Origin: Candidatus Bathyarchaeota archaeon
GTDB lineage: Archaea; Thermoproteota; Bathyarchaeia; Bathyarchaeales; Bathycorpusculaceae
Assembly (NCBI GenBank): GCA_023488905.1
Contig: JAMDCQ010000003.1
Coordinates: 1 to 64,000, forward strand
DNA length: 64,000 bases
Direction: 5' to 3'
A program made the position numbers and the translations under genes. Shown in pieces: positions 1-64,000 of the stretch. Under the pieces are notes generated by a model. That model did no database searches. It saw only the letters and a list, made by a program, of their open reading frames with translations, and was not told the origin of the DNA. How positions within the stretch are numbered: the first letter of the stretch is position 1; every line of letters starts with the position of its first letter.

Positions 1-127
1 GGCGTTTTTTGCTAGCTTGAATTTGTTTGTGGATATGCCGTATTCGGTGCAGATGGCTTTGGCTTCGGGTTCTAGGAGTGCTTTTCTGCCTTCTTTTTTG
101 GCTTGGTTGATGATTTTTGTGGTTTGG
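1..127. repeat. Left arm of perfect 127-bp inverted repeat (partner 410..536)
   Basis: Base-by-base reverse complement match. Confidence 0.95.
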
Positions 128-132
128 TTCAT
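1..132 (-). CDS. Partial CDS (runs off left edge): second ATP-grasp / ADP-forming acyl-CoA synthetase beta-like paralogue
   Basis: Minus strand from ATG at 132..130 translates MNQTTKIINQAKKEGRKALLEPEAKAICTEYGISTNKFKLAKNA, open to the window edge; 1..127 is the exact reverse complement of 410..536 in the neighbouring ATP-grasp gene. Not in ORF track. Confidence 0.7.
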   Translation of the reverse strand, partial: MNQTTKIINQAKKEGRKALLEPEAKAICTEYGISTNKFKLAKNA

Positions 133-320
133 TGTTTATTCCACTGTTAGCGTGTGTTGTGGTAGTGGATGTTGGGGTGTTTTAAATATTGTTTGGTTGC
201 TATGTGTGGTTTTTGTTTGTTGGGGTTGTATTGTTTATGTGTTAAACAGATTTACAGTAGTGTTTAGTGAGACGCAATACTTAATAGCGTTCAGCCTCCG
301 AACAATAATGACGTGTCGTC

Positions 321-1100
321 ATGTCCCCTTCAAACGAAAAAACCCCCAGTTTACTAACCAAAATAAAAGCAAAATTCCAAAGTGCAGGTAGCAGAATTAA
401 GCAAAGCTTCCAAACCACAAAAATCATCAACCAAGCCAAAAAAGAAGGCAGAAAAGCACTCCTAGAACCCGAAGCCAAAGCCATCTGCACCGAATACGGC
501 ATATCCACAAACAAATTCAAGCTAGCAAAAAACGCCAAAGAAGCCGCCTCATATGCAGATGAAATCGGCTACCCCATAGTCCTAAAAATCGTCTCCCCCG
601 ACATCATTCACAAATCCGACGCCGGAGGAGTCCTCGTTAACCTAAAAACAGCACCCGACGTCGCCGCTGGATACACAAAAATAATTGAAAACGCCAAAAA
701 CTACAACGCAGATGCCAAAATAGTCGGCGTACTGGTGCTGGAGATGGCGCCACAGGGCACAGAAGTCATCGTGGGTGCAGTCAAAGACCCGCAGTTTGGG
801 CAAACCGTCATGTTTGGGCTCGGTGGCATATTCGTTGAACTGTTAAAAGACGTTAACTTCCGTGTTGCACCCGTCACTAAGGCAGAGGCCAAAGAAATGA
901 TCACCCAACTCAAAGCGTTCCCGTTGCTGAACGGTTACCGGGGCTCCAAACCTGCAGACATCGACGCACTCGCAACCATAATCGCAAACGTTTCGAAGTT
1001 GGTTATGGATGAGCCCGAGATTAAGGAGCTTGACTTGAACCCTGTTATGGCTTATCCAAAGGGCGCAAAGACAGTAGACGCAAGAATCATACTGGAATAA
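321..1100 (+). CDS. ATP-grasp domain protein, ADP-forming acetyl/acyl-CoA synthetase beta subunit-like
   Basis: EPEAKAICTEYGI, GYPIVLKIVSPDIIHKSDAGGV, FGLGGIFVELLKDVNFRVAPV, ELDLNPVMAY are typical of the family. Confidence 0.85.
   Translation: MSPSNEKTPSLLTKIKAKFQSAGSRIKQSFQTTKIINQAKKEGRKALLEPEAKAICTEYGISTNKFKLAKNAKEAASYADEIGYPIVLKIVSPDIIHKSDAGGVLVNLKTAPDVAAGYTKIIENAKNYNADAKIVGVLVLEMAPQGTEVIVGAVKDPQFGQTVMFGLGGIFVELLKDVNFRVAPVTKAEAKEMITQLKAFPLLNGYRGSKPADIDALATIIANVSKLVMDEPEIKELDLNPVMAYPKGAKTVDARIILE
410..536. repeat. Right arm of perfect 127-bp inverted repeat (partner 1..127)
   Basis: Base-by-base reverse complement match. Confidence 0.95.
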
Positions 1101-1139
1101 ACTTTAAACTACGTTTTATTTCCCCCATTATTTTGTTCT

Positions 1140-1265
1140 TTAAATAAGGGAGGGGAGGTAGCGGCTGAGACGTCGCGTGGTTTCAACATGTGCGGATACG
1201 GTTTCGTATGCGGCTTTAAATAAGGGGGTCTAGTCCGCACAGAGCAACTGAGTGACTCGAACTAC
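1140..1265. repeat. Module of dispersed repeat family (aaataagggaggggaggtagcggctgaga...gcatacggtttcgtatgc-like palindrome...ataagggggtctagt)
   Basis: Matches reverse complement of ~57095-57185 and parts of 33361-33420, 48418-48450 and 48722-48745. Confidence 0.7.
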
Positions 1266-1365
1266 CCTTCTCCAAGAATGCCGCAGTGCAGTTTTGTGTA
1301 AACTATTTAAATCAAAGATAAATAGTTGAATTGTAACTTCACATACAAGTCAGGAGAAATAAAAG

Positions 1366-1788
1366 TTGTCTGTAGCGCAAAGAAAATATTTTACAGAAGT
1401 GGCAGCGTTAGCAGATAAAACTGTTGCAGTTGTCACCACAAACGGAAAAGTCTTCAACGGCACACTCATCGGTATTAACCCCGACAACATGAGCCTCTGC
1501 TTAGCAGACGCAAAAGACGACCAAGGAAAACTGTGTCACCGCATATGCCTCAACGGAGCAGTAGTCGCCCAAATCAGCAGCGCAGAAAAACCCTTCGACC
1601 TCAAAGCCCTCGCGGGCAGATTAGAGAAAGTTTTCCCAACAATGGTTAAACTCTACGAGGATCAAGGTTTCATCTGGGTTATGGATAAAGTGAAACTAAC
1701 CGAGAAAGGCATAGTGGAAGGCTCAGGACCCGCCGCGGATCGAGTGGGCAAAGTCTACGCTCAATTTATGAGCGAAGTCAAACCCTAA
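1366..1788 (+). CDS. Sm-like (LSm/SmAP) protein with C-terminal extension domain
   Basis: ALADKTVAVVTTNGKVFNGTLIGINPDNMSLCLADA Sm fold signature; TTG start. Confidence 0.7.
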   Translation: MSVAQRKYFTEVAALADKTVAVVTTNGKVFNGTLIGINPDNMSLCLADAKDDQGKLCHRICLNGAVVAQISSAEKPFDLKALAGRLEKVFPTMVKLYEDQGFIWVMDKVKLTEKGIVEGSGPAADRVGKVYAQFMSEVKP

Positions 1789-2537
1789 ATAAACCAGCGC
1801 AGTTGCTGCTCTTCCTTTTTCTTTTCTTCAGTGATACTTCGAATTATGCCGAAGGACTCTAGCATCTTTTTGATTTCTTCACCGCTTACTTCGAGGCCTG
1901 TTAAGTCAACGTTTAGATTCAAATATTTGCCAAGTGTAATCAACGCGTAACGCGCAGCATTCACATCAGGATTCAAACCCAACGTGTCAACAAGCAAAGA
2001 AAAACCTTTGAGGTCGCGGATCCGCGCCAAACCAACTGACAAACCCGCAATGCCAAAAACATGCCCAACCATAACTTTCGTTCCTAAATCCAGTGCCTGC
2101 TGCATCGTCTCCAAATCTGTTGCAGTGCTGTAGATTGCTGGAACTGGTTGCACTTCTTCTTTTTTGAAGCCGCCGATAGAGATCACAAAACGACAGCCGA
2201 CATCGATTGCGATGTCCAGCACTTTTCCTACTAGCTCGTATTGCCCCACAGTTGTGAGCGCCTGTGTGTTGCCATACCAAATTATTAGGTCGCGTCCGCC
2301 ATCTTCACGTTTAGCGTAGTAAAGTTCGTTTATAGGCGAGAGTGCTCCGCCGTCTTCGGTTGTTATTGCAAAATCTTGGAATGACGAGGAAAAGATCTGC
2401 GCAAATTTCTTAGCTTTCAACTCTTTGATTAAGTGTAATGCAGCGATGTTTGCGACGAAGCCGATGCCGGGTAAGCCTTCGATTAGGATTGGGTCGTTGA
2501 GTTTTGGTTTCTCTATGATGTCGATTGAGCAGACCAT
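1785..2537 (-). CDS. PAC2 family (proteasome assembly chaperone-like) protein
   Basis: LNDPILIEGLPGIGFVANIAALHLIKEL, YELVGKVLDIAIDVGCRFVISIGGF. Confidence 0.8.
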   Translation of the reverse strand: MVCSIDIIEKPKLNDPILIEGLPGIGFVANIAALHLIKELKAKKFAQIFSSSFQDFAITTEDGGALSPINELYYAKREDGGRDLIIWYGNTQALTTVGQYELVGKVLDIAIDVGCRFVISIGGFKKEEVQPVPAIYSTATDLETMQQALDLGTKVMVGHVFGIAGLSVGLARIRDLKGFSLLVDTLGLNPDVNAARYALITLGKYLNLNVDLTGLEVSGEEIKKMLESFGIIRSITEEKKKEEQQLRWFI

Positions 2538-2586
2538 GAAAGTGCACTTCTGAGGGTATTAGAGAAACATTGCGATATAAGGATGA

Positions 2587-2739
2587 CTAATCGCCGCAAT
2601 TTTTTGTTCTGTTGCCTATAAGCATCGGGTTTGTGTTTTCAAGTTTTTTTGCTTCTTGACGAGAACGATAAATAACCAAAACTGACATGCCAGCGAAGAA
2701 ACCGATGCTCAATATCAACAGGACATATGCCAATTGCAT
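2587..2739 (-). CDS. Small single-TM protein (50 aa), not in ORF track
   Basis: ATG 2739..2737 to TAG 2589..2587: MQLAYVLLILSIGFFAGMSVLVIYRSRQEAKKLENTNPMLIGNRTKNCGD. Confidence 0.45.
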   Translation of the reverse strand: MQLAYVLLILSIGFFAGMSVLVIYRSRQEAKKLENTNPMLIGNRTKNCGD

Positions 2740-2927
2740 GAAAGTGATTCCCCTCAAACAGCCAACCCGTTGCGAGGTAAGCCAAGCTTAACTATGCAGA
2801 AGTCTGTTTATAAAACTTGCAACTTTGCACTCTGTATTGAAAATCCAGAGTCAACAATCGTAGCAAACTTTTTTGGAGCTAACCTTTTTTATAAGCGAGA
2901 CACGCTTCAATTGTAGGTTTCAAGTCC

Positions 2928-4553
2928 TTGAGCATCTTTGAAATAAAAGAAAAAGACCTGCTTGGCAGAATCGGCAAACTGAAAACCAAAACAGCTACAG
3001 TGGAAACACCCCTCCTTTTCCCAGTCATCAACCCCAGCAATCAACCCATAACCTGCAAACGGCTCAAGGAAACTTTCGGTTGCCAAGCCTTAATCACAAA
3101 CAGCTACATCATAAAAAAACGCTTCAACAACCTCCCCGTCGAGCAGGGACTACATAAATTCCTCGACTACGACGGCGCAATCATGACTGACAGCGGCGCC
3201 TACCAAATCCTCGTCTATGGCGAAGTCGAAGTCAGCCAGAAAGAAATTGTAGCGTATCAAGAGGGCATCGGAAGCGACATCGCAACAATCCTAGACATAC
3301 CGACGGGCTGGAAAGTCACCAAGGAACAAGCAGAAGTCACAGTGTCAGAAACACTGCGCAGAGCAAAAGACTTCTTTAAACTAAAAACCAGAGACGACAT
3401 CCTCTGGGTTGGACCAGTACAAGGCGGAAGACACCTCGACCTCGTCGCATCATCAGCAGTCGAGATGGGTAAACTGCCCTTCCCAATCCACGCTTTAGGT
3501 AGCCCAACAGAAGTTATGGAAAACTACCGTTACGACGTGTTGGCGGACATGATTTTAACCTGCAGAAAAGGCATACCAATCGAGCGACCACTACACCTCT
3601 TTGGCGCAGGACACCCATCCATGTTCGCATTAGCAGTTTCGTTGGGCTGCGACCTCTTCGACTCAGCCGCTTATGCGCTTTATGCCCGCGAAGGCCGCTA
3701 CATGACAGAAAACGGCACTTGGCGACTTGACCAAATGGATTACTTCCCCTGTAGTTGCCCAAGATGCGCAAGCGAAACACCCGAAGGCTTACGCAGAAAA
3801 GCAGCCAAAGAACGCGAAGTTTTCCTAGCTGAACACAATCTGCACGTTTGCCTTGCTGAGCTTCGCCGCATAAAACAAGCTATCCGTGACGGCAGACTCT
3901 GGGAACACACCGAGATGCGCCTCCACGCTCACCCCGCACTACTTTCCGCCCTAAAACGCGTCCGTACCCACGAAGACTTCCTCCAAAAATATAGTCCAAC
4001 AACAAAAAGCAGCGGTTTCTTCTACTTCAACTCAGTGGGACTTGCCAGACCAGAAATTACAAATTACCGCAAACACCTAAAAGAGAACTATACGCCTCCA
4101 CAAAACGCCAAGGTGCTTTTTCTTGTTCCACAGACACGCAACAAACCATTCCACAAAGCGCCTGAATTCAAAAAAATCCGCCAACTCTTCAGAAATTTAG
4201 GCGAAGAACTCGCAGCACAAGTGCATGTTTGTGTTTATGCTGCACCATTCGGAGTTATCCCGTTAGAACTGGATGAGGTTTACCCCCTATCTCAACACGA
4301 AACCGCTCTACCATTGGATTTAGAAACCGCTGAGTACGTTGCCGCGCAAGCCGCAGAATACATAAAACGCAGTAGCTACAGCGGAGTTGTTTTGTTAAAT
4401 GACAAAAAACTCTGGAACGACACCGTTAAAAACGCCAGTCAGCAAGCATGCGTAGAGCAGTCAGTGGCGTTTGATTCGGTCGAGACCAATGTGGAAGGCG
4501 CCAAAGAAATGCTAAATCATCTGGCAAGCGCGATACGCAAACAATTTGAGTAA
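2928..4553 (+). CDS. tgtA: Archaeosine tRNA-guanine transglycosylase
   Basis: TGT motifs MTDSGAYQ, VGPVQGGRHLDL, HLFGAGHPSMFALAVSLGCDLFDSAAYALYAREGRYMT; CxC-type zinc site CSCPRC. Confidence 0.88.
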   Translation: MSIFEIKEKDLLGRIGKLKTKTATVETPLLFPVINPSNQPITCKRLKETFGCQALITNSYIIKKRFNNLPVEQGLHKFLDYDGAIMTDSGAYQILVYGEVEVSQKEIVAYQEGIGSDIATILDIPTGWKVTKEQAEVTVSETLRRAKDFFKLKTRDDILWVGPVQGGRHLDLVASSAVEMGKLPFPIHALGSPTEVMENYRYDVLADMILTCRKGIPIERPLHLFGAGHPSMFALAVSLGCDLFDSAAYALYAREGRYMTENGTWRLDQMDYFPCSCPRCASETPEGLRRKAAKEREVFLAEHNLHVCLAELRRIKQAIRDGRLWEHTEMRLHAHPALLSALKRVRTHEDFLQKYSPTTKSSGFFYFNSVGLARPEITNYRKHLKENYTPPQNAKVLFLVPQTRNKPFHKAPEFKKIRQLFRNLGEELAAQVHVCVYAAPFGVIPLELDEVYPLSQHETALPLDLETAEYVAAQAAEYIKRSSYSGVVLLNDKKLWNDTVKNASQQACVEQSVAFDSVETNVEGAKEMLNHLASAIRKQFE

Positions 4554-4578
4554 AAAGGAAAAAGGGAAGACGTAAGAA

Positions 4579-4854
4579 TTAACGGGGTAAGTTGAAGCCT
4601 AAGTTTTTTTCGACTGCTTTTACTTGTTCGGTTTGCGCGAAATCTTTTAGCGCAGTCACGGCGGATATTAGTGCGCAGTCTTTGCATTGGTCGCCGAGTT
4701 TTTTTTGGCAGCATAAGCGTGTGTAGAGGTTTTCGATGTGTTCCAGGGCGAGGGCGTATTCTTTTAGGTCTATTTTTACTGGTTGAAAGTTGTTTTCTAA
4801 GTCTTGTTCTAACATAGCTTTCGCCTCTTTAGTTAAGTGTGATAATATATGCAC
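4579..4854 (-). CDS. Conserved-looking small protein, unknown function
   Basis: 91-aa ORF with codon usage like neighbours; Cys pairs (CC, CKDC). Confidence 0.5.
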   Translation of the reverse strand: MHILSHLTKEAKAMLEQDLENNFQPVKIDLKEYALALEHIENLYTRLCCQKKLGDQCKDCALISAVTALKDFAQTEQVKAVEKNLGFNLPR

Positions 4855-4931
4855 TTTTCGTACTATGATATATATAAGCTTTAATAATGCTCCAAAGTGG
4901 GATTAATACTTATAACAGCTGAACTGTAGAT

Positions 4932-5138
4932 ATGTACAACATGCGCTCCCGCAAAGTCAAAATCAGCGTTTCACTCGACGCATCACTAGTCAGCTGGATA
5001 GACAAAAAAGTAGACGACTTCACCTTCCAAAACCGCAGCGACGGACTAGAAAAAGCAATCTACAAACTAAAAACAGAAACAGAAAACATAGAAAAACTCG
5101 AAAAAACAGCCACAGCCCAGCGCATATTCTCAAAATAA
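4932..5138 (+). CDS. Ribbon-helix-helix type small DNA-binding protein
   Basis: KVKISVSLDASLVSWIDKKVDDFTFQNRSDGLEKAI RHH pattern. Confidence 0.7.
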   Translation: MYNMRSRKVKISVSLDASLVSWIDKKVDDFTFQNRSDGLEKAIYKLKTETENIEKLEKTATAQRIFSK

Positions 5139-5215
5139 CCCCCCTAACCGCTATCCAACTGTCTTCAAATAACTATTTTACATTCAATCACATATACCTC
5201 ACATCTCAGCAAGTT

Positions 5216-5842
5216 ATGGAGATGAAAATAATCGCAACTTTAGGCGCAGACCTCCACATACACACCGTCTACTCGCCCGACTCCCTAATCCAACCAAAAA
5301 CCCTAATCGACATGCTCGCTGCACATAGCTTCATAAAAGTCGCCGCAGTCACCGATCACGACAGCACAAGAGGCTGCAAAGCCACAGTCGAGTTAGCCTC
5401 CGCATATCCCGATGTTCTGATTATCCCCGGCGTAGAAATCAGCACCGTTCACGGTGACATGCTGGTTCTGGGAACAGACGAGTTACCGCCTAAACCCTGG
5501 ACGCCTGAAGCAGTTGTGGACTACGCGAAATCGATAGACGCGGTTACGATTGTGGCGCATCCGTTTCGAACTTACGGTATGGGCGAACAAGCCAAAAACT
5601 ACAAAGTGGATGCCATCGAAGTGTTAAACGGGGGCTCCAGCAAACAAGCCAATGCGCAAGCTAAAGAATTCGCCAAAACCTTAGGGTTACCCGGCACTGC
5701 TGGTACAGATGCACATCAGGTGTCGGAGTTGTTTAGTGTTTATACGCAGATAGATGCAGCGCTAAGTGTCGACTCTGTTTTGGCCGCGATTAAGAAGGGT
5801 GCGGTGTCTGCACAGGTGCCCCGCGGCTCCGTGCTTTTTTGA
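5216..5842 (+). CDS. PHP domain metallohydrolase
   Basis: ADLHIHTVYSPDS, AVTDHDSTRG, VEISTVHGDMLVLG, AHPFRTYG, GTDAH. Confidence 0.9.
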   Translation: MEMKIIATLGADLHIHTVYSPDSLIQPKTLIDMLAAHSFIKVAAVTDHDSTRGCKATVELASAYPDVLIIPGVEISTVHGDMLVLGTDELPPKPWTPEAVVDYAKSIDAVTIVAHPFRTYGMGEQAKNYKVDAIEVLNGGSSKQANAQAKEFAKTLGLPGTAGTDAHQVSELFSVYTQIDAALSVDSVLAAIKKGAVSAQVPRGSVLF

Positions 5843-5885
5843 AAACTGCGACAAAAAACGGCTTTTACAGATAACAAATTATTGC

Positions 5886-5932
5886 GGTGCCATCCTATTA
5901 GGCGGCAAATAGGATATCATTGCAGAAACCTA
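5886..5932. repeat. Copy 1 of ~47-bp hairpin-containing dispersed repeat
   Basis: ggtgccATCCTATTaggcggcaAATAGGATatcattgcagaaacctat; partner 25904-25950 in reverse orientation. Confidence 0.7.
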
Positions 5933-5947
5933 TAGAGGGAGCGACTT

Positions 5948-6385
5948 TTAGCGTGATTTCTTGCGTTCATAAACTTCTTTTTGCTTAACGTATTCTTGAT
6001 GTTTTGACAGTAAATTGCGGACTTGCTCGTTGACGAAGTCGTCCGCACTCAAAAATTCTGTGTCCAGGTCTTGGAGGGCTTGCTGCATCTTTTCGTATTC
6101 ATCTTTGGGGATTTCTATGCATGTGTATTCGTTTTTTGTTGCTCGGAGTTCTTTTCGGATGGCGTCACGGATGAATTCTTCGCGGCTGGTGTAGCCGAGG
6201 TTGCGGTTGGCTTCGATGAAGGTTTGGGTTTCGTTGAGTAATTCGGGTGGGAGTGAGATGCTTGTGGAGAGGAGGTTTTCGATGGCGTCGGTGTAGGTTT
6301 GCATTTTCATGGTTTGGGCGGTGATTTCGCCTAGCATGGCGGTTAGTTTTTGGTGGGCGTCGTCGGATATGCGGAGGGTTTTCAT
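5948..6385 (-). CDS. Ribbon-helix-helix/CopG-like transcriptional regulator
   Basis: MKTLRISDDAHQKLTAML... and SISLPPELLNETQTFIEANRNLGYTSREEFIRDAIRKEL; start placed at internal Met (6385) rather than the longer ORF start. Confidence 0.65.
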   Translation of the reverse strand: MKTLRISDDAHQKLTAMLGEITAQTMKMQTYTDAIENLLSTSISLPPELLNETQTFIEANRNLGYTSREEFIRDAIRKELRATKNEYTCIEIPKDEYEKMQQALQDLDTEFLSADDFVNEQVRNLLSKHQEYVKQKEVYERKKSR

Positions 6386-6401
6386 GTACTTTACCGCTTT
6401 A

Positions 6402-6450
6402 ATACTGGGTATAGGAAGGCTAATAAAGCTTTTCTGTATACTGGGTATAC
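6402..6450. promoter_or_regulatory. Putative paired operator (atactgggtata / gtatactgggtatac)
   Basis: aatactgggtata at ~6401-6413 and gtatactgggtatac at 6436-6450 between divergent small regulator genes. Confidence 0.5.
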
Positions 6451-6472
6451 ATAGTGTAAGGGGTTTACAGTA

Positions 6473-6676
6473 ATGAAACATAACATAAGCATAACCATGG
6501 ATCAAAAACTCTTCCGACAACTGGAAACCATACGCGGAAGAGAAAAAAGAAGCACCTTCATCGAACACCTAATAGTTTTAGGCTTACAAGATTATGCTAA
6601 CAAAAAGGAAAGGAAAAAGGGGGGCCTTTTTACGCCCACCTATTTAGCAGCAGATTTTAAGAATAGACCCGCTTAA
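6473..6676 (+). CDS. Small RHH-like protein
   Basis: MKHNISITMDQKLFRQLETIRGREKRSTFIEHLIVLGLQDYANKK. Confidence 0.6.
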   Translation: MKHNISITMDQKLFRQLETIRGREKRSTFIEHLIVLGLQDYANKKERKKGGLFTPTYLAADFKNRPA

Positions 6677-6679
6677 TTT

Positions 6680-7060
6680 TTAGTCGATTTTCCATTTTTT
6701 AGCTACTTTCACAACTATAAACGCTATGAAAGCCACGATAATGAAAGTAATCAACGCCGATATGAAGCCCCCATAGGCGAATATTTGGTTGTTGACTTCA
6801 AATGTTGCGTCAGCCAAATTGCCAAGCCCCGGAAGAGCCAAGCCGATTAGAGGCATAACGAAGCCTGTGACAAGCGACTGAACAAGCGTGCCCAAATACA
6901 AACCTAACACGAAAGCAATTGCCAAGCCAAGAATTTTATATTTTGATAGGAAATCTTTGAATTCATTCCAAAGCCCTTTTGGCGGTGCTTGGGGTGGTGC
7001 TTTTTCTACTGCTTCGCGGATTTTCTTTAATTCTGCTAACATTTCATCTTCTTTACTCAA
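6680..7060 (-). CDS. mscL: Large-conductance mechanosensitive channel MscL family
   Basis: WNEFKDFLSKYKILGLAIAFVLGLYLGTLVQSLVTGFVMPLIG ... FEVNNQIFAYGGFISALITFIIVAFIAFIVVK. Confidence 0.85.
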   Translation of the reverse strand: MSKEDEMLAELKKIREAVEKAPPQAPPKGLWNEFKDFLSKYKILGLAIAFVLGLYLGTLVQSLVTGFVMPLIGLALPGLGNLADATFEVNNQIFAYGGFISALITFIIVAFIAFIVVKVAKKWKID

Positions 7061-7206
7061 AATATTCAGCCTCTGAATATTATTCTCTGTGTTGGCTTTA
7101 AAAAACTATTGTCGCTTGGCTGCTGTGACTGCACCTCTACCATCACAAACACATATAACAGTGCTTAACGCTCAAACCTTTAATCCTTAAGCATACAACT
7201 TCTGAA

Positions 7207-8199
7207 ATGATGCAAATGAATAAACAGGAACTATACTACATCTTCAAAACTGCATTTACCGCTTGGTTAAACCACAGCTCTACACTTCACGCTGCAGCGT
7301 TAACCTTCTTCATAATTCTGCCTCTGCCAACTCTGCTTCTGATTGTGACTGCTATTTTTGCGCAATTTTTAGGCGAAGCCCAAGCTATCCAGCTTTTGGT
7401 CCAACAGATCACCGCGGTGGTGGGTCCTGCGGTGGCGGAATTGTTCAGCCAACTAATCGTAAGCACTGGTTCACCCTTTACTTCGGTTTGGACTACTGTT
7501 GTGGTTGTTGGTTTCTCAGTTGGTGGTGCTATAGGCGCGTTTTCTGTACTTCGAGACACTATGGATATCATTTGGGGTGTTAAGGTGCCGAGGGGTCAGC
7601 CGCTTTGGAAGAGGGTGCGGCAAAAGATTGTGCCGTTTGCTTTGGTTTCTGCTTTGGGTTTGGTTGTGATTGCTTGGACGGGTATAGCGGGTAGGTTGTT
7701 TAGTGTTATTGTTTTGTTGTCTGTTAACGAGGGTTTAACTTTGTTTGCCCTCCAAGTTGCGCAGGTTCTGCTGTCTTTTGCGGTTGCAACATTGCTCTTA
7801 GCCATAGTTTACAAGATGATTCCTCAAACCAAAGTTCACTGGCAAGACGTAGCAATAGCCTCAACCGTGACAGGCATAGTTTTCACCGCAACCAACTACC
7901 TTTTCGGAGCATACATCCAAACCTTCACAGTTACCACCGTTACAGGAGCCGCTGGAGCTTTGCTGATCATTTTGCTGTGGATTTTTGTGCTCAACCAAAT
8001 TGTGCTTTTCGGCGCGGAACTCTCAAAAACCTACGCGACAACAGTGGGCACCCATGCAAAGCAGCATCTGCCTGCGTCTATCCAGAAAATAATTGAGCCC
8101 CTGCAGAAAGTCGGCGAGAAGATTGAGGATGTGCTAAAAGAAAACGCCGCCGCTCAATCGCCCCAAAAACCAGAGAAACAACCGCCGAAAGAACAGTGA
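7207..8199 (+). CDS. YihY/BrkB family membrane protein
   Basis: HAAALTFFIILPLPTLLLIV ... ALLIILLWIFVLNQIVLFGAELSKTYA. Confidence 0.85.
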   Translation: MMQMNKQELYYIFKTAFTAWLNHSSTLHAAALTFFIILPLPTLLLIVTAIFAQFLGEAQAIQLLVQQITAVVGPAVAELFSQLIVSTGSPFTSVWTTVVVVGFSVGGAIGAFSVLRDTMDIIWGVKVPRGQPLWKRVRQKIVPFALVSALGLVVIAWTGIAGRLFSVIVLLSVNEGLTLFALQVAQVLLSFAVATLLLAIVYKMIPQTKVHWQDVAIASTVTGIVFTATNYLFGAYIQTFTVTTVTGAAGALLIILLWIFVLNQIVLFGAELSKTYATTVGTHAKQHLPASIQKIIEPLQKVGEKIEDVLKENAAAQSPQKPEKQPPKEQ

Positions 8200-8219
8200 T
8201 CGCCAAAAAATGATTAGGA

Positions 8220-8297
8220 TGGTGGGCCGAGGCGGATTTGAACTGCCGACCTTTCGATTATCAGTCGAACGCTCCAGCCGTGCTGAGCTACCGGCCC
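8220..8297 (-). tRNA. tRNA-Ile(GAT), 3' CCA encoded
   Basis: Reverse complement GGGCCGGTAGCTCAG...TTCGACTGATAATCGAA...TTCAAAT...TCGGCCCA-CCA; 7-bp acceptor stem, anticodon GAT. Confidence 0.92.
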
Positions 8298-8384
8298 CCA
8301 TTTGACGTGTCAGAAGTAAATACTAGTGTGGGTTTATAAGAATAACGGATAAGGTTTTCATCAGAAGCCATGACATTGGGCGAT

Positions 8385-8860
8385 AGCGCTTTCTTCTATA
8401 GTAGTTGTTGCCGTGACCCCTTCTTGTTTCAACAACAACCCGCGGCGTTTGTGGGCGGCTGTGTTTTGGGGTCGGCTGGCTTAGGCGGCTGCTGGCTGGT
8501 TGTGGCTGATTCCGCAAGCAGAGCGGGTCAGTGGTTGGCAAGCGTTTGTTGCTCTACCAGACCCCCCTCCCCTTATAAAAAGGCAAATCGGTTTCTCTCT
8601 TTATGTGGGTGTTTTGGTTTACGGCACACCACATGTCTGCTTGAGGATGGCGTTGCTTTTTGGGGGCGGGCTGTATTTTGGCGTCTGTTTGGGTGTGGCA
8701 GCGGCGGTTTTGTTCACAAGAATACATGGAAACGCATGATTATGCGTGTGGCGCTATGTTGCGATTGGTTTTTTCTCCACAAGAATCAACGAACAGCAGT
8801 GAAAGCAATTGAACAGCACAATGCAATCGCGCACCAGCATGGCCCCATTCGGCAATTTCG
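8385..8860. repeat. Long composite copy of dispersed repeat family (two modules)
   Basis: tagttgttgccg...caacaacaacc...cgcaagcag then ctctttatgtgggtgttttggtttacggcacaccaca...cacaagaatcaacgaacagcag; parallels 37785-38240. Confidence 0.75.
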
Positions 8861-8946
8861 CCATCACAGAACCAACCCAGCCGCCGCCTATAAGCAATTT
8901 TGCCGCTCAAAAAGACCTACATAAAACGCCTTTTTTCTCAACCAAA

Positions 8947-9726
8947 CTAGCACTTATCCCACTTCCCCCAAAAACAAGCCTGAAAAGCCCCCACCAACGC
9001 AGGATGCCCCGTCCACAGCTCCAGCCCCTTGGTCAATCGGCTACAGGGGTTAAACGCCACCACCGCTTGCGCCCCATCAAAAACACAGAAGGCAGCCGAC
9101 GGCGCCTCCGAGAGGGTTTTGAGCTTAAAATTCGGATACGCCACAAGCGCAGCTTTCACCCACTGCGGCAAACAATGCTTAGGCGGCTGCTCCGTCAAAA
9201 CCTCCACCGCCACACCCCGCTTAACCGCCTCCAACAAAGCAACATCAAAAAGAAAACACAACTGCCGAAACTGCACCCACCCCAACACCGCCTGAAACCT
9301 ATACTGAGCTTTTTCGATTGCGCTTTGGTAGTTTTTTTCGCTCTCTGCCTCGGAGACGGTGCCGAAGGTCGGGATGTCCTGTTCGGGGTTACGGATGATT
9401 TGGTTGAGTTTTTTGGATAAGCTCATAGCCCGCTTGGTTAGGAGGTTGAGTTCGGTGAGTCTGTGCTCGATGAGTAGCCCCGTTCCCTCGCCAATAGGCA
9501 CCGCCGCAAAACGCGTCGGAACCGTGAGGCAGCGCTTAACCAGCCCCAACTGCTCCAACTCGCCTAGAAGCCGATAAACCTCCTGCCGCTCAATCGACGT
9601 AAAACCCGCCAGCCGCCTCGCTTTGGCATCGCCAATTTTGAGTAACGCCAAATAAACCCGCGCCTGCCGATTCGAAAGCCCCAACCCCACCAAAACCTCC
9701 ACCTCCACCAAACCTGTTTTAATCAC
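8947..9726 (-). CDS. TrmB-like winged-helix transcriptional regulator
   Basis: LVGLGLSNRQARVYLALLKIGDAKARRLAGFTSIERQEVYRLLGELEQLGLVKR. Confidence 0.75.
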   Translation of the reverse strand: MIKTGLVEVEVLVGLGLSNRQARVYLALLKIGDAKARRLAGFTSIERQEVYRLLGELEQLGLVKRCLTVPTRFAAVPIGEGTGLLIEHRLTELNLLTKRAMSLSKKLNQIIRNPEQDIPTFGTVSEAESEKNYQSAIEKAQYRFQAVLGWVQFRQLCFLFDVALLEAVKRGVAVEVLTEQPPKHCLPQWVKAALVAYPNFKLKTLSEAPSAAFCVFDGAQAVVAFNPCSRLTKGLELWTGHPALVGAFQACFWGKWDKC

Positions 9727-9885
9727 TTTTTATCAACAATTTTTTGCCTTTAGCGGTTTATCCGTTACCGCTTTTGTAGGTGTCTTATTTATTGAGAGTG
9801 CTTAAATATTTTGCGGTAGCGGGTTTCCCGCAACCATTTTTACCGTAAAAAGGTTTATTTTAATTTTAAAGAACAAACAAACTCC

Positions 9886-10188
9886 ATGTGGAAAGACAAA
9901 AAGAAACTATCGCTCTATGATTTTGAACGGGCAGGCGCACTACAAATTCTAAATTACTTATGGGAAAACAGAAACAAAGGCAAAATAAAAATCACCGACA
10001 TAGTAAAAAATGTTAAAGCGACAAGCGAAACAATAACAGGCGCAATAACTTTTCTAACACAAAACAGTTTAACACAAGAAGAAAAAGCACAAACCTTCCC
10101 CTACCAACATTGGGTATGGCTAACCCCCAAAGGAGAAGTCGCGGCTAAACACCTACAGCAATTTCTTGAAGCCCTAAAGTCCAACTGA
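9886..10188 (+). CDS. Small winged-helix DNA-binding protein
   Basis: GALQILNYLWENRNKGKIKITDIVKNVKATSETITGAITFLTQNSL. Confidence 0.6.
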   Translation: MWKDKKKLSLYDFERAGALQILNYLWENRNKGKIKITDIVKNVKATSETITGAITFLTQNSLTQEEKAQTFPYQHWVWLTPKGEVAAKHLQQFLEALKSN

Positions 10189-10470
10189 TGAAACTCCCTA
10201 TCTTCTACTGGATTTCTTTGGGGTCCTGTAAAATCTGCGGTTAAATGTTCTCAATTTAAAAAAAATCGGTTAAACCCTGCTAAGAACCTTAAGAGGTAAA
10301 GTGAGGGGTATGCTGCCTAGAGGGCAGTATAGGTGGCATGTTGGTTATCTGTCTTAGGATGTTAGTCTGCATTCTGTCTCTGATTGTTATGTTACATTAT
10401 TAGTTGATAGATGTAATAGCAAATACTAAATAAGTTATCATTATCAACAATATGAGGCAGGGCGTACTTC

Positions 10471-11556
10471 ATGACAGGCATTATTGCATGTGATTCAACA
10501 AATTATGAAAGATGGAAACCATCAGCTCGTTTTAATGCTTTAATTGGTGTTGCTGTTCAAATAGACGACATATCTGCCTTTAAGAGTAACTATACTAAAT
10601 CGATACAAAGCTTTTTTGAAAAAAACGGTCTTCAATTGAAGAAAAAAGTGTATTGTTCGAGTGAATTAGCAGGCATGTTCTTTGATGTTCTTGGGCTTGG
10701 GCATGAAGAATACAAAAAGGCTCTTTGGGAACTAGTAAACGACATCTGCACCGATTCAAACGTAACAGTATTTCATGCTTCTTGTAACACACAGAAATAC
10801 CCTCATGTGAATGTGTTCTTAGAAGACGCTACTATGGGGAAGATGCAACCAATCCCAACAATGGAATTTCTCAGAGATTGGCTGTCACAATACTATGTGT
10901 ATATTTCTGCATGGAAATTGCTCAAGTGTTTGAATGTTGGTGGAAGACATGTTTTACTTGATGTCTTTAAAGGACCAATTTCTTATGCATGGAATGAACT
11001 AGTTAAAAACAATAAAGTAGAAATTGTCAATTTAGGTGATGAGTGTAATGCATATGTATCAACGGCAGATTTGGTTGCAAGATTAATCAATGAAGCGTTA
11101 GGTTCATTAAAAATTAGTCAGGAAAACATTGAGCAACTTAATATTAACTGCAAGGAGTTCCATGTCCATTACTGTTTTCATAATGATTTACGGAGTTTAG
11201 TCCCGATTTATGAAGGGGGAAGATGTAAAACAGGTAGACAAATTAATCTACCAAGTTATTGGAGAAAACCAATGGTTTACATTTTGCGAGAGGGAACGGA
11301 TACAATAAGAGAAGACAATGAATGGTTACGTAAAACTCCCTTTTACAATATTGTTTGCAACTTTGCTTTTGATGTGGATGGTTGTGTCAAATTTTATGAC
11401 AAAAACGAAGATAAAGCATTTATTTCGGGCGATAAACTGGTTTTCTATGGGTCTAAAGGTAAAGAAAAAGCTACGGAAATTAAGGAAATAACAGATGGAC
11501 TCGGGATTGATGTTGAAATTTTCCATTCAAAAGATCTGTCAAGTGTATCCAAATAG
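10471..11556 (+). CDS. Unknown protein, possibly DUF3800-like (RNase H-fold-like N-terminus)
   Basis: 361 aa, MTGIIACDSTNYERWKPSARFNALIGVAVQIDDI; AT-rich compared with neighbours; family call tentative. Confidence 0.45.
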   Translation: MTGIIACDSTNYERWKPSARFNALIGVAVQIDDISAFKSNYTKSIQSFFEKNGLQLKKKVYCSSELAGMFFDVLGLGHEEYKKALWELVNDICTDSNVTVFHASCNTQKYPHVNVFLEDATMGKMQPIPTMEFLRDWLSQYYVYISAWKLLKCLNVGGRHVLLDVFKGPISYAWNELVKNNKVEIVNLGDECNAYVSTADLVARLINEALGSLKISQENIEQLNINCKEFHVHYCFHNDLRSLVPIYEGGRCKTGRQINLPSYWRKPMVYILREGTDTIREDNEWLRKTPFYNIVCNFAFDVDGCVKFYDKNEDKAFISGDKLVFYGSKGKEKATEIKEITDGLGIDVEIFHSKDLSSVSK

Positions 11557-11812
11557 AAGATGTTCCGTAATAATTCACTAGACTTATATACAACTTATGT
11601 TTTTTGTTTATTTTGAGAGTGAGTCCTTGCAGGGAGTCGCTCCCGTTGTGCTATCATTAGAATATATACGGGAAAACAATAGGGGAAGATAGCCCTAAAA
11701 CCTTTTTGTTTATTTACGTTTTTTATTAGATTAGAGTTTTCCATTGATTTTTGCCTTCAATTTGTATTTGTATGCTTAGCTCAGGATTTTGCCAGATAGC
11801 GCTTCATTGTTC

Positions 11813-11849
11813 TCACGTAATTTGATAATAGCGTCACGTAATTTTGATA
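11813..11849. promoter_or_regulatory. Tandem repeat tcacgtaat(t)ttgata x2 upstream of dCTP deaminase
   Basis: tcacgtaatttgata (11813) and tcacgtaattttgata (11834), 21-bp centre spacing. Confidence 0.4.
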
Positions 11850-11890
11850 TGTGATTATGTACTACTTATCGGTAAGTTCGGTGAGAGCAA

Positions 11891-12415
11891 ATGATATTGT
11901 CTGCGTTGGATTTGAGGAGAGCTATGGAGCAGGGTTCGTTAATAATTGACCCGTTAAGTAATGACACCATTAGGGAGAATGGGGTTGATTTGCGTTTTTC
12001 TGAAGAAATCGTCCGTTTACAGCCCACGAATAGGGTGCTGGATATTCAGTCGCCTTGTAATGAGGGGTTGTATGTTAAAGAGAAAGTCGCTGATTCATTC
12101 GTTTTAGGCAAATACGAGAAAGTACTCGTCGCCACTTTAGAGAAGGTGAAGTTAGGCAATGACCTCATGGCTTTCTGCCAGCTCCGAAGCACATTCTCAC
12201 GGGCAGGCGTCTCCATTCCTCCAACCGTGGTAGATGCAGGGTTCGAGGGCAACCTAACCATCCAGATTTCAGGCGGCCCCTTCCCAGTCAAAATCCCCAC
12301 AAAAACACGGTTTCTGCACTTGGTGTTTGCAGAACTAAAAACTCCGCTCGTCACGGGTTATGAGGGGAAGTATAAGCATGATAATGGTGTGGCGCCCCCC
12401 AAAAAAGACCGCTAA
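11891..12415 (+). CDS. dcd: dCTP deaminase
   Basis: ENGVDLRFSEEI, CQLRSTFSRAGVSIPPTVVDAGFEGNLTIQI. Confidence 0.88.
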   Translation: MILSALDLRRAMEQGSLIIDPLSNDTIRENGVDLRFSEEIVRLQPTNRVLDIQSPCNEGLYVKEKVADSFVLGKYEKVLVATLEKVKLGNDLMAFCQLRSTFSRAGVSIPPTVVDAGFEGNLTIQISGGPFPVKIPTKTRFLHLVFAELKTPLVTGYEGKYKHDNGVAPPKKDR

Positions 12416-12462
12416 CCGCAGTACATTTTTATCCATATTCGCGCAGTGTGGTGTGAGGAAAC

Positions 12463-12885
12463 GTGGACTTTACTTACCCTGCAAACGTCTGTTTCGAATG
12501 CAACGGCTGCGCGTTGTGCTGCGGCGACACAGACCACAAACTGCGCCACATTCTGCTACTGGAGAGCGAGGCGGAGGAGATTTCGGCGGCGACGGGGCGG
12601 CCCATTGAGAATTTCTGCAACGAATCCAACGGCACGCAGCCCTACATTTACGAGATGAAAAAGTTTGAGGGCGACTGCGTTTTCCTAAAAGACCACAAAT
12701 GCACCATCTATGAGATGCGCCCGCTGATTTGCCGCTTCTACCCCTTTGAGTTAAAGTTTGACAAAGACAAAAACACCCACGTATTCGCTGCAACTGAAGA
12801 GTGCCCTATGATTGGGCAAGGCAAACCGCTGGCGAAAAAGGATTTTGAGGCGCTCTACACGTTGGCTAATGAGCGGCTTCCCTAG
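12463..12885 (+). CDS. YkgJ-type zinc/iron-chelating cysteine-cluster protein
   Basis: CFECNGCALCCGDTDH...CVFLKDHKCTIYEMRPLICRFYPFEL. Confidence 0.85.
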   Translation: MDFTYPANVCFECNGCALCCGDTDHKLRHILLLESEAEEISAATGRPIENFCNESNGTQPYIYEMKKFEGDCVFLKDHKCTIYEMRPLICRFYPFELKFDKDKNTHVFAATEECPMIGQGKPLAKKDFEALYTLANERLP

Positions 12886-13346
12886 AGCTGTTTTAACACA
12901 TCAGCCTTCTCTATGCTTACGCCACAGTAGTGGCATTTTAGTGAGAGGGGTTCTTCGTTTTTTACGTGGAATTTGGATGAGACGGGTTCGCCGCTGTTGC
13001 TTACGCAGCAGGGGTTGGTGCATTTTATGATGACCTCAATTGTTTTGGGCAGCTCTACTTCTTGCTTTTCCACTACCGCGTAGTCGTGGACGATGTTTAT
13101 GGAGGCGTGTGGCGCGACGAGTGCGATGCGGTTTACTTCCTGAGCGCTGAGAGCCATGCCCTCGATTTTGATGATGTCTTTGACGCCGAAGCGTTTGCTT
13201 GGAACATTAATCGCTATAGTCATAACACGCTTCTCTTGACCAGTTATCCCCAGAATCCTTACCACGTCGAGGGCGTAGCCGCCGCGGATGTGGTCGATGA
13301 CTGTGCCGTCTTTGATTTTTGTTACCCGCAGTTCCTTCTCGCTCAT
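12882..13346 (-). CDS. pyrI: Aspartate carbamoyltransferase regulatory chain
   Basis: ELRVTKIKDGTVIDHIRGGYALDVVRILGI ... CTNPCCVSNSGEPVSSKFHV ... LKCHYCGVSIE. Confidence 0.9.
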   Translation of the reverse strand: MSEKELRVTKIKDGTVIDHIRGGYALDVVRILGITGQEKRVMTIAINVPSKRFGVKDIIKIEGMALSAQEVNRIALVAPHASINIVHDYAVVEKQEVELPKTIEVIIKCTNPCCVSNSGEPVSSKFHVKNEEPLSLKCHYCGVSIEKADVLKQL

Positions 13347-13411
13347 AACGTAACCACAAGGCTATTGGTTGCGGGACAAATAAAAATTATCTCCAAAAAA
13401 ATGGCAGAGGG

Positions 13412-14122
13412 CTAGGAGCGCAGATCGATCACAGTGGTGCCTGCGAACTTGTCGAAGTAACGCATAAACGCCTGATTCTTTATGCGCCACCCAATCAGCA
13501 AGTCAAAGGGCAACAGGGGCAACACTTTGCCAAAGTTGCGGACGGCAGCGTGGTCGTAGCTCATTTTTTTGCCGTCGGTGCGGACCACTTTTAGGCCGAT
13601 GACGCGTTTGCCGATGCTTTGACCATTAAAGCCCTCAAGCAGAGTGGAGTACAGCCAGAGCAAGCCGGTGGTGATGAAGATTATTGTGCTGACTTCACTG
13701 CCAAGGCTTATCTCGGAAATAGAGAGCAACTGCGGCAGAATCGTAATTGCCAAGGTGATAGCGAAGATTAAAGCGAAGTCGATGAGGAATGCACTTGCCC
13801 GTTTGCTAAAGCTAGAAAGGGGTAGAGAACTTGCTTTGCCCTGAACGTCGGCGGCTTCTGCCCAGCCTTCCACGTCGTGGATGACTCGGACTGCACTTTC
13901 GCCTGCTCGGCTAAGCTTGTATTTGCCGCTGGGGGTTTGCTCGATGAATGGCGATAGGGCTCGCAGGTGGAAGCTGAGCTTGCCCGTGTCGACTTTAAGC
14001 ATGTTCAGCAAGTCCGTGAAAGATGACTCGCCGTTGTTGCTTAAGTCCAACAGTATGTCTCTTCTCAGTGGATGGGATAGAACTGAGAGGACTTTAGAGA
14101 CGTTATCCTGATTTACCGCCAT
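13412..14122 (-). CDS. ArsR-like winged helix fused to RDD membrane domain
   Basis: VLSVLSHPLRRDILLDLSNNGESSFTDLLNML; KRASAFLIDFALIFAITLAI...GQSIGKRVIGLKVVRTDG. Confidence 0.8.
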   Translation of the reverse strand: MAVNQDNVSKVLSVLSHPLRRDILLDLSNNGESSFTDLLNMLKVDTGKLSFHLRALSPFIEQTPSGKYKLSRAGESAVRVIHDVEGWAEAADVQGKASSLPLSSFSKRASAFLIDFALIFAITLAITILPQLLSISEISLGSEVSTIIFITTGLLWLYSTLLEGFNGQSIGKRVIGLKVVRTDGKKMSYDHAAVRNFGKVLPLLPFDLLIGWRIKNQAFMRYFDKFAGTTVIDLRS

Positions 14123-14275
14123 ACCCTAAAACCTACGGTTTATGATTGATTACCTTTGTTTGTGCACGCTTATGCCCATAATTGGGGTTACTCCAATATA
14201 AGCCACACTCAAAAAACACATTAATCCTTAAATCTAATTTAAGTAAGACCAAAAGAGCCTATTAAAGGATTACAT

Positions 14276-15199
14276 ATGTCAAGCGCTGAGGTGGCGGTAC
14301 AGGTATTCCGCGAATTAGAAAGCGAAGACTTCCGAGTGCTCCACATAATCGAAGCCGCGATGGCGAAAAGAGAGTTCGTGCCCACAGAACAAATCCTCAA
14401 ATACTCAAAAGTCCCCCTCGACCGCATCACATTCACCCTTGGCAAACTCAACAAGCTCGGATTAATCTACCAAACCAGAGGCGCCTACACGGGGCACACG
14501 CTGAACTATGCGGGTTACGATTGCTTAGCTATAAACAACCTCGTCAAAGAAGGCGTCATAGCTTCGTTTGGGCAAAGCTTGGGGGTGGGAAAAGAAGCAG
14601 ATGTCTACGACGCCCTCAGCCCATCGGGCACGCGCATAGCGGTTAAATTTCACAGATTGGGCAGGATAAGTTTTAGGCAGACAAGACGCAAAAGAGCCTA
14701 TGCAAGGGAGCACTCGTCGTGGCTTTTTCAATCGCACATAGCCGCAGAAAAAGAGTTCCTAGCCATGAAGTTGGTCTACGAACACGGCGTTTCAGTGCCT
14801 GAACCCATAAGCCACAACCGCCACATCATAGCTATGGGCATGATTGAAGGCGCCCAACTATCCAAATACAAAGACATAGGCAAACCCCAAAACGTCCTGC
14901 GGGAAATCCTGCGAAACATCCGAAAAACCTACCTAAAAGCACACCTCATCCACTCAGACCTAAGCGAATACAACCTCATACTAAAGCCGGACGGCCACAT
15001 CTTGATTATTGATTGGCCCCAAGCAGTAAAAACTGATCACGCCAACGCCGCTGAGCTGTTAGAGCGGGACTTGAAGAATGTGCTTACTTTTTTCAGCCGC
15101 AAATTCAACTTAGACTTAGCTGTGAAGGACGCCTATGGATATGTGGTTGGGGAGAAGCGAAATGCTTGCCCGTTTAGTGTTTGTTTGCGTCTAAGATAA
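14276..15199 (+). CDS. rio2: RIO-type serine kinase, Rio2-like
   Basis: N-terminal wHTH plus GVGKEADVYDALSPSGTRIAVKFHRLGRISFRQTRRKRAYAREHSSWLFQS, LIHSDLSEYNLILKPDGHILIIDWPQAV. Confidence 0.9.
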   Translation: MSSAEVAVQVFRELESEDFRVLHIIEAAMAKREFVPTEQILKYSKVPLDRITFTLGKLNKLGLIYQTRGAYTGHTLNYAGYDCLAINNLVKEGVIASFGQSLGVGKEADVYDALSPSGTRIAVKFHRLGRISFRQTRRKRAYAREHSSWLFQSHIAAEKEFLAMKLVYEHGVSVPEPISHNRHIIAMGMIEGAQLSKYKDIGKPQNVLREILRNIRKTYLKAHLIHSDLSEYNLILKPDGHILIIDWPQAVKTDHANAAELLERDLKNVLTFFSRKFNLDLAVKDAYGYVVGEKRNACPFSVCLRLR

Positions 15200-15422
15200 T
15201 GTAGAGGATGTTGTTTCCGCGGAGAAGCACGTTACCGTAGTTTGTCATAAGTTGGTCGTCTTTGCATTCGGTAGCGCCTTCCAAGAGTATGTTCATGTGT
15301 CCATCGCATTTGATCATTTTACCCTTGTATTCGTAGCCGCTTTTGAGAACAACTTCGATGTTGCCGTGCAACTGTTTTATGAGAACGTTTAGTGGTTTTT
15401 TACTTGGTTCCATCATCGACAT
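15174..15422 (-). CDS. Sm-like archaeal protein (SmAP/LSm)
   Basis: PLNVLIKQLHGNIEVVLKSGYEYKGKMIKCDGHMNILLEGATE...YGNVLLRGNNILYI. Confidence 0.9.
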   Translation of the reverse strand: MSMMEPSKKPLNVLIKQLHGNIEVVLKSGYEYKGKMIKCDGHMNILLEGATECKDDQLMTNYGNVLLRGNNILYIILDANKH

Positions 15423-15558
15423 TTGTTAGTCACTGACCATTCCGTTTATTATGCAACAACCCTCTACCAAATATAAAAGGCTTATGAAAACCAAGCAACA
15501 GACGAATAGACAAAAACAGCTGAGCAAACCCAAAAAGCCAAAAGAAAAAGGGAAAAAG

Positions 15559-15816
15559 TTACAGTTTAGCCAAAACCGACAGTGCCGCAACCACGAGGAA
15601 CGCTATGCCTGTCCAGAAGAGGTCGCCGCCTGTGAGGAACCAAACTACGATAGCAACGAGGATTGCGGGGATAAGCACCAGGAAGAGTTTGATAAGCACG
15701 ATGATTACTAAGCCGATTATGACCAGTATTATCAGAAACGTCAGGTCGAAGCCGCCGAGCCCTATACTGTCTAGTACCGAGTAGACGAAAGCCATTAGAA
15801 GTGGAAGAAAACTCAT
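15559..15816 (-). CDS. Small hydrophobic membrane protein
   Basis: 85 aa, multiple hydrophobic stretches. Confidence 0.5.
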   Translation of the reverse strand: MSFLPLLMAFVYSVLDSIGLGGFDLTFLIILVIIGLVIIVLIKLFLVLIPAILVAIVVWFLTGGDLFWTGIAFLVVAALSVLAKL

Positions 15817-15881
15817 TGTATCTCCACTAAAATGTTTGTTGCAACCAAGTAATATGTGTTTGGGAATTCGGCGCTAACCCG

Positions 15882-16352
15882 CTAAGCCATCTTACCCCGC
15901 AGTTTAGTCAACACTTCATCTTCAACCCACTTCTCGCCCTGCATGGTGAGCTTAAAGTCGGGTTTGTTGGGATCAGGCTTGAAAACTTGCCCACGCTTAG
16001 TCATCTCATTGAGGCGGGCAGGTACCATAACTTTTATGCCGCTGGATTCAAGCAATTTCTGCACCTGCGCCGCCGTGTTCCGCCTGTCGTCAGAGGCATA
16101 CAGCACCAGCCCGACGGATTCGTAATGAGTCAAGTTTTCCCGCGTGACTATGACGGGTCCTTCGGTTGTGGGTTCAACAATGCCTTTTAGCTGTGCACCT
16201 GACGGCGTTAAGCGGTTGGCAACGAAGTCGGAGAGTTTCTCGGTAAAGTTCTCAGGCAAACTGGCAAGCATATCTAGAATTTCTTGGGGGGTTTCGCCTT
16301 CGATGATTACTTCGCCGAATCCAGTTTTTATGCGAGCTTCAATGCGCTTCAT
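15882..16352 (-). CDS. Hypothetical protein
   Basis: 156-aa ORF upstream of and collinear with neighbouring gene; MKRIEARIKTGFGEVIIEGETPQEILDML. Confidence 0.6.
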   Translation of the reverse strand: MKRIEARIKTGFGEVIIEGETPQEILDMLASLPENFTEKLSDFVANRLTPSGAQLKGIVEPTTEGPVIVTRENLTHYESVGLVLYASDDRRNTAAQVQKLLESSGIKVMVPARLNEMTKRGQVFKPDPNKPDFKLTMQGEKWVEDEVLTKLRGKMA

Positions 16353-16443
16353 AGAGGTGCCTCGATAGGGTATATGGGGTGATTTGGCTTTTTAGGATTT
16401 GTGACAGGTTTACGGCAAAGCGCCCGACCAAAAGAAAAAGAGG

Positions 16444-18351
16444 CTATTTTAGGCGTTCACGCAAGAGTTTGCCGACGAGCTCCGGGTTGGCTTTGCCGCG
16501 GACTTCCTTCATGGCGGCGCCCATTAGCATGCCAAAAGCGTTCTTGCCCAACTTTTCGATTTGCTGCTTGTTGGCAACGACTATGCGGTCTATGATTGGT
16601 ACAAGGTCAGCTTCAGTGAACATCTTGAGCCCCAAAGCGGTGATTGCGTCTTGCAGATTTTTGCCTTCATTTTTGGATAGCCACGTAAACACGTCTGCGA
16701 GGGCTTCTTTGGCCAGTTCACCTGCGCCGACGGCTTTGAAGATTGCAGAGATTTGCTCGTCTGAAACGTGCGAGGTGTGGATGCCGTCGCGTTGGAGTGC
16801 TTTTACGGTTTCAGTTAGGAAGGCGGCGACTGTGGAGGCTTGTACGCCGCTTGTTTTGGCGGTTTCCTCGAAGAGCCCGATGTATTCGGAGTCGATGAGT
16901 TGCTTGGCTAACTTTTCGTTTAAGCCGTATTGCTTTATGAGGCGTGTGAGTTTTTTGTCGGCGGGTTCAGGGAGATGCGCCTGGACTTTTTCGACGAGTT
17001 CAGCGGTGATTGGCTGCGGTGGAATGTCGGTTTCGGGGTACATACGTGCAGCGCCGGGGCGGGGTCGCATGTAGCGGGTGGTGCCGTCGTCTTTGGCGGT
17101 TCGGGTTTCCTGCGGGATACATGTGCATGCTTCTTGGCATCGGTCTACGACTGCTTTGAGTGCGTCTTGGGTGTTTTCGGCGGTGTCCGCGACGAAGACC
17201 ACGGCGTCGCCTTCGGCGGCGTCAACTGCCTTTCGCAGGGTTGCAACCTCTTCGGTTGTGATACCGTAGTTTGCGAGGATTTCATCGGTGTGGAATATGC
17301 CGCCGACTCTGCCCCAGAATTTGGCGCGGTCCGAGAGTTCGGAGCCGAATCGGAAGTTAGGCATCAATTCGTGGCCAGTTAAACCAGCAAAACCCGCAAG
17401 TTTGACAGCTAAGACTGTCTGTTTCTTATCGACAGCCTTGCGGATGACTTTGCTCTTTGTATCCTTGAAGATGGCGGTGACATCGGCGAAGTCAGGTTTC
17501 AGTGACTCAGGGGTTATGCCTCGCTTGGCGAGTTCCTCTTTTATGGCGATCAAGCCCAGTTGGCGCTGAACCTCGTATTCAACGACGGTTGAGATCAATT
17601 CGAGTTCCTGCACGCCTTTGATTTCTATGAGTGCGCCGTTGGGTATGGATACGTTTAGGTCCTGTCGTATTGTACCTAAGCCGCGCATGACTTTGCCTGT
17701 GTCGCGCAGAATCCTGCCGATAGCAAACGCGACTTCCTGCGCCTCCTGTGGTGAGTAGATGACGGGTGCGGTGGCAACTTCGATGAGTGGGATGCCAAGG
17801 CGGTCGATGCGGTAGCGGATGGTTTTGCCCTCGTCCTGTGTGCCGGTTTTGCGAGCTGCATCTTCTTCGAGGCTGGCGGCTTGCATCGGGATGGTTTTGT
17901 CGCCGACTTTTATCCAACCGTCGAGGGCGATGATGGTGGTGCGCTGGAAGCCCGTGGTGTTTGAGCCGTCGATGACGGTTTTGCGCATGACGTGCACTTC
18001 ATCGACTGGCTGCATATTCATCATAAGCGAGGCGGTGAGGACCACTTCAACAGCAGCCAAGTTGATGGGGTGCGGCGGCTCTTCATCCATCTCGACAAGG
18101 CAACTGCTCTTGCGGTTGGCTTCGTAGAGGATTTTTACTCCCTTCTGGAACTCAAAGAACGCAGCAGGATCAACCTGTCCCAATTCACTCTGGGTGGGTC
18201 TTAGTCTGCGCAGGAAGGTGATTTCGGGGTCTTCTTTGAAGAGGTCGGGGGGGCAGCTGCAGAAGAGTTTGCTGTTGACGTTGAGTTGCTGGTGGATTTC
18301 TAAGCCGCATTTTAAGCCGACTTTTGCGTAGTCAATTGGAGTTTTGGACAT
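16444..18351 (-). CDS. gatE: Glu-tRNA(Gln) amidotransferase subunit E
   Basis: YAKVGLKCGLEIHQQLN..KLFCSCPP, GatB/E signatures MDEEPPHPIN, RIDRLGIPLIEVATAP; GatB-Yqey-like tail. Confidence 0.92.
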   Translation of the reverse strand: MSKTPIDYAKVGLKCGLEIHQQLNVNSKLFCSCPPDLFKEDPEITFLRRLRPTQSELGQVDPAAFFEFQKGVKILYEANRKSSCLVEMDEEPPHPINLAAVEVVLTASLMMNMQPVDEVHVMRKTVIDGSNTTGFQRTTIIALDGWIKVGDKTIPMQAASLEEDAARKTGTQDEGKTIRYRIDRLGIPLIEVATAPVIYSPQEAQEVAFAIGRILRDTGKVMRGLGTIRQDLNVSIPNGALIEIKGVQELELISTVVEYEVQRQLGLIAIKEELAKRGITPESLKPDFADVTAIFKDTKSKVIRKAVDKKQTVLAVKLAGFAGLTGHELMPNFRFGSELSDRAKFWGRVGGIFHTDEILANYGITTEEVATLRKAVDAAEGDAVVFVADTAENTQDALKAVVDRCQEACTCIPQETRTAKDDGTTRYMRPRPGAARMYPETDIPPQPITAELVEKVQAHLPEPADKKLTRLIKQYGLNEKLAKQLIDSEYIGLFEETAKTSGVQASTVAAFLTETVKALQRDGIHTSHVSDEQISAIFKAVGAGELAKEALADVFTWLSKNEGKNLQDAITALGLKMFTEADLVPIIDRIVVANKQQIEKLGKNAFGMLMGAAMKEVRGKANPELVGKLLRERLK

Positions 18352-19698
18352 TTAGTTGCCTCCCTCGTTTGGTAGTTTCTCTTCTTGTGGAAGGGTGCGT
18401 GGTGAGTATTCGCCTGCAACGTTAGCTTTCAGTAGCGCGGTGGCTTCTTTGGGGTCGCTGGTTTGCCCAAGCGCCCACATGAGCTTCACTAAACCCGTTT
18501 CGGGGAACATATCCTCCAACGGCACAACACCAAACGAGAGCAGATCTCTGCCTGTGTCGTAGACGTTCATGTCAACTCTTCCCCAAATGCACTGTGAGGC
18601 AAGCGCCACTACGACGCCTTTGGCGGTGGCGCGTTTGATGGCGTCAAAGCAGAATTTGCTCACATGCCCCAGCCCTGAGCCTTCAAGCAGGATGCCTTTG
18701 AAACCTTTTTCGACGTAAAAGTCGATAACGGCTGGGTCGAGCCCGGGGTGGAATTTGACGAGCGCCACTTTGTCGTTGAAGTGGGGTTTTAGGGTTATTT
18801 TGCGTTTGGGGTCTCTTTTTTGGTAGCTGTCGGAGGTTATAGTTATTTGGAGGTTTTGGACTTTGGCGATGGGGAAGCCGTTGACTGATTTGAAGGTGTC
18901 GCGGCGGCTGGTGTGGCATTTGCGTACCTTTGTTCCTCTGTGTATGACTGTGGCGATGTCTGAGACCGTTTCATGCATAGCTAAACCGACCTCAGCAAAG
19001 GGCGCTTCGCCTGCGGCTTTGACTGCGCCGATGAGGTTGGTTGCGGCGTCGCTGCTGGGTCGGTCAGAAGACCTCTGGGCGCCGACGAGGATTACTGGAA
19101 CAGGCAGGTTCTGCAACGCGAAACTAAGCGCCGCTGAAGTGTAAGCCATCGTGTCAGTGCCATGAGCTATTACTACGCCGTCTACGCCTTGCTCGATGCG
19201 TTTGGCGACGGTTTGGGCGAGTTCCGTCCAGTTCTGCGGAGTGAGGTTCTCGCTGTAAATGCTGTAGACGATTTCTGTGTCTACTCGGGCGATGTCGGCG
19301 AGTTCAGGCACGACGCCGTAAAGGTCGCTTGCAGACATGGCGGAGCGAACGGCGCCCGTGCGGTAGTCAACTCGGCTGGCGATAGTTCCGCCAGTGCTCA
19401 TGATGACGACATGGGGCAAAGAGGGTTTCTGTTTGGGCAACTGCGGCGCCTCAAACTTGGGCACGGTGCCTTTACCGATTTTCTCCACTTTCACTTCGGT
19501 CGTGGCTTCGATGCCGATGTTATAGCCGCTCTTCATCTTGATGATGATGGCAACTCCTTCGCCGAAGCGGGGAATCAGGATGCCTTCGTAGGTTTTGCCT
19601 TTGCTGGTGATTTTTAGGATGTCGCCGACGCTGCAATCCGCTTGCTGGAGCAGTTGGAACGCTTTGCCTTTGTAACCTGAACCTTCAAGTTCACTCAT
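18352..19698 (-). CDS. gatD: Glu-tRNA(Gln) amidotransferase subunit D (asparaginase-like)
   Basis: VVIMSTGGTIASRVDYRTGAV, VIAHGTDTMAYTSAALSF; adjacent to gatE. Confidence 0.92.
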   Translation of the reverse strand: MSELEGSGYKGKAFQLLQQADCSVGDILKITSKGKTYEGILIPRFGEGVAIIIKMKSGYNIGIEATTEVKVEKIGKGTVPKFEAPQLPKQKPSLPHVVIMSTGGTIASRVDYRTGAVRSAMSASDLYGVVPELADIARVDTEIVYSIYSENLTPQNWTELAQTVAKRIEQGVDGVVIAHGTDTMAYTSAALSFALQNLPVPVILVGAQRSSDRPSSDAATNLIGAVKAAGEAPFAEVGLAMHETVSDIATVIHRGTKVRKCHTSRRDTFKSVNGFPIAKVQNLQITITSDSYQKRDPKRKITLKPHFNDKVALVKFHPGLDPAVIDFYVEKGFKGILLEGSGLGHVSKFCFDAIKRATAKGVVVALASQCIWGRVDMNVYDTGRDLLSFGVVPLEDMFPETGLVKLMWALGQTSDPKEATALLKANVAGEYSPRTLPQEEKLPNEGGN

Positions 19699-21290
19699 GC
19701 TGTCGATAGCCTCTTTGAAACGTAAACTCCATCACGCTGGTAACCCAGTCGCATGTAGTATCGTCTTGTTCCTAACGCACTAATGACTAAAAGCTTTTCC
19801 CGCCCAAACTCTACCCGCGCAATCCGCTCCGCCTCCGCCAACAACTCTTTTCCATAGCCCCTGTGCTGCCATTCGCCGTCAGGACGCTTGCCAACGGGAA
19901 CGAGGGGGCCGTAAACGTGCAGTTCCCGAACTATGGCTGAGGGCACTTCGGTGATTTCGGGTCGGTGCGCTTTAGGCGACGGAATCCGCAACCGCAGGTA
20001 GCCCAAGAGCACGTTGTTTTCGGGGTCTTCGGCTGAAATGAAGACTTCTATGCCTTCTGAGGCGTCGTAGTGCTGTGTGAGGATTTTGACTTTCTCCAAG
20101 TCAGGCTTCACATGGTCAACAGCTAAGCGGTGCCCTACTTCGCGGCAGCGGATACATTGGCATTGACCACCCTGTTCCTTTAGCCGTTTCTGGGCAAGCT
20201 CCCGCACATCGCTCCTTTTCACGCCAGCCAAAATGAGCCGTGCCGGGATATCGCGTTGCACACGCATCACCCTGATCCATGGCGGTATGGTTTTTTTGAT
20301 CTCTGATATCAAAGTGGTGGCTTCTTCGGTTGTGTAGGGCGTGTAGGTGCCTTGTTGATACCATTCGTAAGCTTTTGTACCTGCAATAGCCAGGCAGGGG
20401 TAAATTTTTATCATGTCAGGTTTGAATGGGGAATCGGTGAATATGCGTTTGAAGGCGTCGAGGTCTTTTTGAGGGGTGGAACCTGGCATTCCAGGCATCA
20501 TGTGATAGACAATTTTTAAGCCTGCGTCTTTGGCTATGCGTGTTGCTTCAACTACGTCTGCTACAGTGTGGGTTCTGCCCACTAACTGGTAGATTTGGTC
20601 TTCGGGGTTCTGCACGCCAAGTTCAATGCGGGTAACGCCCATACTGAGCATGGCGTCAATGTGTGGTTGCTTCGCCCAATCAGGCCGCGTTTCAACGGTA
20701 ATGCCGACGTTACGGGTTTTGCTGACTTCCGCATTCGCCTTCGCCTCTTCCAAATTCGCGGAGGTTTTAGAGGTTATCGCGTCTAAGCAGCGCTGTATGA
20801 ACCATGTTTGGTATTCCATCGGCGTCGCCGGGAACGTTCCGCCCATCACAATTAACTCGACTTTATCGACTTTGTGTCCTATGGCTGTGAGCTGATGTAT
20901 GCGGCTTTGAACTTGCTCATAAGGGTCAAAGCTGTTTTGGCTTCCACGCAACGCCGCCGGTTCATAACCCGTATAGCTTTGGGGGCTGCCCATGGTTGGT
21001 CCACCGGGGCAGTAAGCACAGGGTTCCGGCTGCGGGCACGGGTATGGTTTGGTCATGGTGGCGATGACGGTTACGCCGCTGATGGCGCGAGTATTTTTCC
21101 GTCTGATAATCGGAAGAAGCTTCTTGGTTTCCGACGGTGATAAAACGGCTATTAAGTCTGCGTTTGATGGTACCGCTTGTAAGTGATATTTGGCTGCGGT
21201 TTTGATTTTTAGGCGGTTGACATCGTCGCGTGTAGGCGATTGCATAGAAAGAAGCGTTTCGATGATTTCGCGGATTGCTGTATCAGTCAA
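19695..21290 (-). CDS. elp3: Elp3-like tRNA uridine-34 modifying radical SAM/GNAT protein
   Basis: KPYPCPQPEPCAYCPGGP, KVELIVMGGTFPATP, GNAT-like C-terminus RGYGKELLAEAERIA. Confidence 0.9.
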   Translation of the reverse strand: MTDTAIREIIETLLSMQSPTRDDVNRLKIKTAAKYHLQAVPSNADLIAVLSPSETKKLLPIIRRKNTRAISGVTVIATMTKPYPCPQPEPCAYCPGGPTMGSPQSYTGYEPAALRGSQNSFDPYEQVQSRIHQLTAIGHKVDKVELIVMGGTFPATPMEYQTWFIQRCLDAITSKTSANLEEAKANAEVSKTRNVGITVETRPDWAKQPHIDAMLSMGVTRIELGVQNPEDQIYQLVGRTHTVADVVEATRIAKDAGLKIVYHMMPGMPGSTPQKDLDAFKRIFTDSPFKPDMIKIYPCLAIAGTKAYEWYQQGTYTPYTTEEATTLISEIKKTIPPWIRVMRVQRDIPARLILAGVKRSDVRELAQKRLKEQGGQCQCIRCREVGHRLAVDHVKPDLEKVKILTQHYDASEGIEVFISAEDPENNVLLGYLRLRIPSPKAHRPEITEVPSAIVRELHVYGPLVPVGKRPDGEWQHRGYGKELLAEAERIARVEFGREKLLVISALGTRRYYMRLGYQRDGVYVSKRLSTA

Positions 21291-21372
21291 GATTAAAGCC
21301 GAATAAAGTTTAATCTACAAATAAATAAAGTAAACTAGCTAAAAGCGCCTTATAGAGGGGAAAAACTGTAGT

Positions 21373-21537
21373 TTAGGACATCCAGTTTTGCCCTGCTTTC
21401 CGTTGCAGAATCACACGTTTTTCGTAGTTGCGTCTGCTGCGGTTTTTTGGGCTTGGAGAGGTCCTTTCTTGAGCCTGGACTTTTGGGGTTTGGTTCCTTA
21501 CTTTTCCGGCTTTTGAGAGTGAACCGTGAGTTGGCAT
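21373..21537 (-). CDS. rps30e: Small ribosomal subunit protein eS30 (54 aa), not in ORF track
   Basis: Translated by hand: [58 protein letters not shown]-KAGKVRxQTPKV and NRxxYxKR signatures. Confidence 0.88.
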
Positions 21538-21771
21538 ATTTTACACCTTTTCCACAATAAGCATGAATGTCACACTTAAACCTTTAGCTCCCAAAGAGGG
21601 CAGAATAGAAAAAGAGGTTCACTTGAGGGGTGCAAGCTTCAAAGACGGGGTTGGTTTAGGGTTTGTGGGGCCCGGAGATAGTTTGAGGGGGAGAAGGGAG
21701 AGCGTGCAAAAATTATCGTTCTCCAAGCCTTTCCACCCAACCCATTCTTTGTTTCTTGTTGCCCTCCGTGA

Positions 21772-22953
21772 CTATAGCGCCTTGAAGGCGTCGAACCATC
21801 GGTTGTAGCTGGTCAGCATATCCAGTGACACGCTTGGTTTACGCTCTTCGAGGATCTGTCGGAAGTCCGCCATAGTTAGCGCGCGTGGTTTTGCTTCTTT
21901 GTTCATCGCTTGACCTGTCTCGAAGAATTCGCCGATGAGGCTTAGTTGTGCTGATTGGCATACGTCGCGTATGTCGCTACCGCTGAAGCCCTCAGATAGC
22001 CGCGCGAGTTCTTGTAAGTCAACGTCTGAAGCGATCTGGAGCGTTTCTATGTAGTGTTTTAGCATGTTTAGTCTTGTTGCGTTGTCTGCCAGTGGTACTA
22101 GGATACGTTTCTGGAAGCGGCGTATGAATGCCCAGTCGAGGTCCCAGGGTTTGTTTGTTGCGCCGATGACGTAGACGTGGAGTGCTTTGCCCTTGTCAAC
22201 TATGCCGTCCATTTCTTTGAGGAACTGGTTTTTAACGCGGATTTCTCCGCCGACCTCGTTGCTGTGATTACCCATCAGTGAATCTAATTCGTCCACGAAG
22301 ACGATGGCTGGTCTGCCGTCAGTTGCTGACTTTCGGGCTGAACCGAAGAGTTTGGCAACGTTTTGTTCTGCTTCACCAAGCCATTTTGACATGATTGATG
22401 CCGCGTCAATCGAGTAGAAGTTGGCATCGATCTCTGTTGCAACCGCCGCCGCCAGCAAGGTTTTGCCGCAGCCAGGAGGACCAAACAGCAGGATACCGCG
22501 TGGCCAACCGAGTGGGAATAGGTCTGGTCGCTGCACAGGGTAGACGATGGCTTCTTTCACCGCTTTTTTTGCGGTTTCCAAGCCGACGACTTCGCCCCAG
22601 TTAACTTTAGGTTTCTCTGTGACTACGAGTTCTTCATTAGGTTTTGATTGACTGCCGTTTCCTTCCATGGTTGCTCCTCCTCCACCTTCTGCGTCTTCGT
22701 TTGCTGCCTGATTCATCTCCATTGGCGAAACTGCCCCTTGCAACGCTTTGATGCGTTCTTGGTAGGCGATTGCTCGCTGAACGTAAACTTTGTTTAATCC
22801 GTATTCGGGGTAAAGTTGAACCAGCTGCAGAAGGCTCTCTATGGCTTTTTGATAGAGCGTTATGGCTCTGCCTTTTTGCCCCTGCTTATCCAGTCGTACA
22901 GCATCTAGCGCATAGGCTGTTGCCGCTCGTTCCAACTCGTTTGACGCGCTCAT
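21772..22953 (-). CDS. cdvC: CdvC/Vps4-like AAA ATPase with N-terminal MIT domain
   Basis: MIT-like helix bundle at N-terminus; GILLFGPPGCGKTLLAAAVATEI, IVFVDELDSLMG; adjacent ESCRT-III genes. Confidence 0.92.
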   Translation of the reverse strand: MSASNELERAATAYALDAVRLDKQGQKGRAITLYQKAIESLLQLVQLYPEYGLNKVYVQRAIAYQERIKALQGAVSPMEMNQAANEDAEGGGGATMEGNGSQSKPNEELVVTEKPKVNWGEVVGLETAKKAVKEAIVYPVQRPDLFPLGWPRGILLFGPPGCGKTLLAAAVATEIDANFYSIDAASIMSKWLGEAEQNVAKLFGSARKSATDGRPAIVFVDELDSLMGNHSNEVGGEIRVKNQFLKEMDGIVDKGKALHVYVIGATNKPWDLDWAFIRRFQKRILVPLADNATRLNMLKHYIETLQIASDVDLQELARLSEGFSGSDIRDVCQSAQLSLIGEFFETGQAMNKEAKPRALTMADFRQILEERKPSVSLDMLTSYNRWFDAFKAL

Positions 22954-22981
22954 CTTGATTTTCTCTCTCCTTTCTCCTTGC

Positions 22982-23884
22982 TTATTCAGGCGAACGTAAC
23001 TCTATCTTGATTTTGCCCTGTGTCCCCAAGTTTTCTAGGGCACGCTCTATTTCTTCGTTTGAGGTTTTTAGCTCCGAGGAGCATCGTCCTAAATCGATTT
23101 CACCATTAGTTTTACGAACATACTCCAAGAGTATCTCTTCGAGGTTAGGGGCTGGCTTCTCAACTTTAACTGAGAATTCCTTAATCTCGGATTTCTTGTA
23201 TGAGAACAGGGTTTTTTCTGGGTCGAACCCGGTGGTTTCACTGGTCTTCTGCCCAAACACCTGTGAGGAGCTTGCGGTTAATGCTACCATCTCGCGGATT
23301 GGTGTGGAGACTTTCTCTCTGACCTCTGCGGCGCTGGGAGGTTCAGGCAGAGTTTCAGCCAGTTTCTGCTCCATGAAGCAGGAGACTTCTTTGAGGATTT
23401 CTTCGCCAGCTACGGTTTTTTTGCCGACTCCAACGATGTTTTCGTCTGCGGTAAGTTTTGTCTGTTGGAGTGTATCTTGTATTGTGGAGTTAACGTTGTT
23501 TAACTCGGTGCTTACGTCTGGTAGCACTTGGAATAATTCTTGTGAAACGCCTTGAAGCAGATTCAATGCGGGTCTGAGGTCAGCGACTATGTCGCCGAGT
23601 TCTTTTATGGTTTCAAGGCGCATGATTACACGTTCAATGGCTAATTGGACGTTGTAGAGGAATTTTACGAGTTTGCGGACTTCTGCAATCTCGGTGGCGC
23701 ATATGGCAGCTTTTTCTTTGTTGTTCTTTTTGAGTGCGCCCATGCATGTTTCAAAAAGAATGCGGTCTCGCTCTTTTAAGCGAAAACTCGCCTGTTCAAG
23801 CTTGTTCTGTTGAACTTTTAGGGTACAAATAGATTTGGTGGCGACTTCACGAATAGGTGGAGGGGTTGAGTTTCCAAAGCCCAT
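22982..23884 (-). CDS. cdvB: CdvB-like ESCRT-III protein with C-terminal winged helix
   Basis: ESCRT-III helical core (RLKERDRILFETCMGALKKNNKEKAAICATEIAEVRKLVKFL) and wH tail LEEILLEYVRKTNGEIDLGRCSSELKTSNEEIERALENLGTQGKIKI. Confidence 0.88.
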   Translation of the reverse strand: MGFGNSTPPPIREVATKSICTLKVQQNKLEQASFRLKERDRILFETCMGALKKNNKEKAAICATEIAEVRKLVKFLYNVQLAIERVIMRLETIKELGDIVADLRPALNLLQGVSQELFQVLPDVSTELNNVNSTIQDTLQQTKLTADENIVGVGKKTVAGEEILKEVSCFMEQKLAETLPEPPSAAEVREKVSTPIREMVALTASSSQVFGQKTSETTGFDPEKTLFSYKKSEIKEFSVKVEKPAPNLEEILLEYVRKTNGEIDLGRCSSELKTSNEEIERALENLGTQGKIKIELRSPE

Positions 23885-23928
23885 TTTTTGTTTTCCCCTC
23901 CAGTCTCCCTATCGTGTAGTTTCCTTTG

Positions 23929-24654
23929 TTAGATGCTTGCTTTTCCGATTTCTTTCACGTAGACAACGACGGGGGGTTCAGGCAGCTTGGTAGTTGTGCT
24001 GTTGACTGTTTCGGCGTAGACTTTGTTGTTGATTAGTTTCTGTGGCATCTGCGATTGCTCGCCCAATAGTACGCTGGAGAGTTTGCTCTTGGTTAATTCG
24101 TAGTCAGTTCTCTCTGTTGTTGCGCGGCGCAGGGTTTCTTGGAGCAAACCAAAGGCTGCTTTGTAGCTTTCCTCGTCAATCTTGCCGATTTCATGCTCAA
24201 TTTCCAGGTTAGCTATAGCGTAGCTGAGTGAGGAGACTTCTTCGTTGCAGCGTTCAATTTCTATGGCGGATTCGTCGATGATTACTTGGGCTTCCTTTTT
24301 GAGTTGTGTAAGCACATTGTCGAAACTGCTGTGAAGGTCCTGGTAGATGTCGGGGGTGATTTTCTTCCTGTCAACAAGGTCTTTGAGTGCTTCGTCTTTG
24401 CGCCATATGAGGGGGATTTGATCGCAAAGGTTGCCTGCTTGTGACTTAATTTTTGAGATAAATGTGATTTCAGCGCCATTAAACCGTAAGCTTTCCATGG
24501 GCTGCTTTGAGAATTGGCCGTCACCAAACTCGACGTATACCGCTTCGAATTTACCGTTAGGTGTAAGAGCGAATGATGCGACTTTACCGATTACTCTGCC
24601 GTATTCGTTCTTTATGGGTTTACCGATAGAAAGAAAAAGATTGGAGTTAGACAT
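23929..24654 (-). CDS. cdvA: CdvA-like division protein (PRC-barrel-like N-terminus plus coiled coil)
   Basis: IGKPIKNEYGRVIGKVASFALTPNGKFEAVYVEFGDGQ...; helical middle; C-terminal LPEPPVVVYVKEI; position between ESCRT-III genes. Confidence 0.85.
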   Translation of the reverse strand: MSNSNLFLSIGKPIKNEYGRVIGKVASFALTPNGKFEAVYVEFGDGQFSKQPMESLRFNGAEITFISKIKSQAGNLCDQIPLIWRKDEALKDLVDRKKITPDIYQDLHSSFDNVLTQLKKEAQVIIDESAIEIERCNEEVSSLSYAIANLEIEHEIGKIDEESYKAAFGLLQETLRRATTERTDYELTKSKLSSVLLGEQSQMPQKLINNKVYAETVNSTTTKLPEPPVVVYVKEIGKASI

Positions 24655-24678
24655 TTTTGTGTTTTGTCCTCCTTATCT

Positions 24679-25335
24679 TTAGAATGTTTTATCTGCTTGT
24701 GAAGCAGGGGATGCTGGCATTCCCGGGGGTAGGTCTGGGAATTTGTCTTTTATCTTCTGCTCTGCAACGGTTGCTGCTTCGGTTAGGATCTTTGATGCGT
24801 CTTCGTTTACTGTGTCGAAGTTGAGTGTCATGCCGCTGCCTTGGCCTGCTTCGATCATGATGCCGCTGAGCATGTTGCCGATTTCGCCAAGTTCACTTTC
24901 TGCTTCTGGAAATACGCTTGTTAATCCTGATCGGACGCTGCGTAGAACACCGACTGCTGGGCCGAGTGTTGAAACTACGTCACCTAGTTCTGATACTGTG
25001 CGTAAGCGTAAGGTGATTTGTTCTAGGGCGAGTTTTGCGTTCATAATTAATTTTGACATCTTTCGGACTTCGGCTAGTTCGTTTGCGAAGACGTTTGCGC
25101 GTGCACTGTCGTGTTTTGTGTATGCATCAACGATGCGGGCGAAGATTGCTTTGTCGCGTTGGCCGAATCTGTCGGTTGCTTGGTCTAGTTTTTGGACTTG
25201 GAGTTCGATGCGTCTGACCGCGAAGTCAAGTCTTGGTTTTAGTGGACCTGGCGGTTTTACTGCGTCTTTAATGCGGTTTGCGAAGGGCTCATCTTCCCGT
25301 TTACTTTCCCACTTTTTAGCGAATCTTTCTGACAT
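24679..25335 (-). CDS. ESCRT-III paralogue lacking winged helix (CdvB1/2-like)
   Basis: RRIELQVQKLDQATDRFGQRDKAIFARIVDAYTKHDSARANVFANELAEVRKMSKLI; C-terminal KFPDLPPGMP. Confidence 0.85.
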   Translation of the reverse strand: MSERFAKKWESKREDEPFANRIKDAVKPPGPLKPRLDFAVRRIELQVQKLDQATDRFGQRDKAIFARIVDAYTKHDSARANVFANELAEVRKMSKLIMNAKLALEQITLRLRTVSELGDVVSTLGPAVGVLRSVRSGLTSVFPEAESELGEIGNMLSGIMIEAGQGSGMTLNFDTVNEDASKILTEAATVAEQKIKDKFPDLPPGMPASPASQADKTF

Positions 25336-25405
25336 TTAGTAATTACCTCTGTCATGCGTAGAATGCTGAAAAGTGAGTTATACATTGTTAATATGATGGA
25401 AATAT

Positions 25406-25513
25406 GCACGTATATATGTAGGGATATATGTTGTGGCTAAACGTCCATTGTACTAGCAATAAATGAGTTAAAGATGATGCTGGCGCCATCTGGTTTATAC
25501 ACATATATGTAAG
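25406..25513. promoter_or_regulatory. Cluster of (c)atatatgt motifs between cdv operon and divergent small gene
   Basis: gcacgtatatatgta (25406), gatatatgtt (~25423), acacatatatgtaa (~25499). Confidence 0.3.
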
Positions 25514-25563
25514 TTAGCCTAAAAAGAACCGTTTACTAATCCACTAACAAAAAGGTGAATTAA

Positions 25564-25788
25564 ATGAACAGTAGACTAAAAGTATTCGGCGTAATTGCCC
25601 TTTTGGGTTTCGTCGCAGGCGTCATAGCACAACTCACTGCCGCAGTAGTTATCCCATGGCTTGTAACAGTTCTACCGCTACTTGGCGGAGCAACAAACTA
25701 CCTAATCTCAGGGTTTGCTGGTGCATGCCTAACAGTTGCGCTCGTCAGCGTCTGGGCATACATGACTGGCAAAAAAGAACATTACTAA
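25564..25788 (+). CDS. Small two-TM protein divergent from cdv operon
   Basis: MNSRLKVFGVIALLGFVAGVIAQLTAAVVIPWLVTVLPLLGGATNYLISGFAGACLTVALVSVWAYMTGKKEHY. Confidence 0.65.
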   Translation: MNSRLKVFGVIALLGFVAGVIAQLTAAVVIPWLVTVLPLLGGATNYLISGFAGACLTVALVSVWAYMTGKKEHY

Positions 25789-25903
25789 ACCTCCATCCCC
25801 CGCCCCTTTCTTTACACCCCAAAAACAGCAGGCAGTTTCTTCTAATGCACTCAGAAACATCCCCGCGCCCTATAGAAAGACGCAAATGGCTGAGCCTCCC
25901 CGA

Positions 25904-25950
25904 TAGGTTTCTGCATTGATATTCTATTTGCCGCCAAATATGATGGCGCC
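25904..25950. repeat. Copy 2 (reverse) of ~47-bp dispersed repeat
   Basis: Reverse complement ggcgccatcatatttggcggcaaatagaatatcaatgcagaaacctat vs 5886-5932. Confidence 0.7.
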
Positions 25951-25981
25951 TTGATACACCACTTGACAAGTTCTCGCGATT

Positions 25982-26479
25982 TTAGAGTTGAATTATTTTT
26001 GCTTGGTCGTTGATTGTGTCAAGCAAAGCAATTGTGGGGTTTCCCGTCAGGTAACCGCAGAGTTCGCCCGGGTTAACTGCCAAGGTTTTGCCTCTGCGTT
26101 CTATGCTATGGTTGTGGCTGTGGCCGTGGATGACGGTATTGAAGAAACCGCTGTCAATCACCGCGTTCAGCAGTTCGGTTTCGTGTCCGTGTAGCAGGGC
26201 GATTTTGTAGCCTTCAAGGGTTATTTGGGTGAAGCGGTCGTGTACTGTGCAGTTGGTGGTTTCGCTGAAGCGTTTTTTTAGCAGTTCAGGGTCGCCGTCG
26301 TTGTTACCAAATACCCCGATGAAGGGGCTGTTTAGTTTTTTGAATTTAGCTACTGTGAAAGGCGCTACGAAGTCGCCGGCGTGGAGCACTAAGCTAACTT
26401 TTTGCTCATTTAAAGTTTGCACAGCTTTCTCTATGAGCCGGAGGTGGTCATGAGAGTCCGAAATCGCGCCGACCAGCAT
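25982..26479 (-). CDS. YfcE/MJ0936-type metallophosphoesterase
   Basis: VGAISDSHDHLRLIEKAV, LHAGDF, GVFGNNDGD, LLHGHE, VIHGHSHNH. Confidence 0.9.
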   Translation of the reverse strand: MLVGAISDSHDHLRLIEKAVQTLNEQKVSLVLHAGDFVAPFTVAKFKKLNSPFIGVFGNNDGDPELLKKRFSETTNCTVHDRFTQITLEGYKIALLHGHETELLNAVIDSGFFNTVIHGHSHNHSIERRGKTLAVNPGELCGYLTGNPTIALLDTINDQAKIIQL

Positions 26480-26632
26480 ATATAGTCACAGTTTGAATTT
26501 CTCGCGGGTGCATTAAAGTGTTCTGTACCGTACTTGCGCATTTTAATTCAACAAATGACTAGTTAGCCTAAAGCTTAGTTGACAAATATTTATAAGTCTA
26601 TGCTGAGAAATCAGACATAAGAAATAAGCGAC

Positions 26633-26977
26633 GTGTACAACACTTTGCTCGAAAACAAACAAAAAAGACGCGACCAACTAAGCATCACAGCAAACATACT
26701 AGACATATCAAAAAACGGCGCCCTCAAAACCCAAATCATGTACCGCGCAGGACTAAGCTTCCCACAACTCAACGATTACCTAATCTTTTTGATAGACAAC
26801 AACTTGTTAACACCATCCAACGTTGAAGGCAAAGACGGCTACACAACTACACTAAAAGGCAGAAATTTCTTGAAAAGACACCGCGAACTAACAGAAATGA
26901 TCAAAGCCAAAGACTGGCGAAAAAAGCAACTAAGCCAAACCGCCGCAGCGCTCAAGCGCCAAGGGCAACTCGCGTAG
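26633..26977 (+). CDS. Archaeal winged-helix DNA-binding protein
   Basis: RRDQLSITANILDISKNGALKTQIMYRAGLSFPQLNDYLIFLIDNNLL; paralogue of 36471..36887. Confidence 0.8.
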   Translation: MYNTLLENKQKRRDQLSITANILDISKNGALKTQIMYRAGLSFPQLNDYLIFLIDNNLLTPSNVEGKDGYTTTLKGRNFLKRHRELTEMIKAKDWRKKQLSQTAAALKRQGQLA

Positions 26978-27661
26978 ACTTTTGATGGTTTGGTCGGGGC
27001 AAAACTTTTCAGAGCGCTTCTGGCTTCGGCGCTCTATGTAAATCGCCCGCATACCCACCGCTTTTGAGCCCTCAATGTCTGCGTCTATTGTGTCGCCGAC
27101 GAACACCGCTTCCGCCGCTGAAACACCCAGTATTTTGAGGGAGCGTCTAAAGATGTCTGGGCTGGGCTTGCGCTTGTTTACTGCACCTGAAACCACCACC
27201 ACATCAAAAAGCCAGTCAATGCCGCTTGCTTTGAGCAGTTTGAGGACGCATTCGGGGATGGCGAAGTTGGAGATTATGCCCAGCTTGTATTTGCCAAACA
27301 AAGCCCTCAGTGCCGCCTCGGCATCGTCGTCTATGCGCACGTACTTCATGAATTCTTCGCAGAACTCGTTGGTTGCGGCTGCCACCGTTGGGCTTGCAAC
27401 TGTAATGTTGTAGCCTAATTTTTTGAGTGTTTCTGATACGCGGACGTTAAAGTGGGGTTCGTCGAGGGTGAGGTCTGCTTTGGCGTAGAGGCGGTCTCTT
27501 TCTTCGATGTAGGTGCTCTCGAATTTCTCAAACGGCACGTCTATGCCTTTAGTGATGAGGTAGCGATACATTCGCTGCAGTGACGGAGAGTAAAATTCGT
27601 GGTCTTTCTCGATAAGCACCAGTGTATCGAACATGTCGAATAAGACGGCTTTAGTTGTCAT
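26930..27661 (-). CDS. HAD family hydrolase
   Basis: AVLFDMFDTLVLIE, KLGIISNFAI, KRKPSPDIFRRSLKILGVSAAEAVFVGDTIDADIEGSKAVGM. Confidence 0.9.
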   Translation of the reverse strand: MTTKAVLFDMFDTLVLIEKDHEFYSPSLQRMYRYLITKGIDVPFEKFESTYIEERDRLYAKADLTLDEPHFNVRVSETLKKLGYNITVASPTVAAATNEFCEEFMKYVRIDDDAEAALRALFGKYKLGIISNFAIPECVLKLLKASGIDWLFDVVVVSGAVNKRKPSPDIFRRSLKILGVSAAEAVFVGDTIDADIEGSKAVGMRAIYIERRSQKRSEKFCPDQTIKSLRELPLALERCGGLA

Positions 27662-27670
27662 CAGTCTAAC

Positions 27671-28987
27671 CTACGGATTGACTTTAGAATTGGCTTCGTT
27701 GGCTAAAACTCTTTTCCGTCCACGCATATTTTTCTGTACCAAAAAATAAGCGGTCCCAGCCGCCAAGAAAACCACGCCAACCACCCAAGCCTCAGGCGTC
27801 GCAAACAGGATAAACGCCAAAAGCATCAAACACGTCACCAACCCAAGCAGGGGCAAAGAGCGCCTCAATCTGCCAGCGCCGTTTTGAAGTTTATACGCTG
27901 AGATGTTAACGATGCAGTAGTTGAAGACGAGCGCGAACGTGCTTATCGCCACGACACGGGTCAAGTCAAGGAACAGCACCAGAACCGCCATCACCACGCC
28001 AGTTCCGATTATTGCTTTGTAGGGTGTGCAGAATCTGCCGTGTAGGTGGGCTAAAGTGTTGGGTAAGTCGTGGCGGCGCGCCATGGAGTAAGCCATCCTT
28101 GAAACGCCTAAAATCGCTGTTAACAGGACGCTTGCGGTAGCTACTAATCCGCCCACAGAAATCACCTGAACCGCCACTGAACTGCCGCTAATTGCCATCG
28201 CAGCACTCAAAGGCGAAGCTGAACCCCCAAGCCCATCTGCGCCAAGCAAACCCACCGCAACCAAACCAACCAAAACATAAACCACCATGGAGAGCCCAAG
28301 CGACAGCAGCAGCGCACGTGGCACGTTGCGTTTGGCGTCTTTAATTTCCTCAGCGATCACGGTTACTCTTGCGAATCCGCCGTATGCAAAGAAAATGAAG
28401 AAAGTGGCGTACAATACGCCGCTGGATAGGGGTGTAAATGGCGCGAAGTTGGCGGTGTTGGCGTATAGGGCGCCGAAGACTACGAAGAAAGCTAAAACGG
28501 AGAGTTTTATGGCGACGAAAATGTTGTTGACGGCGGCGGATTCTTTTGCGCCCACCAAATTCAATGCGGTAAAAACCAAGCACATGACTGCCGCAACCAC
28601 GTTGACTGGCACGCCTGGGACTGCCGCCGACAGGTAAAACGCGAAGCCAAGCGAAACCGCCGCCCCCGTAAAAGTGTTCGCCACAAGCCACATCCAACCC
28701 GCCAAAAACCCCGCAGAAGGAGAAACCAACTGCCGCCCATACTCGTATGCGCCGCCCTCCACGGGTTGCCAAGCGGTCAATTTGGCGAAGCTTGTGGCAG
28801 TTATGAACGCGATTAAGCCCGCGACTATCATGGATATGATGAATGCTGAACCCGCGTAGCCCGCGACTATGCCAGTGACAACAAAGATTCCGCCGCCTAT
28901 GATTGCGCCGACGTTTATGGCGACGGCACTCCACAAACCGATAGAACGCTTTAGTGTGGGTGTTTTGTGTTCCGCCACTTGAATCAC
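27671..28987 (-). CDS. APC superfamily amino acid permease
   Basis: IGLWSAVAINVGAIIGGGIFVVTGIVAGYAG; ~12 TM. Confidence 0.9.
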   Translation of the reverse strand: MIQVAEHKTPTLKRSIGLWSAVAINVGAIIGGGIFVVTGIVAGYAGSAFIISMIVAGLIAFITATSFAKLTAWQPVEGGAYEYGRQLVSPSAGFLAGWMWLVANTFTGAAVSLGFAFYLSAAVPGVPVNVVAAVMCLVFTALNLVGAKESAAVNNIFVAIKLSVLAFFVVFGALYANTANFAPFTPLSSGVLYATFFIFFAYGGFARVTVIAEEIKDAKRNVPRALLLSLGLSMVVYVLVGLVAVGLLGADGLGGSASPLSAAMAISGSSVAVQVISVGGLVATASVLLTAILGVSRMAYSMARRHDLPNTLAHLHGRFCTPYKAIIGTGVVMAVLVLFLDLTRVVAISTFALVFNYCIVNISAYKLQNGAGRLRRSLPLLGLVTCLMLLAFILFATPEAWVVGVVFLAAGTAYFLVQKNMRGRKRVLANEANSKVNP

Positions 28988-29118
28988 AACTTAAGGCAAG
29001 AGAACTAAACGAATCTATAAACCTTCCAAGCGTGATCACCGATTTTAGGCGTTCTTTTATTTAGCGATGCAAGAATGCTTTAACTGTTTAGCAAAAAACG
29101 GTTAAAATTGCCTGTCGT

Positions 29119-29691
29119 TTATGGGCTGTAGTAGTTTGGGTTTTCTAGAAGGTTTGCCATGGCAAATCGCTTCGCCAAATTCACATCAACCCATAGGCTG
29201 GCTTTTTTCATCCGCGCTACCTCAGCCGCTGTGCCCTGCTCGAGAAGTTCTTGGGAAACCTTGGTTTCAGGTCTCGGAAAACCCAGAGCAGCCATCTTCA
29301 GAGGGTCAACGTGCGTTCTGACTGAGAGGTTTTTGTACCATTGTTCGGCGGCGTTTTTTGGCTTCGCGTTTTCCCACGCTTTCTTTTCCCGCTCAATTTG
29401 GTCCTCAAAGTCAGGGAAAACAAATGGGTCTTCGTCTACGATGTGGCCTAATTCGTGGCGTACGATTAGTTTGGTGGTGTTTGTCAGTTTTCCTGCTTCA
29501 AAATCGCGTTTGGCAGCTACGGTTAAGCTGATATCTGTGGCTTCGGATACGCCGCCGTAGTCATAGGCGTCAATTGCGTTCAACGCGAAACTGTTGAGGC
29601 GTTTTGCTGCTTCTGGGCCGTACTGTGTTTTTAGGAATTCTTGGGCGTATGTGCGTATTTGCGCCTCTAGCCAATTGGCTGTTACCTGCAA
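29119..29691 (-). CDS. Predicted zincin-like protein with HELGH motif
   Basis: TTKLIVRHELGHIVDEDPFVFPDF (HExxH). Confidence 0.6.
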   Translation of the reverse strand: MQVTANWLEAQIRTYAQEFLKTQYGPEAAKRLNSFALNAIDAYDYGGVSEATDISLTVAAKRDFEAGKLTNTTKLIVRHELGHIVDEDPFVFPDFEDQIEREKKAWENAKPKNAAEQWYKNLSVRTHVDPLKMAALGFPRPETKVSQELLEQGTAAEVARMKKASLWVDVNLAKRFAMANLLENPNYYSP

Positions 29692-29903
29692 ATGCCTTCT
29701 CCTTCCTCAAGTCAGAATACACGGCACAGTATTTAATGGGTTGTTTCACCAGCCAGAATATATCCAAAAACGCACCCATAACTAAATAATGAAAAAAATC
29801 AAACAATTACCAGTTCCCTCAAGTCTCCAGTAAAAAAGTATCCATGTAAACTTTCGGTTAAGCTTTTAAACAAAACAATACAATCCCTAACTGGTGTACC
29901 AAA

Positions 29904-30107
29904 ATGAATAGCTGGCACGCAATAGGCTACATAACTTTAGCTTTCGGTTTTGTGTTTATGGCAAACTTCCTCTATCTTATTGGCGGACGGGGGCACGACC
30001 CTTATTCAGAATTAAATTGGGTTAACGCAATGATTTTATCATGGATTGTTTCAGTAGTTACAACGATTAAGGGTTTCAACTTAACTATAACAGCTAACTC
30101 TGACTAA
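29904..30107 (+). CDS. Small membrane protein
   Basis: 67 aa, two hydrophobic segments. Confidence 0.5.
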   Translation: MNSWHAIGYITLAFGFVFMANFLYLIGGRGHDPYSELNWVNAMILSWIVSVVTTIKGFNLTITANSD

Positions 30108-30174
30108 GAAAGGGACATTAGTTACTTTGTCTCAAAAAGTCAATTTTTCCTTTCAAGCACTATTGAAAGTGCGG

Positions 30175-30345
30175 TTCATCGATTTTCAGCGGTTCTTGTG
30201 GAGGAAATCGCTTATGCCACACCGAAACAGACGCCGAATCCCGTTGCAACCACAGAAAACAGCCGCATCCAGTTGCGGTCGTGTGGTGTGCCGTAAACCA
30301 AAACACCCACATAAAGAGACAAAACAGTCTCTGGCTGTTGCCGAA
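30175..30345. repeat. Partial copy of dispersed repeat family
   Basis: gccacaccgaaacagacgccgaa...gtcgtgtggtgtgccgtaaaccaaaacacccacataaagag. Confidence 0.75.
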
Positions 30346-30400
30346 TTCTTTTATAGCCATCAAGCACTAACCATCCCTATAAAACCAGAAAAGGTGCATC

Positions 30401-31756
30401 ATGTTGGCGAAGTTGTTCGGAAGCTCAGGCGTCAGAGGCTTAGTAAACTTTGATTTAACACCAGTTTTAGCTTGTAAAGTTGCAACTGCAGTTGCAACGC
30501 ATGCAAAAGCGAAACGGGCGGTCGTAGCCAAGGACACGCGGGTTTCAGGCGACATGATTGAAGCCGCCTTAGTCGCTGGTTTGACGGCTTGCGGCACAGA
30601 GGTTTTGCTTGCAGGGCAGATTCCAACACCCGTCTGCGCTTACGCCACCAAAACTTTCGGAGCAGACGTGGGCTTCATGCTAACAGCTTCGCACAATCCG
30701 CCACAGTATAATGGCATCAAAGTCTTCAACAACAACGCATTATCCTACACTGACGCAGATCAGGAATCTGTGGAAAAGATTGTAGCAGAAAACCAGCCTT
30801 CCCTTGCAGATTGGCGCGCCCTCGGCAGCACCGTGCAGGTTGATGCAACCCAAGCGTACATGGATATGGCGCAAAAAGCAGTCACCCTCAAGAAACACTG
30901 GCACGTCGTGGTTGACCCCGGATGCGGCGCAGCCTTCAGCGTTGCCCCAACACTGCTCAAAACATTAGGCTGCAAAGTCACTGCCCTAAACGCCCAGCCA
31001 GACGGGCACTTTCCCGCAAGAAAATCCGAACCCAACGCCGAAACACTACAGTACCTCTCCAAAACGGTAAAAGCGTTGGGCGCAGACATCGGCATTGCCT
31101 TCGACGGCGACGCAGACCGCGTAGCATTCATCGACGAAAACGGTGCCTTCGTAAACTTTGACCGCTCATTAGCCGCATACGGCGCCCTTGCACTGAAACG
31201 AAATGGCGGCGGAATCGTGGTGACTAATGTTGAGGCTTCTATGTGTGTGGAAACTATGGCGGAAAAATTCGGCGGCAAAGTCGTGCGGACACGTATAGGC
31301 GACATCTACGTTTCCGAAGCCATCGAACGCGACGGCGCGGTTTTCGGCGGCGAACCCTGCGGCGCCTGGGTGCACCCCAAGCAGCATCTCTGTCCTGATG
31401 GCCCACTTTCGGCGGCGCTGTTTCTTGCCGCGCTTGAAGAGACTGGCAAAACCGTGTCTGAATTCGTTGGGGAAGCGCCCGAATACATCACTATACGTGA
31501 AAACTTTGTCTGTAAAAACTCAGCCAAATACCAAGTTGTCGAAAAATTGGGCGTGACTCTAAAAGAGGCATTTGCAGGTTACACCGATTTCTCCACCGTG
31601 GACGGCGTGCGGCTAGCTCTCAAAAACGGCTGGCTACTCGTCCGCGCTTCAGGCACCGAGCCGCTGATCCGCTTAACAGTCGAGGGCGAATCTGAGGCGG
31701 CGGCAAAAGATATAACCCAAAAGGCAACAGCACTAATAGAGGCACAGACACGATGA
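30401..31756 (+). CDS. glmM: Phosphoglucosamine/phosphohexose mutase
   Basis: LFGSSGVRG, MLTASHNPPQYNGIKVF, IAFDGDADRVAFID, VRASGTEPLIRLTVE. Confidence 0.88.
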   Translation: MLAKLFGSSGVRGLVNFDLTPVLACKVATAVATHAKAKRAVVAKDTRVSGDMIEAALVAGLTACGTEVLLAGQIPTPVCAYATKTFGADVGFMLTASHNPPQYNGIKVFNNNALSYTDADQESVEKIVAENQPSLADWRALGSTVQVDATQAYMDMAQKAVTLKKHWHVVVDPGCGAAFSVAPTLLKTLGCKVTALNAQPDGHFPARKSEPNAETLQYLSKTVKALGADIGIAFDGDADRVAFIDENGAFVNFDRSLAAYGALALKRNGGGIVVTNVEASMCVETMAEKFGGKVVRTRIGDIYVSEAIERDGAVFGGEPCGAWVHPKQHLCPDGPLSAALFLAALEETGKTVSEFVGEAPEYITIRENFVCKNSAKYQVVEKLGVTLKEAFAGYTDFSTVDGVRLALKNGWLLVRASGTEPLIRLTVEGESEAAAKDITQKATALIEAQTR

Positions 31757-33030
31757 AAGCAGTACTGCTGGCGGCAGGCGCAGGCGAAAGACTCCAACCC
31801 TTAACCTCAACCCGCCCAAAACACCTCCTAAAAGTCGGCGGCAAACCGATTCTGCAATTCTGCTTGGAAGCAGTTAAAAGGGCAGGCATCGACGAAGCCA
31901 TCGTAGTCACTCACTACATGGGTGAGGCAATCCGCAGCTACTTTGGAGACGGCAAAGAGATAGGCCTAAAAATCACCTATATTAAGCAGCCCAAGATTTT
32001 GGGAACAGGAAACGCGGCAGGCGTAGCTGAACCATACTTGGATGGCGATTTTGTATTGTTTTATGGTGATTTGCTCTTTGGGCAAGATGCCGTTAAGGAT
32101 GTGCTCTCTAAGTTCAAGAGAGGTAAAACTGCCGCAGTCATAGGAGTTATACCTGTTGATAGACCAGAGAATTACGGCATCATCGAGCAAGACGCAGAAA
32201 AACACGTGAAACGTATTGTAGAGAAACCCGCCGCTGGAAAAGCACCCTCAAACCTTGCTAACGCTGGAGTCTATGCTTTCTCCAAAGAAGTATTTGATAA
32301 AATCCGCCAAACCAAAGCCTCAGTCCGCGGCGAATGGGAACTTACCGACGCCATAACCATGCTGGCAGAAGAGGGCAAAACCGTAGTAGCGGTTGAGCTT
32401 TCGAAGGCTGACTGGTTTGATGTGGGTCGCCCTTGGGATTTGCTGGACGCGAACGTTTGGGCGCTCAAACGTATGGAACACAAAGTTTTGGGTACCGTCG
32501 AGGAAGGTGCACACTTGATTGGCCCAGTGACGGTTGCGGAGTCAGCGCGGATACGTTCAGGCGCATACATCGAAGGCCCAGTTTTCGTTGACGAAGAAGC
32601 CGACGTTGGACCTAACTGTTACATACGCAGCGGCACCAGTTTGGGCAAAAAAACCCGCGTGGGCAACGGTTGCGAAGTGAAAAACAGCATCCTAATGGAT
32701 GGAACACACGTGGGTCACCTCTCGTACGTGGGTGACAGCATTTTGGGTGAGAAATGCAACCTCGGCGCGGGCACTATAATGGCGAACCTTCGCTTCGACG
32801 ATGGAGCGGTTAAAATGGTGGTTAAGGGTAAGGTTGTGGATACTGGGAGACGCAAACTCGGAGCCATCCTAGGCGACAACGTTAAGACTGGCATCAAATC
32901 GCTTTTCATGCCGGGCGTGAAGGTTGGGGCTAACACGTGGGTTGGTGCGAACTTTGTGGTGGAACGCGATCTGCCAGCGGATAGTGTTGCGTTGCTCAAA
33001 CAGAACGGTGTAGTTGAGCCGAGAAAATAG
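31753..33030 (+). CDS. glmU: GlmU-like bifunctional sugar-1-P nucleotidylyltransferase/acetyltransferase
   Basis: AVLLAAGAGERLQPLTSTRPKHLLKVGGKPIL; left-handed beta-helix C-terminus; ATGA overlap with glmM. Confidence 0.85.
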   Translation: MKAVLLAAGAGERLQPLTSTRPKHLLKVGGKPILQFCLEAVKRAGIDEAIVVTHYMGEAIRSYFGDGKEIGLKITYIKQPKILGTGNAAGVAEPYLDGDFVLFYGDLLFGQDAVKDVLSKFKRGKTAAVIGVIPVDRPENYGIIEQDAEKHVKRIVEKPAAGKAPSNLANAGVYAFSKEVFDKIRQTKASVRGEWELTDAITMLAEEGKTVVAVELSKADWFDVGRPWDLLDANVWALKRMEHKVLGTVEEGAHLIGPVTVAESARIRSGAYIEGPVFVDEEADVGPNCYIRSGTSLGKKTRVGNGCEVKNSILMDGTHVGHLSYVGDSILGEKCNLGAGTIMANLRFDDGAVKMVVKGKVVDTGRRKLGAILGDNVKTGIKSLFMPGVKVGANTWVGANFVVERDLPADSVALLKQNGVVEPRK

Positions 33031-33080
33031 CGGAAAAACAAATCAGAACATAATTGATTAAAATCGCCCTTTTCGCCTTT

Positions 33081-33361
33081 AACAGCCGATCAAAAATTTG
33101 TTTGTCTTCTGGCTGTGTTGCGCTGTTCATTGCTATTCTTGTGGAGAAAAAAGGAGTCGATACATGGTTTCACATTCGCATGGTGGCGGTTTCAACATGC
33201 TTCTATGTTGAGCGTGTGAAGAAAAACCCATATGCCACACCGAAACAGAAGCCGAAACACAGCCCGAACCCAAAACGCAAACGCATCTAGTCGCCGTCGT
33301 GTGGTGTGCCGTAAACCAAAACACCCACATAAAGAGCACAACAAAATTTTGATCTACTGTT
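33081..33361. repeat. MITE-like repeat copy with terminal inverted repeats
   Basis: Ends aacagccgatcaaaaatttgtt ... aacaaaattttgatctactgtt; internal similarity to 45002-45279. Confidence 0.8.
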
Positions 33362-33426
33362 AAATAAGGGAGGGAAGGTCAGCTTTGAGACATCGTGTGG
33401 TCGTCAGCATTGTTTTATAAAAAGGG

Positions 33427-34302
33427 TTAAGAATTTTTTTGTTTGAGGTATTTCGCGAATTCTTCGTCCACCCGCGACTTCCTCTTACGACCACGACCCC
33501 TAACCAGCAAGAGGGCAACTACAACAACGATTATAATTACAATAACTAACACTGCGATTGGAATCAAGTTATCTGGCTGCGTCGGCGTCTGTGTAGCCTT
33601 TGCCGTCGGAAGTGCAGATTGAGTGGTTGTAGGGTAACTTGTGGGTGCAACCGTTGATACAGGATGCCCGGCAGTCCAAACATCAGAATTCGTATTAGTA
33701 ATTGTTTCAGTGAAGGTTTCGGTTTCTGAACCGATTGTCTCGATGCCTATGTAGTATGATGAGACCGCTACGCCCTTAGCTTTGTCAAAGTAAACGTCTG
33801 TTTTTTCATAATGATTTTCTGATGTAGTTTCGGCCATGCGTTGATTTGTGGGTCTATCGCCACTTGGATAAGTTCTTGTCACCGAACCAGTTATGGTGGC
33901 ATCTCCGCCCATGGAATAGATTTTATCATTGACGTTTAGATTAGAGGCAACGATTAGGTCTCCATAAGGAAGGCTGATCGAGCCTAATTCAACGTCAACA
34001 TAGCCGCTTACTGTTTTTGTGGAGCCGTCTCGAGATTCGATAAGTACATCTGCCTGAAGTGTAGTTCCGGACACATCTGTTATAGTTATCTTGAAACCTT
34101 GAGTTTCGCTTAATCGTGTGACATCACTTGGAATTGGGAGTGAAGAATCAGTCGAATCCCATGTGACAGCGTAACTATATTCAAATACATCGCCTTTCGC
34201 GACACCTAATTGAACAGTTTCAGCTGCTTGAGCCGTGGTAATTGACAAAAGTATTGGCAAGCTAATCAGAAGAAAAATGGATAGACTCAATCTGGTCTTC
34301 AT
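33427..34302 (-). CDS. Secreted/membrane-anchored protein (signal peptide, C-terminal TM)
   Basis: MKTRLSLSIFLLISLPILLSITTAQAAE ... LIPIAVLVIVIIIVVVVALLLVRGRGRKRK. Confidence 0.75.
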   Translation of the reverse strand: MKTRLSLSIFLLISLPILLSITTAQAAETVQLGVAKGDVFEYSYAVTWDSTDSSLPIPSDVTRLSETQGFKITITDVSGTTLQADVLIESRDGSTKTVSGYVDVELGSISLPYGDLIVASNLNVNDKIYSMGGDATITGSVTRTYPSGDRPTNQRMAETTSENHYEKTDVYFDKAKGVAVSSYYIGIETIGSETETFTETITNTNSDVWTAGHPVSTVAPTSYPTTTQSALPTAKATQTPTQPDNLIPIAVLVIVIIIVVVVALLLVRGRGRKRKSRVDEEFAKYLKQKNS

Positions 34303-34380
34303 ACTTATCGTCTTACCTTTCTTTTGTTATTGTGCTTAATTTAATTGCTATTGGAAAATAAAATGAAAAAGAGGGGGGGA

Positions 34381-36252
34381 TCACTTATAAATAGTGATCA
34401 CGACGTTGTCGACCCAAACTTGTGATCTGCTGTCGAAATCTTGTGACATGAATGAGAGCCTGAAGTATGTGGTGAATGCCGCTGGATCTGTAATAGTTGC
34501 CGTGTATTGATGCCGTGTTCCGCCGGGTGTGTAAGCAGATGTGCCGCCTGTTGCGCTTCCTAAGGTTGCACCGTTTGCGCCGAGAATGGTCCACATGTCG
34601 CTCATATATTCGGTTGCTGTGGTTCCGGAGTAGCGTATTTGGAAGTCACTTGAGGATGTTTGGTAGACCATGTATTCGAATGATACGGTTATGTATTTTG
34701 CGCCTGTGGCATCCATTGGGTTGGATGAGAATGCTCCTTGGTTGCTGCGGACTGATGTTGCTGAGCGCGGTGCGCTAACGACGTGTGTAGAGTCAGTAGT
34801 GCCGGTCCACGGTGGATTAGCCCAAGTATCCCAGCCAAGTGCCCAATTTGAGGCGTCATCAAAGCCTGTTGAGCTTGACAGGGGGGTTATTGAGGTTGGA
34901 TTGTTGATCGTAAATGTTGTGCTTACGGGAGCATAGTTAGGTGTTGCTTGAGCTGTAATTGTTGGTGTGCCTGTTGCAGTGGCTATGTAGTAGAAGCTTG
35001 TGCTTGCGCCTGAATTGAGCGTTATTGCGCCAGTTATTGGTTGAGTGCAGTATTGGTCTGAATACAGTGTTCCGGAAGTTGCTGACAATGTGACTATCCA
35101 TTGGCCGCTTTGTATAGGCATGTTACCTGAGGTCATGCGTGTAACTGTGATTATCGATGATGACTGGCCGGTTAACAGAGTTTGGCCCGCTCCTGCTGAA
35201 AACACTAATTTGTTGCTTGTTGATGAGATGAAGTTTGCTGTTACTGTTCCTGCGCCATTGATTGTTGCGGAAGTTGAACTTGATGTTGGGTTGGCGATTT
35301 GTATTGGTCCTTGGAATGTCCATGAAGAGAAGGCGTTGTTTCCACTAACTGTGGCAGTAAATGTGTCTGTTGCACCAACGGTGTACGTCTTGGTTCCTGC
35401 TGGATTTGTTGTTCCGCTTCCTGCGGGGTTAACGTTGAAGTTAACTTGAACTTGATCGCCTGTTCCTCCGTTGCCGCTGGCAGGGCTTTATTTGTATTGT
35501 TTGTGTTTTTGTGCTTGGTTTGTTATTGGTGTCAATGACAGTTAAAGAGACAGTTATTGTTCCCTCGGTTGAGTATACGTGGGTTGGATTTTGGGTTGTG
35601 CTTGTTGCTCCGTCGCCAAAGCTCCAAGACCACTGGTTAATAGTTCCACTGCCTGCAATGGATGCATCAGTGAAATAGACCGTAACACCAACGCCTGATG
35701 CAATGGGTTCGAAAGTGAAGCCTGCAACGGGTGATGTGGTAGTTGAACCGCCATTTCCGCCGCCAGAGCCACCGTTGTTACCTCCATTCGATGTAGTCTA
35801 TGTTTTCCCGCCGCCAGTGGTGGTCATGAAGGTTCCTTCAGTTGTGACTACCTTAATTCTGTCGCCTGATTTGAAGTCGTCATAATTAACTTCGACTTTC
35901 ACTGTTTGGCCCACATTTATGGGAATTTTGCTGCCAATATGTTCCGCGTCGTCATACGTGTTACCGTCAACTTTGTGTATCGTTTGTAGAACATCGTTAA
36001 CATAGACACTACCGTCTTGCTTCAGATGTACTATTCCTTGTCCCGTATTCTGAACGTAAATGACGAGATTTCCGTAAGTGTAGCTTTGTATTAGTATGCT
36101 TTTTCCTGATTGCTCAGTTTGGAATCCTATGTAGCCTGTAACCCACGCATACGCCACTATAGCGGCCACTACGGCTATGGCTATTAGAAGTAGAACTGAG
36201 ATTACTGGTGAAATCGCTTTGACTGAGCGGTTAAATTTTGTTATTTTTCACA
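34381..36252 (-). pseudogene. Disrupted pilin-like/PKD-domain secreted adhesin gene
   Basis: Reading through: (M)KNNK[fs]FNRSVKAISPVISVLLLIAIAVVAAIVAYAW...TTTGGGKT-TAG(35800..35798)-TTSNGGNNGGSGGGNGGSTTTSPVAGFTFEP...INQWSWSFGDGATSTTQNPTHVYSTEGTITVSLTV...[fs ~35485]...ASGNGGTGDQVQVNFNVNPAG... continuing into 34381..35205 ORF. Confidence 0.7.
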
Positions 36253-36470
36253 CGTGCTCTTTTCTCCCTTTCTCTATTTGTAGATAACCTTGTCTTGGTT
36301 AGGCACTTTGAGGGCTTAGCTATTTAAAGCTACATAGAATAAAGTTCTAACTGGCAAAAAACGCATGGTCGCATGCAATTTTGAAGAGGGTGCCGCCTTT
36401 TTTGGGGCATGTTACGAATTCCGATGTACTAAGATGCCTGAAACACCCTTTATAACGGGTGTAGTAATAT

Positions 36471-36887
36471 TTGCGTATAGACGAATACTCTAGAACAGGA
36501 GGGCAGTTGGGAAGTATGACGTGGGAAATAATCGATTACAAAGCCAAACGGCGAGACAAACTCATCATCATGATGGAAATCATCTACATCGCCAAAGGCG
36601 GCACCAGCAAAACCCACATCATGTTCAAAGCTAACCTCAGTTTCAGCCAACTCAACGAATACATAAACTTCCTCACCAAACACGGCCTGCTCCAGAAAAC
36701 CCTACTCGACGGCAAAGCAGTCTATGTGCCCACAGGTAAGGGGTTGGAGTTTGTGGAGAAGCAGCAGAGCATCATCGGGATGTTTAGCGACGACTGCTAC
36801 AAGAGTCCCCTCAAAGTTTCCCTCTTTAACCATGCCGGGGAGAAGGGCGGTAAGGGTTTTGGGCCTGCTTTGAGTGCTCATTGCTGA
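36471..36887 (+). CDS. Archaeal winged-helix DNA-binding protein
   Basis: RRDKLIIMMEIIYIAKGGTSKTHIMFKANLSFSQLNEYINFLTKHGLLQ. Confidence 0.8.
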   Translation: MRIDEYSRTGGQLGSMTWEIIDYKAKRRDKLIIMMEIIYIAKGGTSKTHIMFKANLSFSQLNEYINFLTKHGLLQKTLLDGKAVYVPTGKGLEFVEKQQSIIGMFSDDCYKSPLKVSLFNHAGEKGGKGFGPALSAHC

Positions 36888-36989
36888 TTTTTTGCACTGA
36901 ATTGGCCGTTTTTTGAAGCGGCGAAGTGTTTCTGGCGTATGGCTTCTTGATGCAAAAGACTTATATCTCTATATCGCTGATTAAAGCAT

Positions 36990-37157
36990 ATGTCAAAAGC
37001 GAATAGGCAGACACAAGAAACCCAGCACCAAGAAATATTCGTTATAAGCAGCAGCGTCGACGCCGAAGCCGCACCTATCAAAATTTGCTGGAATACCGGT
37101 GAAGAAAAGAACTGCCATGCGTGTTATTTGAGTAAGGGTTGTAAAGCTCGTTCTTAA
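36990..37157 (+). CDS. Cys-rich microprotein (55 aa), not in ORF track
   Basis: MSKANRQTQETQHQEIFVISSSVDAEAAPIKICWNTGEEKNCHACYLSKGCKARS; four Cys; TATA-like ttatatctctatat upstream. Confidence 0.5.
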   Translation: MSKANRQTQETQHQEIFVISSSVDAEAAPIKICWNTGEEKNCHACYLSKGCKARS

Positions 37158-37208
37158 GCAAAGCCGCTTCTTCTTTGGACAGTTGATTTTGCTGCTCTGC
37201 CGAGGCTC

Positions 37209-37745
37209 TTGCAAATCGTTATAAACCCAACCAGTCATACAACCCACCATGAAAGTCAGCCTTTCCACCAAACCCTCGCGGAGTACCGAAAACAACTCCA
37301 AAACAGCGCCGTAAAAGCCGCCTACCAAAGCCTAATCGGCTACGTCACCCAACTCAGGCATCACCTCAAAAAAACCCACCCCGCCTACTTCGTCTCCGAA
37401 GTCCACCCCGGCATGATGGACCACACCTACTTCTACTTCATCCCCCAAACGCTGAAGCGCCAAAAACTCAAAACCACAATCATCTTCTTCCATGACAACT
37501 TCAAATTCGAAGTCTGGCTCTCAGGCTGCAACAAAGCCGTACAGGCACGTTACTGGAAGCAGCTAAAAGAAGCCGACTTCACCAAGTCCCCCCTCGCTGC
37601 GGAAAAAAGGGGCAACTCCATAATCGAGCACACACTCAGCAGCAACCCAGACTTCACCAACCTTGAAGCCTTAACAAGCCAACTGGAAACCGCCCTCACA
37701 GCCTTCCTAAAAGACATAGAAACCACCCTGTTCAAGCAGGGCTAA
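37209..37745 (+). CDS. DUF7000-like protein
   Basis: FHQTLAEYRKQLQNSAVKAAYQSLIGYVTQLRHHLKKTHPAYFVSEVHPGMMDHTYFYFIPQTLKRQKLKTTIIFFHDNFKFEVWLSG; exact start uncertain. Confidence 0.55.
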   Translation: MQIVINPTSHTTHHESQPFHQTLAEYRKQLQNSAVKAAYQSLIGYVTQLRHHLKKTHPAYFVSEVHPGMMDHTYFYFIPQTLKRQKLKTTIIFFHDNFKFEVWLSGCNKAVQARYWKQLKEADFTKSPLAAEKRGNSIIEHTLSSNPDFTNLEALTSQLETALTAFLKDIETTLFKQG

Positions 37746-37784
37746 CCAGTTCTGCGTTTTTCTCGGCTGATTGGGATCTGTTTT

Positions 37785-38240
37785 TTTGGATGTAGTTGTT
37801 GCCGAAAACCCCCTATACACAACAACAACCAACGGGCTTTGCTGGCGGCTGTGTTTTGGCGTCTGCGTCGGGGGTGGGTTTCAGGTTGGTTGTGGCGTTA
37901 ACCGCAAGCAGTTCAGCTTGGCAAGCGCGGTTGGCGTGGAACAGCCGAGTTTGCTGCTCTCTGTGGGCCCCTATAAAAAGGCGAATCGGGTTGTCTCTTT
38001 ATGTGGCTGTGGAGGTTTACGGCACACCACACGACTGCAACTGAGAGCGGCTGCGTTTTGGGTTTGCAACGTGTTTCGGCTTCTGTTTCGGTGTGGCATA
38101 TGCGATTTCCTTCACACGGGATACATGGTTCCATGTTGAAGGCAACTGGATGTGGATGTGGGGGCATGTTGAGACCGTTTTTGTATTCACAAGAATCATT
38201 GAGCAGCAATGAACAGCGCAATGCAGTCGGGCACTAGCAT
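37785..38240. repeat. Long composite copy of dispersed repeat family
   Basis: Same two-module order as 8385-8860. Confidence 0.75.
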
Positions 38241-38558
38241 GGCCCATACAGACAACTTCCGCCCGCACCAACCACAACACCGCCGCGCCTAATAAAAAAT
38301 TTTCACGCTCAAAAAGCAGAACACAAAAAGCCATACTCAAACAGCAAACCCCAACCCACCACACCATCCAATACAAAAACTAAACCACCCACACGCCAAC
38401 CCACACCTAAAAAAACAAACCCCACAAACAAAAAAACACAACAAAACAACAATTCAAAACTAGAAGTAACATTTCAAACAAACCAAAGGGCGACTTTAAA
38501 AAATACACGAAGCTAAAGGTTGGTAACACAGGATATATCACTTGGATACCATGCATCA

Positions 38559-39620
38559 CTAACTTAGTGCCTTTACCTCTGATGGTTTCATTGTTCTAAG
38601 TTTGAAGGAGAGCTCTTTGTCAAAGCGATTACGTTCAAGGCCCTTACTACAGAATGGGAAGCCATGCCGAACGCAAATATTCTGTCGCCTCACGTTTTTT
38701 CGGAATTCTTTGATCATTAAATCAGTCCAGTTTCTGTGAATAAAATAGTCCTCTGATGTCTGCTCTAATTTCGGGTCGTAGTTATCAACCGTTTGGTCTA
38801 ATGGCCTGTATCGACAATCAGCAATTTGAACTTGCCATTCCCAACATTTCAGACGCTTTTTTTCCATCTCAGAGAAGGATACTTCCCAATTATAAATCAT
38901 AAAAACATAAAGATCCTTCTTGCGAAATCCGCACGAGTGAAGTAGATCAAGACTTTCCTTAACAACATTCCAGTCATTATAGCTCCAACCCCATGCAATG
39001 CGCATGTTTATGAAACCAGCTTCTTTTAGTTGTGTAGCAGTTTCTTTTTTTAGGAGCCTGGCATCGATCCCGCACTGCGACTCGCAATGGATACTTCTAC
39101 CCTTTTTTCTTTCAAATGCAATCTCCGATAGTATCCTTTCGATATTAGGATTAGCTAATAAATTGTTGTCATAGAAAACAATATGCTTAGATTTAATTTC
39201 CCTAAGAATTGAGTTTTTGTATGTAACATTTTTCTCAATTTTCCAGACACCACAGTATGGACATTGCCTGAAGCACCCTCTAGACGTGTGAATTATTTGG
39301 AACTCGCACTCAGAAAGCAAGTCATAGGCAGGAGAACATATTTCAGCCTCATTATGAATTCCGACAAAAACCTCATCGCAGCCCGACTGTTTACAATGCT
39401 CTGGCATTAGCGATGCATAGATACCCCCGACGATTATTTTTGCGTCTGGAAATAACGCTCGACATCGGCTTACGGAATCCCAAACAGGCTTATACCAATA
39501 AGTGAACGATGATGTTATTAGAATTAAATCTGGCTTAAAATCCCCTGATAATCTACCGTCTAAAGCAAGTTTAACTTCATTATTTGGGTCTTGGCGGTAA
39601 AAAGCACCAAGTTTCAACAA
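38559..39620 (-). CDS. Radical SAM protein with B12-binding-like N-terminal region
   Basis: PDLILITSSFTYWYKPVWDSVSRCRALFPDAKIIVGGIYASL; HTSRGCFRQCPYCGVWKIE (CxxxCxxC); N-terminal boundary uncertain. Confidence 0.75.
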   Translation of the reverse strand: MLKLGAFYRQDPNNEVKLALDGRLSGDFKPDLILITSSFTYWYKPVWDSVSRCRALFPDAKIIVGGIYASLMPEHCKQSGCDEVFVGIHNEAEICSPAYDLLSECEFQIIHTSRGCFRQCPYCGVWKIEKNVTYKNSILREIKSKHIVFYDNNLLANPNIERILSEIAFERKKGRSIHCESQCGIDARLLKKETATQLKEAGFINMRIAWGWSYNDWNVVKESLDLLHSCGFRKKDLYVFMIYNWEVSFSEMEKKRLKCWEWQVQIADCRYRPLDQTVDNYDPKLEQTSEDYFIHRNWTDLMIKEFRKNVRRQNICVRHGFPFCSKGLERNRFDKELSFKLRTMKPSEVKALS

Positions 39621-39886
39621 TCTATTGAAGTCATCAGAAATACGTTTGACAGCCGCATAAAAGTGATATTTACCTTTGTTTTCACATATACCTTGTTATT
39701 TTGGAGCAATTTCCTAAGCATGACCCTGACAGTACCTTGGGGAAGATTAAGACATTCCTTTGAAGCAAGATATGAAGGACAATACCACTCATCGCCTTCT
39801 TGTCTGCTTTCAAGGAACTCCAGCACTTCACCCAATGCGTTACTTTTTGCGCTTGAAGAGTCATTACTAGAACTTGCTGCAACCAA
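39614..39886 (-). CDS. Small winged-helix protein
   Basis: LGEVLEFLESRQEGDEWYCPSYLASKECLNLPQGTVRVMLRKLLQNNKVYVKT. Confidence 0.55.
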   Translation of the reverse strand: MVAASSSNDSSSAKSNALGEVLEFLESRQEGDEWYCPSYLASKECLNLPQGTVRVMLRKLLQNNKVYVKTKVNITFMRLSNVFLMTSIDC

Positions 39887-39978
39887 TTAGAAATGACCCC
39901 ACCCAACAGAATATTTATGCACGCGTAATAAGAGAACGCAAAAAAGGGAGATGTTGCAGTATAAAAGTGGAAGTAGGT

Positions 39979-40055
39979 TGGCGCCGCCGAAAGGACTCGA
40001 ACCTTTGACCTACTGATTAACAGTCAGTTGCACTACCGGGCTGTGCAACGGCGGC
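39979..40055 (-). tRNA. tRNA-Asn(GTT), 3' CCA encoded
   Basis: Reverse complement GCCGCCGTTGCACAG...CTGACTGTTAATCAG...GGTTCGAGTCCTTTCGGCGGCG-CCA. Confidence 0.93.
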
Positions 40056-40121
40056 AAACCACGATGCTTCTGTCACTTTCAGTTCCACAAAAGTATTTAA
40101 GCTTAGTCGTTGCTTGGCGCT

Positions 40122-41600
40122 TTATTCTATCTCTCTAACCTTATGCTTCGCAATAGCAGAGAAGCCCTTGTAGAATTCCTTCATGATGGGACTGTACCAT
40201 TTATCGTTAAAAGACCAATCCAGCAGGTTATCCACCCAGTAAAAGTCATGTTCAGCGCACTGAATCAGCAGCTCTCGGTGGCGCTCGCTTAGTTTGGTTT
40301 TGGTGAACCAGTCCTTATTAGTCAAGTGCCCCAGTGGAACAAAGAAAAGAGGCACGATTAGGCTGCGCATGCCCTTGAGGTCATCGACGAGGTCCATGGT
40401 TTTAGCGATGTCTTCTTCGGTTTCGTCAGGCAACCCCACGATTAAGGTGCATGCAGGAACCAAGTTGTTATCATGAGCTAACCCCATCCCCTCAACAACA
40501 ACATCAGGCCATTTATCGGCGCTAAACGGGTGAGCTTTAGCAGGCATAATCTTTTTCGCGATCTCAGGGGAACCTGTTTCTATGCCTATCTCCACGCCCC
40601 ACCAATCCTGCTTCTGCTGGATAATCTCTGAGATCTGACGAAACACCTTAGGCGACGAAGCAACAGCAGCAAGGGAACAATGGCTCCAGCTGATGCTATC
40701 AACCCGTTTCATAACCATTTGATGCATCTGCAACAGTTTTTCTGGGTCGGGGGTGGTGTTTTTTGAGCCATAAAGCATAACGTCTTCGGCGTGGAGGCAG
40801 GCGCCATTAACCTTTCCAGAGTTTAGGTTTACGTTTAGTTCGCGCTCGATTTTTTCGGGAGGATACCACCTTAGGGGTCGCAGGGTTACGTTACAAAACT
40901 GGCAGCCCCTGCAGCAGCCCCTGCCGATCTCAAGTAAACCGTTAATCGAGGGCTTCTGGATGTCAGGGATCTCGTCTATACTAGGCGTTTCGCCTAAGTC
41001 TACTTCATAGTGGCTCGGTAAGTCTTGACCTTCGACGGCGGCTTTGAAGAGTTTGCCAACAACGTTTTCGCCTTCGCCTTCTAAGATGCAGTCTATGCCC
41101 AAGCCTTTTGCTGCTTTCTCGCGGTAGTGGAACTGCCATACACCGGGTCCGCCAACGATGATTTTCAGTCCGTTCTTTTTGGCTTCGCGTACCTGAGGAC
41201 TTCTCAACAGCGCTTGAAAATGCTTGGCTAAATAGGGTTCTTTCTTGAAGATTGAGGCTAGCGTTGTTGATGCTGGCCCCAAACCGAAGGGATCCATAGC
41301 GTGGACGCCCAGCACTTTTGCGTCTTTGAGGTGTTTTCCTAAGTGGTGGGGGCTTACTGTGTCAACTTTGAAGCCTTCTTTTATCAGTTGTGCTTCGGTT
41401 TTTCTAAGGCCATACGGCGCGGTCCAAGGATGGTCGCTTGTTGTTTCTATAGGTGGGAAAAAGAGGTAGCTATAAAGCCACTCTGGCAAAAAATTGGGCG
41501 GAGCGCAAGTGCCGAACCCCAGAAACTCGTTGTGATGGTAATTACTCATCAACGTTCGGTCTGCAGTTAAAAGTACATCCGCGCTCTGTTTATTCTCCAT
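40122..41600 (-). CDS. B12-binding-like radical SAM enzyme
   Basis: LLTADRTLMSNYHHNEFLGFGTCAPPNFLPEWLYSYLFFPP; GRGCCRGCQFCN (CxxxCxxC). Confidence 0.85.
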   Translation of the reverse strand: MENKQSADVLLTADRTLMSNYHHNEFLGFGTCAPPNFLPEWLYSYLFFPPIETTSDHPWTAPYGLRKTEAQLIKEGFKVDTVSPHHLGKHLKDAKVLGVHAMDPFGLGPASTTLASIFKKEPYLAKHFQALLRSPQVREAKKNGLKIIVGGPGVWQFHYREKAAKGLGIDCILEGEGENVVGKLFKAAVEGQDLPSHYEVDLGETPSIDEIPDIQKPSINGLLEIGRGCCRGCQFCNVTLRPLRWYPPEKIERELNVNLNSGKVNGACLHAEDVMLYGSKNTTPDPEKLLQMHQMVMKRVDSISWSHCSLAAVASSPKVFRQISEIIQQKQDWWGVEIGIETGSPEIAKKIMPAKAHPFSADKWPDVVVEGMGLAHDNNLVPACTLIVGLPDETEEDIAKTMDLVDDLKGMRSLIVPLFFVPLGHLTNKDWFTKTKLSERHRELLIQCAEHDFYWVDNLLDWSFNDKWYSPIMKEFYKGFSAIAKHKVREIE

Positions 41601-41889
41601 AAGCTAGCCTCCTTTGAAACTGCTTTTTGGACAAAATTGTGTCATTCAGTAGGGAGATATAACTTTATCGTAGTTTACGGTTGGCCGCTTGCTTTCCTAT
41701 GTTTAATTCAGTAGGTTTAGCGGGTTTTTCTTTCAACTTTTCTTTTTTCTATGCCAATTGCCCTCACACAAACGGTATTTATGTAAACTCCAAAAGCTAA
41801 TATCTGTACATTGAATATCCTACTTTTGCCTGTTAACTAGAAAAATGTATATCAAGGTTAACGTAGAACTTAACTGAGAAATATATTTA

Positions 41890-42468
41890 GTGAAGGGGAT
41901 TGCTTTGAAAACAATGGTAGAGTTTAGATGGCACGGTAGAGGCGGTCAGGGCGCTTGGACAGCCAGCGAACTTTTGGCTAGAACAGCCCTCGACGAAGGC
42001 AAATACATCCAGTCATTCCCAGAGTTCGGGCCTGAACGGATGGGTGCGCCGGTAACTGCTTTTACCCGAATCAGCAGCGAACCAATCAGGTTACACTGTG
42101 CAATTTACGACCCAGACGTTGTGGTAGTTTTAGATAACACTTTACTAAAAACGGTGCCAGTTACAGCTGGATTAAACCGTGAAGAAGACTGCATAATCAT
42201 TAACTCAAGCGAGGAACCAGCCGCGCTAAAAGAGACCTTAAGAGTTGTGAAAGGTAAAGTTTGGACGGTTCCCGCAACTGAAATCGCCCTCAAAATTCTT
42301 GGTGCTCCAATTACAAACACTGCTTTGCTAGGTGTAGTAGCTAAAGCAACTAATATCGTTACTTTGGATGGAATACAGAAAACCCTTAAGGGTCGATTCC
42401 GCGCTGACTTGGCAGAGAAAAACTTTGCAGTGGTTCAAGAAGCATACCGAGAGGCAAAAGTCATATGA
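41890..42468 (+). CDS. porG: Pyruvate/2-oxoacid:ferredoxin oxidoreductase gamma subunit
   Basis: VEFRWHGRGGQGAWTASELLARTALDEGKYIQSFPEFGPERMGAPVTAF. Confidence 0.92.
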   Translation: MKGIALKTMVEFRWHGRGGQGAWTASELLARTALDEGKYIQSFPEFGPERMGAPVTAFTRISSEPIRLHCAIYDPDVVVVLDNTLLKTVPVTAGLNREEDCIIINSSEEPAALKETLRVVKGKVWTVPATEIALKILGAPITNTALLGVVAKATNIVTLDGIQKTLKGRFRADLAEKNFAVVQEAYREAKVI

Positions 42469-42755
42469 GCAACAAAGAAAAAACGTGGAAAGAAATCTCC
42501 ATCGCAGGCGTCCCACCTAAATCCAGTATCGGATTTTTGACAGGTGACTGGAAAACCTACATGCCCATCCGTGATTTAGAAAAATGCACCATCTGTTTGA
42601 CCTGCGTGATGCTCTGCCCCGAAGGCGCAATCGCTTTCCTTCCTGAGAAAAACAAAATCCAAATCGACTTAGGCTTCTGCAAGGGCTGCGGAATATGTGC
42701 AAACGAATGCCCAACAAAAGCGATAACCATGAAGATGCCTGAGGAGGAAGAATAA
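42465..42755 (+). CDS. porD: 2-oxoacid:ferredoxin oxidoreductase delta (2x4Fe-4S) subunit
   Basis: CTICLTCVMLCPEGAI ... CKGCGICANECPTKAI. Confidence 0.92.
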   Translation: MSNKEKTWKEISIAGVPPKSSIGFLTGDWKTYMPIRDLEKCTICLTCVMLCPEGAIAFLPEKNKIQIDLGFCKGCGICANECPTKAITMKMPEEEE

Positions 42756-42756
42756 C

Positions 42757-43989
42757 ATGGAACATCAGATTAAACGAGACACCGTGGCTATGAACGGCGA
42801 CGAAGCAGTGGCGTTTGCAGTTAAACAATGCGACGTTGACGTTGTGGCAGCCTATCCAATCACACCTCAAACAATCATCGTCGAAAAATTCAGCGAGTAC
42901 GTTGCCAACGGCGAAGTCCAAACCCAATACGTCTGCACCGAATCTGAACACAGCGCCATGACCGCGTGTCTTGCTGCCGCTGCGGCAGGGGCAAGAACCT
43001 TCACTGCGAGCGCCTCCGCAGGCTTAGCGTTGATGCATGAGATGCTTTTTGTCACCTCTGGTTCGCGTGTGCCGGTTGTGATGGCAGTTGCAAACCGTGC
43101 GTTATCTGCACCACTAAACATACATGGTGACCACTCTGATGCAATGGCTGAACGCGACAGCGGATGGATACAAATCTACGTTGAAAACGCTCAAGAAGCA
43201 TATGACTCAATCATTCAGGCATTCAAAATAGCAGAAGACACAACCATCTCGATACCGCTTATGGTTTGCTTAGACGGTTTCACAATCAGCCACACACTTG
43301 AACGAGTCGATATTTTACCCGATGACTTAGTAAAGCACTACGTCGGCGAGCGCGGATACCCAATGGTGCTTACTCATGAAGGCAAAACAGTGCCCTTCAA
43401 ACTTGACCCGGCTAACCCTATGACGATGGGGCCAAATGCATTACAGAACTATTACTTCGAGTTCAAGCGTCAACAAGAAGAAGCTATGAAACATGCTCTC
43501 AAACGGATTCGAGAAATCAACAGCGAATATGCTAAAATCAGCGGTCGAGGATACGGGAACGGTCTAGTTGACAAATACCAGTTAGATGACGCCGAAATCG
43601 CAATCGTGGTACTGGGCTCAACTGCTGGAACCCTTAAAGTAATCGTTGACCAACTTCGCCAAGAAGGCATAAAAGCAGGTGTCCTGCGAATTCGATCGTT
43701 TAGGCCCTTCCCAGTCGAAGACGTAATACATGCGCTAAAGGATGTCAAAGCTGTTGCAGTTATGGATAAGAGCATGAGCCCCGGTGGCTTAGGTGCAGCA
43801 GTCTTTAGCGAAGTACGAAATGCACTCTATGACTCCAAGCAGCGCCCGATATTAGTGAACTACATCTTCGGTTTAGGCGGACGAGACAACAGTCCACGAG
43901 ACCTGCGCAAAGTCTACGAAGACCTACTGCATATAGCTAGGACAGGGCAAGCGGAGAAAGCCGTGAACTATTTAGGATTAAGGGAGTAA
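42757..43989 (+). CDS. porA: 2-oxoacid:ferredoxin oxidoreductase alpha subunit
   Basis: MNGDEAVAFAVKQCDVDVVAAYPITPQTIIVEKFSEYVANGE. Confidence 0.92.
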   Translation: MEHQIKRDTVAMNGDEAVAFAVKQCDVDVVAAYPITPQTIIVEKFSEYVANGEVQTQYVCTESEHSAMTACLAAAAAGARTFTASASAGLALMHEMLFVTSGSRVPVVMAVANRALSAPLNIHGDHSDAMAERDSGWIQIYVENAQEAYDSIIQAFKIAEDTTISIPLMVCLDGFTISHTLERVDILPDDLVKHYVGERGYPMVLTHEGKTVPFKLDPANPMTMGPNALQNYYFEFKRQQEEAMKHALKRIREINSEYAKISGRGYGNGLVDKYQLDDAEIAIVVLGSTAGTLKVIVDQLRQEGIKAGVLRIRSFRPFPVEDVIHALKDVKAVAVMDKSMSPGGLGAAVFSEVRNALYDSKQRPILVNYIFGLGGRDNSPRDLRKVYEDLLHIARTGQAEKAVNYLGLRE

Positions 43990-44004
43990 AAGGAGGAAAA
44001 GAAA

Positions 44005-44976
44005 ATGACAACTCAAGAATGGAAATTCACAGCCAAAGACATCGCAGCAAAACCCGACCTATTCCTGTCAGGCCATCGTGCATGTGCAGGATGCGCACCT
44101 GTATCAGTGCTTAGATTAGTCATGAAAGCCACCCGCGGACCCACAATCGTAACCCAAGCAACCGGTTGCATGGAAATCGTCGGCTCAATCTACCCCTACA
44201 CATCTTGGGCTCTACCCTGGCTCCACACTGCCTTTGAGAACGCCGCTGCAAACGCTTCCGGCATCGACGCAGCCATAAAAATCATGCGCAAAAAAGGCAA
44301 AATCAAAGATGAGTATGTCGATGTCATCGCCATAGCAGGCGATGGTGGAACCCTCGACATCGGTCTACAAGCCCTCTCAGGCGCAGTTGAACGTGGTCAC
44401 GACTTTCTTTTTGTCCTCTATGACAACGAAGGATACATGAACACTGGCATACAGCGAAGCAGCTCCACACCCATTGGTGCATCCACTACAACCAGTCCAG
44501 CAGGCTCAGTAATCCCGGGTAAACTGGAAAAGAAAAAGCCCATCACTGAAATCATGCTTGCACACGAAATGGAATACGTCGCCACCGCTACGCCTTACTA
44601 CTGGAAAGACCTCATTACCAAAGTTCGCAAAGGCTTAGAAGTTGAAGGACCCGCTTTCCTTCATGTATTCGCGCCATGCCCAAGAGGCTGGAGAAGTGAC
44701 CCCGCAAAATCCATGGAATACTCCAAACTCTCAGTCGAAACCTGTGTGTTCCCAATCTGGGAGGCAGTCAACGGCAAACGCCAACTATCTACACCCAGCA
44801 AAGTCATCTCTTTAGCGCCACAGAAAAAGAAGCCAGTTAAAGCTTACCTCGAAGGACAAGGCAGATTCCGTCACCTCTTCACACCACAGAACGCACATAT
44901 CATCGAAGAGATTCAGCGCTCAACTGATGAACGCTGGGAAAAGCTACTCCAGAAATGCGCTTCAGGCGCAACCTAA
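44005..44976 (+). CDS. porB: 2-oxoacid:ferredoxin oxidoreductase beta subunit
   Basis: SGHRACAGCAPVSVLRLVMKA ... AIAGDGGTLDIGLQALSGAVERGHDFLFVLYDNEGYMNTGIQRS. Confidence 0.92.
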   Translation: MTTQEWKFTAKDIAAKPDLFLSGHRACAGCAPVSVLRLVMKATRGPTIVTQATGCMEIVGSIYPYTSWALPWLHTAFENAAANASGIDAAIKIMRKKGKIKDEYVDVIAIAGDGGTLDIGLQALSGAVERGHDFLFVLYDNEGYMNTGIQRSSSTPIGASTTTSPAGSVIPGKLEKKKPITEIMLAHEMEYVATATPYYWKDLITKVRKGLEVEGPAFLHVFAPCPRGWRSDPAKSMEYSKLSVETCVFPIWEAVNGKRQLSTPSKVISLAPQKKKPVKAYLEGQGRFRHLFTPQNAHIIEEIQRSTDERWEKLLQKCASGAT

Positions 44977-45001
44977 ACTTTTCTTTTTTGTTTTAATTAA
45001 A

Positions 45002-45279
45002 CGGTAGATCAAAAAAATCTTGTTTGTGTACTTGTTGTTTTTTGTGCTGTTGATTTTTGTGGAGAAAAATACAGTCGATACGTGCTTTCACATTCGCATG
45101 GTGGTGGTTTCAACATGCTTCTATGTTGGGCGTGTGGAGAAAACCTCACAGCCCACACCGAAACAGACGATGAGAAACAGCCTGAACCCAAAACGCAAAC
45201 GCACCCAGTTGCCGTCGTGTGGTGTGCCGTAAACCAAAACACCCACATAAAGAGCCAAAACAAAAAATTTGATCTACTG
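45002..45279 (+). repeat. MITE-like element, copy 1 of 278-bp inverted pair
   Basis: cggtagatcaaaaaaatcttg ... caaaaaatttgatctactg; reverse complement of 48444-48721. Confidence 0.92.
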
Positions 45280-45332
45280 CAAAATAAAGTGTTGATTTTT
45301 TTAATTTAAGGTTGAGTCAGCCACGCGTAGGT

Positions 45333-46001
45333 TTACTGGGTGGAGACAGAGATAACGATGTTCATGCTGAAGTCAGTTAAATCGCCGGTGTCTGCAGCTA
45401 CCTTTAACGTCAGGATTGCGGCTACCATTGCGCCTGCTGCAATTGTGCTACCTTGTTTGTTCCATGTTAGGGTTAATTTGTCGCTTGCATCTGTGGGAGT
45501 CCATGATGATGCAGTCATGCTCAAAGTTGCTGCCGTGTTGCCTGTGTTTTTTATGTAGATCGTTTTTGTTGCTTCATCACCTGGGTGGAGGGTTCCCCAA
45601 ATTATATTATCGCAGGTTGTTATTGCGTTCCCGTCTTCGTATATGGCGAGGTTTAGGGTGCTCGTTATGGTATTCTGTTGGTTATTGCTGTCAGTTTGGC
45701 TGTGGCTGTTTTGGTTGTTTCCGTTGGTTGTGGGACTTGGTGTTGCGTTAATGGTGATGTTTTGGTTGCTTTGGTTGTTTGTGCCGGTTACGGTGTTTTG
45801 TTGGTCATTGGTTTCGGTGTTGTTTGGATCAGTGTTATCTTGGCTGGTTGGTCCGTTGATTGTTTTGGCGGGCGGGATGTAATTTGGGGTGGTGGGTTGG
45901 GTGCTGAGCACTGCTGCTGTTACGGCGGTTAAGGTTATTGCGACTGTGAGTAGTGCCGCCAGTGGTATTATGAGTGGTTTGTTGATTGGCAATCTATTCA
46001 C
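45333..46001 (-). CDS. Secreted/anchored protein with N/T/Q-rich linker and TasA/camelysin-like C-terminal beta domain
   Basis: N-terminal hydrophobic segment; QNTVTGTNNQSNQNITINA low complexity; TLHPGDEATKTIYIKNTGNTAATLSM. Confidence 0.6.
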   Translation of the reverse strand: MNRLPINKPLIIPLAALLTVAITLTAVTAAVLSTQPTTPNYIPPAKTINGPTSQDNTDPNNTETNDQQNTVTGTNNQSNQNITINATPSPTTNGNNQNSHSQTDSNNQQNTITSTLNLAIYEDGNAITTCDNIIWGTLHPGDEATKTIYIKNTGNTAATLSMTASSWTPTDASDKLTLTWNKQGSTIAAGAMVAAILTLKVAADTGDLTDFSMNIVISVSTQ

Positions 46002-46132
46002 AGAAACATCTGTGTATATTACATCTTAATAAACAATATAGATGGCGCTTACTAACACACCAAACTGTTCAACAACCATACAAAATATGGAGCCAACTAC
46101 AAATAGCCCAAAACCTTTACTTGGCATACATT

Positions 46133-46813
46133 TTACTCTTCTTTCGACAAATCCAAAGCCAACACACTATAAACCGCGTCAGCAATCACCTGTGCCCCCT
46201 CAACCTTAGGATGCACGCCATCACCAAAATAATCCGGATGATCTAGAAGCGGCGTGTAGGCATCAACCAACGACACCCCAGTCACGTTTGCGACCTCGCT
46301 AATACTTGGAATAATCATTTGGGTGAGCAGGGTTCCGTTGAGATTTGCGTCGTTTTCGAATATCGGCGGCGGCAGCACAATGTACACTTTTGGTTTGCTT
46401 GACAGCGATTGGAACTCGCTTAGCAAACTGAGGTAGTCCGATATGAATTGCTCTTTGGATATGTTTAGGTCGTTGTCTGCATCGTTTGTTCCAAGCATAA
46501 CAACCACGATGTCTGGCTGGAACTGCTTGGCAAGCTCAAACGCCGTCGTGTTCATGTATGCACTCTCTGATTTGAGCGAAACCGTGACCCCGCCGACGCC
46601 AAAATCGCTTATCACATAGTTGGAGCCCAACTTTTCCCATAGGTAAAGCGTGTATTCGGTGCCTCTGGTTATGCTGTCGCCCACACAAGCGACGCGCACA
46701 GGGCTTTGAGGCGTCTGCTCGTTTGTGATGGCGGCAAGCATAACTGCCTCCAAGCTTGCTGCAACTAGCAACACTGTAACGGCAAGCGCCAGCAGCTTCA
46801 CGGTGCGATTCAT
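46133..46813 (-). CDS. SGNH/GDSL hydrolase, secreted
   Basis: VACVGDSITRGTEYTLYLWEKL, VVVMLGTNDADND, GDGVHPKVEGAQVIADAV. Confidence 0.88.
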   Translation of the reverse strand: MNRTVKLLALAVTVLLVAASLEAVMLAAITNEQTPQSPVRVACVGDSITRGTEYTLYLWEKLGSNYVISDFGVGGVTVSLKSESAYMNTTAFELAKQFQPDIVVVMLGTNDADNDLNISKEQFISDYLSLLSEFQSLSSKPKVYIVLPPPIFENDANLNGTLLTQMIIPSISEVANVTGVSLVDAYTPLLDHPDYFGDGVHPKVEGAQVIADAVYSVLALDLSKEE

Positions 46814-47036
46814 GCCTGCATGTTACTCTTATTCTGCTTTTAAACATTAAATCTAAAGCTGAAATTGCTGTTTGGATGAATCAGCCCGCTTTCTTGGTCA
46901 ATATGTTAATATCTTTCAACATAACTTTAAGCTGTAAACGCAACGCTAAGCACATTTCTGTTTAGCACCCTAAAGTTGGATATTCAACCAATTCTGGAAA
47001 AAAAATAACGTTGAAAATAATTCGGAAGAAAGAAAC

Positions 47037-48293
47037 TTGAAAATCGAAGTTCACGGTGGAGCCAGAGAAGTAGGCGGCTCATGCATAGCAGTTGAAACCG
47101 ACTCATGCAAGGTTGCCCTAGATTACGGTACAAAACTTGAGTCAGAGATGAAAAAACTGCCCAAGGACTTTGACGCTGTAGTCATCAGCCACGCACACTT
47201 AGACCACACTGGAAGTCTGCTTAGGTTATGCAAAAACAACAACCCCACTATCGTGGGTGCAGACATCACTCGAGATGTAACCGTTGACCTTCTCCATGAC
47301 ATGGTTAAAATCCAAAGCGAAAAAGGCAACTTAGAGTTTAACGACAGCCACGCCGAGAATGTTTCGGCATGTTGGTGGAGCCGAGACTCCGTTGCCTTGC
47401 CGGGGCTGAGCATCCAGCTTCAACCTGCGGGCCACGTTGCAGGCGCCAAAATAACAACCGTTCAAGCGGAAGGAAAAAAAATCGTCTACACAGGCGACTT
47501 CTGCGTCCACGACACCGAGATCTTGCAGGGCTTGCGGCTGGAGACGCTTCCCAAAAAACCCGACGTACTAATCACTGAGTCAACCTACGGCGGAAAAGTC
47601 AGGCCCCCCCGAAAAGAACTCGTCAAACAATTCATAGCTCAAATGGAGTTAACCATGGACAGGGGTGGAAACGTGCTGATACCCACTTTTGCTTTTCACA
47701 GAAGCCAAGAGATGGCAAAAAGAATCGACACCGCCATACAAAACGGCATCCTCCCAAAATACCACGTCTACACAATCTCAAACCTCGCCCAAAGAATAAA
47801 TGGCTACTTCAACTACCACAAGCAACTCTTCACCAAAGAAATCAAAGCGCAAAAGCACCCTTTCAACTACCGCCACGTAAAGCACCTCTACCGCACTTCG
47901 CAGATTGAATCGCCAGCCGTCGTCATCTGCACCTCAGGCTTTGGCCACGCAGGCGCAAGCCTAAGACTGTTACAGGAGTGGTGTGAAGACAAAGACAACG
48001 CGGTGATTCTGACTTCCGGTTACCTTCCGCCCGACAGCCCCTTGAAAACCGCAAAAGAAGAAGGTTTCTTCAAGACAAATGATGAAACGTATGATGTTAA
48101 GGCGGAAGTTAAGCAGATTGAGCTTTCAGGTCACGCTGACCAGACTGAGCTTGTAAATATTGTTAGTAAGGTGAAGCCGAAGCGTACGGTTTTGGTTCAT
48201 GGGGATTTGGAGCAGGCTGAGTTGTTGGCGGAGAAGATCGGGGAAATGACGGATGTTTGCATACCCCAACAGGGCGAAGTAATAGACGTCTAA
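47037..48293 (+). CDS. MBL-fold beta-CASP ribonuclease (RNase J/CPSF-like)
   Basis: HAHLDHTGSLLRL, YTGDFCVHDTEIL, ESTYGG, ELSGHADQTELVNIV. Confidence 0.85.
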   Translation: MKIEVHGGAREVGGSCIAVETDSCKVALDYGTKLESEMKKLPKDFDAVVISHAHLDHTGSLLRLCKNNNPTIVGADITRDVTVDLLHDMVKIQSEKGNLEFNDSHAENVSACWWSRDSVALPGLSIQLQPAGHVAGAKITTVQAEGKKIVYTGDFCVHDTEILQGLRLETLPKKPDVLITESTYGGKVRPPRKELVKQFIAQMELTMDRGGNVLIPTFAFHRSQEMAKRIDTAIQNGILPKYHVYTISNLAQRINGYFNYHKQLFTKEIKAQKHPFNYRHVKHLYRTSQIESPAVVICTSGFGHAGASLRLLQEWCEDKDNAVILTSGYLPPDSPLKTAKEEGFFKTNDETYDVKAEVKQIELSGHADQTELVNIVSKVKPKRTVLVHGDLEQAELLAEKIGEMTDVCIPQQGEVIDV

Positions 48294-48443
48294 GCAAGGT
48301 TCTTTAGGGTATCCAGAAATCGGTTTTCTCCCAAAATTCAGACCATCATCCAAGAAAAAAATGATTTTGTCTTTAGGGGATAGGTCTATAGCAAAGCAAC
48401 AAAACCCGTTAAAACCCGCATACGGTTTCGTATCCACCTTTAT

Positions 48444-48721
48444 CAGTAGATCAAATTTTTTGTTTTGGCTCTTTATGTGGGTGTTTTGGTTTACGGCACA
48501 CCACACGACGGCAACTGGGTGCGTTTGCGTTTTGGGTTCAGGCTGTTTCTCATCGTCTGTTTCGGTGTGGGCTGTGAGGTTTTCTCCACACGCCCAACAT
48601 AGAAGCATGTTGAAACCACCACCATGCGAATGTGAAAGCACGTATCGACTGTATTTTTCTCCACAAAAATCAACAGCACAAAAAACAACAAGTACACAAA
48701 CAAGATTTTTTTGATCTACCG
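48444..48721 (-). repeat. MITE-like element, copy 2 of 278-bp inverted pair, inserted in another repeat module
   Basis: Reverse complement of 45002-45279; flanks gcatacggtttcgtat...gggggtctagt resemble the 1140-1265 module split in two. Confidence 0.9.
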
Positions 48722-48775
48722 TTAAAAGGTGGGGGTCTAGTCACGGCAGAGCAGTGTTTGTGTATCAAGATAAAT

Positions 48776-49822
48776 ATGGCGCGTAACGGTGTCAATAGCA
48801 GAAAAACCATGCCGAACCCAAGCGCGGAAGCCATCTGGAACCTCAACGACGCCCAACTCAAAGCGCTGCTCGATTCAGGCAGCCTCAAACCCCAAAGCGG
48901 CGGCGTCCGCTTTTACGCGCCCAGCTTTACCTACTACAAAACCAAACACTACAGCTCCACAACCGCAGAGTTCCCCACGATTTCAGTCACAGGCAACAGT
49001 TGCGCACTGAACTGCAAACACTGCGGCGGCAAAGTGCTCGAAACCATGCATCCCGCGTTGAGTGCGGAGCAACTTTGGCAGACTGGTTTGGCGCTTAAGG
49101 CGAAAGGCGCGAAGGGTGTTTTGGTCAGCGGCGGATGCTTGCCTGATGGTTCTGTACCCCTTGAAGGTTTTGCTGATGCGCTTTTTCGGTTTAAACATGA
49201 GTTGGCGTTAACAGTTTTTGTCCACACCGCCATAACCTCACCGCAGACTGCGGCTGCACTGAAGAAGGCAGATGTGGACGCTGCGTTGATTGATGTCATC
49301 GGCTCCGACCAAACCATAAAAAAAGTCCTCAACCTCAACGTAACCGCCCAAGACTACGCCCAATCCCTCCGAGCCCTCGCAAACGCAGACCTAAACGTCG
49401 TTCCCCACGTCATCGTCGGCTTAAACGACGGCGTACTCGACGGCGAACTCCAAGCCCTCCAAACCATCAACCAAACCGTCAAACCCTCCGCAGTGGTCAT
49501 CATCGCGTTTATGCCCCTCTACGGTACACAAATGCAGAAAACGCCGCCGCCCCGACCGCTCGACATCGCCAAAGTCGCTGCCGCCGCACGCCTCATGTTC
49601 CCAAAGACGCCGCTTGCGCTGGGTTGCATGCGACCTAAAGGCAAACTCCGCGGCCAAACCGACCTGCTCGCGCTCAAAGCGGGTGTGGACGCAGTTGCCT
49701 TTCCAAGCGAAGAAGCAGTTGAATACGCCCAAAAAATGGGGTGCAAAACGGTTTTTTCGTCTTATTGTTGCGCTCAGATGTTTCTGGATTTGGATGGTAA
49801 AGGGTTGAACCAAAGCTTTTAA
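48776..49822 (+). CDS. Biotin synthase-like/LipS-like radical SAM protein (COG1856-type)
   Basis: ISVTGNSCALNCKHCGGKVLETM (CxxxCxxC); start set at ATG 48776 because the upstream part of the ORF lies in the repeat. Confidence 0.7.
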   Translation: MARNGVNSRKTMPNPSAEAIWNLNDAQLKALLDSGSLKPQSGGVRFYAPSFTYYKTKHYSSTTAEFPTISVTGNSCALNCKHCGGKVLETMHPALSAEQLWQTGLALKAKGAKGVLVSGGCLPDGSVPLEGFADALFRFKHELALTVFVHTAITSPQTAAALKKADVDAALIDVIGSDQTIKKVLNLNVTAQDYAQSLRALANADLNVVPHVIVGLNDGVLDGELQALQTINQTVKPSAVVIIAFMPLYGTQMQKTPPPRPLDIAKVAAAARLMFPKTPLALGCMRPKGKLRGQTDLLALKAGVDAVAFPSEEAVEYAQKMGCKTVFSSYCCAQMFLDLDGKGLNQSF

Positions 49823-49827
49823 CTGGT

Positions 49828-50064
49828 TTGGCTCCAAACGATGTTTTGGTTGAAAGGATGAAAACTGTTGCTTTAGCTGTTTGCCTCTTTGGTTTCGCGT
49901 GCATCTCCGCCGCGGCCGCGCAACCCCCCTCGCCAACCCCCAACCCACAGAGCACCCTAATCGGCACAGCAATCGCCGCCACCGTAATCATCGCCGTTTT
50001 CGCATTCGTGGCTTACGCTGGCTTCAAAATCATTAAAAAATGGAGCAACTCCCAACCAGACTAA
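49828..50064 (+). CDS. Small membrane protein
   Basis: 78 aa; signal-like N-terminus and a TM near the C-terminus. Confidence 0.4.
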   Translation: MAPNDVLVERMKTVALAVCLFGFACISAAAAQPPSPTPNPQSTLIGTAIAATVIIAVFAFVAYAGFKIIKKWSNSQPD

Positions 50065-50653
50065 CCCTTTTTGCTGCCTTGAGCATTTTTGCGGAGAGCA
50101 CAATCGCCCAAACCGAAACCGCCGCAGCAGAAACCGCCTCGGGGATCGCGACGTTAGGTACGTAGCGGATGGCAAATTGCAGAATCCAGGGCAACGCAGC
50201 TGCAACGCCAATAGCCACTGAGAACACAGCTAAACCTCGTTGATGATTGCGGAAGAAAGCGCACGTCAAGACAAACAACCCAATCGGCGCCAAAGCGAAG
50301 AACGCTACCGAAACCAGGTAATGTGTGGGGACAAAATGCTCGTTGAAGACACCGATGCACACCAGCGCCACCGTCGCTGCGGAAAACGCGGCAGAGCCCA
50401 CCTTACCCAAACGGCTCACTCCAGCAAAATTATACAAGCCAAAAACGGCAAATAAGAGCGCGAAAACCCCCGCTCCAATCAAACCAATCGTGAAGAGGAT
50501 GCTGGTTACGCCCTTGACTACGCCGAGGTCGCTTAGGGCGTTGCTTGTCCAGCTGAAAGGCGGATAAGACACGATGGCGCAGAGAATAAACGCTAAGGCA
50601 AATATGGGTGCCGCAAACCCCGCTACTGCTCCGACCTTCATTGGCAGAACCAT
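50033..50653 (-). CDS. DUF998-like membrane protein
   Basis: AGFAAPIFALAFILCAIVSYPPFSWTSNALSDLGV ... FNEHFVPTHYLVSVAFF. Confidence 0.8.
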   Translation of the reverse strand: MVLPMKVGAVAGFAAPIFALAFILCAIVSYPPFSWTSNALSDLGVVKGVTSILFTIGLIGAGVFALLFAVFGLYNFAGVSRLGKVGSAAFSAATVALVCIGVFNEHFVPTHYLVSVAFFALAPIGLFVLTCAFFRNHQRGLAVFSVAIGVAAALPWILQFAIRYVPNVAIPEAVSAAAVSVWAIVLSAKMLKAAKRVSLVGSCSIF

Positions 50654-50685
50654 AACAATCGCTAACTCTATTGGTGAAGGCTGGT

Positions 50686-51828
50686 TTAAGAATTTGCGCT
50701 CTCAGGCACAAACCGCCGTAGATTCTGTAGGGAACGCAGCTTGTCTTTTTCGCCTATTTTAGCTTCTTCAACCGACTTTTTGAGGATTTCTATGGATTCA
50801 TCCATCGCCTTGCGGTCCACGGGGAACGGAACGCCGTCTTTGCCGCCGTATGCAAAGCTGAATTTGACGGGGTCTTCCCAACTTGGCTCCTCCCCATAAA
50901 CCAATTCGGCAACAAGCGCCAATCCGCGAACAGTTGCGGGTCCCACACCTTTAACGCTTAAGAATTCCTCATAGTTGCAGGGCTGGAACTCGTAGAGGCG
51001 GCTGAGTGTGTCCCAGTTGATGTTACGAGGCATGTTCAGCGTTATCTGTGTTTGTAACCATGGGTCGTCGGATTTGGGGAGCCACGTTTGGAGTGAAGCT
51101 TGGTTTTGGGGTTTGCTGGCGGATTGGATGAGACGCATTAGCTTCTTTGGGGGTTCCTTTGCCAAATCAACTGAGGCTTGGCGTGCTTCTTGGCTGGCGC
51201 GTGCAACCATGTTGAGAGCTTTTTCCCGCTTTACGTTGCAGGCTATAGCTTGGTGTGGCTCAACCACAAAATCATGCGTGTGCTCTGAGAGCCAATGGTA
51301 GCGGCGAGCGCTGTGGTCTTGGTCACTCATCCCCTGCTGAATAACCGCCCACTTGCCCTCTCTGGTGACAAGCAAAGCGTGGTGATAGAGCTGGTAGCCG
51401 TCTTGGACTGCGGTGTTGTCAACTTTAGCGGTCATGCGGCTGGTGTAGGTTAGGTCGTCTATTGTTTCCTGCGGGAAGCCCCATTTTTCGCCGACATTTT
51501 GTATGTCGCTGGGTGTTTTGCGGCTTGTTTTCCCTTTTCCACCGCAGACTGCAATACCATGTTCCTGCGGCGACAGCGCAGTTTTGAGGACGCCTGTCAC
51601 GACAGTTGTTACACCGCTACTATGCCAGTCATAAGCGAGAACGCAGCCTAGCGCTTGAAACCAATAAGGGTCACTGAGGCGAGCGATGAATTTGGCGGTG
51701 CCGTACTCGTCGATCATGACGTGGGCTATTTCGCGGGCTAAACCGCGCGTACGCCCAGTGAGCCAAGAAGGAGCCTTGCCACCATGCAAGGGTAAAGTTG
51801 CAATACCAGACCGAAACATATCCATCAC
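50686..51828 (-). CDS. DUF763 family protein
   Basis: RSGIATLPLHGGKAPSWLTGRTRGLAREIAHVMIDEYGTAKFIARLSDPYWFQALGCVLAYDWHSSG. Confidence 0.85.
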   Translation of the reverse strand: MMDMFRSGIATLPLHGGKAPSWLTGRTRGLAREIAHVMIDEYGTAKFIARLSDPYWFQALGCVLAYDWHSSGVTTVVTGVLKTALSPQEHGIAVCGGKGKTSRKTPSDIQNVGEKWGFPQETIDDLTYTSRMTAKVDNTAVQDGYQLYHHALLVTREGKWAVIQQGMSDQDHSARRYHWLSEHTHDFVVEPHQAIACNVKREKALNMVARASQEARQASVDLAKEPPKKLMRLIQSASKPQNQASLQTWLPKSDDPWLQTQITLNMPRNINWDTLSRLYEFQPCNYEEFLSVKGVGPATVRGLALVAELVYGEEPSWEDPVKFSFAYGGKDGVPFPVDRKAMDESIEILKKSVEEAKIGEKDKLRSLQNLRRFVPESANS

Positions 51829-52008
51829 GATTGGATGGGAAAAGTCTGGATTTATGGATTATTGCAACCAACCCCTCAAAAATAAGCAATCAAATTTCTG
51901 TACCTCCAAGAATTTACAGGATATTTAGGGCGAAAGTAAGCATTGTAAATAAAAGAAAAAGGTGCTTCTGAGGCAACGTAGCTTTTATTAAGGCAACAGC
52001 ACCTTAAC

Positions 52009-53085
52009 ATGCCAAACAAGGTGCCAAAAATCATGCCCAAAATCCGAGTAGCTCTAATCGGCGTGGGAAACTGCGCCTCATCATTCATCCAAGGCATCCA
52101 GTACTATTCTAGCGCTTCAAAGCCAGAAGACAACCTTGGATTACGCAACCCAACACTTGCAGGATTATTACCTAAAGACATTGAAGTCGTCGCGGCATTC
52201 GACGTTGACGCCCGCAAAGTCGGCTTAGACCTCGCGGAAGCAATTTTCGCTAAACCAAACAACGCGCCAAAAGTCTGCGACGTACCCAAACTAAGCGTCA
52301 AAGTAGCGAAAGGACCGCTTTTAGACGGCGTCGGCGAATCAACAAAAGCACTCGTAGAAGTCAGCGCCGAAGCTGATGCTAACGTTGCACAAATCCTCAT
52401 ATCCGCGCACGCAGAAATCGTAATTAACTTACTTCCAAGCGGCGCATCCAACGCCACACGATTCTACGCAATGCAAGCCATCGCAGCGGGATGCGCATTC
52501 ATCAACGCAACACCCAACTTCGTCGCCAGCGAACCCTCAATCGCAGCGCAGTTTGAAGACGCGGAACTACCTCTTGTAGGCGACGACTTAGTTGACCAAA
52601 TCGGCTCAACCGCACTCCACAAAACCCTGCTCAAGCTGCTCAGCGAAAGCGGCGTCCACATAAACGAAACCTACCAACTCGACGTTGGCGGCGGCACAGA
52701 ATCCGTCGACACCATGGACCGCACCCGCGATACAAAACGCATCATAAAAACTCAATCCGTTGCTTCTGCGCTGCCTTACGAAACCCAAGTCGTTGCAGGC
52801 TCAACTGACTACGTCGATTTCCTACAGAACAAACGTGACAGTTACTTCTGGATAAGCGGCACATACTTCTGCAACACACCACTAAAAATCGACCTTAAAT
52901 TCCAAACAACCGACGCACCAAACGCAGGTTCAGTCCTATTCGACGTTGTCCGCGCAGTCAAGGTGGCGTTGACTAAAAAGCAGGGTGGAGCGCTTGAAGC
53001 GGTTTGTGCTTATGGATTTAAGCGTCCGCCCAAGATGCTCCCTCTTGAAGTTGCCGAGGCAGAATTCAAAAAATTCGTGGCTTAA
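52009..53085 (+). CDS. ino1: myo-inositol-1-phosphate synthase
   Basis: IRVALIGVGNCASSFIQGIQYY, DDLVDQIGSTALHKTLLKLLSESGVHINETYQLDVGGGTE. Confidence 0.9.
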   Translation: MPNKVPKIMPKIRVALIGVGNCASSFIQGIQYYSSASKPEDNLGLRNPTLAGLLPKDIEVVAAFDVDARKVGLDLAEAIFAKPNNAPKVCDVPKLSVKVAKGPLLDGVGESTKALVEVSAEADANVAQILISAHAEIVINLLPSGASNATRFYAMQAIAAGCAFINATPNFVASEPSIAAQFEDAELPLVGDDLVDQIGSTALHKTLLKLLSESGVHINETYQLDVGGGTESVDTMDRTRDTKRIIKTQSVASALPYETQVVAGSTDYVDFLQNKRDSYFWISGTYFCNTPLKIDLKFQTTDAPNAGSVLFDVVRAVKVALTKKQGGALEAVCAYGFKRPPKMLPLEVAEAEFKKFVA

Positions 53086-53146
53086 CCTCATTTTTCCTTT
53101 TCTTTTGTTATCTTAAAAAACAGTTGCCCAAAAAAAAGGTGGCTGT

Positions 53147-54262
53147 CTACACTTTTTCCAGTTGACGGATGACTTCGTCTCTAACCCCGTTTTCCTTCAA
53201 CTTGTTTTTAAGTAAATCAATTGTTCTAACAGGCGTTGGGTCAGCTTTACGTTCAACAGCCAGATAGACACTCAAGAAGTCGCCTACAACCACGGTGGAC
53301 AGCATCTTGGAAAGACAACTTTTTCCCTGCACATGCAAGTCGAAGGTGACGATGCCTGCGCTTTCGATTATGGCTTTTGTGATGTCGATGCGGCTTTCAA
53401 TTTCGCCTGGTTCATCTGCGTCACGTATGAAGATGATGCTGAACCATTTGCACTGTTCGCCTTTGCCTGACCACCCAACTATTTCGTTGTGATCTAGCTC
53501 AGGGAAGTATTCCCATTTGGCGGGGGATTTGCTGTTCTCGTTAAATTGCTGCTTAAACCTCTGCGCCACGCTACGATAGAAACCAAAACCATAGACAACT
53601 GGGGCTGAGTTCCAAAGGAAATGCGCCGTGTTCTTAGCAAAGTTGTCGTTTTGCGGTCTCTCTGGACCATTTTCCTCAACAACCTTCTCCAAAACCGCAA
53701 AGGTTTCTTCCAATTCCTCTGATACGCCCTTAACTAATCCTGCTTTTTCCATGTAAACCAGCAGGGGAATCAGCATATAGGGCAACGCAGCACGCGGGGG
53801 CATTCCGCCGGGAACCTGCAGATAGGGCACTTTGTGTTTTTTTGCGGCTTTAATCAATTTGCCGCCGCTACTGACACAGAAAACCATGCAGCCGCGTTTT
53901 AAGGCATCCAGAAACGCGCTTAAGGACTCTTCAGTGTCGCCCGAGTAGCTTGAAACCACCACAAGGGTTTTTTGGTCAGCGTATTGGGGCAGGTTGTATT
54001 CTCGGTTGACTTCTATGGGTACAGTGAGCTTGTTTCTTGCCCAGTCCTTGAAGAGGTCGCCGCCGATTGCGGAGCCGCCCATGCCAACTATGATAATGTT
54101 GTCTGGGACAGAGTAGCTTGCCTTGATTTTCTGAGCTATCTTTGCAGCTTCGCGGTAATGCTGCGGCGCGTTGATGCAGAAATCTATCATGCCGCTTTTG
54201 TCTACCGCACGGATTTTTTCTATGTCATCTAAAAGGGGCTTATTCAAGTCTGTGTCCTCCAA
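53147..54262 (-). CDS. Bifunctional phosphoglucose/phosphomannose isomerase
   Basis: IIVGMGGSAIGGDLFKDWA, SYSGDTEESLSAFLDALKRGC, ELDHNEIVGW. Confidence 0.9.
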   Translation of the reverse strand: MEDTDLNKPLLDDIEKIRAVDKSGMIDFCINAPQHYREAAKIAQKIKASYSVPDNIIIVGMGGSAIGGDLFKDWARNKLTVPIEVNREYNLPQYADQKTLVVVSSYSGDTEESLSAFLDALKRGCMVFCVSSGGKLIKAAKKHKVPYLQVPGGMPPRAALPYMLIPLLVYMEKAGLVKGVSEELEETFAVLEKVVEENGPERPQNDNFAKNTAHFLWNSAPVVYGFGFYRSVAQRFKQQFNENSKSPAKWEYFPELDHNEIVGWSGKGEQCKWFSIIFIRDADEPGEIESRIDITKAIIESAGIVTFDLHVQGKSCLSKMLSTVVVGDFLSVYLAVERKADPTPVRTIDLLKNKLKENGVRDEVIRQLEKV

Positions 54263-54336
54263 TAACCCGCAGTTTTATATCTTCATCCCGCCTTTTAAGC
54301 TCAGCGCAGACAAGTAAGCATCAAGGAAAAAGAAAC

Positions 54337-55191
54337 ATGACTAAAAAGAAGCTCTCAATCGCCATTCCAGCGTCAGTGATTTCAGACACTCCGCATTTGC
54401 GGGAGAAAACCTCAAAAATCGGTTTGATTGCGCGGTCAGCCGCGATTTTCAGAGTGGACGAAATCATCGTTTACCCCGACAACACCAGAGTCAACCAGCA
54501 AAAAGACCTCGAATTTATCGCATTACTGTTGAATTATTTGGAAACTCCCCAATATTTGCGCAAAGCCCTCTTCAAACTCGACCCCGACTTACAATACGCA
54601 GGGATTCTGCCGCCGCTTCGTACGCCACACCATCCAGTCAGCGGCAAAACCAAGCACCTAAAAGTCGGCGAATACCGCGAAGGCTTAGTGCTCCAAGAGC
54701 GCAAAGACGGTTTAGCGGTGGATATCGGGGTGCAGCAGCCCGCGCTTCTGCGGCAACGGCAATTCCGAATGGGGGAACGCTTGACAGCGCAGGTGGTTAA
54801 TGTCGGCGAAGTAGTGGAGGTTCAGCCAGTTAGCCGCGAGGATGTGCCTCTTTATTGGGGTTATTCGGTTAGGGCGGAGAAGCGGTCTTTTGGGCAATTA
54901 TCCAAAGACAACCGCTTCAACCTTCGGATTGCAACTGCCCGCATAGGAGACAATTTTGTGGATGTAGCAACCAAAATCGGTGAACAATGGAGTGGCAGTG
55001 ACCGAGTTTTGGTCGGGTTCGGTGCACCTTCACGGGGACTCCACGAAATCGTTGAAGATGAGGGCTTAAAGCTCCCTGACTTAGCTGAATTTGTGGTGAA
55101 TACTGTTCCTAATCAGGGCACGGCAACGGTTCGCACTGAAGAAGCGCTTTTGGCGACGCTGGCAGTCCTCAACACCTACTTCCCGTATTAG
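54337..55191 (+). CDS. SPOUT-type putative RNA uridine N3-methyltransferase (DUF171-like)
   Basis: LSIAIPASVISDTPHLREKTSKIGLIARSAAIFRVDEIIVYPD; GFGAPSRGLHEIVEDEG. Confidence 0.85.
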   Translation: MTKKKLSIAIPASVISDTPHLREKTSKIGLIARSAAIFRVDEIIVYPDNTRVNQQKDLEFIALLLNYLETPQYLRKALFKLDPDLQYAGILPPLRTPHHPVSGKTKHLKVGEYREGLVLQERKDGLAVDIGVQQPALLRQRQFRMGERLTAQVVNVGEVVEVQPVSREDVPLYWGYSVRAEKRSFGQLSKDNRFNLRIATARIGDNFVDVATKIGEQWSGSDRVLVGFGAPSRGLHEIVEDEGLKLPDLAEFVVNTVPNQGTATVRTEEALLATLAVLNTYFPY

Positions 55192-55226
55192 TTTCCTCGC
55201 TTTACCTTATTTTGGTAAATGCATAA

Positions 55227-56390
55227 ATGCTTCCGTCTGTTAATTTTGAGGCTATGCCCAACTTAGACCTCGCCATGCCCACTGCCCTTCTAATCGTGGT
55301 CACCGTCGCCTTGTTCCTAAACAGGCGCGTCGAAGGTAAACTGATATCTACTGTTGAAGAGAAAGAATTCAAAACCCGCGACGTCATCTTGCTGGTCGTT
55401 TTCATCGCCATCATGATCTCGGTCATAGCTTATACGTCCATAATCAACCCTGGCGGAGTTTTCCAAAACGTCCTGCTAATCCTGTTCCTGTCCTCTTACA
55501 CCATGTTGCTGTTCACGTTCTCCTACATATTCACCAACCTCACAAGAGCACGCGCACAGCTGCTTTCGATAGGTTTTGGCACCGCAAGCTTAGCTGCGGG
55601 GTTAGCCAGCCTTTTGAGCCAACTCGCAGATGCATACACCATTTATCGGGCTGCTGCCTTCATCGGGTTAGCCGTGTTCTGTTTTGGTGTTGCAGCATAC
55701 GAGCGCTTCAGCGTGAGCGTCAAAAAGGGAAAATGGTACATTGCCGCGCAGCCGCCTGCAATTTTCTTGCTGCTGTTTGTTTTCTTTAATTTCCTCTACG
55801 AGGGCACGGTTGCGCTTTGGTTCCCCTTCTTGATGGATTTGTTCGGTTTCACGTTTGCGATTTTGATTATTCTGTATTTGTCTTCGATGTTTAATTGGAA
55901 AACAGTCGGCTTATTCGCGGTCCTCTTAACTATGCTGGATATAATCTTGGTCATCGGAACTGGCACCATGGTAACCGCCGCCAAACAATTCACTGGGCTG
56001 GGCTTGCCAGTGTTGGTGTATCTGCCAAACGTGCCCTTCCTGTACTCAGCCGACGGCTTGCTGTTAAACCGCGGTTTGGGATTAGGTGACTTTTTCTTCG
56101 CTGGCATCTTAGCCGTGCAAACGTACAAGAAATTTGGCAGAAACACCGCTTTAGCCTCAACCGTTGCTATGGCTGTGGCTTTCGGAGTCTGGGAAGCCTA
56201 CTTAGCAGACATCTTAACCTTGCTTAACCCAATTATGGGGCGAGAAATCGGCGGGTTCCCCGGCACTTTGATGATTATCAGCGGTTGGGCTCCAGTAGTT
56301 GCTTACAAGCTGCTCAAGGCGAAAAGTGAAAATAAAACCGTCGCTACAGCCATGGAGCCCACAGAGCCTGCGGTCACCCAGCCATTGTAG
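55227..56390 (+). CDS. Polytopic membrane protein of unknown function
   Basis: 387 aa, many hydrophobic segments. Confidence 0.7.
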   Translation: MLPSVNFEAMPNLDLAMPTALLIVVTVALFLNRRVEGKLISTVEEKEFKTRDVILLVVFIAIMISVIAYTSIINPGGVFQNVLLILFLSSYTMLLFTFSYIFTNLTRARAQLLSIGFGTASLAAGLASLLSQLADAYTIYRAAAFIGLAVFCFGVAAYERFSVSVKKGKWYIAAQPPAIFLLLFVFFNFLYEGTVALWFPFLMDLFGFTFAILIILYLSSMFNWKTVGLFAVLLTMLDIILVIGTGTMVTAAKQFTGLGLPVLVYLPNVPFLYSADGLLLNRGLGLGDFFFAGILAVQTYKKFGRNTALASTVAMAVAFGVWEAYLADILTLLNPIMGREIGGFPGTLMIISGWAPVVAYKLLKAKSENKTVATAMEPTEPAVTQPL

Positions 56391-56467
56391 AGCAAAACAA
56401 CTATTTTTTATAATTCAACGAGTAAAAGATTTTGGGAAAAATTGGTTAAAAATAAGAGTGAGGCGGT

Positions 56468-56788
56468 TTACCCGAATAGGGCGCCTAATCCTTCTAGTGC
56501 TGCTTCTTCTTTGGCTTTTTCTTCTTCAGCTTTCTTCTTCTTGTCTTCTGGTGCGGCTGCTGCTGGTTTAGATTCGCCTGCTGGAGCTGCGACTGGCGCG
56601 GCTGCCATCATGGTTGGAGCTGCTTTGATTGCTTCGTCGATGTTTACTTCGCTGAGTGAAGCTACGAGTGCTTTAACTTGGACTGCATCAACTGTTAAGC
56701 CTGCTGCTTCGAGTACTTTTGTTACTGAAGCTTCGTCGATTGGTTTTCCTGCCTTGTGAAGGAGCATTGCTGCGTAAATGTTTTCCAT
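56468..56788 (-). CDS. rpl12: Large ribosomal subunit protein P1 (archaeal L12)
   Basis: MENIYAAMLLHKAGKPIDEASVTKVLEAAG ... EDKKKKAEEEKAKEEAALEGLGALFG. Confidence 0.95.
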   Translation of the reverse strand: MENIYAAMLLHKAGKPIDEASVTKVLEAAGLTVDAVQVKALVASLSEVNIDEAIKAAPTMMAAAPVAAPAGESKPAAAAPEDKKKKAEEEKAKEEAALEGLGALFG

Positions 56789-57094
56789 ACCTTTTCACCT
56801 CTTCATCGGACTATTTTAACTTTATTGGTCTAACCTGTTCCCGCATGTCGAGAACTGGTTGTAACCTGAATTGGCAGTTAGTTATGCCGATTTCTTGCCG
56901 TTTAGAAGAATACTATATACCTTAAGAACCTTTCGTCAACGCATAAAGAGTATCTATTTTCCTCGGACGCCAATGTAGTGCTTGTTGTTGGGGTAGCTGG
57001 GTTTGCTGGTCTTTTTGGGCGGTGCAAGCGTTTTCCACATGTTCGGTTAGACAGGACGGTAGACTGGAACTCAACTGCGATTTCTCTACTAGAC

Positions 57095-57340
57095 CCCCTT
57101 ATTTAAAGGCGCATACGAAACCGTATGCGGACAAGCAGAAACCACGCGACCTCTCAGCCGCTACCTCCCCTCCCTTATCAGTAGATCAAAAATTAATCTT
57201 GGAAGTTGCAGGGGACCCCTCTTGTTTCAACAACAACCAACGCATTATGCAGAATGTTGTGTTTTGGCTGCCGCTTTTGTGCATAGTTGCAGCTGGTTGA
57301 GGGTCGATTTCGCAAGCAGTTCGAATCCCAAAGAGTCCAC
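57095..57340. repeat. Composite dispersed repeat copy
   Basis: ctagacccccttatttaaaggcgcatacgaaaccgtatgcgg...agccgctacctcccctcccttatcagtagatcaaaaatt...cttgtttcaacaacaacc...cgcaagcagttcg. Confidence 0.75.
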
Positions 57341-57642
57341 TGTTTTGAATTTTTAAACTGTTAGATAATGGCAGATCCTATATTCATAATCTACCTTGTG
57401 GGCATGGTGGGCGGCTGCTTTTGGGTTCTGCGTCTGTGATGCGTTGCTGACGGGTCGTAACTAGTTTTTTAAACGCTGCCTTCTTAACGCATGACGTTGT
57501 TTTTTCTACAGTTGCTGTTTGGTTGTGGCGGTTTGTGCAAGCAGCTGGTTAGGTTGGCGGTCTCAGCGGCCCAATAATTATATAAGTTTGTATAACTATT
57601 ATGTGGGTTAGCCAAGGAATCCGCATAGGGAGAAGAAATGAA

Positions 57643-57900
57643 ATGACAAAAGTTATACACGAACCCAACCTCCAAACCATACTAATGATAGAAAACGCAC
57701 TCAAAACAAGCGGCACTTACCCAACAAAAAAGCAACTATGGAAATCCCTGCCAAAAAAGATACAATACCAAACATTCAACAGAGTACTAGAATACCTAGA
57801 AAGCTCCAACAAAATAACATTCAACACAAGAAAAATAATCTGGATATTCCCAGACAACCCAAAACTAAAACAACTACTCGACTCAAGCACTAAACTTTAG
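57643..57900 (+). CDS. Small winged-helix protein
   Basis: MTKVIHEPNLQTILMIENALKTSGTYPTKKQLWKSLPKKIQYQTFNRVLEYLESSNKITF. Confidence 0.65.
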   Translation: MTKVIHEPNLQTILMIENALKTSGTYPTKKQLWKSLPKKIQYQTFNRVLEYLESSNKITFNTRKIIWIFPDNPKLKQLLDSSTKL

Positions 57901-58232
57901 TCATCGTACCCAAACCTTTCACTATACTCTTTATGTGACTCAAAATACTCCAGTACAACCGCCACCAACCTACAACCATCAGCGATTATTGTATAAGCAA
58001 GCCTACAATCGCCCACCTCTAAACGGTACAAGTTATTGATTCCATACTTCACCACGTAATAATCAGGGAATTTCTCCCTTCCAACCTTATCGCCCACTTG
58101 CCAGTTCTCCTTAATAGAATCGATACAAGCATTAATCCTCTTGAACACCTCGCCAGCTCTGTTTAACCCTGCATAATAAGCATTGAACTCTTTTGAAGCC
58201 CTGACTTCATCAGGCGCTTTTTTCTTAGCCAA
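57897..58232 (-). CDS. RelE/ParE-like toxin superfamily protein
   Basis: EVFKRINACIDSIKENWQVGDKVGREKFPDYYVVKYGINNLYRLEVGDCRLAYTIIADGCRLVAVVLEYFESHKEYSERFGY. Confidence 0.7.
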   Translation of the reverse strand: MAKKKAPDEVRASKEFNAYYAGLNRAGEVFKRINACIDSIKENWQVGDKVGREKFPDYYVVKYGINNLYRLEVGDCRLAYTIIADGCRLVAVVLEYFESHKEYSERFGYDD

Positions 58233-58707
58233 CTAGGTAAATACACTCCCTGATACGAAGCATCTATTTTTGCTTTTAATATATAAGAAAATTGTAAATT
58301 ACGTCAGCGGTTATACAGGAAAGCTAACTTTAATTTAACCTCGGAATTTCGAATTTATCAACCACTTGTTTCTATGGCTTCACAGCCTTCATAAAAAACC
58401 AAAACAACCAACAAACCCGGCATGGAAGCATTTAGGTTACGCCAGATAATTAAAGATGATAAACCTATCGATTACTTGTCAAGTAAAGCACATGTTAGAA
58501 AGGAAGACATTAAAAACTATAAGAAATTTTAAAGATAAAGTGTCTTCTGGACTTGACAGTTCTGAATCCTGATTCGGAATCTAAATTTAGTTATAAAATA
58601 ACTGCTTTATACAAGCGCCCTGTACATTGAGATGTTCAAAGAGTGCGATTGTGTTACAGTTGGAAGAGATGAAGAGGGAAATCGAAGCCCTCGTCATAGC
58701 TAAAGGG

Positions 58708-59070
58708 TTAATGTTCCAGTAGTTTTTGGATTTCCTCTATATACGATGCCACTTTTTTTCCCTTATCACTGAGCGAATATTGCGGTCCATAGGGGCTTGT
58801 TGTTTTCATGGTTATGTCTATGAGTTTGTTTTTTTCTGCGTAGTCTTTGGCTGAGTATATTGCGCGTTGGCCTGCGGGGGTGCCTTTTATGATTTCGGTT
58901 ATGCCTGCTTTTGGGTGTTTTTTAAGGTATAATATGAACCGAACGATTGCTGTTAATTCGTCGAAGCAATCTGTTGGGGTGAGTGTGGACATTTTTGGTC
59001 TGCTTGGTACTTGGGGCTTGTTGTTTAAGTGATTTATTACGCACAGAGAACATAAAAATGCATAAAGCAT
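58708..59070 (-). CDS. Winged-helix regulator (start probably at internal MSTLTP)
   Basis: DELTAIVRFILYLKKHPKAGITEIIKGTPAGQRAIYSAKDYAEKNKLIDI. Confidence 0.65.
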   Translation of the reverse strand: MLYAFLCSLCVINHLNNKPQVPSRPKMSTLTPTDCFDELTAIVRFILYLKKHPKAGITEIIKGTPAGQRAIYSAKDYAEKNKLIDITMKTTSPYGPQYSLSDKGKKVASYIEEIQKLLEH

Positions 59071-59107
59071 ATAAGCACTGAATAAGCATACGACAAACTA
59101 AGGAGAA

Positions 59108-59560
59108 ATGTGTCGTATGGATGACCCAATCAATAAGTTACCTGAAGAGCTTAGGGCGAAATACAGGATACAGGCTTGTGTGTGTTGTGATGTTGTTGAG
59201 TGTTTGAAGGTTGCGGCGGCGTTGAAGTTGTGGCGGGATCGTGGTTATCGGGATATAGAGTTTGCGTCGCCGTTGACTTTTGGCAGAAAAAAGTTCTTCG
59301 TTGATGTTTTAGCCAAAAAAGAGGACCATGTGGTGGGGGTTGTGTGCATGCTGAGTCTTCATTTGGGGTGGCTGCGCTGGCAGGTGAAGCGGTTACGTCA
59401 TTGTTTGCCGCCAAGCACTTACTTTGTTATTGTTTTTCCCTCAACGGTGGGTGAGCGGGTGGATAGGGCGGCTTTTTTGGCTGACGAGGTATGGGTCACC
59501 AGCGAGGACAACAGCAAAGTGGTGAGCATGAGGTTTATCTCGGTCTGGCATAAAGGATGA
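59108..59560 (+). CDS. Hypothetical protein
   Basis: 150-aa ORF with TATA-like sequence upstream. Confidence 0.5.
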   Translation: MCRMDDPINKLPEELRAKYRIQACVCCDVVECLKVAAALKLWRDRGYRDIEFASPLTFGRKKFFVDVLAKKEDHVVGVVCMLSLHLGWLRWQVKRLRHCLPPSTYFVIVFPSTVGERVDRAAFLADEVWVTSEDNSKVVSMRFISVWHKG

Positions 59561-59634
59561 AAAACTGCCTCTGCGTATTCATAACGCTTATCTTTATGGC
59601 GCTCTTCAACAATGCGGATAAAGGGTAGATTTAC

Positions 59635-60594
59635 ATGGGAAACATTACAGTCGCCGTTTTGGGCGCACAGGATTACAGCAGTGGAATCGGCAAAAAAGGC
59701 ACCTCCACAGACATTACACTCTACGACATCAAAAAAGGCGAAGCCACCGTCACCTTAATTGAACCCACCCGTTACCCCGAACGCCTAGCACCCCTATTCT
59801 ATGCATGCGCCCTAGCAACAAAAGCCATAGTAGTCGTTGATGCACTTAACGCTGAGTTTGGCGAGCAACTGGTCATGCTTCAGTGTAGCGGCATTAAAAG
59901 CGGCTACTTCGTGCTACGCAATTATATTCCTAAAGAAAAAATCGAGCCCCTCATAAAGGGCACCAGCATTGAAGGCTTCGAATTCCTAAATGATGATACT
60001 AACGTTTTACGAGAGAAACTTCTCGCCGAAGCCGCTCAAGTAAAACCCGACGAAGGACAAGCGGTTGGAACAGTACCAATTGACCACGCCTTCAACGTAA
60101 AAGGTGTCGGCGTAGTCATTCTGGGCATAGTTGTATACGGGGCAGTGGCGAAGCATGCAAAACTCAAGGCTCTGCCCAGCTCCAAAGTAGCTGAAGTGCG
60201 CTCCATCCAGAAGCATGACGACGAATTCGAAACTGCAACCTTAGGCGACCGCGTCGGCTTCGCACTCAAAAACGTTGAAGTGGAAGATGTAGATCGAGGA
60301 GTCGTCTTAACCAATGACCCCACGATCAAAACATCAAATAAACTCGAGACCTCCGCCTCGCTTGTCAAGTACTGGCAAACACCAATCAAGACAGGCATGG
60401 TTATGCATGTTGGTCACTGGGCACAATTTGTAACCGCCAAAGTAGAATCCGCCTCAGAGGGCGGCGACTTCCGCAAACCATCCTTGACATTGGCGCTGGA
60501 TAAGCCTCTGGTTTATCGTCCCGGCGATAAGGCAGTTTTGATGTATTTGGAGGGCGCGAAGTTGCGGGTTGCTGGAACACTCGGCTTAACATAG
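59635..60594 (+). CDS. EF-Tu/SelB-like protein with degenerate GTPase domain
   Basis: VAVLGAQDYSSGIGKKGTSTDITLYD in place of a canonical P-loop; domain-2/3-like beta region C-terminal. Confidence 0.65.
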   Translation: MGNITVAVLGAQDYSSGIGKKGTSTDITLYDIKKGEATVTLIEPTRYPERLAPLFYACALATKAIVVVDALNAEFGEQLVMLQCSGIKSGYFVLRNYIPKEKIEPLIKGTSIEGFEFLNDDTNVLREKLLAEAAQVKPDEGQAVGTVPIDHAFNVKGVGVVILGIVVYGAVAKHAKLKALPSSKVAEVRSIQKHDDEFETATLGDRVGFALKNVEVEDVDRGVVLTNDPTIKTSNKLETSASLVKYWQTPIKTGMVMHVGHWAQFVTAKVESASEGGDFRKPSLTLALDKPLVYRPGDKAVLMYLEGAKLRVAGTLGLT

Positions 60595-60844
60595 CCCGCA
60601 TAGCCGTAACTTGCATGTTCCCATCCAAGCACACTTTCCTTCCAATTATATATGGTAATCCATATTTACGATACTGCCCCGAATTTCTGAGCCAGCGTAA
60701 ACAACGTTTATTACCGATCAGACTTCAAGCGGCTTTCGGGAAACACCTCTGAAGGCTAAAAACAGCTCTCGCTTACAAGCCCCAGACACCTCCATACGCG
60801 TTAAGTTAGGTGTTAGGCTGGGCGTTGAGGGCAAACTCTTCTGC

Positions 60845-61303
60845 TTGGTTGCCTTTGCCGCAGTATACGGTTTAGTCTTCATTAACTACATTGATGTGGT
60901 GTCGTCGGGTTTCACGTATGGCTACCATGTTTGGCTGGTTGTGATGTATTTCTTGCCCTTCGTCGGGTTCTCCATGTTTAACCTAAAAAACTGGGGCCTA
61001 ACCTTTGGGCTGGGTTTACTTGCCTCGCTTATGAACGACGTCTTCTACGGGTTAACCAAATACATATTCGGAGTTTCCTATGATCTAAATAGGTACTACA
61101 GTCTATGGCTTATTCCACAGGGCGAAAAACTGTTCACCCTAAACCTGGGCTTCACCGAGGTCGCAGTTTATTCTTGGATGATGGCACTTTCAATTTACCT
61201 TCGAATCGTCGCAGTAGTGGCGCTGTTATGGTACTGGAAACGCACCCAAACCAAACAACCCCCCTACAACAGAGCACGTCAGGCGCTCTTTAGCTCAAAA
61301 TAA
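60845..61303 (+). CDS. Membrane protein of unknown function
   Basis: 152 aa, four hydrophobic segments. Confidence 0.6.
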   Translation: MVAFAAVYGLVFINYIDVVSSGFTYGYHVWLVVMYFLPFVGFSMFNLKNWGLTFGLGLLASLMNDVFYGLTKYIFGVSYDLNRYYSLWLIPQGEKLFTLNLGFTEVAVYSWMMALSIYLRIVAVVALLWYWKRTQTKQPPYNRARQALFSSK

Positions 61304-61474
61304 CGCGTACTATTGATAGCCACCTGATGTTGAGCTTAAGCAGTCACCTAAATTCACGAACACATGGGTAGGGAATTCAAAGAGCCCAAGCGTAGCCATA
61401 TTGTGGCTTTGTTGGTCTCTAATAAGAAATGCTTATTAAACGAGGTGGATTAGAGATTAGAAGCCGCATTGTTT

Positions 61475-61552
61475 GGGCGAGTAGATCAGCCTGGTACGAT
61501 CGCCACGTTGGCATCGTGGAGGTCGCGGGTTCAAATCCCGCCTCGTCCACCA
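61475..61552 (+). tRNA. tRNA-Ala(GGC), 3' CCA encoded
   Basis: GGGCGAGTAGATCAGC...CCACGTTGGCATCGTGG...GGTTCAAATCC...CTCGTCCA-CCA; G3:U70 pair consistent with Ala identity. Confidence 0.93.
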
Positions 61553-61614
61553 ACAACCTAAACTCAAAAATCATTATGTGAGGGCAACAATTTTTTTCCC
61601 GTTAAATTAATCAA

Positions 61615-62124
61615 TTGCAGTTACATAATTATTGGATCGGGCAGTATTTGGGCATGACTTCGATTGACTTAGGTTGTGGAAACAACAAGATTTCCAAATT
61701 TTTTGTAGGCGTGGATAATTATTCTGCTACTCAAGCAGATGTAACCTGTGACATGACAAACTTGAGTATGTACAAAGATTCGTCTGTTACAATAGTGACC
61801 TCGAGACGGGCAATACAGCATGTTGAAGATGACGTACAAGTATTTAGAGAAATAAACAGAATACTAACCCCCGATGGAGTGGCGATAATTGAAGTGGCAA
61901 GCACACTAAACTCGGTTGTTAGTCAAATGCTAAATCGCTTGAAAATCAAGAAATACCGCTATAAATTATTCCATATCTACACAGCTTCAGGCATTAAAAA
62001 AAGGGTCCGCGAGAGTGGATTAAGAATAGTTACTTACGCGAAATCTCCGACGAAGCTACCGTTTTATAATCATGTAATTGTAGCAATGAAAGGCGAATTG
62101 GACGTTAACAAAAACACGGCATGA
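61615..62124 (+). CDS. Class I SAM-dependent methyltransferase
   Basis: MTSIDLGCGNNKISKFFVGVDNY, INRILTPDGVAIIEV. Confidence 0.75.
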   Translation: MQLHNYWIGQYLGMTSIDLGCGNNKISKFFVGVDNYSATQADVTCDMTNLSMYKDSSVTIVTSRRAIQHVEDDVQVFREINRILTPDGVAIIEVASTLNSVVSQMLNRLKIKKYRYKLFHIYTASGIKKRVRESGLRIVTYAKSPTKLPFYNHVIVAMKGELDVNKNTA

Positions 62125-62181
62125 GACCCGAACTACTTCGCACTTCAAGCCAGTATACCTCAGAACATAAACCTTGACAGC

Positions 62182-63426
62182 TTAATCATTGAGTTTAATA
62201 GACGATGAGTCGCTTTTCTCCAGCCAATTACGTGACTTGGCCAAAGTTTTCCCTGCAAAGGTAATTTTGAGTGCGTCGCCGTAGGGGCAGATTTCTACGC
62301 ATCGCGCGCATAGTATGCATCGGGATTCGGTGACGTCGCCGCCTTTCTTTTCGTACATGTCGGTGGCTTGGGTTGGGCAGACGCGTTTGCAGACGCCGCA
62401 TTTGGTGCATTTCGCCTCGTTCTTCTCTAACTTTGTTAAAGCAATGTGCCTAAATGGTCGGTACGCGCTGAACAACGCACCTAAGCCGCCCATCGGGCAG
62501 ATACGGCACCATGCACGTCGGTAAGTCAGGGCCAAAATCGTCACGATGATGAGTACAGCTACGTTTATCGAGGTTAGGTAGAAGCCGCTTATCCACAGTG
62601 GCCCATACACTATCTGTGAGACATAGGACCAATCCATCGCTCCGATGGCGCATTCCACAGCAATACAGAGCGGTCTAGCGGGGCAAACTAGGCAGAAGGG
62701 CTCGTTGATGTTGCTTACGATGCCTGCTTCGGTTCCTTCAGGTCCACCAGGTATCGTTCCGGGGACAATTTCAGTGCCGAAAATAGCGTAGGAACCAAAG
62801 ATTACGCTAAGAAGCATAAACACTGCGATAATCACGAAGCTTGACTGTATCAGCTTCTTATTGGTCTTGTCCGAAACGTTAAGGTGTCTGAGCCGCGTTG
62901 CCTTGCGCACCCGTGTTAGGAGGTCTTGGTAGAGGCCAAACGGGCAGAGCCAGCCACAGAAGGAACGCCCCAAGACCACGCATGCAACGATGAGGGAACC
63001 CAAAACGATAGCTAACTTTTCAAGTCCAGACGTGGAATAGTTGACTTGATATCCACGGGGGTAATCCCAGAAGGGGAAAATGTAGGCTTGAAGTTGCCAG
63101 ATGGCACAGGTTACGGTGCGCCCGTTGGGGTAGTAGCATGCCAAGAAGGGCACAGAGATGCCGTCGGGAAACTGGTTGCCCAAGATATTAGCGCCCAGCA
63201 AGTTGTCGCGGGGGGAAGGACCCAGCGGCGCAAATATTTCCACATTGAAAGGTCCGATGAGCAAACCCATGAATACAGCGAAGACCGCGGCGATCTGGAT
63301 GAAGAGCCTCAAGGTGCTGATTTTTCGGGTTTTGTCTTTGGATAGTTTTAGGATTAAAATTATGCTTACTGCAACGATTAAGGCAAATAAGGGTACTACG
63401 ATGTAGGGAGAGTTTTCAGTTACCAT
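62182..63426 (-). CDS. NapH/RdxA-like polytopic 4Fe-4S ferredoxin membrane protein
   Basis: SFCGWLCPFGLYQDLL, RAWCRICPMGGLGALF, CTKCGVCKRVCPTQA, CILCARCVEICPYGD. Confidence 0.85.
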   Translation of the reverse strand: MVTENSPYIVVPLFALIVAVSIILILKLSKDKTRKISTLRLFIQIAAVFAVFMGLLIGPFNVEIFAPLGPSPRDNLLGANILGNQFPDGISVPFLACYYPNGRTVTCAIWQLQAYIFPFWDYPRGYQVNYSTSGLEKLAIVLGSLIVACVVLGRSFCGWLCPFGLYQDLLTRVRKATRLRHLNVSDKTNKKLIQSSFVIIAVFMLLSVIFGSYAIFGTEIVPGTIPGGPEGTEAGIVSNINEPFCLVCPARPLCIAVECAIGAMDWSYVSQIVYGPLWISGFYLTSINVAVLIIVTILALTYRRAWCRICPMGGLGALFSAYRPFRHIALTKLEKNEAKCTKCGVCKRVCPTQATDMYEKKGGDVTESRCILCARCVEICPYGDALKITFAGKTLAKSRNWLEKSDSSSIKLND

Positions 63427-64000
63427 GCAGAGGGTTTCTCCTTATGTTGAAGCGGATTATGGTTGCAGCCGCCACCGTCACCGCCAAAACCGCAAGCAAG
63501 CCCAAGGCAACGGAGTGCTGCATATAAAACGGCAATGTGCTGCCTGAATCGACGCCGAAGCCGTAATGGGATACGGTTACGTTGCCTGTTCTGCCATAGA
63601 CGATAACTGTGTTGTCAGGCAGGAGCTGCCAGTCTTTGCCTTCAGCTAAGAATACGCCGGCAGGGTTGATTACGCCCCATTCACTGGAATGCGTCTGGTC
63701 AGTTGTGTTGATGTTTAGGTTAATCGTTTGCGTCCCCGCACCCTCAGCGAAGTACCTAATTGATCCGAAACGGTTGAATTGCGCGGACAGCCTGTCGGAG
63801 TAGAATGTGAAAATGGTTATGTTTGAGTCTTTGACAGATATGTCGAGGTTTCCCAACCTTAGGGAACTGTTGTTCCTGTTGAGGGTCAAATCGGTGAAAA
63901 ACCATGTGTCATTTTGCAGTGCCGCTGAGGTGTAGGTGCCGTTGAAGGCGAAGTTTAGGGAGCCGTTTAGTTGGGGTATTATGAATTTGTCATTGGGGGT
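63416..64000 (-). CDS. Partial secreted/membrane-anchored protein (runs off right edge)
   Basis: Open frame from TPNDKFIIPQLNGSLNFAFNGTYTSAALQNDTWFF at the edge into MTLNRNNSSLRLGN...; C-terminal TM. Confidence 0.65.
   Translation of the reverse strand, partial: TPNDKFIIPQLNGSLNFAFNGTYTSAALQNDTWFFTDLTLNRNNSSLRLGNLDISVKDSNITIFTFYSDRLSAQFNRFGSIRYFAEGAGTQTINLNINTTDQTHSSEWGVINPAGVFLAEGKDWQLLPDNTVIVYGRTGNVTVSHYGFGVDSGSTLPFYMQHSVALGLLAVLAVTVAAATIIRFNIRRNPLHGN

Follow-up and report, generated by a model that had tools for sequence, protein, structure and literature searches.

What are the two identical arms that lie in inverted orientation around a short segment of this archaeal chromosome, and do they turn around the genes between them? 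We analysed a 64,000-nucleotide stretch of DNA (the window) from a relative of Ca. Bathycorpusculum, whose PorB has its best named relatives in Bathycorpusculum and other Bathyarchaeota MAGs. A sequence-only reading had described 278-bp inverted repeats at 45002-45279 and 48444-48721. Base-by-base comparison bore out their identity and extended the match slightly: 45000-45279 is the exact reverse complement of 48444-48723 (280 bp, 0 mismatches), the first mismatches beyond copy 1 lying at 44999 and 45280. Chance does not account for such a match. A repeat search of 43-51 kb returned a single inverted pair (44997-45284 / 48439-48726, 99%) with 3154 bp in between. The 278-bp limits coincide with the outer edges of two terminal inverted repeats: each arm is an element in its own right, bounded by inverted ends, from a dispersed family of ~40 copies. 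Each is very probably a type A MITE copy, moved in trans most likely by a resident ISH3-like insertion sequence (IS) into WTAW-type sites.

45002..45279, + strand: left-arm MITE (copy 1) of type A, 278 bp (identity to copy 2, family search)
48444..48721, − strand: right-arm MITE (copy 2) of type A, 278 bp (reverse complement of copy 1)

Intact copies of the family end in CAGTAGATCAAA(A) inverted repeats of 12-13 bp, (W)CAGTAGATCAAAA. With at most one mismatch allowed, CAGTAGATCAAAA has 76 matches in the genome versus 1 for the reversed control. The same search places the terminal inverted repeats of both arms:

45002..45014, + strand: terminal inverted repeat, copy 1 left end
45267..45279, − strand: terminal inverted repeat, copy 1 right end
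48444..48456, + strand: terminal inverted repeat, copy 2 left end
48709..48721, − strand: terminal inverted repeat, copy 2 right end

Copy 1 ends in CGGTAGATCAAAA and ATTTGATCTACTG. Its flanking 4-mers are TAAA and CAAA, and those of copy 2, in element orientation, are TTAA and ATAA, an imperfect duplication in each case. In a programmatic survey of the stretches of the host genome examined, the same 4-mer stood on both flanks of 11 of 35 terminal-repeat pairs, against 5.0 expected from shuffled flanks (p=0.001); no pair had flanks identical at 3 or 5 bp. As a family, the copies tend to show a 4-bp target duplication (WTAW), a trend that is not exact at either arm. Most flanks have TA inside them, so the insertion site appears to be WTAW-like. 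The flanks of copy 2, CCACCTTTAT and TTAAAAGGTGG, read as two halves of a single site, and CCACCTTTA...TAAAAGGTGG, together with the repeats beyond, reads as one interrupted site around the right arm. Because both halves of one site surround it, the right arm has probably undergone no lasting flank exchange since insertion.

On both sides of the right arm (48333-48443 and 48722-48760) lies another repeat, TATAAGGGGAGGGG...GTCTATGGCAGAGCAACAA, accompanied in some cases by a GCATACGG..CCGTATGC hairpin. This repeat lies beside many other copies too, as a frequent insertion place of MITEs, and leaves traces in the closest relative, G011.

Inside its ends, each arm contains a conserved core:

45050..45266, + strand: conserved non-coding core (module A), copy 1 (51-copy alignment, no 3-base periodicity)
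48457..48673, − strand: conserved non-coding core (module A), copy 2 (profile search of DNA)

We wondered whether this repeat could be a gene present in many copies, for a structured RNA or a small protein, and not a transposable element. Module A has three near-invariant TTGTGG...CCACA units, and one forward frame is stop-free in 32 of the 51 copies. In a second interior, module B, hairpin pairing is kept through two-sided changes at 3 of 6 pairs, and TATA-like stretches lie upstream of longer forms that join A and B. The open frame through the arm even has a Cys/His-rich look, but across the 51 module A copies entropy is independent of codon position, which ruled out a protein-coding arm. 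An RNA structure for module A was also rejected: the consensus has only 14 pairs, 2 of them with double changes, folding z-scores are weak, and three Rfam searches gave no match to the repeat. The terminal repeats shared with an insertion sequence and the 4-bp duplication trend argue further against a gene of either kind, which we regard as very improbable. The arms instead look like MITEs, being short (278 bp), non-coding and without a transposase gene, with terminal inverted repeats, a multi-copy and mostly intergenic spread, and ends in common with an autonomous element.

The ~40 places related to the arm, found by searching the host genome (1.79 Mb, 23 contigs), have 72–84% identity to it. 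A profile search of the DNA stretches examined added the copy at 8585-8789; its 41 own-genome places are in the alignment or duplicate one of its rows. Placement is mostly intergenic, 18 of 19 copies lying outside long ORFs and the exception being an over-extended start. The same ends also enclose module B in a second short family, mostly 163-184 bp long. About half of the module A copies are without terminal repeats, and module A thus exists outside the MITE form too; longer forms in the window (8.4-8.8 and 37.8-38.2 kb) also have modules A and B side by side, again with no terminal repeats. Besides the arms, the window contains:

8391..8531, − strand: module B copy adjoining the module A copy at 8585
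8585..8789, − strand: module A copy without terminal repeats, in a longer A+B form (profile search)
30115..30330, + strand: module A copy that lacks terminal repeats and lies at a synteny breakpoint relative to G011
33083..33359, + strand: complete type A copy, flanks TTAA/TTAA, the sole collinear-site copy versus G011 in the gene-pair test
37782..37921, − strand: module B copy adjoining the module A copy at 37983
37983..38199, − strand: module A copy that lacks terminal repeats, belongs to a longer A+B form and lies at a breakpoint
57179..57191, + strand: lone terminal repeat CAGTAGATCAAAA, next to a module B copy
57189..57329, − strand: module B copy with one terminal repeat only, a decayed short MITE without module A

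In a tree of module A, twelve copies from another genome, G007, form one group (100/98), and own-genome copies with and without ends are intermixed. The family has thus probably grown independently in each species, with repeated loss or exchange of its ends. G011 is nearly free of the elements, with one weak A and five weak B in 789 kb. Exact-pattern scans with the core gave no match in public genome and viral collections, from which records near the host genome were perhaps left out.

The median identity among own-genome copies is 70.5%, that of the arm pair 100%; the nearest relative of the pair, the copy at 33.1 kb, is 85% identical. Two further pairs are unusually similar, each inverted on one contig: one on C23 (96.7%, 31.6 kb apart) and one on C7 (84.3%, ~2 kb apart). 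These three pairs, which are few, suggest local copying or gene conversion. Since identity spans the arms from element end to element end, they probably go back to a recent event of transposition or gene conversion that produced one from the other.

Where would the transposase come from? An insertion sequence on the host's contig C22 (38857-39969, 1113 bp) has perfect ends, the same as those of the MITE, and flanks TTAT/TTAT. Its intact 347-aa ORF carries a PF01609 DDE domain and finds its best family in the ISH3 transposases (NF033541, E=4e-51); the score of 173.8 bits lies below the NCBI curated cut-off of 225, hence we call it ISH3-like only. The MITE and this insertion sequence have their ends in common and nothing else. 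A second IS end is truncated at the start of contig C6 (C6:114). The predicted helpers of the ~280-bp, non-coding type A elements with (W)CAGTAGATCAAAA ends are these resident insertion sequences, one of them intact, whose ISH3-like DDE transposase would act on the shared ends. An IS630/Tc1 helper with a TA site was also considered, since TA is near-constant in the flanks. It was ruled out: DDE_3 genes are absent from the host genome, a 4-bp duplication is the better fit, and the resident insertion sequence is ISH3-like.

Other genomes of the genus differ in their transposases. G002 (1.5 Mb) has 44 DDE_3 (IS630-type) matches and the host genome none. Among 32 genomes of the genus, relatives of the C22 transposase were found in G013 only, where a 57%-identical fragment lies ~130 bp from the same 13-mer terminal repeat. 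G009 carries 31 perfect CAGTAGATCAAAA sites, some ~177-180 bp apart and several at most 350 bp from contig starts; module A is not expanded in it, the C22 transposase finds no match, and another helper may be in use there.

Comparable systems are known in other archaea. In Halobacterium, the MITE ISH2 is mobilised by the resident insertion sequence ISH8, and ISH elements have been linked to inversions (PMC10264941). The type A element is similarly short and non-coding, with ends that match a resident insertion sequence as the transposase source, but ISH8 belongs to another transposase family and ISH2 has a 10-bp duplication, versus an ISH3-like helper and ~4 bp here. The C22 insertion sequence itself resembles Halobacterium ISH3B/C/D (PMC10264941) in transposase family, by best NCBIfam match albeit below the cut-off, and in having a single ORF between inverted repeats; it differs in length (1113 versus ~1390-1400 bp) and in its duplication (4 bp, TTAT/TTAT, versus 5 bp). 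The Sulfolobus families SM1-SM4, with 25-44 copies per genome (review PMC10969869), are archaeal MITEs of similar copy number but come from an unrelated lineage; here, two MITE types use one set of ends and their interiors also occur end-free.

The question of inversion depends on the genes between and beside the arms, and on a small ORF some 8 kb to the left:

36953..37147, + strand: small ORF X, which adjoins the N/T-rich gene in G011 and lies here at the far end of an inferred 8-kb inversion
44005..44976, + strand: porB, last gene left of the left arm (94% identical to G011 C22:148305-149273)
45333..46001, − strand: N/T-rich secreted protein gene, between the arms (orthologue G011 C11:34139-34804)
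46133..46813, − strand: GDSL/SGNH hydrolase gene, between the arms (PF13472, E=1e-20; orthologue G011 C11:33346-34017)
47037..48293, + strand: beta-CASP RNase gene, between the arms (PF10996, PF07521; 95% identical in G011 C11:31887-33140)
48776..49822, + strand: LipS1-like radical SAM gene, first beyond the right arm (NF053742, 226.7 bits, cut-off 230; orthologue G011 C22:98963-99958)

The searched genes between and beside the arms contain no recombinase domains, and the N/T-rich protein has no Pfam match. The beta-CASP protein scores about equally with type VII Cas14 and aCPSF1 models (190.6 and 186.6 bits), both far below the cut-offs. ORF X has a Cys-rich end (NTGEEKNCHACYLSKGCKA); it is single in the own DNA searched and has two copies in G011 (L071 10902-11096 and 11475-11542).

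In G011, por adjoins gene 36471 on contig C22, and on C11 the beta-CASP–SGNH–N/T-rich block is followed by ORF X and then by genes 50686-55227. In the window, the orientation of the block (45347-48293) relative to genes 50686-56788 is the opposite of that in G011. For the beta-CASP gene and gene 52009, the G011 orientation is common to G015 and G028 and reversed in the host genome, which most likely is the one that changed there. If one ~36.9-45.0 kb (8-kb) inversion is undone, two adjacencies of G011 return, 36471|porB and X|N/T-rich gene; none of the third genomes examined has these neighbours to polarise it. The left arm is on one breakpoint of this inversion, and the other (36.89-36.95 kb) has no copy. 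The right arm is at a further breakpoint, beta-CASP|LipS1.

The sequence-only reading had proposed that recombination between the arms can invert the segment and reorient its genes, and had suggested comparing orientation in related genomes. The comparison did reveal a block reversed with respect to the downstream genes relative to three relatives, with the left arm on an inversion breakpoint. However, nothing indicates recombination between the arms themselves; the other end of the inversion is copy-free, and the right arm sits in its matched site. Moreover, the porB–block–LipS1 arrangement is in no relative examined, so the orientation comparison has no direct counterpart. A reversible switch, in which the 3.15-kb segment would alternate between its two orientations within the population through arm recombination, would fit the reversed block and the identical inverted arms, 278 bp being enough for homologous recombination in principle. 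Yet both G011 adjacencies return when a single inversion is undone with the segment oriented as assembled, no promoter-switch layout is apparent, as both arms lie between complete genes, and the surroundings are common to no relative. Such a switch through these two arms is not supported, and we consider it improbable.

Could the two MITEs and the three genes have moved together as one 3.7-kb unit? TIME-COMP elements are MITE pairs, inverted ones included, that bracket passenger genes; they are of Tn3 type and are reported to move the intervening DNA (PMC13367494). The arm pair likewise encloses passenger genes, the block has its orthologues on G011 C11 while both outer neighbours, porB and LipS1, are on G011 C22, and a ~2-kb segment on C7 also lies between inverted similar copies (84%) with displaced neighbours. 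The arm pair differs from the Tn3-type elements in that the unit as a whole is not flanked by a duplication (its outer 4-mers are TAAA on the left and TTAA on the right), and we therefore do not class it as a composite transposon. The right arm also occupies a single matched site of its own, and undoing the 8-kb inversion puts the block beside its G011 neighbour X with no need for transposition. Joint movement is thus unlikely.

The C7 segment (533-2909, between copies L030 and L055) is in one piece in G011 (C5:358104-359903), and its outer neighbour maps to G011 C22:96854-98288. The latter region adjoins the LipS1 gene that flanks the arm pair.

The identical 280-bp arms are not orientable by short reads, which limits what a short-read assembly says on orientation. 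If the genome is a short-read metagenome assembly, an assembly error might have added the second arm or misoriented the segment; this might be argued from repeats longer than typical short reads, and from a genome in 23 contigs, one of which starts at an IS-end copy (C6:114). The arms nevertheless have different unique flanks that make sense, with a matched site at the right arm, and the assembled orientation yields the double adjacency match to G011. The other copies differ by ~15% or more and are not confusable with the arm pair. An assembly artefact is highly improbable.

Type A MITE copies remain our reading of the arms, and the position of the left arm on an inversion breakpoint has counterparts at other copies. 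We compared 464 kb of the host genome with 789 kb of one relative, G011, and sorted pairs of neighbouring genes with orthologues into collinear and broken ones. With a type A copy in the gap, 8 were broken and 1 was collinear; with neither A nor B in it, 7 were broken and 83 collinear (Fisher p=3e-7). When only gaps of at least 250 bp were considered, 8 of 9 with a type A copy were broken versus 5 of 19 without (p=0.004). Mapping the flanks of every own copy examined to G011 gave 16 broken, 4 collinear and 20 uninformative cases, one of the 16 (L005) resting on weak matches. The window supplies most of the informative gaps, and the gene-pair and flank-mapping tests are thus not independent. 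Module B copies gave no informative pair in the gene-pair test. Type A copies are clearly concentrated at synteny breakpoints, far above other gaps. Elements and breakpoints may both gather in long neutral gaps, an effect that the 250-bp control reduces but does not remove.

In chromosome rearrangements, the 8-kb inversion with one end at the left arm among them, copies may have provided shared sequence or sites for the transposase to cut. A more speculative view, which we find doubtful, is that modules A and B, with their repeated TTGTGG...CCACA units and covarying hairpin, form a repeat system of greater age, each captured separately by IS ends. The shuffling of gene order in the genus would then be driven by the modules as favoured places of chromosome breakage and joining, and not by the transposase.

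Bathyarchaeia are abundant and known mostly from metagenomes. A limited search of the open-access literature found no paper on MITEs in the genus Ca. Bathycorpusculum. Taken together, these results place the arms in a new archaeal MITE family of known type with a notable association to breakpoints. They also warn against trusting, in short-read genomes, the orientation of genes that lie between identical copies. With a helper identified and a strong excess at breakpoints, a MITE family would offer a concrete explanation of the scrambled gene order among the relatives of Ca. Bathycorpusculum.
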